From: Megasphaera sp. NM10 | GTDB lineage: Bacteria; Bacillota; Negativicutes; Veillonellales; Megasphaeraceae | Assembly: GCF_000417505.1 (NCBI RefSeq) | Contig: NZ_APHY01000033.1 | Span: 1 to 36,536 of the forward strand | DNA: 36,536 nucleotides | Direction: 5' to 3' | Shown: positions 1 to 36,536 of the stretch, one piece after another | How the letters are laid out: each line of letters opens with the position of its first letter | Position numbering within the stretch: position 1 is the stretch's first letter | Translations under genes and position numbers: made by a program | The notes under the pieces: generated by a model | What the model saw: the letters and a program-made list of their open reading frames with translations, nothing else | What the model was told of the DNA's origin: nothing | Database searches by the model: none

Positions 1-3000
1 TCGATTTTGCTCAGTTCCTTATCGCTGGCCGTGTCAGTCAGAGCGGGCGCATTGGTCTTCTTATCGGCGGCCATGGTGACAGCCTTTTCTTTAATCTGCG
101 CTTCCTTCTGCGCATCAGCTTCGACAGCTTTCAGATGTTCCTGGGCGTACATAGCATCCAGCTTTTCCTTATCCTTCTGATAGTTCGCATTGAAGGCCTT
201 GGACTCATTCAATTTTTCGCATTCTTTTTTAAACTTACGGTCTGTCAGCTCGACCTGCGTTGCCGTAGACTGGGCATAACTGTCATCAATCTGCTGATGG
301 GTCTGGAGTGCCTGGTCAGCCATCTTCTTGCGATAATTGACCATACGCTGAGCAAAATCGTTACTACCCGTTCCACCGGCCCCTTGAGCCTTGACCTGAT
401 TGTAGTTAGATTGAATCTCGGCAGCATATTCCGCCTTATCGCTGCCACCGTAATAGTCAGCTACGCCAGCCCATACATCACCGCCATTGGCGTTGATTTT
501 ATCCTGTAACATGGCTGCCCCGGCCAAGGCATTAGAATAAACGTTGCTCTGGTAATCAGGGTATAAGTCGCTAATCTTCACGCGGCCGCCATTGCCATCG
601 GCAACGTCCTGGTCTCCGCTGAGGACCTGCATCATACCGCCGCCATTGCCACCATCCATCGAAATGCCGCTGACTGTATTGCCGCCACTTTCTTTCATGG
701 TCAAGGCTAACAGCAGCGCCGGATCCTGATTGTAGGCTGAAGCCGCGGCCTTGATGGCCTGCGTATAAACGCTTTGGTCCCAGTTGAATTGAGGCTGACG
801 TGCTTGATGTCCACCAGTATCTGAGAAGCCGGCATATTCGGCCATATTAATATAGCCATAGACATCAAAAGCCTGACGATGGTCCGTGCTATAGTGCGTA
901 GACACGCCAGCACTGCCACCAGCGGCATAATAACCAGTACCGTTTCCATCAATCATGATGACATGTCCAGTGGGGTCACCTTCACCGTCATTCGTGATGG
1001 CCACGTCACCAGGTCGGGGAGTATACCCAGAACTTGCCGGATGAAAAGCACCCCCTGCATTTTGAGCCCAGTAATCTGCATTAGGACCTAAATCCCAGGC
1101 ATTCGATACACCAGCATTCGACCAAGCATTTTCAATGTATGTCGTGCAAACAACTTGGCCATCACCCGTGCCATATGGCAGTCGACTAAGCGCCTGAGCG
1201 TTATAAATGGCCCCAGCTCGCGGGTCGTAAGAGCCTGCACTTGCGCTACTGCCAGACGCTACGCTACTACCGCCAGTACTTCCACCACCACCAAATTGCC
1301 CGAATGTAGGCATCGTGTAGTCCGTGTCATCGGATACTTTCGGCGGATTATCATGGATGGCCTGCGCTGCCTGACGCTTGGCTTTTTCTTCAGACGTCAT
1401 GCCACTGCCGGCGTTACTCATGGCGTTATTTGTCTGAAAAATCTTTTGGATGAGGCTTTGCAGCCAGCCGATAGCGGTCTTCACAAAGCTGCGGATAGTT
1501 TCCAGCCCGCTCTTGGCCCAGTCTGGCAGGATTGAGTTGGCCATATCCCCCAGGGCGTCGGCCACGCGGCTCAGCGCCGATGAAACGCCATCATACAGCC
1601 AGTTAAACGCGGCAATGCCTGCCGTAATGGTATTGGCAATGACGGTCAAGAACAACGACAAGGCCGCAACGACGACGTTGATGACTGCGATAATAACATA
1701 AATAGCTGCCGTAAATACCGTAGCCAACAAGGTAATCAGAGGCGCAGCGGCAGAAACTAGATTACTGATAGCCTGCCCTAATTCACCCCATAATTGTTTC
1801 AACGCAGTGCCGGCCATATTCACGGCTTTCATCGTCCCAGGTACGACGTTCAGGAAGTCCGTCAGATTATGACCCGATGCGACAAAGGCGGCAATAGCGA
1901 CGCCAACAGCGGCAACAACCAGGCCAAGCGGACCGAAAGCCAGTACCAATCGGCCAATGCCAGAAACGACTTGCGGCAGTGACGTAATCGCCCCTTTGAG
2001 ACTACCTGCAAAACTCAGCAAACCTGTTCCCGCAGATACAGCCCCGGTCTTCATCAACGTAAAGCTAGTAGTTGCGGCTGCCATACCTGGAGGAATCGTA
2101 GCCAATGCATTTTTCAAAGTGTTGAGGCCTGTCAGAAAAGATCCAGCCAGCGGAGCAGCGGCCAGTTTTGCATTGAGAGCGAATGATTGCAGTGCTGGAA
2201 TCGTTGCTACTGTAAGGGTCGTTGCAAGGCCCGCCGCGGCAACTTCCACTTCAGGCGGAATCATCTGCGACAAGGCTTCGCCAATACCTTGATTTTTTAC
2301 GAGATTAGCAAACTGCTGTAAGCTATCTCCCAAAGAGGAAAAAAGATCCGGTAAATTCAAGGCATCCGAAATCTGTTGGCCGACGGCAATAGCAGACTGA
2401 CTGAGGCCGTCCATCATATTTGACCACGTGCCTGTAATCGTCTGTGCCTGCTGGTCCATCATACCGCCAAACTTCTCTTCCATGCCACCGACGAGGGCCT
2501 GTAAGCCTGTCTGAGCGTCGACAGCCCCCTTGCTTACCATGTCCATAGCTTGCGGGACAGATGTACCAATTTTATCGGCCAGCATCTGCCAGGCAGGAAT
2601 CCCGGCTTCTGTCAGCTGCAGCATTTCATCACTCTGGACTTTCGATTTTGCCGCCATCTGACCCAGAGCCAGGGTAATCCGGTCAATCCCTTCTTTTCCC
2701 AGCCCTACGCCGGCGGCGGCATCGCCAACCGCTTTCAATGTCGGGATGATTTGTTCTGCTGTAAAACCAAAGGCCAGGAATTTCTGCGAAGCCGCGGCCA
2801 CATCATTGAATTCAAAAGGCGTTTTGGCCGCAAAGTCCTGTAACTGGCCGAGCAGGTTCTTGGCCCGCTCTGCACTACCCAACATATTCGTCATAGCCGC
2901 CTGGACCTGCTGGAAGTTCCCGGCCGCCTGGACGGCTTTGACGCCTAATGCACCGAGGGAAGCGGCTACCCCCGCAATACTCATGACAGCGGCCTTCGAC

Positions 3001-3119
3001 GCCGATAACGTTTCTTCTCCCAATGCAGATTTTAACTCGGCCTTCGTAGCCGACAATTCCCTGCGAAGCTCGGAGCTATTCGCCCCAATCTTGACCAAGA
3101 TACTCGTCACTGTCGCCAT
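1..3119 (-). CDS. Tail tape-measure protein with two peptidoglycan hydrolase domains (C-terminus cut by window edge)
   Basis: The reading frame is open from the ATG at 3119 to the left edge, giving at least 1039 residues. The N-terminus (MATVTSILVKIG) and the following helical, Ala/Gln-rich segment are typical of tape-measure proteins, which set tail length and are ejected with the DNA. Hydrophobic segments lie around residues 455-500. After a Gly/Ser-rich linker there is a domain with a Cys near residue 658 (VVCTTYIENAW) and a downstream GHVIMIDG stretch, resembling NlpC/P60 or CHAP amidases. A second domain has ALTMKESGGN with Glu near 810 followed by GGGMMQV, the pattern of SLT lytic transglycosylases. 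The last visible part is charged and probably coiled coil. Its start lies inside the reading frame of the upstream chaperone extension, as in many tail modules. The tape-measure role is firm; the exact family of the Cys domain is inference. Confidence 0.93.
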   Translation of the reverse strand, partial: MATVTSILVKIGANSSELRRELSATKAELKSALGEETLSASKAAVMSIAGVAASLGALGVKAVQAAGNFQQVQAAMTNMLGSAERAKNLLGQLQDFAAKTPFEFNDVAAASQKFLAFGFTAEQIIPTLKAVGDAAAGVGLGKEGIDRITLALGQMAAKSKVQSDEMLQLTEAGIPAWQMLADKIGTSVPQAMDMVSKGAVDAQTGLQALVGGMEEKFGGMMDQQAQTITGTWSNMMDGLSQSAIAVGQQISDALNLPDLFSSLGDSLQQFANLVKNQGIGEALSQMIPPEVEVAAAGLATTLTVATIPALQSFALNAKLAAAPLAGSFLTGLNTLKNALATIPPGMAAATTSFTLMKTGAVSAGTGLLSFAGSLKGAITSLPQVVSGIGRLVLAFGPLGLVVAAVGVAIAAFVASGHNLTDFLNVVPGTMKAVNMAGTALKQLWGELGQAISNLVSAAAPLITLLATVFTAAIYVIIAVINVVVAALSLFLTVIANTITAGIAAFNWLYDGVSSALSRVADALGDMANSILPDWAKSGLETIRSFVKTAIGWLQSLIQKIFQTNNAMSNAGSGMTSEEKAKRQAAQAIHDNPPKVSDDTDYTMPTFGQFGGGGSTGGSSVASGSSASAGSYDPRAGAIYNAQALSRLPYGTGDGQVVCTTYIENAWSNAGVSNAWDLGPNADYWAQNAGGAFHPASSGYTPRPGDVAITNDGEGDPTGHVIMIDGNGTGYYAAGGSAGVSTHYSTDHRQAFDVYGYINMAEYAGFSDTGGHQARQPQFNWDQSVYTQAIKAAASAYNQDPALLLALTMKESGGNTVSGISMDGGNGGGMMQVLSGDQDVADGNGGRVKISDLYPDYQSNVYSNALAGAAMLQDKINANGGDVWAGVADYYGGSDKAEYAAEIQSNYNQVKAQGAGGTGSNDFAQRMVNYRKKMADQALQTHQQIDDSYAQSTATQVELTDRKFKKECEKLNESKAFNANYQKDKEKLDAMYAQEHLKAVEADAQKEAQIKEKAVTMAADKKTNAPALTDTASDKELSKI

Positions 3120-3471
3120 CAACCCCCGCCTCCTCTCGTTGACTCTTGAATGATTCTAAAAACGCCTTGCGTTCACGTTCCCGTTCGCCGTCTGTCTTTT
3201 CATGCAGGAACGGCCGGGCCAATTCTTTGGCCGGTACGGGATGTTTTGTGTGAACACTTATCATGTTGCTAACGAACCAGGCCGTCGTAAACGCCTGGTC
3301 TTCCCGGCGCACCTGGTAGCCATCAATGAGCTTGCTTAGCTCCATGGGAGACAACCGATAGAATTCCCATGGCTTGAGTCCTAAGGGGCCATAAGCCTGC
3401 GATTCTGCCCACTCCAGCCACTCATAAAAAGACGGGGGCGGCTTGTCGCTGGCTCCCTCCGCCTCTAATCT
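3076..3471 (-). CDS. Tail assembly chaperone, -1 frameshift extension (gpT part of a gpG-gpGT pair)
   Basis: This frame has no good start of its own but is open from the slippery run at 3471-3477 to the stop at 3076-3078, adding about 131 residues to the 124 read before the shift (about 255 in total). In lambda-like and many Firmicute phages the short chaperone (gpG) and its -1 fusion (gpGT) are both made and coat the tape-measure protein during tail assembly. Position supports this: it lies between the tail tube gene and the tape-measure gene and overlaps the latter by 44 bases. The segment is charged, with WLEWAESQAYGPLGLKPWEF near its start. A separate start at a TTG or ATG near 3345-3354 is possible but has no convincing ribosome binding site. 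Confidence 0.8.
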   Translation of the reverse strand, partial: RLEAEGASDKPPPSFYEWLEWAESQAYGPLGLKPWEFYRLSPMELSKLIDGYQVRREDQAFTTAWFVSNMISVHTKHPVPAKELARPFLHEKTDGERERERKAFLESFKSQREEAGVDGDSDEYLGQDWGE

Positions 3472-3477
3472 TTTTTT
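3437..3477 (-). promoter_or_regulatory. Programmed -1 ribosomal frameshift site with downstream hairpin
   Basis: Eight A residues (minus strand, 3478-3471) contain the heptamer A AAA AAA correctly phased in the gpG frame, three codons before its stop. Eight bases after the run, GGCGG at 3463-3459 can pair with CCGCC at 3441-3437. Shifting -1 opens the downstream frame for 131 codons. Confidence 0.8.
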
Positions 3478-3842
3478 TCGTCAGCTACGTCCTGCCGGGC
3501 TTTCTCCGTCAACTCTTCCGGGAAAGCGCCATAATACGCGGCCTTGCCAAGGATGCCACTGCCGGCGATGGCTTTAACGGCCGGAATATAGAAATCTTCT
3601 TCCAGGCTCTTGCCCTGGTCAAGCAATTCCTGGATGCGTTCTGCGTACCACAGTTCATTGTGCTTCTTATGATGGGCCAGGCCAATCATGAAGATCTTCG
3701 TCAGGACATTCAGGTTCAATTCATTCCTGCTGACGATAGTACTGATGCCTTCGCCGCAAGCCTGTTCCAACTGCATCAGACGGGCAATATTGAAGTACAT
3801 ATATTGCCCGTCACCGAACAAATCAAAAGGGACTTTCTTCAT
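3465..3842 (-). CDS. Tail assembly chaperone, short form (gpG-like)
   Basis: A 125-residue protein beginning MKKVPFDLFGDGQYMYFNIAR, with a strong ribosome binding site (AAGGAGG, 8 bases before ATG). It is mostly helical and acidic, and ends KKD at the slippery A-run. Size, position right after the tail tube gene and the -1 overlap identify it as the first of the two tail chaperones that bind the tape-measure protein before tail polymerisation. No sequence motif is diagnostic by itself, so the call rests on gene order and on the frameshift signal. Confidence 0.85.
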   Translation of the reverse strand: MKKVPFDLFGDGQYMYFNIARLMQLEQACGEGISTIVSRNELNLNVLTKIFMIGLAHHKKHNELWYAERIQELLDQGKSLEEDFYIPAVKAIAGSGILGKAAYYGAFPEELTEKARQDVADEKKD

Positions 3843-3855
3843 GGTTCAATCCTCC

Positions 3856-4317
3856 TTACGCACCGGGTGTTGTTAATTCAGACAACGGACCATTACCGGA
3901 CAACGTACCTTTAATCGTGGCAGCATCGTCGTATTTCGTCGACAGGCTGAAATCAGTAACAGCCGCCCAGCCGGTACGATATTTCTTATCCGGATATTCA
4001 AACTTGACATGGACCAGCTGGCCATCATTGAAAGCATCTTCGAGGAACTGAGAGCCGGCATCGTTCAAAATGACGACAGATTCCAGGTCAATACTCCATT
4101 CGCGGAGCCCGGCCAGCGAAGACTTCCAACCACCAGACGTTTTATTGCTGGCGTCAATGGAATCGGCCTTACGCGTCAAATCACCACTGCGCTGACCACC
4201 CAGCAAGGTCCAGGTCGGCGTAGCTTCCGTTTCGCCCGTATTCAGGTAAATCAGGTAATCCTTGCCGGCGGTAGCTACAGAGCCGGTATTCGTCGGTGTT
4301 GCATATTTACGTGCCAT
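3856..4317 (-). CDS. Major tail tube protein
   Basis: A 153-residue protein starting MARKYATPTNTGSVATAGKD. Stretches such as LIYLNTGETEATPTWTLLGG, DSIDASNKTSGGWKSSLAG and SIDLESVVILNDAGS match the beta-rich fold and typical wording of TP901-1/phi13-type tail tube proteins, which polymerise into the tube around the tape measure. It lies between the tail terminator-like gene and the tail chaperones, the expected place. It has its own ribosome binding site (GGAGGGTGC just before the ATG). Confident on role, less on the exact family. Confidence 0.9.
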   Translation of the reverse strand: MARKYATPTNTGSVATAGKDYLIYLNTGETEATPTWTLLGGQRSGDLTRKADSIDASNKTSGGWKSSLAGLREWSIDLESVVILNDAGSQFLEDAFNDGQLVHVKFEYPDKKYRTGWAAVTDFSLSTKYDDAATIKGTLSGNGPLSELTTPGA

Positions 4318-4329
4318 ATAAGCACCCTC

Positions 4330-4737
4330 CTATTCTGTATACGTAACTGTGAACTGGAAAATGGCCAGGCCGATGTTCGTCATCCCTGCCGGTGTAGCAA
4401 ATAAGATCTTATCGACGTTACTGCTTTCGGCCCAGCCATCAATTGTTTCGTTTTCACGCAGCACTTCATCAACTTCCATGGCAAAGTCTTCGATATACTG
4501 CGCATCTGTCTCTTTCCCTTTCGGGTTTGGTGAGATAATTTCAATCGTGAAGACAGCCGAAGCCTGGCGCTTCCCTTTGCTGAATGGCTCGTAAGTAATC
4601 GAGTCACAGCAGATATACCCGGTCAGCTCCTTCGGATACGCCGGGCCAGATACGGCATTCAGCCATACCATATCAGGGAATTCATCTTTCAAAATCTCAC
4701 AGATTTCATTGGCAATCTGACGGAATCGGTTCATCAT
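4330..4737 (-). CDS. Tail terminator / minor tail completion protein
   Basis: A 135-residue protein (MMNRFRQIANEICEILKDEF...) ending in a beta-strand-rich half (IFQFTVTYTE). Length, alpha-then-beta pattern and the slot directly before the tail tube gene match gpU-like tail terminator or completion proteins, which cap the finished tail tube. It overlaps the preceding gene by 4 bases (ATGA), suggesting translational coupling. No catalytic motif is expected. The call rests largely on synteny. Confidence 0.65.
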   Translation of the reverse strand: MMNRFRQIANEICEILKDEFPDMVWLNAVSGPAYPKELTGYICCDSITYEPFSKGKRQASAVFTIEIISPNPKGKETDAQYIEDFAMEVDEVLRENETIDGWAESSNVDKILFATPAGMTNIGLAIFQFTVTYTE

Positions 4738-5123
4738 GCACGGGATAAGCGGATTACCCCGACGCCCCCTTTCCCGCTGCCATCAATGCCGTCGACAGCA
4801 AAGTCAGCATAAGTCAGCCGGCTTTCCAGGTCTTTTGCCATCTGGACGTACATCTTATATTTCTGGAAATAAATATCTTCAGAACGGCTACCATCAACCA
4901 TGACCGTCGTATCCGAGCCAACCATAGAGGCGGCACATTCCCGGCAGGCCACCGCTTTTCCCAGCTGTTTAATGGCCAGGCGCGGCGGCAGTTGAATATC
5001 AGCGTCAGACAGGCTGAAAGAAGCGGCTAAACGATGAAGGTAATCATTGGCATAGTCGACGTCACAGTCTCTGCACGTTAGGATGTTGTCTGTAATATCT
5101 GCTAATGTAATGAATTCCATCAT
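4734..5123 (-). CDS. Probable head-tail connector protein with two CxxC pairs
   Basis: A 129-residue protein beginning MMEFITLADITDN. Gene order (capsid, gp10-like, this gene, tail terminator, tail tube) puts it in the head-tail joining slot. The N-terminal half with DVDYANDYLHRLAASF resembles the helical bundle of connector proteins. It carries CRDC (residues 17-20) and CREC (59-62), four Cys that could bind a metal or be incidental. It overlaps the neighbours on both sides by 4 bases. I do not recognise a named family. Confidence 0.55.
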   Translation of the reverse strand: MMEFITLADITDNILTCRDCDVDYANDYLHRLAASFSLSDADIQLPPRLAIKQLGKAVACRECAASMVGSDTTVMVDGSRSEDIYFQKYKMYVQMAKDLESRLTYADFAVDGIDGSGKGGVGVIRLSRA

Positions 5124-5584
5124 TTTACCTCCTCAAAAACCCGTCGGACAGCATTTTCAAACCGGCCGATGATTTGCCGTTTATTGGCGTTGGCTGCATT
5201 AAAGATGAAGGGGTCCCGTTTGGTTCCCGGATGATAAACTCGTTTCGCAAAAACGAATTTGCCGCCGGCAGTCCAGCGCAGAGCCAATTTCCGTTTCGGC
5301 GTAATGACATGCTTCGGCGTCCCCTGGTGCAGGTAAATGGTAACCTTGCGAGTCGTCCCGACTGTACCCACCCAGGTATCCCCACTGAACTGTACGTTGG
5401 ATTCAATGGATCGCTCAGCCTCACCAGAACGCGTAACAAATTTATGTTTCTCACGGGCTGTCCGCTGAACGTCACGGACCGATGACAACATAGCCGAACG
5501 AAGCTGTTGCCGCGCGCCTCTGGAAATGCGGTCCAGCCTGGAAATAGCTTCATCCAGGCCCTGGACCTCAATCTTCAATTCCAT
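5120..5584 (-). CDS. HK97 gp10-like head-tail component
   Basis: A 154-residue basic protein. The pattern of an N-terminal helix (LDEAISRLDRISRGARQQLR), then VTRSGEAERSIESNV, a beta hairpin and a late FIFNAANANKRQIIGRFENA helix is characteristic of HK97 gp10-type proteins involved in head-tail joining or neck formation. It starts 4 bases after the capsid gene and overlaps the next gene by 4 bases, so it is part of a tightly packed late operon. Function is known only at the level of head-tail connection. Confidence 0.8.
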   Translation of the reverse strand: MELKIEVQGLDEAISRLDRISRGARQQLRSAMLSSVRDVQRTAREKHKFVTRSGEAERSIESNVQFSGDTWVGTVGTTRKVTIYLHQGTPKHVITPKRKLALRWTAGGKFVFAKRVYHPGTKRDPFIFNAANANKRQIIGRFENAVRRVFEEVK

Positions 5585-5588
5585 TGGC

Positions 5589-6443
5589 TTACGCGCCGGC
5601 AGTCGGGTTTGCCGTCATGCAGGCCAAGGCGTTCGGCTGCACGACCTGAGCCCCATAAACGAACAACCCTTTAATAGCATCACAGAAGGATTTTTCGGGC
5701 CGGAAGGCTTCCGTCTTGGTGACCTGGGATGCAAAGGAAATGGCATCTGTTGTGCCGGCCAGGATTTTGTACTTCGCATTGGCCGTATTCGGGACGTTGT
5801 TGGACTGATAAATATTGAATCCGGCCGCCGTGCCGATAAACCCATTGGACAGGACGGCGTCAGTCTTGGCCGTACCAGCGGCAACGAAGCGTTCGTCTTT
5901 AAGCATCAGGCCATAGAACCAGGACGGGACGACGACGAAGCGGCCGTCTGCCCGGACGTTCTTATCATCTAATGCACATTTGAGGTCGACCAAGGATTCG
6001 TAGGCCTGTGCTGCTGTAGTCAATGCCAGCGGCGTGGTATCCGAACCAAGGCCTTGCGTTACGCCGGCTTTCTTGTAGAAGCTGGCAATATACTGATCCA
6101 CGACATCGCGGACGCCATAAGAAGCGCGCTGCATGGCCGTATCAATCAAGTTGACATTGGCCTGAGCGGCATCGACATCATCGACCTTGAAAGCAAAGTA
6201 TTTCTGTTGGTCGATTTTGAGCTGGGTCGGCGTGCCATCGACGTCATCCAGTGTGATGTCTTCCGTCTTTTTGTAGTCCTTGATAGCAATATCGCCAATC
6301 TGATTGATAATAACCGTATCGCCGGCCTGGGAAATGTCGCCTTCGTAATCACGGTTGCATAAGTTGCCGTAAATCAAGGCTTTATCTAGATGTGCCAGCA
6401 ATCTGGCTTCCCAAATCGTAGGAATAAATGTGGTGATTGCCAT
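5589..6443 (-). CDS. Major capsid protein
   Basis: A 284-residue protein (MAITTFIPTIWEARLLAHLD...). The phrases GDTVIINQIGDIAIKDY, FAFKVDDVDAAQANVNLID and RFVVVPSWFYGLMLKDERF are typical of HK97-fold coat proteins of the type that begin with an N-arm, have a long spine helix (AMQRASYGVRDVVDQYIAS) and end with a beta-rich A-domain. No N-terminal delta domain is fused, in keeping with a separate scaffold gene immediately upstream. Its ATG overlaps the scaffold stop codon (TAATG), suggesting coupled translation. It should be the most abundant virion protein. Confidence 0.92.
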   Translation of the reverse strand: MAITTFIPTIWEARLLAHLDKALIYGNLCNRDYEGDISQAGDTVIINQIGDIAIKDYKKTEDITLDDVDGTPTQLKIDQQKYFAFKVDDVDAAQANVNLIDTAMQRASYGVRDVVDQYIASFYKKAGVTQGLGSDTTPLALTTAAQAYESLVDLKCALDDKNVRADGRFVVVPSWFYGLMLKDERFVAAGTAKTDAVLSNGFIGTAAGFNIYQSNNVPNTANAKYKILAGTTDAISFASQVTKTEAFRPEKSFCDAIKGLFVYGAQVVQPNALACMTANPTAGA

Positions 6444-7126
6444 TATTCTTTCACTCCTTTACTGATATCCGCCCAGTGCTCATTGATTTCGGCCCTGGAC
6501 ATGTCTTTTAAATCATCCATCGTATACGCCTTGCCGCTGGAGCCGCTACCGCCAGACGAGCCACTGCCCGAGTGACTGTCATTTTTTACGGCCCAAGGAT
6601 TTGCACTAAGCCAGCCTTTGACGCCATCTGCAACCGCAAGCTCCTTATCCCCATCTTTATAGACAAGGCTGCCATCATCTTTGGCACTAATGTTGCTAAG
6701 CAACACCTGTGCAAAGACATCTGGTTTAACGGCCTTGCCATCTGTAAGGGCAGCCATGACTTGAGATTTCATGACGGACTGGATGCGCTTTGCCTTTTCT
6801 TCGGCAGCTTTCTTTTCACTGGCCGTATACTTATCAGTCAAATCCTTGACCTGTTTCTGTAATGTTTCCATCTGCGTCCCCATTTCCTGAGGGTCTCCAC
6901 CTAACTGCTGGAGGACGGACAAGGTCGTCGCTAAATTTTTGATAGAATCGTCGACATTATCGCCATCACGCAAGCCAAGGGCGTCCAGCACCTTGTTCCG
7001 AGATATACGATTATTGGCCGCTTCACTGCGTACTTTGCTGATCTCGGTCTGCAAGTCAGCCACCATAGAGCCGCCGTTTTCGATTTTTCCTAAAGCTTCA
7101 AAAATTTGCTGTAATGTGTAAGCCAT
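6443..7126 (-). CDS. Capsid scaffolding protein
   Basis: A 227-residue, highly charged protein just before the capsid gene. Residues about 75-125 (METLQKQVKDLTDKYTASEK and onwards) form a predicted coiled coil. A Gly/Ser linker (SGSGSSGGSGSSG, about 193-206) separates the rod from a C-terminal helical hook (MDDLKDMSRAEINEHWADI), as in phage scaffolds where the C-terminus binds coat protein. No protease domain is visible. A ribosome binding site (CAGGAGGTAC) precedes the ATG at 7126. Scaffold proteins guide procapsid assembly and are then removed. Confidence 0.85.
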   Translation of the reverse strand: MAYTLQQIFEALGKIENGGSMVADLQTEISKVRSEAANNRISRNKVLDALGLRDGDNVDDSIKNLATTLSVLQQLGGDPQEMGTQMETLQKQVKDLTDKYTASEKKAAEEKAKRIQSVMKSQVMAALTDGKAVKPDVFAQVLLSNISAKDDGSLVYKDGDKELAVADGVKGWLSANPWAVKNDSHSGSGSSGGSGSSGKAYTMDDLKDMSRAEINEHWADISKGVKE

Positions 7127-7225
7127 TTTGTACCTCCTGGGTATAAAAAAAGAACCGTTCTTTTACGTCTGCGGTCCGCGTCTGGCGGCGAAAAGACAAG
7201 ATATAAAATTGCAACAAAAAAGCGC

Positions 7226-8341
7226 CTACGTGATTCCAATATCATTTGACCAATTACGCATATATTGGCGCCAGTCGGCTCGCCCCTGTTCCCAGGCATG
7301 GGCCCCGTCGATACCCAGCAAATGACAGCGTTTCTGATGAGACTGCCGCTTAAGATAGGCATCACCGCCATCCTTGATTTGATCGCGCTGCCGGCTCATG
7401 TTGATTTCAGTCACATAGACCAGCGACAGATGACAGAGGCAATGCGGATGAACCGGCAGTATAGGAGTCTTATCTTTCGGAAAGATTCCCGGACCCAAGC
7501 CCCAAAGGTTTGCCTGCGCGTACAGGTCGCAGATGTCGTAATGAGGATGACGACTGGACAGCGTCCACTTGTAAGCGGCAACATCATCGTCCGTATCGTA
7601 ACGGGCATGGAAGCCATCAGCCCAGGCACGGGCCGCTTCTGTCCGGGCGATACGTTCGGCCACGTAACGGCTCTTTTCTTCCAGAGCCACATGAACAGCC
7701 CTGTCCAACGCCTTTTCGCTTCCATCGGCCACGGCGTTCAATAACTCGCTGTACGCCGTTCTAAGGGCTTGGTTTGGGGCGCCATGTTCTCCTATCAGCG
7801 CCACTTGTCGGCGGGCTCTGCGGACGAGCTGGCGCATCTGTGCCCCATCTGCGGCAGTCAGTTCCGACCGCCTGGCAAAATTCACAATATCCTGCAAATA
7901 CTTCGGCATTTCCTGCCGCCTGACGACTGCCTGCCCACTGCGGTATCCATCGTACAAATTCCGGGCCGCCTGCATGGCATGACGGTTCTGTTTCAGCTGG
8001 TTCTTGATGGTCCCGACGACACGGGCACGCATTTCCTTATCAGCGCCATGGAGTTTCTTCGACAAGGTCATTCCTGACGCATCCCAGGCTTCTTCGAGTT
8101 GCGAAGGGAGCAGAGGGATGGTCTGGCCATAGCCGGCTTCACACGCTTCTTTTACAGCCTGTCTGACAGCATCCATGAAGACATCGCTGATTTTGTAGGT
8201 AAGCCAGGCCTGTTCTACAACAGCCTTGACATCCCCATCTTCATCCAAGTTGTCGATGACGTAAAGGGCAACGGCGTCAACGGCCCGCTGGAATACCTGG
8301 CTAAACCGCTTCAAAATTCCCGAAATAGGGCTTTTCATCAA
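7226..8341 (-). CDS. Phage head morphogenesis protein, MuF/SPP1 gp7-like
   Basis: A 371-residue protein following portal, with a 4-base overlap. The N-terminal 200 residues are helical and basic. The MuF-type signature lies at residues 260-305: TLSSRHPHYDICDLYAQANL followed by PVHPHCLCHL, with conserved His and Cys residues. In SPP1 the counterpart gp7 travels in the head and affects DNA ejection; in Mu, gpF is needed for head maturation. The C-terminal tail (residues 315-371) is basic and has no recognisable toxin domain, unlike MuF polymorphic toxins. A 99-base gap with weak inverted repeats separates it from scaffold. Confidence 0.88.
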   Translation of the reverse strand: MMKSPISGILKRFSQVFQRAVDAVALYVIDNLDEDGDVKAVVEQAWLTYKISDVFMDAVRQAVKEACEAGYGQTIPLLPSQLEEAWDASGMTLSKKLHGADKEMRARVVGTIKNQLKQNRHAMQAARNLYDGYRSGQAVVRRQEMPKYLQDIVNFARRSELTAADGAQMRQLVRRARRQVALIGEHGAPNQALRTAYSELLNAVADGSEKALDRAVHVALEEKSRYVAERIARTEAARAWADGFHARYDTDDDVAAYKWTLSSRHPHYDICDLYAQANLWGLGPGIFPKDKTPILPVHPHCLCHLSLVYVTEINMSRQRDQIKDGGDAYLKRQSHQKRCHLLGIDGAHAWEQGRADWRQYMRNWSNDIGIT

Positions 8342-9714
8342 GCATCACTCCCGTCAGGCTTGTCCTCGCCTGGCTTAGGTGTTGGTGGCTCTTCTGGCGG
8401 TCCTTCAGGGGCCGTCGGCTCTGCATTCGTCTTATCTTCCTCTGACTTCTGCATCTGCTCAACGAGTTCATCGAAGCGCTCGTCAGGAATGTCTGGGCAA
8501 TAAGCTGCCATAACTTTCTTGAGCACTTCTTCCCGCAAGCCGTCTGTCAAATCCATGTCCAGGACCATCTGCGCCTGAGTCAATTCATTGGCCACATCGA
8601 CGATACCAAAGTCATCGGGGTACGTTACGGTATACTCAATATCACTGTTCAGCCACTTGGCCACGACTCCCATAACGGCCTCTTCGGCTCTGGCACACTG
8701 TAATGAGAAGTTGGCCAACTGCTGATTTGTCCGTTCAAATTCCCACTGCCTTGCGATACCGCTATTGTTGTTCTGCGACGTATTGATGACGAAGGACAAG
8801 TTGGCCATACGATACATTTCCTGAATGAGCGACGCAATCTGGTTCTGCAGGACCGTCGCCGGATCAGACGGCGGGGCGATGAATGCCGGCGCATGACTGC
8901 AGTCCGGGTTATACCCCAACGCGTTGTTCGTTCCGACGACCAGGTCATTGACGTCCAGTGACGGAATTGTCAATAGCGGGAACGTTTGGTTCCGCAAAAT
9001 TTCACCCAACCAGGAACAATGATTGTACAAGGCTTTGGCCGTCCGGGCAATCGGCAGCAGGTCCGGCACCGGGCGCATCGTCTTCTGCTCCAGCATCCGC
9101 GAAAAGAGAGGTACTACTGGCACACAGCCAAGACCATGCTTGCCAGATGACTTCATGAGTTCATCGCCCCAGACTTCCCAGCGCTTCCGGTCATAATAAA
9201 CGTACCGATATTGAGGCGCGCCGTCCTTGATACTGGCGATTTCCTGAAATTGGATGTACAGTAAAGCGCCCGTCTTATCAATACCATACTCCACCAAATC
9301 CTGTGGTCCCAGGACATAAGCAAAGGGGAATTCCCGCTGCTGTAGCATTTCGGCCAGCGTCCGCGCCTGTAGCTCACGGACATTGTCGATGACAATGAAC
9401 GACACGCCGTAGACTTTGGCCATGATGGCGGCCCGCTTCATGAACATATGGATGTCGGTGCCACTGGTATCCACGTCTTTCAAGAATTCCTTGATGGTCG
9501 GGGCCGCCGGCCCGGAATAGTCACGTAATGGCTGCCTTTTAAAAATAGGATCTACCAGGGCGTTGACGATAGGGCTGAAGTAATTCAAGTAGTATGCGTT
9601 TTTCTGGCGGAAGCGGTAATCGTCATCTGCTTCCCGTTTGTGCTTGTTCAGGTACTGGCCCGTTTCAAAGCCGCCGGACCCATAATAAGCGTCTTTAAGC
9701 AGCGTGTAATCCAT
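8338..9714 (-). CDS. Portal protein
   Basis: A 458-residue protein located between large terminase and the MuF gene, the standard portal slot. Features seen in portal proteins include FSPIVNALVDPIFKR near residues 45-60, the segment ALYNHCSWLGEILRNQTFPL (wing/stem region) and a helical region with QIASLIQEMYRMANLSF. The last 45 residues are acidic and Pro-rich, as in SPP1-type portals. Twelve subunits would form the DNA entry ring at the head vertex and dock terminase. The exact portal subfamily is not clear to me. Confidence 0.88.
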   Translation of the reverse strand: MDYTLLKDAYYGSGGFETGQYLNKHKREADDDYRFRQKNAYYLNYFSPIVNALVDPIFKRQPLRDYSGPAAPTIKEFLKDVDTSGTDIHMFMKRAAIMAKVYGVSFIVIDNVRELQARTLAEMLQQREFPFAYVLGPQDLVEYGIDKTGALLYIQFQEIASIKDGAPQYRYVYYDRKRWEVWGDELMKSSGKHGLGCVPVVPLFSRMLEQKTMRPVPDLLPIARTAKALYNHCSWLGEILRNQTFPLLTIPSLDVNDLVVGTNNALGYNPDCSHAPAFIAPPSDPATVLQNQIASLIQEMYRMANLSFVINTSQNNNSGIARQWEFERTNQQLANFSLQCARAEEAVMGVVAKWLNSDIEYTVTYPDDFGIVDVANELTQAQMVLDMDLTDGLREEVLKKVMAAYCPDIPDERFDELVEQMQKSEEDKTNAEPTAPEGPPEEPPTPKPGEDKPDGSDA

Positions 9715-9726
9715 AAAAGCTCCCTC

Positions 9727-10980
9727 CTAAAAATTAACGCGCCGGGATACGATTTTATCTCGGTTCATGATTTCAGACAGCCCATAGCGTACCGCGTCGA
9801 TACTATGATTATTGGCATCTGGGTAAGCGCTGACGAACTGACCGTCTTTGTTGCGGTCGTACTCGTAAGTGACGAATTCTTTGTACGTATTCGGGCAACG
9901 CCGCTTGTCGATGTAGATATGCGCGCGGTTCTGAAGCCAGCGCATCCCGAAGTCTATACTGTCCGGACCTTTGCGGGCGCCAGAAATGCGAAGCCCATAA
10001 TCGCTCATTTCGGCAATGCTCTTCGGTTCGGCTGCATCGGCCAGGATGCGTCCGCCGTTAATGCGAAGCTTGATGGCCTTAGCCGCCTGGCTGTTCGTCA
10101 TCTTCTGCCTATACAGCTCATCAAATATATACAAATCTTCTCGTTTTGCGTCGTAGTACATAGCGACATAAGCCAGCGGGTCCACGGCAAAGCCGAAGTC
10201 CAGGCCGTAGTACAACCTGTCAAAATTTCCGACAAGTTCGTTGCTCATGGCCATGTCTTCAACGTTCTCAAAGACAACGCCGCCGGTGCCTGTAACTTCG
10301 CCTAAGTACTCATGACGATAGGCTGTTTCATTGCGTTCCTTGAGTTTCTCTGCATCTTCAAAGAAGCGGTCTCCCAGCCATTCCCTGGGTACGCCAAGAT
10401 ATGTCGAATGATGGACCAGCCTGTCTGGATCATCAAAGAGTTTTTCTTCGTTGACCCAGTTGTTTTGCGACTTCGGCGGGTTGAATGAACAGAACTCCCA
10501 GAAGACAGGACCGCCGCGCAGCAGTGACTGGTTGAGGTTGCGGATTTCTTCCATACCGCTGAACTGGTCCAGTTCTTCTATCCAACAAATACCGACATAA
10601 CCGAACGGCAGTTTGATGGATTTGATTTTCTGCGGGTCGTCGACGCCGAAGAATAGTATCTTCTGGCCGGTCTTCTTGTACGTAATCTCATGAGGAGACG
10701 TCTTGAAGCGGAATTTATCCGTTAACCCCAGGGCATCAATGCCCCACTGCATTTGAGGGTAGACGCTGTTCTTGATGGTATTACCAATCTTTCGTAGTAC
10801 AACAGCATGACATTCAGGATTTTTGATAATAAGCTGCGGAATCTCGACACTGACATCCGACGACTTCGTAGATCCGCGGCCACCTTCCAGCCAATAATAG
10901 GTGTGGCCATGCTGCTTTATATCCTGATGTAAGTCCCAGAAGTGAGGCGCTATGATATCACTCAGTCTGATGGTCTTCAT
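9727..10980 (-). CDS. Terminase large subunit (PBSX type)
   Basis: A 417-residue DNA-packaging motor. Walker A is at residues 33-40 (GGRGSTKS), Walker B at about 131-136 (ICWIEE), and the RNase H-like nuclease acidic residues are in YYGLDFGFAVDPLAY (about 248-262), ILADAAEPKSIAEM and the C-terminal YPDANNHSIDAVRYG. The size and the GGRGSTKS wording fit the PBSX/SPP1 gp2 group, which suggests headful (pac) packaging, though this is inference. Its start overlaps the small subunit stop by about 20 bases. Confidence 0.95.
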   Translation of the reverse strand: MKTIRLSDIIAPHFWDLHQDIKQHGHTYYWLEGGRGSTKSSDVSVEIPQLIIKNPECHAVVLRKIGNTIKNSVYPQMQWGIDALGLTDKFRFKTSPHEITYKKTGQKILFFGVDDPQKIKSIKLPFGYVGICWIEELDQFSGMEEIRNLNQSLLRGGPVFWEFCSFNPPKSQNNWVNEEKLFDDPDRLVHHSTYLGVPREWLGDRFFEDAEKLKERNETAYRHEYLGEVTGTGGVVFENVEDMAMSNELVGNFDRLYYGLDFGFAVDPLAYVAMYYDAKREDLYIFDELYRQKMTNSQAAKAIKLRINGGRILADAAEPKSIAEMSDYGLRISGARKGPDSIDFGMRWLQNRAHIYIDKRRCPNTYKEFVTYEYDRNKDGQFVSAYPDANNHSIDAVRYGLSEIMNRDKIVSRRVNF

Positions 10981-11464
10981 ATTCCGCTCCTATATCATCA
11001 ATAATCTGGACGTCGTTATCGTCATCCTGCCCAGCGTCCTTCAATTCCTGTTCCAGCTTGGCCAGCTTTAACTGCTGCTCTTTCGCATCCATATCGGACG
11101 GGTATCGCTTCAGCAAATTTTCCGCCGCCTTGATACGGTCGCGGACAGACGCCCGCGTTTCTACCAGACTGGCCTTGCTGCATCCATCGCCTGTGCCTTC
11201 CACGACAATCTGCTCATCCTTGACTTCACCGCGCAGCGTCGCCGTCAGGAACTTTAGGACCTCATCGGCCTTCGCGATACGCTTGTCTTCCAACGCTTTG
11301 AGCCTGGCAGTGATAGCGGCCTTGATTGTAGTATTTTGTAGTAGTTTTGAAGCGTTAGTATTTATGTATTTCTCACTATATCCGGCCCGCCGTGCCGATT
11401 CCGTGGCATTCCCGGTCTCAATATAATAATCAATAAATCGCTTCTGTTTCTCTGTCAGCTTCAC
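10958..11464 (-). CDS. Terminase small subunit
   Basis: The start chosen is the GTG at 11464 (VKLTEKQKRFIDYYIETGNA), preceded by AAGGATGGTGGTGAGC. A longer form from a GTG at 11524 is possible but would encode an AT-rich leader with a poor ribosome binding site. Residues 1-60 show the terminase_2 helix-turn-helix pattern (TESARRAGYSEKYINTNASK) that recognises the packaging site. The middle is coiled coil for oligomerisation and the acidic C-terminus should contact the large subunit. About 168 residues, usual for the family. Confidence 0.92.
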   Translation of the reverse strand: MKLTEKQKRFIDYYIETGNATESARRAGYSEKYINTNASKLLQNTTIKAAITARLKALEDKRIAKADEVLKFLTATLRGEVKDEQIVVEGTGDGCSKASLVETRASVRDRIKAAENLLKRYPSDMDAKEQQLKLAKLEQELKDAGQDDDNDVQIIDDIGAEYEDHQTE

Positions 11465-11595
11465 TACATGCTCACCACCATCCTTATATTTAAATATATA
11501 TTGAAATTTAGTACGAAATATCACTCTATTTTTTTGTAAAAATCACATTATATTTTTTTAGTTTAGTTTGTAAAATATTTATTCATTTTTGTAAT

Positions 11596-11624
11596 TTGAC
11601 TAACATACCCTAATGAGCTATATT
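11596..11624 (+). promoter_or_regulatory. Strong sigma70-type promoter facing against the phage late genes
   Basis: TTGACT (11596-11601), a 17-base spacer and TATATT (11619-11624): one mismatch from consensus in each box. Expected transcription start is near 11631. It drives the plus-strand RNA that follows, not the minus-strand terminase genes. Confidence 0.7.
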
Positions 11625-11630
11625 ATAAGT

Positions 11631-11747
11631 GAACTTATGGTCCCCATGTGGTTACCAATCCGTACTTGATTGTTCCCAGCTTTCAAGTACGGGGAAAAAG
11701 AGTCTACGAAGGCAAAGCTCGTCTGTCTCCGCAGGCTCTTTTTTGTT
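11631..11747 (+). ncRNA. Candidate prophage small RNA with two stem-loops
   Basis: Between the promoter above and a terminator lie about 115 bases without a credible reading frame. A perfect 9-bp inverted repeat (CGTACTTGA at 11661-11669, TCAAGTACG at 11683-11691, 13-base loop) forms one hairpin. The terminator hairpin follows directly. Promoter, structure and terminator together are what a free-standing regulatory RNA needs. I do not recognise an Rfam family. Target unknown. Confidence 0.55.
11695..11744 (+). terminator. Rho-independent terminator of the small RNA
   Basis: AAAAAGAGTCTACG (11695-11708) pairs with CGCAGGCTCTTTTT (11730-11743) with G-U pairs, followed by a T run. The A-rich left arm means it could also stop minus-strand transcription. 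Confidence 0.7.
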
Positions 11748-11775
11748 GATAAAATACCCTGTTTAATGATAAAAT
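11746..11775 (+). promoter_or_regulatory. Promoter of the 40-residue small protein
   Basis: TTGATA (11746-11751), an 18-base spacer and TAAAAT (11770-11775). It begins immediately after the terminator of the small RNA and lies about 50 bases before the small gene at 11828. Confidence 0.5.
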
Positions 11776-11827
11776 ATCTTTAGTCATCTCTGTTCTCCCT
11801 GAGTTCACAACGAAGGGAGGTGAACAC

Positions 11828-11950
11828 ATGGGGAAAGATAAGTTCGGCGTCTACATCCTGCGGGCGTCTTTTACCGATAAGAACGGCGTGAAACATTACG
11901 CTCGGAATTACGGTAAAAAGTGTTTTAAAATCTACATACACAAGAATTAA
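11828..11950 (+). CDS. Small protein of unknown function, 40 residues
   Basis: ATG at 11828 is preceded by a near-perfect ribosome binding site (GAAGGGAGGTG, 5 bases spacing) and a plausible promoter, and reads MGKDKFGVYILRASFTDKNG and on to a TAA at 11948. It is basic, with a predicted short beta-sheet pattern (FGVYILRASF, GVKHYARNYG, CFKIYIHK). It has one Cys and no membrane segment. It is on the opposite strand to the flanking phage genes and forms a self-contained unit with the small RNA. I do not recognise the family. Its size, isolation and own promoter fit a moron-type gene; function not assigned. Confidence 0.6.
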   Translation: MGKDKFGVYILRASFTDKNGVKHYARNYGKKCFKIYIHKN

Positions 11951-12020
11951 TTTTCTTGTATACTTAACACCTTTCAGGATGGAGATGACACTCAGAGGCA
12001 ACTGGGAATTGCTTCTGTAT

Positions 12021-12059
12021 AAAGGTCTTGGCTCGAAATACAGCCGAGGCCTTTTTTTT
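12021..12059 (+). terminator. Rho-independent terminator closing the plus-strand cassette
   Basis: AAAGGTCTTGGCT (12021-12033) pairs with AGCCGAGGCCTTT (12042-12054) and is followed by eight T residues in total. It ends transcription from 11746 onwards before it can run into the minus-strand tRNA-like gene. Confidence 0.8.
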
Positions 12060-12141
12060 CTTATCCAGTACCAAAAAGAGACCCGTCACCCTGTCCGGCT
12101 ATTCACCAAACACGGACAACTAAGTCCCTATGTATGCAATT

Positions 12142-12217
12142 TGGCGGAAATGGAAGGACTCGAACCTTCAACAGATGGTTTTGGAGACCACTACTCTACC
12201 AATTGAGCTACTCCGCC
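12142..12217 (-). tRNA. Prophage tRNA-Trp (anticodon CCA), with an irregular acceptor arm
   Basis: The minus strand reads GGCGGAG-TA-GCTC and so on, with a standard D arm, an anticodon arm GTGGT/CTCCAAA/ACCAT (anticodon CCA) and a T arm GAAGG/TTCGAGT/CCTTC. The interior differs at only a few positions from the chromosomal tRNA-Trp at 36278-36350. The acceptor arm is odd: the strand that pairs with GGCGGAG is TTCCGCC, but it is separated from the T stem by three extra bases (CAT). Read without the insertion, the same bases give a poorly paired acceptor followed by G and an encoded CCA. It could be a decayed tRNA or a tRNA with an altered role. It lies in a late-gene gap, between the regulator gene and terminase. 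Confidence 0.72.
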
Positions 12218-12341
12218 GTGCAGCGGCGCATGAGCAAGCGCGCCGCAGTTGAAACAAGGAGGCGTGTACCTGTGACAGTGTGTGGGCCGAGAACACAGCA
12301 TGACCGCCATCAGGCTGTATTCCTTCGGCCCCTCTTTTCAC
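12218..12341 (-). other. Structured leader upstream of the tRNA-like gene
   Basis: This 124-base stretch contains a long imperfect hairpin with outer arms GGGCCGA/TCGGCCC (12325-12331 and 12284-12290) and inner arms around AATACAGC/GCTGTGTT. A 7-bp GC-only hairpin (12223-12229 with 12240-12246) sits next to the tRNA 5' end. A CCTCCTT sequence lies between them. It may be tRNA precursor leader, a separate RNA, or the readthrough end of the regulator gene. Confidence 0.4.
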
Positions 12342-12347
12342 GATTTC

Positions 12348-12353
12348 ATTATA
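12348..12353 (-). promoter_or_regulatory. Possible -10 box for the tRNA-like transcript
   Basis: A perfect TATAAT on the minus strand at 12353-12348, 130 bases before the tRNA-like gene and downstream of the regulator gene stop. No convincing -35 box was found at the right distance, so this is tentative. Confidence 0.35.
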
Positions 12354-12427
12354 CCGCACTTTTTTGCCTTTTTCATTCGCGGGATATTTCCCAAATAAAA
12401 GTTATCCACAATCTATCCACAAAACGC

Positions 12428-12940
12428 CTAATCAATAAAAACAAATCGTGTTTGTATGGGCATGGCCCGTAGTCCAAAGTAACGGTTGGCCAGTTCCTGC
12501 AAGGCGCCTTTGCCGTGTTTGAAACAGAAGGACGTGCTGGCATTGACCATCTTGGCCGTCCATTCCCAGCTCTTCGCGCCGTCGATGTAGTAGATCTCTA
12601 AAATCTTCTGGTCCGTTTCATCCAGTTCGTGGAAGCATTTCGCCAGGCGGTCCATGCGTGTCTTGATGTCCTTGACGTTCTGCTGCAGTCGCTTCCGTTC
12701 GTCCTTGAGCTGTTCATGCCGAAGGTAGTCCGATTCTTGCGGACTCGTCCCGTCACCGCCGCCACAACCGCCGGCACCCGACAAAGCCGGCACTTTCGGG
12801 ACCGGCTCTTCATCGAGTGTCCAGGTAATATCGTCGATACGCATTTCCATGTCTTTGATGTAGTCCGTAAAGGCAACATAGTTTAGCAGATAATTGGTAA
12901 TAATCAGAACATAATCATTATGACCTTGAACGATTGACAT
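12428..12940 (-). CDS. Late transcription regulator, ArpU/RinA-like (sigma-factor-like HTH)
   Basis: The start is the ATG at 12940 (MSIVQGHNDYVLIITNYLLN), preceded by AAAGGGAGGTAG at 6 bases. A longer frame to 13036 overlaps the next gene without a ribosome binding site. The 170-residue protein has a coiled middle (LKDERKRLQQNVKDIKTRMD) and a C-terminal region (DETDQKILEIYYIDGAKSW) resembling sigma-70 region 4-like helix-turn-helix, the layout of ArpU/RinA regulators. Proteins of this type sit just before small terminase and switch on the packaging and morphogenesis operon. A Gly/Cys/Pro-rich linker lies around residues 50-70. Family call from pattern and position. Confidence 0.7.
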   Translation of the reverse strand: MSIVQGHNDYVLIITNYLLNYVAFTDYIKDMEMRIDDITWTLDEEPVPKVPALSGAGGCGGGDGTSPQESDYLRHEQLKDERKRLQQNVKDIKTRMDRLAKCFHELDETDQKILEIYYIDGAKSWEWTAKMVNASTSFCFKHGKGALQELANRYFGLRAMPIQTRFVFID

Positions 12941-12944
12941 TGAA

Positions 12945-13190
12945 CTACCTCCCTTTAAAAGCACGACGGAACGCCTCTTCGGCTTCGTCTTTACGATGAG
13001 CGGAACAATCCCGCTCGTTTTTGCACTTCCGCACAAACTGCCCGAACTCGTCCGGGAACCAGTAGAAGTCCCCGTCGTCCAGAAGCCGCCCGCAGAATGC
13101 GCAGCGGCTCCGGACTTCCTGGGACTCCGGCCGACGAGTCCATGGCGTGTGTGACGGCTCTTTCTTTCGTCGTCTATTTTTGCGTCCCAC
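12945..13190 (-). CDS. Small zinc-finger-like phage protein
   Basis: An 81-residue basic protein with a GTG start at 13190 and GGAGGAG upstream. It has CAFC at residues 30-33 and CKNERDC at 56-62, followed by SAH, a pattern able to bind one zinc ion. Both termini are rich in Arg and Lys. It ends 4 bases before the ATG of the late regulator, so the two are probably co-translated. Unknown function; nucleic-acid binding is inference from charge and Cys spacing. Confidence 0.65.
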   Translation of the reverse strand: MGRKNRRRKKEPSHTPWTRRPESQEVRSRCAFCGRLLDDGDFYWFPDEFGQFVRKCKNERDCSAHRKDEAEEAFRRAFKGR

Positions 13191-13265
13191 GCCCTTACTC
13201 CTCCCGTCTATGTGTAATTTGCCGCAAATAGAATCTAAATGCTATAGCGGCGAAACTAAAACGTT

Positions 13266-13511
13266 TTATTTGCCACCTTTATAGCGATACCCGCGGACCG
13301 CTTTCCGTTTTGCGTGACGGACCCTGCTTTTTACGGCGTGATTCCGACAGGAACGCTGCCAGCCCCTCACCCCATAGTAGCGCTTCGTCCCTCCGGGTAC
13401 TGACTTCCACCAAAGGTCGACTACCGAAATGATACGTTTAGCCAGATAAGGCTCTACTTTGATAGGTTTCAAGCTAATGGAGCCAAAATCAATTTTAATC
13501 TTCATACCCAT
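13266..13511 (-). CDS. Small basic phage protein, unknown
   Basis: An 81-residue, strongly basic protein beginning MGMKIKIDFGSISLKPIKVE, with WWKSVPGGTKRYYGVRGWQR in the middle and a Lys/Arg-rich end. It overlaps the previous gene by 17 bases and has a moderate ribosome binding site (AAAGGCAGG). No known motif. It lies in the early-to-late transition block with other tiny genes. Nucleic-acid binding is possible on charge alone. Confidence 0.6.
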   Translation of the reverse strand: MGMKIKIDFGSISLKPIKVEPYLAKRIISVVDLWWKSVPGGTKRYYGVRGWQRSCRNHAVKSRVRHAKRKAVRGYRYKGGK

Positions 13512-13701
13512 GACCTGCCTTTCGTTTAAACCGCAATACCGGCGGGCAATGCTTGCCCCACTGGTGATTATTCAAATCCCGCTGGCCTTGTTTCGATTTC
13601 CATGGAAATTGCCGTTTCTGCCGTTGCTTCTGGTAGTACTGCCGTTCTTCTTCCGTCATCTGCCGGCAGTGTACCGGTCCGGGTGCATACCAATCATCCA
13701 T
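13495..13701 (-). CDS. Small phage protein, unknown (68 residues)
   Basis: The start is the ATG at 13701, preceded by TAGGAGGG at 7 bases; the longer in-frame extension to 13869 runs through two other genes and is not used. The protein (MDDWYAPGPVHCRQMTEEER...) is Gln, Lys and Arg rich with a helical middle. No family recognised. Confidence 0.6.
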   Translation of the reverse strand: MDDWYAPGPVHCRQMTEEERQYYQKQRQKRQFPWKSKQGQRDLNNHQWGKHCPPVLRFKRKAGHGYED

Positions 13702-13712
13702 CGTAATCCCTC

Positions 13713-13820
13713 CTACTGTGAGCAATAAATAAGTGCTGCCGTGAAGGCAATCCAGAATACCACACAGTATATGGCAATCAGCCTCCACGTAATGACCTTC
13801 GTCCGATTGATTTCTATCAT
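13713..13820 (-). CDS. Tiny membrane protein, 35 residues
   Basis: The ATG at 13820 overlaps the stop of the upstream gene (ATGA) and is preceded by GGGAGGGAAAGG. The protein starts MIEINRTKVITWR and continues as one hydrophobic helix (residues about 14-32, LIAIYCVVFWIAFTAALIY). The basic N-terminus predicts a cytoplasmic N-terminus with one membrane span. It is too short for routine gene calling. Function unknown; a role in lysis or exclusion would be speculation. Confidence 0.6.
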   Translation of the reverse strand: MIEINRTKVITWRLIAIYCVVFWIAFTAALIYCSQ

Positions 13821-14338
13821 CCTTTCCCTCCCAGCTTTCCCTGCTGCAGTTCACGCTGCGGGACGACATGGCCTTTCTGATCTTCTTCCCGCAGCCGTTT
13901 CAGCAGAGGTAATAATAAATTCACATAATCGTTCAGCGGTTCCTTCGTTTCGTTATACTGGTCGATACTATTCCAGCCATGACCGCCGATGATGGGCCGG
14001 ATGACATAGCCATAGTCGTCATCCTTGACCAGCTCACAGCCATTGGCCCGCAGCACACAAAGGATCGTCGCGAAGTCGCTGTCCAGGAAGGCCGCCTGTA
14101 AGAGCAGCCAGGCCCATTGCCAGCGGTCCGACGGGTGGTATCTCTCGAAGTCGTCAGGATATTCCTCGACGGGCCAGTTTTCCGGCTTCCTGGCATTTTC
14201 CACATGCTGGACGATGTTTTCTACCAGGCCCTTGATGTCCGGATCCCGCTGCAAGAGCTGGGCATGAGGCGTTTCCATGGCCTCCAGGACTTCACGGAAC
14301 GCCGACCGGGCCCGGGCAATCATTTCATTCCGTCCCAT
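13817..14338 (-). CDS. Phage protein of unknown function (173 residues)
   Basis: Starts MGRNEMIARARSAFREVLEA with a good ribosome binding site (TAGGAGGC, 5-6 bases). It is mostly helical and acidic, with WPVEEYPDDFERYHPSDRWQ and an aromatic WQWAWLLLQAAFLDSDF segment that is soluble-looking rather than a true membrane span. It sits between rusA and the tiny membrane gene. I recognise no family. Confidence 0.65.
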   Translation of the reverse strand: MGRNEMIARARSAFREVLEAMETPHAQLLQRDPDIKGLVENIVQHVENARKPENWPVEEYPDDFERYHPSDRWQWAWLLLQAAFLDSDFATILCVLRANGCELVKDDDYGYVIRPIIGGHGWNSIDQYNETKEPLNDYVNLLLPLLKRLREEDQKGHVVPQRELQQGKLGGKG

Positions 14339-14347
14339 AGGCGCCTC

Positions 14348-14773
14348 CTAATCGTCGTCCAGCGGCTCGATCTGGACATAGATGCCGGACTGCGGCGCGT
14401 AGAACTTCTGGATACATTCCGATGCGACCTGGGCGTCATCCCGCCAGAAGCCCAGCGACGTCAGGACGTCTTTGAGCATCTTGACCAGGTTATCCGTGTC
14501 GGGCTTTGTCGCCTTCCAGGTTCCTTCCGGGTGCAGTTTCGTCGGCGGGTACAGCCATTTCGTCGTCAAGGCTACGGGCCCCATGATAGGCTGGTCCGGC
14601 CGAAACTTGGTAAAGCTGGCCATGAACAGGGCCCGCGTTTCCTTGACGGCCGGCGGCTCGTAGGTATGGGGCTTGCCATCACGCCCGACGACGAGCTTCT
14701 TCATCTGATGCGTCGCCGACGGAATCCGCTGCATAGGCACGAAGAAATGAATTATGTCTTTATCTGTCATCAT
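14348..14773 (-). CDS. rusA: RusA-family Holliday junction resolvase
   Basis: The start is the ATG at 14773 (MMTDKDIIHFFVP), with AAAGGAG 5 bases upstream. At 141 residues it has the usual RusA length. The active-site block KPDTDNLVKMLKDVLT (residues 90-105) carries the conserved Asp-x-Asp-Asn arrangement, and FWRDDAQV (109-116) supplies the third Asp. RusA enzymes are Mg-dependent dimers that cut four-way junctions at CC dinucleotides and help resolve phage recombination and replication intermediates before packaging. Neighbouring annealing and SbcC-like genes fit this. Confidence 0.9.
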   Translation of the reverse strand: MMTDKDIIHFFVPMQRIPSATHQMKKLVVGRDGKPHTYEPPAVKETRALFMASFTKFRPDQPIMGPVALTTKWLYPPTKLHPEGTWKATKPDTDNLVKMLKDVLTSLGFWRDDAQVASECIQKFYAPQSGIYVQIEPLDDD

Positions 14774-14984
14774 GATTTCTCCTTTCCAAAGCGTCCAGGT
14801 CCCATTCATAGGGACGACCGCCAAGTTCATGGACCCCCAGTAGGCATTTAAAATATGTATCCATATCATAAAGGGGGCAGTCATTGCAGTCTGGGAATGA
14901 AGCACACGCTGTTATTACGTACATCATAGGAAGTAAAATTAGGTTGTCTTTTCTATTCATTTCTGATGGCTCCGATAATATCAT
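14760..14984 (-). CDS. Small Cys-containing phage protein, unknown
   Basis: The start is the ATG at 14984, preceded by AAAGGAG at 8 bases; a 90-residue form from further upstream lacks a binding site. The 74 residues include a short hydrophobic stretch (NLILLPMMYVITACASF) and CNDCPLYDMDTYFKC. It overlaps rusA by 14 bases. No family recognised. Confidence 0.55.
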   Translation of the reverse strand: MILSEPSEMNRKDNLILLPMMYVITACASFPDCNDCPLYDMDTYFKCLLGVHELGGRPYEWDLDALERRNHDDR

Positions 14985-15022
14985 TTTTTCTACTCCTTTC
15001 GTCGCCGCATGGTCCTGGTTCA

Positions 15023-15088
15023 GGGACCACAAATAGGAATAGGGACAAGGGGCACTTTCAGCCCCCTTGTTCCCCTATTTGTTGTCCC
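15023..15088. repeat. Long imperfect inverted repeat
   Basis: GGGACCACAAATAGG at 15023-15037 and AGGGACAAGGGG at 15041-15052 pair with CCCCTTGT...CCCCTATTTGT...GTCCC up to 15088, around a 10-base loop. It lies in the 265-base non-coding gap after the primase-helicase gene. There is no T run on either side, so it is not an ordinary terminator. Confidence 0.65.
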
Positions 15089-15114
15089 AAGGACCCACAC
15101 GGATTTATACACAG

Positions 15115-15245
15115 GGACATTTATTATATATAAGTTAAATGTCCGTCCTTTTGCCCCTATATTTATACGGACTTTAAATTTAAATGTCTGCATAAAGATG
15201 TTTTGTTATACATCGGGGACATTAAAGACAATTTATTAAATGTCC
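15115..15245. repeat. Three spaced inverted-repeat units of the TAAATGTCC motif (candidate origin or operator array)
   Basis: GGACATTTA (15115-15123) faces TAAATGTCC (15136-15144). GGACTTTAAA (15169-15178) faces TAAATGTCT (15181-15189). GGACATTAA (15217-15225) faces TAAATGTCC (15237-15245). Unit centres are about 50 bp apart. The DNA between is very AT-rich. It lies next to the primase-helicase gene. This could be iterons of a replication origin or binding sites of a regulator; a TATAAT on the minus strand (15122-15127) overlaps the first unit. Confidence 0.6.
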
Positions 15246-15249
15246 GGAA

Positions 15250-17256
15250 TTATTTTTTCGTTACAACTCCTTTTTCTACGACAAAATCATCCAATTCGTT
15301 TATATATCGACGTACAGTTTTATCCGTTATGTCAAGATAGTCAGCTATATCACTGACCATTACTTGTCCATTTATTAAACAGGCATTATAAGCATTTTCT
15401 AATTGTTGTTTTCTTTCTTCTTTTTTCTTATGACGAACATCTTGACTCTTTTGCCATGGAGCTTTGTCGCAGTCTGGTGTGAGCTTTTCCAGCTCGCCGC
15501 TGTCGTCGACGCGATGGATGGGATACTCGAACCACACGTTCAAGGGCTTGAAGGGCTCGAACTCTCGGAGCGTCCCTTCGATGCGCCAGGCCGTGCCAGG
15601 CAGGCCGACCTGGTCCGACGTGTTCAGCTGAATCATGTCCAGCAGGGCGTCGGCATCGCGGGCGAAGACGCCGGAGCCACTGGCCCGGTCCATGGACCGC
15701 TTGCTTCCCTGGGCGCCCTTGCTGTGATGGTGACAGTAGATGACGGCGCAGTTCAGCTCGGTGCAGACCTTGTCGAACTGATTGCATAAGTGGGCCATCT
15801 GGTCGGCGCTGTTTTCGTCGCCTGTGATGATCTTATAAATCGGGTCGATGATGATGGCCGTGTAATTCTTCTTGGATGCCCGGCGGATGAGCTTCGGCGC
15901 CAGCTTATCCATAGGGATGGATTTGCCGCGCAGTTCCCAAATGTCGATATTGGTAATGTTGTTGGCCGGCCATCCCAGGGCGTCATATACGTCCTTGAAG
16001 CGGTGCAGACAGCTCGGCCGGTCCAGTTCCAGGTTGACGTACAGGACGCGCCCCTGGGAGCAGTACCAGTTGAGCCACTTCCGTCCTTCGGCGATAGCAA
16101 TGGCCATCTCGATGAGGGCGAAGGACTTGCCGGCTTTCGATGGGCCTGCCAGCATCATCTTGTGCCCTTTCCGCAGCACGCCCTCAATAAGTGACGGCGA
16201 TAGCGGCGGCAGGTCGTTCCATACGTCTTTCAGGCTTTCTGGCTCCGGCAGGTCGTCGTTGACGGCCTCGATCCATTCACGCCATTCTACAAAGTTTTCC
16301 TTGCCCAGGTTGGTGTCGATGAGATACTGTTTCTTGCCATCCCGAATAACGCCAGGCATCCGGGACAACCGGGACGGGTTCCGGTTCTGCGTGTCGATGG
16401 CCAGGCCGTTCTTGCGGCAGATGGCATAGAGGTAGTCGACGCGCTTCCGATATTCTTCATAGTTGCCGGCATCGATGTGGACGATGGCATGAACGCTTTT
16501 CCCGCCGCTGTAGACCAGGCAGGCAACGGGCAGTTCCAGCTGTCGGATGATTTCGTTCTGCTTTTCCAGCTCCATCGAGTCGGACTCGACCAGGGCGAAA
16601 CGGAAGTCCGTCACGTTTTCGTTACGGACGCCTTTGCCGTCCAGCGGATTGAACCGGATCCAGGCGCCGACCTTGGGGTTGTAGTCCCCCAGGACGGCTC
16701 CCAGGTCTCCGTCACAGACCGTCAGCTCTTCGATGAGTTCCCCTGCAGTACGGCCATAGTTCCCTTTATTCGGCAGGAACTTCCCGTCTTTTTCCCAGGA
16801 GCTCGTTACATAGCCGACGTAGTCGGTACTATCAAACAGCGTCGAAAGATACTTGATGAGGTCTTTGACCGGGTCCCAGTTATCACCGGGGGCTTCCAGC
16901 TCCCGCCCTTCGACCCAGTTCTTGTCAACAACGACCTGGTCATCCCGTTCGGGAATCATGTCGTCCCAGTCATAGGCGATGTCGGGGCCGGCTGATGAGG
17001 TCCAGCCGCCCCGCTTCGCCATGTCGACAATCGTAGCGCCGGTGACTAAAGACGTAGCGTTATTGTCAAAAGTGTTCCACTTCCGGACACATTCGCCGGA
17101 ATGATACCGACCGGCGTCGCGAAGGCTCCAGGTATCCCAGTCGGCGACGCTGTAGCCTTCGAGTTTTAACGCCATGCCTACATTTACCCACTCCTGATAG
17201 GTGCAGAACGACGGGTCAATATAGTCCAGGAGGGGTATGAGATTGATGTTTTCCAA
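15250..17256 (-). CDS. Phage primase-helicase (PriCT, primase-like and RecA-type ATPase domains)
   Basis: A 668-residue protein with a TTG start (17256) after AAAGGAGGGCGGGC. Residues 1-85 resemble the PriCT domain (CTYQEWVNVGMALKLEGY). The block 215-265, with ALVESDS and YSGGKSVHAIVHID, resembles archaeo-eukaryotic type primases. From about 350 it is a RepA/AAA_25-like hexameric helicase ATPase with Walker A GPSKAGKS (371-378), the strand YTAIIIDPIYKI (Walker B) and CHHHSKGAQGSKR. A C-terminal helix-turn-helix (about 625-660, MVSDIADYLDITDKTVRRYI) may bind the origin. It acts with the adjacent SF2 helicase in phage replication. The primase assignment is by motif resemblance. Confidence 0.85.
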   Translation of the reverse strand: MENINLIPLLDYIDPSFCTYQEWVNVGMALKLEGYSVADWDTWSLRDAGRYHSGECVRKWNTFDNNATSLVTGATIVDMAKRGGWTSSAGPDIAYDWDDMIPERDDQVVVDKNWVEGRELEAPGDNWDPVKDLIKYLSTLFDSTDYVGYVTSSWEKDGKFLPNKGNYGRTAGELIEELTVCDGDLGAVLGDYNPKVGAWIRFNPLDGKGVRNENVTDFRFALVESDSMELEKQNEIIRQLELPVACLVYSGGKSVHAIVHIDAGNYEEYRKRVDYLYAICRKNGLAIDTQNRNPSRLSRMPGVIRDGKKQYLIDTNLGKENFVEWREWIEAVNDDLPEPESLKDVWNDLPPLSPSLIEGVLRKGHKMMLAGPSKAGKSFALIEMAIAIAEGRKWLNWYCSQGRVLYVNLELDRPSCLHRFKDVYDALGWPANNITNIDIWELRGKSIPMDKLAPKLIRRASKKNYTAIIIDPIYKIITGDENSADQMAHLCNQFDKVCTELNCAVIYCHHHSKGAQGSKRSMDRASGSGVFARDADALLDMIQLNTSDQVGLPGTAWRIEGTLREFEPFKPLNVWFEYPIHRVDDSGELEKLTPDCDKAPWQKSQDVRHKKKEERKQQLENAYNACLINGQVMVSDIADYLDITDKTVRRYINELDDFVVEKGVVTKK

Positions 17257-17271
17257 TATGCCCGCCCTCCT

Positions 17272-19914
17272 TTATTCTGGCTGGTACGTCGCCGGGATGA
17301 TACCGGCCGGCATCCGCCAGCCAGCGGCTGCAATACGCCCGATGAGCTTAGACGCCGCTGCAAAGGACCAGGTGCCGACATGCCGGAAGCCGCGGGCCTC
17401 CAACAGCCGGATTTGCCGAGCCGTTGCAAGCCCCAGTTCCTTGCGCTTGATGAGCCGGTCCAGTAACAGCTTGGCCTTGCCGGCGTTTTCGATTTCATCG
17501 GGGATGATACCGAACTTTTCCAGGGCCTTCAGCTGCTTGTCCGATGCCGGCATCATTTCCCAACCAAATGAAGGCACGTAATCTGCCAGGTCTTGCGCCT
17601 GGATGGACATTTCAAACTGCAGCGGATCTACCAGTTTCCGCTTGCGCTTCTTCATGGCTGCCAGCTTTTCTGCCAGAGCGGCTTCGCGGTCGGCGACGAC
17701 GTCTTCTGCCGCTTCTTTTTCCAGGACTTCCAGGTCTGTTGGCTCGCCGGATTCGTTGAGCTTTTCCGTCATCTTCTTGGCCACGTCTTCCGTTTCGGCG
17801 ATGAGGCATGCTGGACGGCACAGCTCGTGCTTTTCCGTATTCCAGAGGAAGTCGAGAAGCAGCACTTCTTCCTTGCCTGGGAAGAGCCGCGTACCGCGTC
17901 CGACCATTTGACTGTACAGGCTGCGGCTCTTTGTAGCCCGCAGGACAATGACGCAGTCTACAGATGGGCAGTCCCAGCCTTCCGTCAGCAGCATGGAGTT
18001 ACAGAGGACGTTGTATTTGCCGGCATCAAAGTCGGCCAGGACCTGCGCCCGGTCTTCGCTGTTGCCATTGACTTCGGCGGCCCGGAAGCCGGCTTCATTC
18101 AGGATGTCACAGAATTTCTGGCTCGTTGCAACGAGCGGCAGGAAGACGACGGTCTTTCGGTCTTTGCAGTAGGCCTGCATTTCCCTGGCAATCTGGTCGA
18201 GATACGGGTCCAGCGCCGTCCCCAGTTCACCAGCCTTGTAGTCGCCGGCCGAAAAGCCGACGCCGGAAATATCGATCTGTAGTGGAATCGTCTGGGCTAC
18301 GATACGGCAGAGATAGCCTTCTTTAATGGCCTGGACTAAGCTGTATTCGTAAGCCAGGCTATCGTAGTAGCTTCCCAGATTGCGCATGTCGGCCCTGTCC
18401 GGCGTGGCCGTGACGCCTAAGACCTTGGCATCACTAAAGTACTGTAAGACGCGCTGATAGCTGTCTGAGACGCTGTGATGGGCTTCGTCGATGATGATTG
18501 TGTCGAAGTAGTCCGCCGCGAATTGATGCAGCCGCTTTTCCCGTGTCAGTGTCTGGACACTGCCGACGACGATGCGCCGCCAGGACCCGAGGCAGGTCTG
18601 TTCGGCCTTTTCCACGGCACTTATCAGCCCTGTCGCTTTCTCGATTTTATCGCTGGCCTGCTCCAGGAGCTCGCCGCGATGGGCCATGATAAGGACCCGT
18701 TCGCCGACCCGGACCCGGTCCTCAGCGATTTTGGCGAAAACAATGGTCTTGCCACAATTATGGGTGATTGTAAAATCATCTAATAAATAACGGTTGTCTC
18801 CATCAACAGTAAAGCCGATGTATGCGCCTGTCCCAATGGATTCCACAGTGAATCCGGTAACAAGAACATTTTTCTTTTGTTTTCGTGGAGTAGCCATTTT
18901 CCGCTTAACTTTCATAGGGATTTTATCGCAGTTCCCACTAATACTAACCCGGTAGTATGTTCCTACAAAATTATTACATCCCTTTTTACAGGGTGTAACA
19001 TAGGCCGCGAGCCCAACCGATCTACACATAAAGGCTAAATCATTAGAAAGGCGTTCGGATTTAGAAATAAAATCATAGCCGTTACATGTAAGATGGCCAT
19101 CGCTATCTAACAATCCAGCAATGACGTTAAGACGTACGGCCACGGGCCCCGTTTTATATATATCAGGTACTTGTTTTGTAGCAGATGTTTTTCCTCTCAT
19201 GCCTAAATCTTTCAAAGAACGAATAAAGGCAGAGCGAGTATATGCTTTTTTACTGGCAAAAATATAGGTTATCGCTTTTCCAGCAGGTTCTGTACGAATC
19301 CGCAAATCCAATAATTCTGCTTGTTGGTGAATGACATTCACCACTTCAGCATCCATGGTTGTGATACTGACAGAGGCTCCATTCAAATTACCATCTCCTA
19401 ATAATATTCCCAAAAAATAAGGATCAATAGGATAATCGGCTTGATGAGAATGATAGAAAGTAATGGCATCTGCTCGAATCAGTTTGTGGATATGTTTTTT
19501 CCACTTGCTCCAGGTAAGCCATTCTTTTACAGAAACATCAATAATTTCACCACCATGTTTTTCACTTGGATATACAGGATGATTCGATTCTTTGGTTCGT
19601 TTTAACGTTAGCATATGATTTTCATCTACGACGAAAGTGTTGCCTTTTACCGGGCAAATTTTATACAAATATCCTTCTCCACGGATGATTTGAAGGATAT
19701 GCCGGGGAGTACCATCGCTCCCCAATAGGCAATCTTTTAGCTGGACATCTTCCACCTTTTTAATGCTTCCATCCGCTAACAATACTTTTTCTCCGATGGC
19801 ATGGCATCCTGTAGGAAGGACCAGGAGTGTTTTGGTATGGCCGCTGTCCCATTCATGCAGGACGGCCTGTTCGGCCTCCTGCTGATAGGGACGCAGCGTG
19901 ACGTCGCTGCTCAT
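17272..19914 (-). CDS. SF2 DEAD/DEAH-type helicase interrupted by an intein
   Basis: The frame codes for 880 residues, of which 350 (37-386) are an intein; the spliced helicase is about 530 residues. The exteins join to give LVLPTG-CGKTIVFAKI, a Walker A motif that exists only after splicing. DEAH is at 476-479 (IIIDEAHHS), followed by VTATPDR (motif III), and motif VI is in MVGRGTRLFPG. The C-terminal 200 residues are Lys/Glu-rich and then helical. Related phage helicases work with a primase and an ssDNA-binding partner. Its ATG overlaps the end of the DUF669 gene, and its stop lies just before the primase-helicase start, so these genes form one replication operon. Confidence 0.95.
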   Translation of the reverse strand: MSSDVTLRPYQQEAEQAVLHEWDSGHTKTLLVLPTGCHAIGEKVLLADGSIKKVEDVQLKDCLLGSDGTPRHILQIIRGEGYLYKICPVKGNTFVVDENHMLTLKRTKESNHPVYPSEKHGGEIIDVSVKEWLTWSKWKKHIHKLIRADAITFYHSHQADYPIDPYFLGILLGDGNLNGASVSITTMDAEVVNVIHQQAELLDLRIRTEPAGKAITYIFASKKAYTRSAFIRSLKDLGMRGKTSATKQVPDIYKTGPVAVRLNVIAGLLDSDGHLTCNGYDFISKSERLSNDLAFMCRSVGLAAYVTPCKKGCNNFVGTYYRVSISGNCDKIPMKVKRKMATPRKQKKNVLVTGFTVESIGTGAYIGFTVDGDNRYLLDDFTITHNCGKTIVFAKIAEDRVRVGERVLIMAHRGELLEQASDKIEKATGLISAVEKAEQTCLGSWRRIVVGSVQTLTREKRLHQFAADYFDTIIIDEAHHSVSDSYQRVLQYFSDAKVLGVTATPDRADMRNLGSYYDSLAYEYSLVQAIKEGYLCRIVAQTIPLQIDISGVGFSAGDYKAGELGTALDPYLDQIAREMQAYCKDRKTVVFLPLVATSQKFCDILNEAGFRAAEVNGNSEDRAQVLADFDAGKYNVLCNSMLLTEGWDCPSVDCVIVLRATKSRSLYSQMVGRGTRLFPGKEEVLLLDFLWNTEKHELCRPACLIAETEDVAKKMTEKLNESGEPTDLEVLEKEAAEDVVADREAALAEKLAAMKKRKRKLVDPLQFEMSIQAQDLADYVPSFGWEMMPASDKQLKALEKFGIIPDEIENAGKAKLLLDRLIKRKELGLATARQIRLLEARGFRHVGTWSFAAASKLIGRIAAAGWRMPAGIIPATYQPE
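18757..19806 (-). mobile_element. LAGLIDADG homing-endonuclease intein in the helicase P-loop
   Basis: Splicing residues are clear: Cys37 as first residue (CHAIGEKVLLADGSIKKVED, block A), a block B with His100 (VVDENHMLTL, with Asp where Thr is usual), and the end TITHN (His385, Asn386) followed by Cys387 as +1 residue. Between them are two dodecapeptide motifs, FLGILLGDGN (167-176) and IAGLLDSDGH (265-274), each with its catalytic acidic residue, so the endonuclease looks intact. The DNA is visibly richer in A and T than the helicase flanks, a sign of later acquisition. The endonuclease would recognise the uninterrupted LPTGCGKT coding site in related phages. Confidence 0.95.
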
Positions 19915-20390
19915 TTAGAACGCCCCCTGTGTGTAAGTAGGACGCTGCGCCGGCTGACTCTGCGGCTGTGAAGCTTGGGAGCTGCCGTCTTGTCGTAGAA
20001 GCGTTTCACGTCGTTGTAATCTTTCCCATTGTACTTGCGGACGCTGACCTGCATACGGCCTGTCGCTCCGATGAGCTGATTCCAGGCAATTCGGAAATGG
20101 CCATCGCCACGCTGCATCATGCCGACAGCGCAGGCGAAGTTAGTCAGCTGCCATTCACTTTTGGAGTGCAGGAAGAGATTCTGGCGGATGCGCCCTTTCG
20201 TGCCGTCGGGCGTCTGCACTTCATATGTCAGCTTGGCCATCGGGCAGGGCGGCATCTTGTCGCTGCCGTCGAAGTGGGCCCGCTCAAAATCAACGATCGT
20301 AAAATCATAATCACCGGGAGGGACGATTTGAAACGAGTCTTCCACTTCGGTAAATTCATCATCCCAACTAAATGCGCGTTCTTCTGTCAT
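19911..20390 (-). CDS. DUF669 family phage protein, probably frameshifted near its C-terminus
   Basis: The start is the ATG at 20390 (MTEERAFSWDDEF), 8 bases after AGGAGG; an ATG at 20396 is too close. The body matches DUF669 proteins (QIVPPGDYDFTIVDFERAHF, WNQLIGATGRMQVSVRKYNG, DYNDVKRFY), which sit in replication modules and may bind single-stranded DNA. After DKTAAPK the frame becomes Arg/Ser-rich and ends HRGRSK. The -1 frame of the same stretch encodes a Gln/Pro-rich tail ending TYTQGAF, the usual style for this family, and stops directly before the helicase ATG. A single-base indel near 19975-19985 is therefore likely. Confidence 0.82.
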   Translation of the reverse strand: MTEERAFSWDDEFTEVEDSFQIVPPGDYDFTIVDFERAHFDGSDKMPPCPMAKLTYEVQTPDGTKGRIRQNLFLHSKSEWQLTNFACAVGMMQRGDGHFRIAWNQLIGATGRMQVSVRKYNGKDYNDVKRFYDKTAAPKLHSRRVSRRSVLLTHRGRSK

Positions 20391-20414
20391 TGTCATTACC
20401 TCCTAATCAAAACA

Positions 20415-21500
20415 TTAAAACGGAACTTTCTTTAACTGATTGATAACCTGCAACATCTGCGGAAAAGCCGCTACCAGACATCCCATGACGAAGTCTTCCG
20501 GGTAATCTGCAATCGGCATATCGGCCGGGAAATATCCCTTATGAGCCACGGCCTGCTGAATATCCTGGGCTGTAACATTGTTGGCTGTCATGAGGTCTGC
20601 CAGGGCCTGGGGAATAGCTTCGGGTGCCTGGACGTCGGGCTGCTTGGTTTCTGCCTGGACAGGCGGCTTCGGCGATTCTTTGGGCGGGGCAGGTGCTTCC
20701 GGAATCAGATCCGGTTCAGCAGGTCCCGGCTGTGGCGGTACTGCCGGAGAAACGGGCGGCTGCGGCGGCGTTGTATTCATGACCGGGATGCAGTGCGCGA
20801 TTTCCTGATAGTCAAAAGACAGTTCTTCGGCCAGGCCGTGCCGGTTCTTGGCATCCCAGCACGGGTTGTGTGCCGTGTACATGACCCGCTTGCCGCCGCT
20901 GACTTTCTTCTTGTTGTCCTTTGTCGTGATGACGATTTCCTTGTAATTCACAAAGAGAACCATGTCCGCCCATTCTTTGACCAGGGCGGCGCACTGGTTG
21001 CCGGCCTTTTGTCCCAATTTCAGCTCATACCGGTCGTATGCCCCCGTTTCTTCTGGGAGCTCGAACTTGCGGATAATGCTGTGAGCCGTCAGGACAACAT
21101 TCATGCCGGCGTCAATCAAATCCGACAAGCTGTCTAAAAGCCGCCCGAATTCTTCTTTGACGTATGTGTAGCCCTTGCCATACCCGAAGTCTTCAATGCC
21201 TACCTTCCCATTGGACTGGCAGACAGCTTCTTCGCAAAGCCGTTCAGCCCAGTCCGCTGTATCAATAACCAGTGTATGGTAGCCCATCGTATCTCCCTTG
21301 AGGTCCTTGATATACTGCTTGAGCATCTGCCAGGACGTCGGCCTGGGCAGGCGGTCTACTTCGAGGTGCGACGTGCTGCCTTCCGTGTCGATGAACAGGG
21401 GTTTTGGGAATTGCGCGGCAAACGTTGACTTGCCGATACCTTCCGGGCCGTAGATGACAACTTTCTGAGGCTTTATGATTTTCCCTGAGATGATCTTCAT
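20415..21500 (-). CDS. Sak4-like AAA ATPase (phage recombination mediator)
   Basis: A 361-residue protein with Walker A YGPEGIGKST (17-26), a Walker B-like strand (TLVIDTADW, about 76-84) and a sensor-like VVLTAHSIIR. This RecA-core-only layout matches the phage nucleotide-binding family that includes Sak4, which stimulates single-strand annealing. Residues about 245-305 are a Pro-rich linker, followed by a helical C-terminal domain (LADLMTANNVTAQDIQQAVA). It starts 13 bases downstream of the SbcC-like gene stop and precedes DUF669, a common recombination-replication cassette. The Sak4 role is by family, not shown here. Confidence 0.82.
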   Translation of the reverse strand: MKIISGKIIKPQKVVIYGPEGIGKSTFAAQFPKPLFIDTEGSTSHLEVDRLPRPTSWQMLKQYIKDLKGDTMGYHTLVIDTADWAERLCEEAVCQSNGKVGIEDFGYGKGYTYVKEEFGRLLDSLSDLIDAGMNVVLTAHSIIRKFELPEETGAYDRYELKLGQKAGNQCAALVKEWADMVLFVNYKEIVITTKDNKKKVSGGKRVMYTAHNPCWDAKNRHGLAEELSFDYQEIAHCIPVMNTTPPQPPVSPAVPPQPGPAEPDLIPEAPAPPKESPKPPVQAETKQPDVQAPEAIPQALADLMTANNVTAQDIQQAVAHKGYFPADMPIADYPEDFVMGCLVAAFPQMLQVINQLKKVPF

Positions 21501-21513
21501 GATTTACTCCTTT

Positions 21514-22803
21514 CTAAAACGTGCCAGGCGTCCACTTCGGCGTTTCTGCTTTCGGTGCTGACTGTGGGACTTCTTGCGGACGGTCTTCTTTGATGTATCC
21601 ATCTTCGATGATGATACTGCAGGTGTCATCAGTCCCGACGCGGGTAGCGATGACCTGTAGCCCTTCCCCTTCCAGCCATTGGCCGAAGGCGGCCAGTGTT
21701 TCCGGGTCCATCTGTTCCAACTTATCCATGAGGACAAAGCCGCAGTCCGGGTTGAGCTTGCGGACGATGGCCGTAGCGACCTGCAGTTGTTCTGCGCCGC
21801 TCATGCAGTCCCACTTCTGTCCGTTATACGTCAGCTCGCCATCCTGGACCGACAGCCCTGGCAGGGGCATGTCTGCCGAATCCAGCAGTTTCATCCGCTG
21901 ATCTTTCACGGATTCAATCTGCTGGGTCAGGTCGCCGTACTGGCCGGCCAGCTCATCGGCTTCGGCCTGGACCCGGTTCTTTTCGGCATTGGCCCGTACT
22001 TTGGTGTTGATGGCGTCAATGTTGGCGATATCCTGTTCCAGTTCGGCCGTGCTTTCATCTTGCAGGTTTTCGGCTGCCTTCCTTGCTGTTACACAATCCT
22101 GTTCGGCCTGCTTCAGTGCTGCTTTTGCCCGGTCAAAGGCAATCTGCGCTTCTGCCAGTACCTTGTTGTAATGGGCTTCTTTTTCCCGCTTGCGCTGGTT
22201 TTCTCCATTCTTTGCCAGGATGGCCTGCTGTCTCTGGATGAGCTCGGATGCGCTGACCGGTTCTGCCGGCGCATCGGGATACCAGGCCATTTCTTCCGCA
22301 TGTTTTTTCTTGCGGTCAGCAATCCGGCCGACTTCCAAGCGTTGATTGTACAGTGACTTTTCCTGGCGGTCTAAAACGGCCAGCTTGTCCCCGACGCCGA
22401 TAATCTGTAAGAGCGTTTCGGCCTTTTCATCGTTCCGGGCATCCATGAATTTCGGCAGGTTCAGGGCCAGCTTTTCGATGAAGCTGTCTAAGAGCTGCTG
22501 GCCGGCTTTCTGCCCTGACGGGTCGATGACATGAAGAGCCGAAGACTTACCCTTGCGTTCCACTACCAGGCCGTTGCTGAGTTCGATGTGGATAGACGGC
22601 GGAGCGGCGCTGCCAATACGCTGCGATTCGGACGGCTTGAGTTTGTTGCCGCCCAGTGCCCAGGCAATGGCATCCAATACAGAAGTCTTGCCCTGGCCAT
22701 TCCGGCCGCCGATGACGGTTAAACCGTTTTCCGTTGGCGTCAGCGTAACGGCCTTGACGCGCTTCACATTTTCAATTTCTAACTGTCTGATTTTTACTGA
22801 CAT
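21514..22803 (-). CDS. SMC/SbcC-like ATPase, phage recombination
   Basis: The start is the ATG at 22803 (MSVKIRQLEIENVKRVKAVT), preceded by GATGGAGGC at 5 bases; an in-frame extension to 23019 would run through the LysM gene. The 429-residue protein has Walker A GGRNGQGKTS (32-41), a long coiled coil (about 170-310) and a C-terminal Walker B-like strand (CGFVLMDKLEQMD). This is a compact AAA_23 arrangement related to SbcC/RecF, usually found with exonuclease or annealing proteins. It probably handles DNA ends during phage recombination. No zinc hook CxxC is visible in the coil. Confidence 0.82.
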   Translation of the reverse strand: MSVKIRQLEIENVKRVKAVTLTPTENGLTVIGGRNGQGKTSVLDAIAWALGGNKLKPSESQRIGSAAPPSIHIELSNGLVVERKGKSSALHVIDPSGQKAGQQLLDSFIEKLALNLPKFMDARNDEKAETLLQIIGVGDKLAVLDRQEKSLYNQRLEVGRIADRKKKHAEEMAWYPDAPAEPVSASELIQRQQAILAKNGENQRKREKEAHYNKVLAEAQIAFDRAKAALKQAEQDCVTARKAAENLQDESTAELEQDIANIDAINTKVRANAEKNRVQAEADELAGQYGDLTQQIESVKDQRMKLLDSADMPLPGLSVQDGELTYNGQKWDCMSGAEQLQVATAIVRKLNPDCGFVLMDKLEQMDPETLAAFGQWLEGEGLQVIATRVGTDDTCSIIIEDGYIKEDRPQEVPQSAPKAETPKWTPGTF

Positions 22804-22883
22804 AATAGCCTCCATCTGGTATAATAAATTTGAGTATTTTGGTATGTGGCTGTTGTCGGCGGTTGCCGGCAGCAGCCATTTTT

Positions 22884-23219
22884 TCAGTAGCGGATGACCA
22901 GGCGCTGGCCCGGTTTCAGTGTTGGGTCCAGACCCAGGCCGTTGTTGACCTGAATCTGGTAGATGACCTCCCGGATATCCTGGCCGGTCTTGTCGGCTAC
23001 AGGGCCAGCGATTTCCCACAGCGTTTCGTCTGTGTCGACGACGTGGATGATAGCTGTGTCGTTCGCAATTGTTTCGGCCTGTGACCAGGGCGTTGCACTG
23101 CCGAGATACAGCCCGACCCCGAAGGCCATGGCGATGGCCAGCCCCGTCCGGAGCGTTCGGAAGGGTGGTTTACGCTTTGGCTTGGTCAGTCCATGATCGT
23201 AAATTTTCATCGTTTTCAT
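22884..23219 (-). CDS. Membrane-anchored LysM protein
   Basis: The start is the ATG at 23219, after GGAAGGAGGTG. Of 111 residues, 1-24 are basic and cytoplasmic-looking, 25-42 form one membrane span (TGLAIAMAFGVGLYLG), and 57-109 make a LysM domain (IIHVVDTDETLWEIAG ... LDPTLKPGQRLVIRY). The topology resembles SOS-induced division inhibitors such as YneA, and wall-binding phage proteins. It sits in the early operon between the excisionase-like gene and the SbcC-like gene, which argues against a virion lysin. Its start overlaps the upstream gene by 50 bases. Confidence 0.82.
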   Translation of the reverse strand: MKTMKIYDHGLTKPKRKPPFRTLRTGLAIAMAFGVGLYLGSATPWSQAETIANDTAIIHVVDTDETLWEIAGPVADKTGQDIREVIYQIQVNNGLGLDPTLKPGQRLVIRY

Positions 23220-23400
23220 GTTTCCCACCTCCTTCCACGAAGCCAATCAACTGAGTTTTTGTACACCGGACGGTACGACCATACCGGAACCCGATATCAT
23301 GAATAATTTCGTAAGCCTGGTTCATACCAATCCGCAAAAATTCGGCCACATCTTTTGCCGTTAAAATAGGGGGCAATCCATTGTAAATGTCTTGATTCAT
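23170..23400 (-). CDS. Excisionase-like helix-turn-helix protein
   Basis: A 76-residue protein. LTAKDVAEFLRIGMNQAYEI (13-32) is the typical opening of HTH_17/MerR-type excisionase DNA-binding domains, followed by a wing (GRTVRCTKTQLIGFVEGG). A strong ribosome binding site (AAGGAGG) precedes the ATG. It could be the Xis that directs the integrase towards excision, or an early regulator. Its C-terminus overlaps the LysM gene. Confidence 0.75.
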   Translation of the reverse strand: MNQDIYNGLPPILTAKDVAEFLRIGMNQAYEIIHDIGFRYGRTVRCTKTQLIGFVEGGGKHENDENLRSWTDQAKA

Positions 23401-23425
23401 GATTTCCTCCTTTCTTCTCCCGTTC

Positions 23426-23434
23426 TGGTATAAT
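23426..23434 (+). promoter_or_regulatory. Extended -10 promoter of the DUF2513-like gene
   Basis: TGGTATAAT: a perfect TATAAT at 23429-23434 with the upstream TG. It lies 24 bases before the ATG at 23458 and divergently abuts the excisionase-like gene start. No clear -35 box. Confidence 0.6.
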
Positions 23435-23457
23435 GACCATGAAGGGAGGTGATAACT

Positions 23458-23811
23458 ATGCGCATCAATATAGATTTGCTAAGGAACATTCTTTTAGATG
23501 TTGCTGATTGTCCAGCGTCAACAGTTGCTAATAGCCATTGTTTTACCTATCCGCAAACATCTCAAGCTGAAATCAATTACCATATTTACCTTTTAGTTAA
23601 TCAAGGGTATTTAAGTGGTATCGATGCAAGTTCAAAAACAGCCCCATACTATTATTTGAACATCGGGTTGACGTTAACAGGCCAATCCTTTTTAGACTCC
23701 GTATCTGATGATACTGTTTGGAAGAAAACAAAATCTTATATGAAAGAACACGCTATTGAACTTTCATTTAAGGCAATATCATTTGTTGCAACTCATATTT
23801 CTACTACTTAA
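23458..23811 (+). CDS. DUF2513-like protein, plus-strand insert in the early operon
   Basis: The start is the ATG at 23458, with GAAGGGAGGTG upstream. The 117-residue protein begins MRINIDLLRNILLDVADC and has INYHIYLLVNQGYLSGIDA and YYYLNIGLTLTGQSFLDSV, the pattern of DUF2513 (winged-helix-like, common in prophages and mobile elements). It is the only plus-strand gene between cro and the rRNA-proximal late genes apart from the terminase cassette, is low in GC, and has its own promoter. Its 3' end overlaps the convergent gene at 23779 by 33 bases. Expected to be expressed in the lysogen. Function unknown. Confidence 0.75.
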   Translation: MRINIDLLRNILLDVADCPASTVANSHCFTYPQTSQAEINYHIYLLVNQGYLSGIDASSKTAPYYYLNIGLTLTGQSFLDSVSDDTVWKKTKSYMKEHAIELSFKAISFVATHISTT

Positions 23812-23988
23812 TTTTTCGATTTCCCCGGCAATCGACTGGTCTAATATGTCTATCAATTGCCGGGTATTTTTTTGGTCCCAATGCGGGACGATTTTCATCT
23901 GATCGATGAGGTAATTTTCCATTGTTATCAGCGTCTGCAATCGCATTAGCTGAAAACGGCGGTTATCCGGTTGTTCTGGTTTTATCAT
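23779..23988 (-). CDS. Small early phage protein, unknown (69 residues)
   Basis: The ATG at 23988 overlaps the stop of the upstream gene (ATGA), suggesting coupling. The protein (MIKPEQPDNRRFQLMRLQTL...) is helical, amphipathic and without known motif. Its 3' end overlaps the convergent plus-strand gene, so the two transcripts would be antisense over the last 33 bases. Confidence 0.6.
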   Translation of the reverse strand: MIKPEQPDNRRFQLMRLQTLITMENYLIDQMKIVPHWDQKNTRQLIDILDQSIAGEIEKLSSRNMSCNK

Positions 23989-24278
23989 TTCGCCCACCCC
24001 GCCGTTAACGTTGCACCGGCCTGCTGTTCGGCTTCATTAATCCATTCCTGGACTTTATCAGTCGCGTCGGATGTTCCATCAGAAGAATATACAAGGACGT
24101 CGATACAGGCTGCCCGATACCCTTTTGCCCGTGCTGCCAGTTCTTTTGCGTCATCTTTTTCAAACGTCGATTCTGGGAATGTTAATTCCGGATTCTTTGC
24201 TGATTCTTGAGCATAGATGGCTGCTCTCCAGGCCGCTTTAAAGTTTGCTTCCAGTGTCGCTCTTTCATTCTTCGTCAT
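23985..24278 (-). CDS. Small early phage protein, paralog of the next gene
   Basis: The start is the ATG at 24278 (MTKNERATLEANFKAAWRAA), preceded by AAAGGAG at 8 bases. The 97 residues are helical. The start (MTKNERATLEANFKAAWRAA) and the end (VQEWINEAEQQAGATL) align with those of the 86-residue protein at 24292 (MTSKEKELLKYRFQQRWGQA, VRGWADEAEEKLGASL), so the two are likely diverged tandem copies. No function assigned. Confidence 0.65.
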   Translation of the reverse strand: MTKNERATLEANFKAAWRAAIYAQESAKNPELTFPESTFEKDDAKELAARAKGYRAACIDVLVYSSDGTSDATDKVQEWINEAEQQAGATLTAGWAK

Positions 24279-24291
24279 ACTACCATCTCCT

Positions 24292-24552
24292 TTATTCCAA
24301 CGATGCGCCGAGTTTTTCTTCTGCTTCGTCAGCCCAGCCGCGGACAATTTCCGTGGCTTTACTTTGCTTCATGGATGCTTCCAGGGCGTCCCCAATGGCG
24401 TACATGTACCCGCGAGCAATGTCGGCTTCTCCTTTCGCGCCTTCTTTGGTCCAGCCGTTTTTTCCTTCCTTTGCCCACTGCTGTACGCAGATTGCCTGCC
24501 CCCAGCGTTGCTGGAAGCGGTATTTCAATAATTCCTTTTCCTTGCTCGTCAT
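24292..24552 (-). CDS. Small early phage protein, paralog of its neighbour
   Basis: An 86-residue helical protein with a strong ribosome binding site (AAGGAGGC, 8 bases). It shares its N-terminal helix and its closing W-x-x-EAE-x-x-x-GA-x-L pattern with the next gene. An operator copy lies 19 bases before its ATG, so this pair may be repressed separately from cro. Function unknown. Confidence 0.65.
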   Translation of the reverse strand: MTSKEKELLKYRFQQRWGQAICVQQWAKEGKNGWTKEGAKGEADIARGYMYAIGDALEASMKQSKATEIVRGWADEAEEKLGASLE

Positions 24553-24570
24553 GCTTCCTGCCTCCTTAAA

Positions 24571-24585
24571 TGTACATTTTGTACA
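24571..24585. promoter_or_regulatory. Repressor operator, copy after cro
   Basis: TGTACATTTTGTACA, a palindrome of TGTACA half-sites with a 3-base centre. It has the same half-sites and spacing as the operator at 24802-24816. It sits 4 bases past the cro stop, before the ribosome binding site of the next gene. Confidence 0.7.
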
Positions 24586-24588
24586 TTT

Positions 24589-24780
24589 TTATGGTAAAAA
24601 AATAGTGTCAACAGTTTCACCCAAAGCCTTGGAAATTCGTAGAGCTAATTTAAAGGACGGGGTTCGCTGATTAGCTTCAATAAACGCTATATACCGCTGT
24701 GATACCCCGGTTTTATATGCCAGTTCTGTCTGGCTTAATCCTTTTTTCTGCCGATATTCCTTAATTCTGTTTCCCATCAT
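24589..24780 (-). CDS. Cro-like XRE-family regulator
   Basis: A 63-residue single-domain protein (MMGNRIKEYRQKKGLSQTEL...) whose helices QTELAYKTGVSQRYIAFIEA form the XRE helix-turn-helix. It is divergent from the repressor gene, first in the early operon, with GGGAGGTG before the start. These are the hallmarks of a Cro-type regulator that shuts down repressor synthesis during lytic growth. Confidence 0.85.
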   Translation of the reverse strand: MMGNRIKEYRQKKGLSQTELAYKTGVSQRYIAFIEANQRTPSFKLALRISKALGETVDTIFLP

Positions 24781-24801
24781 ATCACCTCCCTCGCCTTCTT
24801 A

Positions 24802-24837
24802 TGTACAAATTGTACAGTACATTTTGTAGATTGTCAA
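24802..24837 (-). promoter_or_regulatory. Early lytic promoter with overlapping operators
   Basis: On the minus strand the -35 box is TTGACA (24837-24832), the spacer is 17 bases and the -10 box is TACAAT (24814-24809). The operator TGTACAAATTGTACA (24802-24816) covers the -10, and a degenerate copy (24816-24830) fills the spacer, so bound repressor would block polymerase. It drives cro and the early operon. Confidence 0.78.
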
Positions 24838-24846
24838 GTCCTATTT

Positions 24847-24855
24847 TGTTATAAT
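24847..24855 (+). promoter_or_regulatory. Repressor maintenance promoter (extended -10)
   Basis: TGTTATAAT at 24847-24855, a perfect TATAAT with the TGn extension. It lies 38 bases before the repressor ATG, back to back with the early promoter. No well-spaced -35 box; activation by bound repressor is possible. Confidence 0.6.
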
Positions 24856-24893
24856 ATGAACATACAGTACAGTAATGATAAGGCGGTGATTGT

Positions 24894-25514
24894 ATGAACG
24901 GAAAACGATTAAAAATGTTACGTGAAGAAAAAGGATTGACGCAAAAAGACCTGGCTGAAAAGCTTTCATTGACTCCAAAAGCCATTTCCTTTTATGAATT
25001 AGGCTCTCGTGAGCCATCAGGAGATGCTTTAATACGTATGGCACATATACTGGGAACGACTACAGATTATTTATTAGGTAATTCGACTACAAAAGAAGCG
25101 GATCAGAAAGTAGGCCGCGGCGTTCGCATCCCGGTGCTGGGGCGCGTCGTGGCAGGCATACCCATAGAAGCCGTAGAAGAAATATTAGATTACGAAGAAA
25201 TCACCCCGGAGCTCGCCGCAACTGGTGAATTTTTTGCACTGCAAGTCAAGGGTGATTCTATGTTACCAAAATTAGAGGAAGGTGATGTGGTCATTGTAAA
25301 AAAGCAGGCAGATGTGGAAACAGGAGACATTGCCATTGTCCTGGTCAACGGAGATGAAGCCACCATCAAGCAGGTTAAAAAAGTCACCGGCGGCATTATG
25401 CTTTACGGCTTCAATCCGGATGTGTATGAGCCCCACTTCTACTCAAACCAGCAAATAGAAGAACTGCCTGTCCGGATTTTAGGGAAAGTCATTGAAAGCC
25501 GTCGGTCTTGGTAA
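24894..25514 (+). CDS. CI/LexA-like phage repressor with S24 autoprotease
   Basis: A 206-residue protein. Residues 5-60 are an XRE helix-turn-helix (MLREEKGLTQKDLAEKLSLT). The C-terminal S24 domain has the cleavage site VVAGIP (Ala87-Gly88), catalytic Ser122 in GDSM and Lys159 in ATIKQVK. It should bind the TGTACA palindromes, hold the prophage silent, and cleave itself when RecA is activated by DNA damage. It stands between the early promoter and the rest of the lysogeny module, with GCGGTGAT upstream of its start. Confidence 0.93.
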   Translation: MNGKRLKMLREEKGLTQKDLAEKLSLTPKAISFYELGSREPSGDALIRMAHILGTTTDYLLGNSTTKEADQKVGRGVRIPVLGRVVAGIPIEAVEEILDYEEITPELAATGEFFALQVKGDSMLPKLEEGDVVIVKKQADVETGDIAIVLVNGDEATIKQVKKVTGGIMLYGFNPDVYEPHFYSNQQIEELPVRILGKVIESRRSW

Positions 25515-25534
25515 GTTAAAAGGAGGTAATGTAA

Positions 25535-26254
25535 ATGAACGGCACACTTATTTTAGGTATCGTTGAAATTCTAATTATCATTTGGTACATATTAGCGAAG
25601 AAAAATCCACAAAAATACGCTCCATTTTTAAAAGCTCCTTATGGTAAAAAACGAGGCCTTATATTTTTAGTGGCTTTTATAATTTGTGGCTTTATTGGAA
25701 TGGCCATAAATCCCCAGCCAGCTACGCCAGCCTCTCAGCAAACTCAGCAAACACAACAATCAACAGAAAAGGCATCAAAGCCCAAAGAACAAACTAGCAG
25801 TAAAGAATTTGATGCTTATAAAAAATTTGTTTCAATCCCCATGGGTAGCGATTACGATACGGTAAAAAACACATTAGGAGTGAATGGCCAATTAAAGCAT
25901 GAAAATGAAATAGCCGGCATTAAGAGCCAGGCATATGAATTTAAAATCGGGTCGGCCATTGCTATGATGACTTTCCAAAAAGGCCGCCTTACCAGCAAAG
26001 CAATGGATAGTCTCTCCTTCTACAAACAAAAAGGAGAAAAAATTACCATGCCCGAATTCAATCAGATCCAAATCGGCATGTCTTATGAACAAGTCAAAGA
26101 AATCTTCAAACGTGATGGGTTGCTAAAGTCTGAAACAAATATCATGGGCACTGGATCACGACTAATCTCCTGGATTAATTCGGATGGTTCAAATGCTATT
26201 ATTACTTTCGGACCAAACGGAGTAGACTCTAAAACACAAACTAATTTAAAATAA
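25535..26254 (+). CDS. Membrane protein with two repeated C-terminal domains, lysogeny module
   Basis: A 239-residue protein following the repressor by 20 bases with AAAAGGAGG upstream. It has two membrane spans (about 3-20 and 40-58), a Gln/Thr/Ser/Lys linker (66-90), then two similar units (about 95-160 and 170-237). Each opens with an IPMGSDYDTVKN/IQIGMSYEQVKE pattern and closes with a strand and turn (MMTFQKGRLTSK/IITFGPNGVDSK), as in BLIP-like/DUF3862 or SmpA-type domains. DNA is AT-rich. Its place beside the repressor suggests expression in the lysogen. Superinfection exclusion is a reasonable guess but not shown. Confidence 0.75.
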   Translation: MNGTLILGIVEILIIIWYILAKKNPQKYAPFLKAPYGKKRGLIFLVAFIICGFIGMAINPQPATPASQQTQQTQQSTEKASKPKEQTSSKEFDAYKKFVSIPMGSDYDTVKNTLGVNGQLKHENEIAGIKSQAYEFKIGSAIAMMTFQKGRLTSKAMDSLSFYKQKGEKITMPEFNQIQIGMSYEQVKEIFKRDGLLKSETNIMGTGSRLISWINSDGSNAIITFGPNGVDSKTQTNLK

Positions 26255-26363
26255 TAGCAACATATGAAATATTCAACTTTGTGAATAAATTTATTAAAAA
26301 AGTAGTTGGCCATGTCAAAATATTGCATATTTAAATTAAATAATGAATTCTCGTAATAAAAGA

Positions 26364-26407
26364 AACATATCCCGGTTATCGTGTTCCAGCACGGCCCGGG
26401 ATATGTT
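26364..26407. repeat. Perfect 12-bp inverted repeat before the integrase gene
   Basis: AACATATCCCGG (26364-26375) and CCGGGATATGTT (26396-26407) are exact inverse copies. CGTG/CACG inside the loop can extend the hairpin. It ends 22 bases before the integrase ATG and just upstream of its ribosome binding site. There is no T run, so a transcript hairpin regulating integrase or a protein-binding site is more likely than a terminator. The remaining 110 bases of this gap show nothing else. Confidence 0.7.
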
Positions 26408-26428
26408 AATAAGGGAAGGAGGTAACTC

Positions 26429-27607
26429 ATGCACGTTTACAAAAAGCCGTCAGGGCTATGGGCCTACAAAATTGACATCGGTAAAAACCCACGAACGGGG
26501 AAACGGCAGCAGAAAGAAAAAGGTGGTTTCAAGCGGGCCAAGGATGCCAGGATAGCTGGAGAGGAAGCACTGCAGCGATATCGGACTAAGGGCTTCGCGC
26601 GGCCGGAATCTGTGACGTTTGGGGATTTTGCAAAAGAGTGGCTAAAAGCATACGCGATTACTGCTAAAGTATCCTCTGTTCGGATCCGAAAGCACCAGCT
26701 GGGGCACCTGAACCGGTACTTTGAAAAAATCCCCATTCAAGAAATTCACAAGAAGCAATATCAGGATGCTTTATTGTCTCTTACCAAGACGCTGGCTCCG
26801 AATACAATATCAGGTATCCATGCTACAGCCAAAATGATTTTCAAACGGGCCATAGAATACGAGCTTATTTATTCAGACCCGACGGAATTCGCTACAGTGC
26901 CCCGGCCAAAGAGGAAAATCGTAGATCCAGACGAAAACGTCCCTGCTTATCTGGAAAAGTCTCAGCTTCTCGATTTCCTGCAAACAGCGAAGGAAAAAGG
27001 AATCGCGCCCGATTATCCTTTATTTATGCTGCTGGCTTATACGGGCTTGCGGATCGGAGAGGCCCTGGCTCTCACCTGGGAAGATATAGACTTCAAGCAG
27101 AATATTGTCAAAGTGTCAAAAACACTTTACAATCCGACGAATAACGCTGAAAAATATGAGCTTCTCCCTCCGAAAACAAAAACATCGGTCCGAGTGGTCA
27201 CCATGCCGGCACACCTAGAAAAGGTACTGGCTGCATTCAAGTTCCAAGTCTCTAACCTCCGGATAGAATATAAAGAGTTGTGGCACTATCCCAAGGGCAG
27301 TAAATTAGGCTTCGTTTTTACGGCTCCGGCCCATCCTGGGCATCCTCTTACCCAGCGGCTCGTACAGACTCGTATAGACCGTATTCACCGTTTGATGGAT
27401 AACCCGGTGAGCCTTCACATACACCCCCATATTTTCCGTCATACCCATGCTTCCCTGCTGGCAGAGGCCGGGATAGACCTGGTACAAATCATGAAACGTT
27501 TGGGCCATGCTGACGATACGACGACGCGACAGATATATCTGCACATCACCAAAACGCTGGCCACAGAAACAGCAGAAAAGTTTGACGAGCTGCTAAATAA
27601 GGCATAA
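26429..27607 (+). CDS. int: Tyrosine-type integrase
   Basis: A 392-residue site-specific recombinase. The N-terminus holds an arm-binding domain (about 1-55, AP2-like, rich in basic residues), then a SAM-like core-binding domain (about 62-165). The catalytic domain has Arg208 (TGLRIGE), His334-x-x-Arg337 (HIFRH), His360 (LGHAD) and the nucleophile Tyr370 (RQIYLHI). All expected residues are present, so it should be active. Start: ATG with AAGGAGGTAA upstream. It is the last phage gene before the chromosome, so the attachment site should follow it. Confidence 0.95.
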   Translation: MHVYKKPSGLWAYKIDIGKNPRTGKRQQKEKGGFKRAKDARIAGEEALQRYRTKGFARPESVTFGDFAKEWLKAYAITAKVSSVRIRKHQLGHLNRYFEKIPIQEIHKKQYQDALLSLTKTLAPNTISGIHATAKMIFKRAIEYELIYSDPTEFATVPRPKRKIVDPDENVPAYLEKSQLLDFLQTAKEKGIAPDYPLFMLLAYTGLRIGEALALTWEDIDFKQNIVKVSKTLYNPTNNAEKYELLPPKTKTSVRVVTMPAHLEKVLAAFKFQVSNLRIEYKELWHYPKGSKLGFVFTAPAHPGHPLTQRLVQTRIDRIHRLMDNPVSLHIHPHIFRHTHASLLAEAGIDLVQIMKRLGHADDTTTRQIYLHITKTLATETAEKFDELLNKA

Positions 27608-27650
27608 AAATAAGCCCCTTGCGGTTGATTTCGCAAGAGGCTTATTTTTT
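27606..27650 (+). terminator. Rho-independent terminator after integrase
   Basis: AAAAATAAGCC plus CTTGCG pairs with CGCAAG plus GGCTTATTTTT with a one-base mismatch, followed by T residues. It overlaps the integrase stop region. The A-rich left arm means it may also work for groEL transcripts on the other strand. Confidence 0.85.
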
Positions 27651-27681
27651 GGTTCTCGTTTTGTTCTCTGGACACGATTTT

Positions 27682-27702
27682 CAAGGCCTTACAAACGCCT
27701 TG
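27682..27702. other. Candidate attachment-site core (attL/attR of this prophage)
   Basis: CAAGGC (27682-27687) and GCCTTG (27697-27702) are inverted arms around the 9-base centre CTTACAAAC, the usual form of a tyrosine-recombinase core. It lies 75 bases after integrase and 33 bases before the groEL stop. Two GTTCTC copies just upstream could be arm sites. The other prophage end is outside the window, so the repeat could not be confirmed. Confidence 0.4.
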
Positions 27703-27735
27703 GTTATCGTATTTACGGCACTTTTAAAATTTTAT

Positions 27736-29382
<1,647 letters not shown>

Positions 29383-29416
29383 TTAAGTATTTTTTAGTTT
29401 GATTCGAAATGATTTA

Positions 29417-29699
29417 TTAGATGATAGCCAAGATGTCGCGTTCGCTGACGATCAAATATTTAGTGCCTTCGAACTTGACTTCTGTGCCGGCATATTTGGA
29501 GAAAATAATCTTGTCGCCTACTTTGACATCCAAAGCAACGCGTTTACCGTCGTCCTGCAGTTTGCCCGGACCTACGGCTACGACTTCACCCTGGCTCGGT
29601 TTTTCTTTAGCAGTGTCCGGTAAAAAAATAACCGCTTGCAGTTTTTTCTTCCTGTTCCAATACACGGATAACTACGCGATCTCCTAACGGTTTTAACAT
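29417..29699 (-). CDS. groES: Co-chaperonin GroES, with a one-base frameshift as sequenced
   Basis: The ATG at 29699 has AAGGAGG upstream and reads [19 protein letters not shown] up to TASG, the normal GroES start. The frame then turns into YFFTGHC and stops, while the next frame continues [20 protein letters not shown] to the usual end ERDILAII. The total of 283 bases is one more than a multiple of three. Removing one T in GGTTATTTTTTT (about 29620-29633) restores a normal 93-residue GroES. GroES is essential, so a sequencing or assembly error near the T7 run is the likeliest cause; a real mutation or slippage rescue is less likely. Confidence 0.93.
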
Positions 29700-29736
29700 T
29701 TTATATTCCTCCTTAAAAGTAAGTTGCTACTCTTTA

Positions 29737-29763
29737 TTAGCACTCCATACTTCCGAGTGCTAA
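29737..29763. promoter_or_regulatory. CIRCE element (HrcA operator)
   Basis: TTAGCACTC (29737-29745), a 9-base spacer and GAGTGCTAA (29755-29763), matching the CIRCE consensus exactly. It lies between the groESL promoter and the groES start, so HrcA should repress the operon until heat stress. Confidence 0.97.
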
Positions 29764-29775
29764 CTTACAATATAT

Positions 29776-29804
29776 ATATTAGCCATTAAAGGTAAAAAAG
29801 TCAA
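29776..29804 (-). promoter_or_regulatory. groESL promoter
   Basis: On the minus strand TTGACT (29804-29799), a 17-base spacer and TAATAT (29781-29776). CIRCE begins 12 bases downstream of the -10 box. Confidence 0.75.
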
Positions 29805-29824
29805 GGCTTTCACCCTGACTTTTT
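29795..29824 (-). terminator. Terminator of the response-regulator operon, shared with the groESL -35 box
   Basis: On the minus strand AAAAAGTCA (29824-29816) pairs with TGACTTTTT (29803-29795) and a T run follows. The 3' arm contains the TTGACT used as -35 box by groESL, so the two signals overlap. Confidence 0.75.
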
Positions 29825-29835
29825 CATCAAACGTT

Positions 29836-30426
29836 TTATTTTTTTTGACTTTTTATCTTTTCCGCACTGGCAATGACCGCCTCGGACACGGCTTTCAAGG
29901 ATTTCCGGTTCTTCATGCTGTACTGCTGCAGCCGTCGGTAGGCTTCGTGTTCCGGTATATGATAAAGGTCCATGAGGCAGCCCTTGGCCCGGTCGACGGC
30001 TTTGCGCGTCTCGATGCGTTCGTTCATGTCATCGAGCTGCTGTGCCACTTCGCGCTGGTGGCGGAACTGGGAAATGGCGATTTCGATGGCCGGGAAGAGG
30101 TTGACCGGACTGACCGGTTTGACCAGGTAGCCCAGGACGCCGGAGTCCTTGGCCTTGTCGACGATATCCTGCTGACTGTACGCCGTGAGCAGCAGGACCG
30201 GTGCCAGCCCTTCGTGGCCGATCATGCGGGCCGCGTGGATGCCGTCCAAGCGGGGCATCTTGATGTCCAGGAGGACGATGTCCGGCTTTTCTTTGCGCAC
30301 TAAATCGAGGGCCTCGACGCCATCAGCGGCTTCTCCGACGACGGTGTGGCCGGCATCTTCCAGCATTTCACATAAATCCATACGGATGATCGATTCGTCA
30401 TCCCCTATTACAACGCGATATCCCAT
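29836..30426 (-). CDS. Response regulator with ANTAR RNA-binding output domain
   Basis: A 196-residue protein. The receiver domain (1-120) has the acidic pair DD (9-10), phospho-acceptor Asp54 (LLDIKMP), Thr81 and Lys103 (LVKPVSP). The C-terminal ANTAR domain (about 125-190, RKAVDRAKGCLMDLYHIPEH and EAYRRLQQYSMKNRKSLKAV) binds paired hairpins in nascent RNA and prevents termination. It starts 3 bases after the kinase stop, so the two form a two-component system of the EutW-EutV or PdtaS-PdtaR kind. Its RNA targets are elsewhere in the genome; none is evident in this window. Confidence 0.95.
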   Translation of the reverse strand: MGYRVVIGDDESIIRMDLCEMLEDAGHTVVGEAADGVEALDLVRKEKPDIVLLDIKMPRLDGIHAARMIGHEGLAPVLLLTAYSQQDIVDKAKDSGVLGYLVKPVSPVNLFPAIEIAISQFRHQREVAQQLDDMNERIETRKAVDRAKGCLMDLYHIPEHEAYRRLQQYSMKNRKSLKAVSEAVIASAEKIKSQKK

Positions 30427-30429
30427 TGG

Positions 30430-31842
30430 TTATTCTCCCCTCTCTGGTAACGGAAAACGGATGGTGACGACGGTCCCTTCAGGCACGCCGTCATCGAAAT
30501 CAATCGTCCCCTGCAGATCTTTTTCAATGAGCGTGCGCACGATGGCCATGCCCAGATGTTTGCGCCCCGTATCGACGGGTGCGTGGGACATGCCGACGCC
30601 GTCATCACAGACGATGATGACCCCGTCCGGCCCGTCGCGGCGGATGGTGACGGCCAGGAGGCCTTCCCGTCGGCCTTCAAAGCCGTGGATGATGGCATTG
30701 GTGATGAGTTCGTTCAGGACCAGAGCCAGGGATGTCGCCGCATCAGACGGCGTGGGCAGGGTGTCGCCGGAAAACTTCGTCTCCACGTGGCAATCCTTGC
30801 TGACCAGGCTGTGCGCCAGGAGGCCCAGCAGTTTCTGGGCGACGTCAGAAATGTCGATGTTCTCTTCATCGTGATGGGACAACGTCTCGTGGACCAGGGA
30901 AATGCTGAGGATCCGGTTCAGGCTCTCGTTGAGGACATCCCGCGCTTCGTCGCTCGTCGTGCGCCGCATCTGCATGCGCAGGAGGCTGGCAATGGTCTGC
31001 AGGTTATTCTTGACGCGGTGGTGGATTTCCTTGATGACCGACGTCTTGACCATGAGTTCTTCTTCCTTGCGATGCAGTTCCGTCCGCTCAGTCAGGATGG
31101 AAATGACCCGGCGCACTTTGCCGCGCTGCAGAATAGGGATGACCCGGCGGGAAACGACAGCATCGCCTAAGGTCACGTCATCGGCCAATCCCTCGGCCTG
31201 GGACAGGGCTTTCTTGGCACCGGTCAGGTCGAGGCGGGTATTATAGATATTGGTACCCGTAATGGCCCCGCGCTGGCCGCACATGTGCAGGATGCTGTCG
31301 GCCATATCGTCGGCATAGATGACGACGCCGTTGCAGTTGACCAGGACGACGCCATCCTGGATGGACAGGGGCCGGTACATGGAATGGAAATCCATGGGCA
31401 CCTGCAAAGATAAGAAGGCTGTTTCCGTCAAAATCTCCCGATTGTCTTCGACTGTGCCGACAAAGGAAATGACGGCAATCGTCCCGCCGCCGTTATCGAC
31501 GAAGGGATAAGCCACGATGGGCGCCATGCGGCCGTATTCGATTTCTTTCTCACCGCTCATGGCCGTTCCCGCCTGAAAGACCTGATAATTAAGCGGTTCT
31601 TCATAACGGGAAAAGGCAGCGCCAGGATCAGTCGTTTCCGTCTGCCTCCCCTTCTGCAGGAGCGGCGTCCGGTGCGCGGCCAGGACCAGCGTCCCCGCTT
31701 CCCGCCCGGGCACATAGACGAAGAGTTCCCGGTGCGACAAGTCGCTGGCGAACTGCAAGAGTTCTTCACTGTTCTGTAAAATATGGATCTGCACGGGCGA
31801 CAAGGTGCTCCTTGTCCGGCAGACCGCTTCGAGTGTAGCCAT
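30430..31842 (-). CDS. Sensor histidine kinase, HisKA_2 type (PdtaS/EutW-like)
   Basis: The start is likely the ATG at 31842 (MATLEAVCRTR), with GGGGGAA 6 bases upstream; an ATG five codons earlier is possible. Residues about 1-150 resemble the GAF-like H_kinase_N domain, about 160-255 a PAS-like domain (DGVVLVNCNGVVIYADD). The phosphoacceptor block is IKEIHHRVKNNLQTIASLLR (near 272-290), and the ATPase has the N box LNELITNAIIHGF and CDDGVGM. No membrane spans, so it senses a cytoplasmic signal. It phosphorylates the adjacent ANTAR regulator. Confidence 0.93.
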   Translation of the reverse strand: MATLEAVCRTRSTLSPVQIHILQNSEELLQFASDLSHRELFVYVPGREAGTLVLAAHRTPLLQKGRQTETTDPGAAFSRYEEPLNYQVFQAGTAMSGEKEIEYGRMAPIVAYPFVDNGGGTIAVISFVGTVEDNREILTETAFLSLQVPMDFHSMYRPLSIQDGVVLVNCNGVVIYADDMADSILHMCGQRGAITGTNIYNTRLDLTGAKKALSQAEGLADDVTLGDAVVSRRVIPILQRGKVRRVISILTERTELHRKEEELMVKTSVIKEIHHRVKNNLQTIASLLRMQMRRTTSDEARDVLNESLNRILSISLVHETLSHHDEENIDISDVAQKLLGLLAHSLVSKDCHVETKFSGDTLPTPSDAATSLALVLNELITNAIIHGFEGRREGLLAVTIRRDGPDGVIIVCDDGVGMSHAPVDTGRKHLGMAIVRTLIEKDLQGTIDFDDGVPEGTVVTIRFPLPERGE

Positions 31843-31869
31843 AGAAGATTCCCCCATCTCTTCTCAGGA

Positions 31870-32880
31870 TTAGTCCGATGTAATCGGCAGGGCCGGCTTG
31901 GCGTTGAGGGTCAAGTCGGCAAAGCGGCCGTCCAGGGCCATATAATATGCCCGGCAACCGATCATGGCGCCGTTGTCGGTGCAGAGTATCGGTTCCGGCC
32001 GGTAGAAGGCATAGCCCTTGTCGGCACAGGCCGCACTCATGGCCGCAGCCAGGCCGCTGTTGGCCGAGACGCCGCCGGCGACGGCGATTTTCCTGGCTCC
32101 GCAGTAGGCCGCGGCATCCATGGTCTTTTCGACGAGCGTTTCGACGACGGTCTTCTGGAAGCTGGCCGCCACGTCGGCGGCATTATAGGACTGGCCCCGC
32201 TGTTCCTGTGTGTGCAGGTAGTTGAGGACTGCCGATTTGAGGCCGCTGAAGCTGAACTCGAAATTGTGCTTTTCATGGAGGGCCTTGGGAAAGGCGATGG
32301 CGTCGGGATCGCCTTCTTTGGCCAGTTTGTCGATCTGCGGACCGCCCGGATAGGGATAGCCCATGACGCGGGCGATCTTGTCGAAAGCTTCGCCGGCGGC
32401 ATCGTCGCGGGTCTGGCCCATGAGTCTGAACGAATTATAGCCATTGATCTGGACCAGCTGGGTATGGCCGCCGGATACGACGAGGGCCAGGAACGGCGGT
32501 TCCAAATCGGGATGGCTGAGGAAGTTGGCAAAGATATGGCCTTCCATGTGGTTGACGCCGACCAGGGGCTTATCGGCAGCAAAGCTGATAGCCTTGGCCG
32601 CTGCGACGCCGACCAGCAGGGCCCCGACCAGGCCGGGACCGTAAGTGACGCCGATATGGTCGATATCTGCCAAGGTGACGCCAGCCGTATCAAGGGCTTC
32701 CTTGATGATGGGCATGACGTATTCGATGTGCTGGCGCGACGCGATTTCCGGTACGACGCCGCCGAATTTCCGGTGGATCGGCACCTGTGTCGATATGATG
32801 TTGGAGCAGATGTGGCGGCCATCTTTGAGGACAGCAGCCGACGTTTCGTCACAACTCGTTTCTAAAGCTAAGGTATACAT
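31870..32880 (-). CDS. tsaD: tRNA threonylcarbamoyltransferase subunit TsaD
   Basis: The start is the ATG at 32880 (MYTLALETSCDETSAAVLKD), with AAGGATG upstream; longer forms have no better site. The 336 residues match the usual length. Metal ligands His111 and His115 lie in VNHMEGHIFAN and the ATP site includes VTYGPGLVGALLVG. TsaD transfers the threonylcarbamoyl group to A37 of ANN-reading tRNAs as part of the TsaB-TsaD-TsaE complex; the partners are encoded directly upstream in the same operon. Confidence 0.97.
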   Translation of the reverse strand: MYTLALETSCDETSAAVLKDGRHICSNIISTQVPIHRKFGGVVPEIASRQHIEYVMPIIKEALDTAGVTLADIDHIGVTYGPGLVGALLVGVAAAKAISFAADKPLVGVNHMEGHIFANFLSHPDLEPPFLALVVSGGHTQLVQINGYNSFRLMGQTRDDAAGEAFDKIARVMGYPYPGGPQIDKLAKEGDPDAIAFPKALHEKHNFEFSFSGLKSAVLNYLHTQEQRGQSYNAADVAASFQKTVVETLVEKTMDAAAYCGARKIAVAGGVSANSGLAAAMSAACADKGYAFYRPEPILCTDNGAMIGCRAYYMALDGRFADLTLNAKPALPITSD

Positions 32881-32897
32881 AGATTTCATCCTTTTTT

Positions 32898-33371
32898 CTA
32901 TAGTGAATGGCCGAGCCATTGATACTTCTCTTTTTGACAATGCATGATGCACGCATCTTCCACAGGCTGGGAATAATAGTCCTTGCGGACAGCAAGGGCT
33001 TCATAGCCCAGCTTGCGGTACAGTCCCTGGGCCGGCGCGTTGGATTGGCGGACTTCCAGGAAGAAACTCGTGCAGCCTTCCCGGAAGAGGGCTTCCATGG
33101 CCGTTCGCAGGAGAATCTCGCCATAGCCCAGGCCCCGTGCTGACGGATGGATGGCGATGTTGGCCAGCTGGCCTTCATCGGCGATGAGCCAGACGTCGGC
33201 ATAACCGGCGACGCTCCCGTCTTCCTTTTCCAGGACATAATAACGGGCTACGGGATTATCCAGTTCCGCTGCCAGGGACTGATGGGACCAGGGCACGGAA
33301 AAGGACACCTCTTCGATGGCGATGATATCCGGCAGGTCCTCCCGACAGGCCTGACGGACCGTTACTGACAT
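32898..33371 (-). CDS. rimI: Ribosomal protein S18 alanine N-acetyltransferase (RimI)
   Basis: A 157-residue GNAT. The acetyl-CoA loop is HPSARGLGYGEILL (about 74-87), preceded by the strand GQLANIAI and followed by SFFLEVRQSNAPAQGLYRKL and GYEALAVRKDYY, the RimI pattern. It overlaps tsaB by 10 bases. The tsaE-tsaB-rimI-tsaD order is common in Firmicutes. RimI acetylates the N-terminus of ribosomal protein S18. Confidence 0.93.
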   Translation of the reverse strand: MSVTVRQACREDLPDIIAIEEVSFSVPWSHQSLAAELDNPVARYYVLEKEDGSVAGYADVWLIADEGQLANIAIHPSARGLGYGEILLRTAMEALFREGCTSFFLEVRQSNAPAQGLYRKLGYEALAVRKDYYSQPVEDACIMHCQKEKYQWLGHSL

Positions 33372-34072
33372 GGGGCACCGCCGTGGCGTTTTTCCCAGAG
33401 CACTTCAGCTTCGCTGCGGCGCAGGTACGACGGCGTCAGGGTCATGCAGTCATCGTAGTCACCGGCGGCAAAACGGACATTGGCTGCCAGGGCGACGCTG
33501 CCGGCACGGGGAATGACCATCGTCGGCGGCGCCATGCGGAACAAGGGGCTCCGGCCTTCGATATCCCGGCGCCCTTTGAGGGAGCCGTCACCGCAGAAGA
33601 CGACGGGCTGGCCTTCCCTTTCCAGGGTATCCAGGACTTCCGTCCGCGGCGCGATGTAGATTTCTTTTTCCGTCGTCAGCGTCGTCCGGTCCCAGCGATA
33701 GACACCGGCATAGACATTGCCTTTCTGGGCGTCGATGAGGGTGCAGATGCGGTCAGAGACGCCGACGAAGTTCCAGGCCAGGCTGACCGGCGTCGTGACG
33801 CCGACGATAGGCACGTTCCAGGCAAAGGACAGGCCTTTGGCCGTGGCCAGGCCGATGCGCAGGCCCGTAAAGGAACCGGGGCCGACGGCAACGGCAACGC
33901 CGTCAATCTGGCTTTTCTTGACCGACGCCTTGTCGAGCATGTCGGCAATATGGGGCATGAGCTGTTCCGAATGGGTCAGCCGTGCCTGGATGGTGAGTTC
34001 AGCCCGCAGCGTGTCGTCATGGAGCAAGGCGACACTCGATACGAGGCTCGATGTTTCAATGGCTAAGAGCAT
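33362..34072 (-). CDS. tsaB: tRNA threonylcarbamoyladenosine biosynthesis protein TsaB
   Basis: A 236-residue ASKHA-fold protein, [20 protein letters not shown] at the start and VAVGPGSFTGLRIGLATAKG at about 60-80, both diagnostic. It dimerises with TsaD and lacks the metal-binding His pair. The C-terminal part (YLRRSEAEVLWEKR) is also family-typical. Overlaps tsaE by 17 bases and rimI by 10, so it is tightly co-translated. Confidence 0.96.
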   Translation of the reverse strand: MLLAIETSSLVSSVALLHDDTLRAELTIQARLTHSEQLMPHIADMLDKASVKKSQIDGVAVAVGPGSFTGLRIGLATAKGLSFAWNVPIVGVTTPVSLAWNFVGVSDRICTLIDAQKGNVYAGVYRWDRTTLTTEKEIYIAPRTEVLDTLEREGQPVVFCGDGSLKGRRDIEGRSPLFRMAPPTMVIPRAGSVALAANVRFAAGDYDDCMTLTPSYLRRSEAEVLWEKRHGGAPCQ

Positions 34073-34526
34073 ATTTTTTTACCTCATTTTCTACAGCTTG
34101 CCAACGGCTGCCGTGGAAGTCAAAATGGAACAGGCGGTCCGTGGGACTCGTCTTTTCGATGGTGACGACAGCCGCATCGTCAGGCAGGCGGTCCGGGAAT
34201 TTTTCCGACCATTCGATGACGGTCACGCCGCTTTCGAGATAGTCGTCGAATCCCAGATCGTCTAATTCATATTCCTCTTCCAAGCGATAAAAGTCGAAAT
34301 GCTGGAGAGGAATGGTATTTTCATAATAATTCAGGATGGTAAAGGTCGGACTGACGACGACGTCGTCAATGCCCATGCCCTGGGCGATGCCCTGGACGAA
34401 ATGGGTCTTGCCGGCACCGAGGTCGCCGCGCAGGGCCAGTACATAGCCGTCTCTGAGGACCGGCCCCAGGGCTTTGCCCAAAGCGATGGTGTCCGCTTCT
34501 GAATGAGTTGCTACATCAAAGCTCAT
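34056..34526 (-). CDS. tsaE: tRNA threonylcarbamoyladenosine biosynthesis ATPase TsaE
   Basis: A 156-residue P-loop ATPase with Walker A GDLGAGKT (34-41), the conserved [11 protein letters not shown] block and [20 protein letters not shown], then [15 protein letters not shown]. It completes the TsaBDE set and resets the TsaB-TsaD complex by ATP hydrolysis. It starts 12 bases after thiL ends and has AGGAGGAT upstream of the ATG. Confidence 0.97.
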
Positions 34527-34538
34527 GATATCCTCCTC

Positions 34539-35516
34539 CTAAAAATGGGTCCAGCCCGTCGGCGGCAGGACCTGTTCGCCCCCATCGTGGCGGAGCAGGA
34601 CCCGGCCCGGCCCCTGGCGGACCGTCCCGATAGGCGTCACAGCCGGATAGACGGCCTGCAAAGCCTGGAAATCGTCCGGCGCCATGGTAAAGACCAGTTC
34701 ATAGTCTTCGCCGCCGTTAAAGACGAATTTCCAAATATCCTTGCCCGATGCCGCAGCCCAGGCTTTTAGCTCAGCGCTCGTCGGAACCTGGTCCCGGTCG
34801 ATGACCAGTTCGACGCCGCTGGCCTTGGCAATTTCATTGGATTCACTAGCCAGGCCGTCGCTGATGTCGTTCAGGCTGTGGCAATGATGCTGTACCAGTA
34901 AGCGTCCCAGGGAAATCTGCGGTTCCGGATACTGGTGGGCTTTCTTCAAATGTTCATATCCGTCCTGTCTGGCCAGGAGGACGTCGAGGCCGCCTGCCGA
35001 ATCGCCGATCGTATGGGATACGGCGATGACGTCGCCGGCCTGGGCTCCGCTGCGCAGCAGGGCCTTTCCGGCTTCGATTTCGCCAAAGGCAGCGACAGTG
35101 ATGACGACGCCTTCTTTGGACATGACCGTATCGCCGCCGAGGATATTGACTTCATACGTGCGGCAAATATCCTTGATGCCGCGGTACATGTCAATGACGT
35201 CATCGACGTCCATCTGCGGTGCCAGGGCTGTCGACAGGACGATATGGGTCGGCACGGCCCCCATGGCGGCGATGTCGCTGAGGTTCGAGGCTACGGCCTT
35301 GAAGCCGACGTCATGCCAGGTCGCCGTCTGACCGATGATGAAATGACTGTTCTGGACCATCGTGTCGATGACAGCTACCTGCTGCCAGCCCGGCGTCGTC
35401 GTGTAGACAGCACCGTCATCGCCGATGCCGACGGCGACGTTTTCCGGATGGAAGAGGGTATGATCTTTAATAGCATCGATGAATCCGAATTCACCGATAT
35501 CTGAAATCTTCGTCAT
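34539..35516 (-). CDS. thiL: Thiamine-monophosphate kinase
   Basis: A 325-residue PurM-like kinase. GIGDDGAV (residues about 30-37) and NLSDIAAMGA are the Mg/ATP loop and helix of ThiL, LGGDTVMS the central turn, SLNDISDGLASE and FNGGEDYELVFT the C-terminal substrate motifs. It phosphorylates thiamine monophosphate to the active cofactor. Placement just before tsaE is common in Firmicutes. It starts 12 bases after the unknown 135-residue gene. Confidence 0.96.
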   Translation of the reverse strand: MTKISDIGEFGFIDAIKDHTLFHPENVAVGIGDDGAVYTTTPGWQQVAVIDTMVQNSHFIIGQTATWHDVGFKAVASNLSDIAAMGAVPTHIVLSTALAPQMDVDDVIDMYRGIKDICRTYEVNILGGDTVMSKEGVVITVAAFGEIEAGKALLRSGAQAGDVIAVSHTIGDSAGGLDVLLARQDGYEHLKKAHQYPEPQISLGRLLVQHHCHSLNDISDGLASESNEIAKASGVELVIDRDQVPTSAELKAWAAASGKDIWKFVFNGGEDYELVFTMAPDDFQALQAVYPAVTPIGTVRQGPGRVLLRHDGGEQVLPPTGWTHF

Positions 35517-35528
35517 CTCCGAGCTCCC

Positions 35529-35936
35529 CTATTCTTCATAATCAATGTGGTTGTCTTCACACCACTTTTTGGCAATTTTGCGGAATTCCATGCGCTGGAA
35601 GGTATACCAGAACTGGACCAGGCCCATGTCCTTCAATTCCCGTTCCAGCTGGGAAACGGTCTTGCCCGCTTCGATGGACTGCTGAAAAGCCGCCCGCTGC
35701 TTCGGGTCTTTCATCATGGGGACAAAGCCTTTGATCATTTCCGGCAGATCCAGGTCGGCCTGGGTCGGCAGCTTGATATACGCATCGGGATTGGCTGTGA
35801 CTTCATTTTCCGCCTTGTCGTCACCGGGGATTTCCGTGACCAAGGCCATATGGCCGTCATTTTTATTTAAATAGAACTTGAGATAGGGATTATTCAGTTC
35901 AAAGGCTTTCAATAATTCTTCGAGCTGTACTGTCAT
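35529..35936 (-). CDS. Conserved protein of unknown function, first gene of the thiL-tsaEBD operon
   Basis: A 135-residue soluble acidic protein beginning MTVQLEELLKAFELNNPYLK. It has a beta-rich N-terminal half (LKFYLNKNDGHMALVTEIPG) and a helical C-terminal half (GLVQFWYTFQRMEFRKIAKK) ending in Cys-Glu-Asp-Asn. It is preceded by AAAAGGAAG and an extended -10 promoter. I recognise no named family. Operon position suggests nothing specific beyond co-expression with housekeeping genes. Confidence 0.75.
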   Translation of the reverse strand: MTVQLEELLKAFELNNPYLKFYLNKNDGHMALVTEIPGDDKAENEVTANPDAYIKLPTQADLDLPEMIKGFVPMMKDPKQRAAFQQSIEAGKTVSQLERELKDMGLVQFWYTFQRMEFRKIAKKWCEDNHIDYEE

Positions 35937-35972
35937 AGCTTACACTTCCTTTTCACAATTTGCGATGTCTCT

Positions 35973-35981
35973 ATTATAGCA
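35973..35981 (-). promoter_or_regulatory. Extended -10 promoter of the thiL-tsa operon
   Basis: TGCTATAAT on the minus strand, a perfect TATAAT with the TGn extension, about 37 bases before the ATG at 35936. The -35 region is weak, as is usual with extended -10 promoters. Confidence 0.6.
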
Positions 35982-36007
35982 TGGATAGGGCCGGGCCTAA
36001 AGTAGGC

Positions 36008-36040
36008 AAAAGAGGCTGTCTTCGTGCGACAGCCTCTTTT
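36008..36040. terminator. Bidirectional-type terminator hairpin
   Basis: AAAAGAGGCTGTC (36008-36020) and GACAGCCTCTTTT (36028-36040), a 13-bp perfect stem with a 7-base loop. Positioned just upstream of the thiL-operon promoter, where it would stop readthrough from the rRNA-tRNA side. Confidence 0.8.
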
Positions 36041-36056
36041 GGGGTTTTAAGTTTAC

Positions 36057-36123
36057 AGTTTGTAGTTTGTAGTGAAGGTTTTTAAATTTAAAGCCACCTT
36101 CTACAAACTCCGTACTACAAACT
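36057..36123. repeat. Palindromic intergenic repeat element
   Basis: AGTTTGTAGT (36057-36066) is the exact inverse of ACTACAAACT (36114-36123), with further paired blocks TGTAGTGAAGG/ACCTTCTACA nearer an AT-rich centre. At 67 bases and placed between two terminators, it looks like an ERIC/MITE-type chromosomal repeat rather than a gene signal. Confidence 0.55.
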
Positions 36124-36126
36124 ATA

Positions 36127-36157
36127 AAAAAGCTCACGCAAAATGCGTGAGCTTTTT
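36127..36157 (-). terminator. Terminator of the rRNA-tRNA operon
   Basis: AAAAAGCTCACGCA (36127-36140) pairs with TGCGTGAGCTTTTT (36144-36157), a 14-bp perfect stem with a 3-base loop. On the minus strand it follows tRNA-Arg by a few bases and ends in a T run. Confidence 0.88.
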
Positions 36158-36161
36158 CCTA

Positions 36162-36237
36162 TGGTGACCCGGTAGGATTCGAACCCTAGACCTACTGATT
36201 CGTAGTCAGTCACTCTATCCAGCTGAGCTACCGAGTC
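36162..36237 (-). tRNA. tRNA-Arg (anticodon ACG)
   Basis: The minus strand reads GACTCGG-TA-GCTC, anticodon arm ACTGA/CTACGAA/TCAGT (anticodon ACG), T arm with TTCGAAT, acceptor CCGGGTC, discriminator A and an encoded CCA (36164-36162). All stems pair. Confidence 0.97.
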
Positions 36238-36274
36238 ATGTGGGAATGAAGGCGGACCTTCATTCCGTTTTTTC

Positions 36275-36350
36275 TGGCAGGGGCAGAAGGAATCGAACCC
36301 TCAACCAATGGTTTTGGAGACCACTACTCTACCAGTTGAGCTATACCCCT
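36275..36350 (-). tRNA. tRNA-Trp (anticodon CCA), chromosomal copy
   Basis: The minus strand reads AGGGGTA-TA-GCTC, anticodon arm GTGGT/CTCCAAA/ACCAT, T arm GAGGG/TTCGATT/CCTTC, acceptor TGCCCCT, discriminator G and an encoded CCA (36277-36275). A regular tRNA, unlike the prophage copy at 12142. Confidence 0.97.
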
Positions 36351-36358
36351 ACAAAAAT

Positions 36359-36470
36359 CAGCGGCTTCCTATCCTCCCAGGGGGCCTCCCCCCAAGTACT
36401 TTCGGCGTTTGCGGGCTTAACTGCTGTGTTCGGCATGGGAACAGGTGGATCCCCGCAGCTATCGCCACTG
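36359..36470 (-). rRNA. 5S ribosomal RNA
   Basis: The minus strand runs from CAGTGGC at 36470 to GCCGCTG at 36359; these ends pair. Inside are the conserved CCGAACACAGCAGTTAAGC and a typical helix IV/V block. About 112 bases. The remaining 66 bases to the window edge look like 23S-5S spacer; no end of 23S is recognisable. Confidence 0.96.
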
Positions 36471-36536
36471 AATTATGTTATTCAGGCGTCGGACAAGTCC
36501 GACATAAGCGATTCACACAGTTTTGCGTGTCGTCTC

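Follow-up and report, generated by a model that had tools for sequence, protein, structure and literature searches.

Inteins in phage helicases and at P-loop sites

Inteins in helicases and inteins in P-loops are already known. The intein described here (the window intein, the window being the whole stretch of 36,536 nucleotides of Megasphaera sp. NM10 DNA that was analyzed) has relatives of its own family in phage helicases, namely in Klebsiella phage JD001, Vibrio phage 393E50-1 and phiHSIC (ORF42), with 34–41% identity over the whole intein. Further members with 34–41% identity occur in Salmonella phages VSt10, 5sent1 and fmb-p1 and in Escherichia phage HelliStehle_Bas95. Several of these phage genes are annotated as helicases; two Salmonella phage records read ‘intein-containing helicase’ and ‘putative intein containing helicase precursor’, and a feature of Bas95 is labeled ‘similar to intein’. 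In six phage records, a set that leaves aside 5sent1 and fmb-p1, every insertion lies in a P-loop-like GxxGK motif. Five of the six are inserted at GK|T; the sixth, phiHSIC, has its intein at TG|CGK, as in the window helicase.

PI-SceI, the VMA1 intein of yeast (454 residues), has the same architecture of intein and LAGLIDADG endonuclease and is approximately 21% identical to the window intein in a structural alignment. Its host is a V-ATPase subunit, with a site that passages of PMC8966425 place some 20 residues from the P-loop, whereas the window intein interrupts the P-loop itself in a ResIII helicase; host gene and site are therefore not those of VMA1. The inteins of mycobacteriophage TerL and mycobacterial DnaB also occupy the Walker A motif of a nucleic-acid ATPase, but in other host proteins (passages of PMC5050341 and PMC6195587). 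The two TerL sites, a and b, are P-loop sites one residue apart (passages of PMC5050341), and a DnaB site and the VMA-b site are likewise in P-loops (passages of PMC6195587 and PMC8966425). DnaBi1 of M. smegmatis is described as a class 3 mini-intein without an endonuclease (passages of PMC6195587), unlike the window intein, which is of class 1 and has one. Literature searches of titles and abstract openings returned no description of the window intein.

An intact-looking class 1 intein splits the Walker A loop of the helicase

The precursor gene (17272..19914, minus strand) encodes an 880-residue phage helicase of the ResIII/DEAD-DEAH type, as identified with Pfam, with an intein. Its N-extein (36 residues; 19807..19914, minus strand) ends in TLLVLPTG, the first half of the Walker A motif, and was compared with two empty alleles (L018 and L019). 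The C-extein (494 residues and a stop codon; 17272..18756, minus strand) begins with CGKTIVF, which supplies the second half of the motif and the Cys+1 residue. Between them, positions 18757..19806 of the minus strand translate into exactly 350 residues without a stop, from C1 to N350 (residues 37–386 of the precursor), starting with CHAIGEKV and ending with LLDDFTITHN. The boundaries proposed in the preliminary description are thus exact, and its reading of a Walker A loop divided into LPTG and CGKT can be taken directly from the sequence, as can the lack of a continuous Walker A motif in the precursor. Joined at this point, the exteins make a protein of 530 residues.

The insert also differs from its host gene in composition, again as first described. 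Its GC content is 39.4%, against 59.3% in the N-extein and 57.9% in the C-extein, and its GC3 is 32% versus 67% and 71%, respectively. This places the intein at the 1.1 percentile of GC among the window’s 1050-bp windows; the most AT-rich stretch of that size is a different one, at approximately 25.4 kb (GC 37.0%).

A profile search, in which a lack of intein similarity would have counted as a refutation in the preliminary description, matched Pfam intein and LAGLIDADG domains in the insert. Searched alone, the intein matched Hom_end_hint (E 1.1e-18), Hom_end (E 1.2e-6) and LAGLIDADG_3 (E 5.8e-5), all of which passed the curated cut-offs. The whole 880-residue protein matched ResIII (E 2.3e-29), Helicase_C (E 1.2e-14) and Hom_end_hint (E 6.4e-18), with LAGLIDADG_3 falling just under its cut-off (20.9 vs 22.5 bits). 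Among PDB sequences, phmmer matched PI-SceI (E 1.3e-14) and also Prp8 inteins. We modeled the intein with AlphaFold2 from a 57-sequence alignment (mean pLDDT 94.8) and dropped a single-sequence model (pLDDT 34.9). Foldseek and VIA-align searches with the retained model returned PI-SceI as the top match (Z 31.5, 339 residues, rmsd 3.5). The predicted structure also superposes on Prp8 inteins (Z 22.4, 140 residues, rmsd 1.4), consistent with a Hint fold, and has an I-DmoI-like fold in its endonuclease part.

The insert can be divided accordingly into an N-terminal part of the Hint splicing domain (residues 1–122, with C1 and block B; 19441..19806, minus strand; PF05203 and Prp8 inteins), a homing endonuclease domain with approximate limits at residues 123–300 (18907..19440, minus strand; PF05204, PF14528 and the I-DmoI-like fold) and a C-terminal part of the Hint domain (approximately residues 301–350, ending in DDFTITHN; 18757..18906, minus strand). 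The splicing residues and both LAGLIDADG motifs listed in the preliminary description are in place. All class 1 residues are present (C1, block B His64, H349–N350 and Cys+1), and the endonuclease motifs YFLGILLGDG (Asp138; 19390..19419, minus strand) and VIAGLLDSDG (Asp236; 19096..19125, minus strand) keep an aspartate that is found in 86/86 relatives at each position. These relatives are 80 viral-contig loci and 6 phage records, with near copies and the window’s own 100% match counted. C1 and the block B histidine are present in all 86; so is the HN terminus, a count biased by the use of DFT[IV]THN as one of two search patterns. The intein at 18757..19806 is real, far beyond chance, and it looks intact in a known sort of host gene and insertion site.

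A family of inteins with two P-loop positions

Viral-contig relatives other than near copies (95–96% identical) are at most 63% identical to the window intein. The 86 relatives use two positions three residues apart, TG|[CST]GK in 68 and GK|[TS] in 18, the latter group being composed of L121–L123, L125, L126 and 13 viral loci. A tree of 80 distinct sequences requires at least three changes between these P-loop positions. At intein position 2, 67 of the 68 inteins at TG|xGK carry His and 12 of the 18 at GK|T carry Leu. By pattern match only, a DExH-like motif follows the insert in 69 of the 86 host genes; the remaining ones seem to be other P-loop proteins.

We also noted a related helicase with two inteins in an ORF running from base 3 of L011 (CAMBQV010000099.1, labelled as an Akkermansia muciniphila MAG). 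The end of one intein occupies its Walker A site, and a second one, of approximately 340 residues as judged by eye, interrupts the motif II box (DE|C...HN|CHH). Four weak matches in genomes of the same class (L007–L010; E 1.1e-5 to 7.4e-4) were rejected as relatives at the helicase site, as their inteins lack Cys1 and their genes look terminase-like by eye. The host genes resemble those for phage terminase large subunits, and the inteins, also read by eye, show a Trp close to block B, a Cys close to block F and a THN|S junction, as in class 3 (the triplet used for comparison is that of passages of PMC5050341).

A prophage setting for the helicase

The preliminary description had called the host gene a prophage helicase, and the window, which we read as a prophage, supports this with terminase, portal, capsid and integrase genes. 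PHROG families matched 19 of the 20 window ORFs scanned and included, among others, terminase, portal, capsid, scaffold, tail, primase, SSB-like, Sak4-like and integrase functions. The phage integrase lies at 26429..27607 on the plus strand (PHROG 1, E 2.2e-72). The window nearly fills its contig (C33, 36,539 bases) in a genome of 174 contigs. Directly beyond the integrase and converging with it is a groEL-like gene (27736–29367, minus strand; PHROG 5725, E 2.3e-194), which possibly belongs to the chromosome flanking the prophage. On its other side, the integrase is adjoined by an ORF (25535–26254, plus strand) in the window’s most AT-rich kilobase. This moron-type gene matches a PHROG named for the beta-lactamase-inhibitor protein BLIP (E 2.3e-33), the name being an annotation only.

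Occupied and empty alleles coexist in the genus

A scan of 15 genomes of the genus, the window’s own included, identified five close orthologs of the helicase. Three are occupied (the window, G002:C6 and G011:C130) and two are empty (G013:C4 and G011:C179, or L018 and L019), with lengths of 529 and 530 residues. Empty alleles of approximately 530 residues had been sought as support for the intein, and the viral contigs supplied many more: 77 of the best 80 homologs (of at least 570) are empty; the other three carry an intein, and one of these three matches the window at 100%. The scan of genome contigs yielded a single relative. Assembly G011 holds one occupied and one empty allele, each adjoining primase and Sak4 genes; it consists of 200 contigs with approximately 1% contamination, so that both alleles share an assembly but not necessarily a cell.

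On the extein tree, the occupied and empty states require at least eight changes, four of which are forced by well-supported branches. Shuffled states averaged 11.5 changes, and 9 of 500 shuffles were as low as the observed count. These counts do not separate gain from loss; the extein and intein trees were quick reconstructions with many open forks and served for change counts only, with long branches flagged in the extein tree for L132 and L135.

Near copies of the intein have diverged far less than their surroundings

The window and G002 inteins are 93.0% identical in DNA (dS 0.27) and 94.9% in protein, versus 67.1% (dS saturated) and 75.1% for the C-exteins. A viral contig (L013) shows the same pattern, with 95.3% DNA identity in the intein (dS 0.16) and 80.4% in the C-extein (dS 1.13). 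Because the contrast extends to synonymous sites, the similarity between inteins cannot be due to stronger protein constraint. We used neighboring genes as yardsticks of protein divergence from G002: the phage DNA primase (15250..17256, minus strand; PHROG 2597, E 0) is 70.3% identical, the SSB-like protein (19911..20396, minus strand; PHROG 378, E 2.9e-7) 58.3%, the Sak4-like ssDNA annealing protein (20415..21500, minus strand; PHROG 124, E 5e-81) 53.8% and an SbcC-like neighbor 63.8% in its best piece. PHROG 378 is a single strand DNA binding family; the best match of the SSB-like protein is a family of unknown function. In the distant occupied pairs with L006 (of G011) and L015, the inteins are 62.8% and 59.2% identical in DNA versus 64.0% and 64.2% for the C-exteins. 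With no excess of intein identity in these pairs, recent transfer applies only to the near copies. For these, the comparison of sequences suggests that the intein moved between phages recently.

Phage replication modules are mosaic, and the intein could have been swapped as part of a longer segment through homologous recombination instead of by homing driven by its endonuclease. The similarity is, however, limited to the intein, with the C-exteins far more diverged in the comparisons with both G002 and L013 and, for G002, with the primase, SSB-like, Sak4-like and SbcC-like neighbors far more diverged as well. Furthermore, the endonuclease part is under purifying selection, as judged from dN/dS values of 0.085 and 0.126 in two comparisons (Nei–Gojobori, own script). 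A swap of this kind thus appears improbable. The sequences next to the intein show no clear tract of co-conversion, the C-extein identity being at background from the first codons, which leaves some room for other recombination. The N-extein dS between the window and L013 (0.345 over 36 codons) is below that of the C-extein and could reflect a short shared tract.

A probable selfish element at a catalytic loop

We consider it very probable that the insert is a class 1 intein that is selfish and has moved recently. It carries a LAGLIDADG homing endonuclease, intact by its looks, and is inserted at the TG|CGK P-loop site of a helicase in a prophage replication module. Translation would yield the 880-residue precursor with its Walker A motif interrupted. 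By the established class 1 pathway, C1 would attack the Gly-1 bond, Cys+1 would take over the N-extein and Asn350 would then cyclize, joining the exteins into a 530-residue helicase with a restored LPTGCGKT loop. Once free, the intein may cut empty copies of the helicase gene in phages that infect or reside in the same cell, and repair would then copy the intein into them, as the comparison of alleles leads us to propose. Its persistence could be explained by the conserved catalytic loop, which is also a conserved DNA target and where imprecise loss would kill the helicase. A regulatory role is not needed to explain this persistence.

Such a role, which the preliminary description raised as a possible control point of phage replication, would take the form of slow or conditional splicing, for example through redox reactions of Cys1 and Cys+1, that keeps the prophage helicase off until induction. 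The Walker A loop is truly interrupted, cysteines are both splicing nucleophiles, and conditional splicing has been reported for a P-loop intein of mycobacterial DnaB (passages of PMC6195587). Yet 77 of the 80 best viral homologs (of at least 570) and two alleles of the same genus lack the intein, so that the majority of these phages manage without it. Selfish homing would predict just such a recent transfer between diverged helicases, and the canonical positions are as expected, save for the block B Asp, with no sign of impairment. We would therefore give a regulatory switch, which would be an analogy with that DnaB intein, little credence.

Block B (VVDENH, residues 59–64; 19615..19632, minus strand, from the alignment of relatives) has Asp61 three positions before His64. 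The canonical residue at this position is Thr. The Asp pointed out in the preliminary description is indeed present; Thr is not, however, the usual residue in this family, which has Asn in 75 of 86 relatives, Thr in seven and Asp in four. The Asp bearers are the window’s 100% match, two near copies (95–96%) and L130, the sole independent case among the 86, whose intein is 63% identical in protein. Block B of L006 from G011 also has the Asp, in agreement with L130. An Asp common to an intein this distant points to an old, tolerated state and not to a fresh lesion, and damage is unlikely on these alignments. A dead or impaired intein that leaves the helicase a relic, a reading suggested by the departure of Asp61 from Thr, was dropped as most improbable, given the same Asp in the 63%-identical intein (L006/L130), splicing-part dN/dS values of 0.184 and 0.069 in two comparisons (Nei–Gojobori, own script), and an open helicase frame with ResIII and Helicase_C domains in which DEAHH and other positions are invariant (eight homologs, C-extein part).

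The residue after the intein

Cys+1 is present in each of the 15 occupied rows in the helicase set, although the rows are partly redundant (L006 equals L130 over the aligned columns, and L005 and L014 are nearly identical). Empty alleles, including those of the best viral-contig homologs (of at least 570), have Cys in 59 of 79 cases and Thr in 20. Both empty alleles of the same genus, which are the most similar empty ones, have Thr, and the window’s own clade (support 99) is composed of two occupied alleles with Cys and two empty ones with Thr. Once kinship was taken into account, the association between Cys+1 and occupancy was not significant (five independent pairs on supported branches, none opposite; median p 0.5). 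At the TG|xGK site of other hosts, related inteins are followed by Ser in 38 of 68 cases and Thr in 11.

The +1 residue might conceivably decide which alleles can host the intein, LPTGCGKT being invadable and LPTGTGKT either resistant or rewritten to Cys during homing, though we hold this idea as tentative and on balance unlikely. A comparable idea has been put forward for haloarchaeal MCM, in which a residue flanking the intein would have to be co-converted for invasion (passages of PMC10643990). The Thr of the same-genus alleles had prompted us to consider co-conversion as the origin of Cys+1, an explanation weakened by Cys being the majority state of empty alleles (59/79).

Implications for phage inteins

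If the +1 residue did act in this way, the intein would edit or select the Walker A loops that phage helicases carry. The near-identical copies in strongly diverged helicases offer a natural case of a phage intein in spread. With empty and occupied alleles available in one genus, and even in one assembly, homing, target choice between Cys and Thr at +1 and between two P-loop positions, and any effect on prophage replication become testable.
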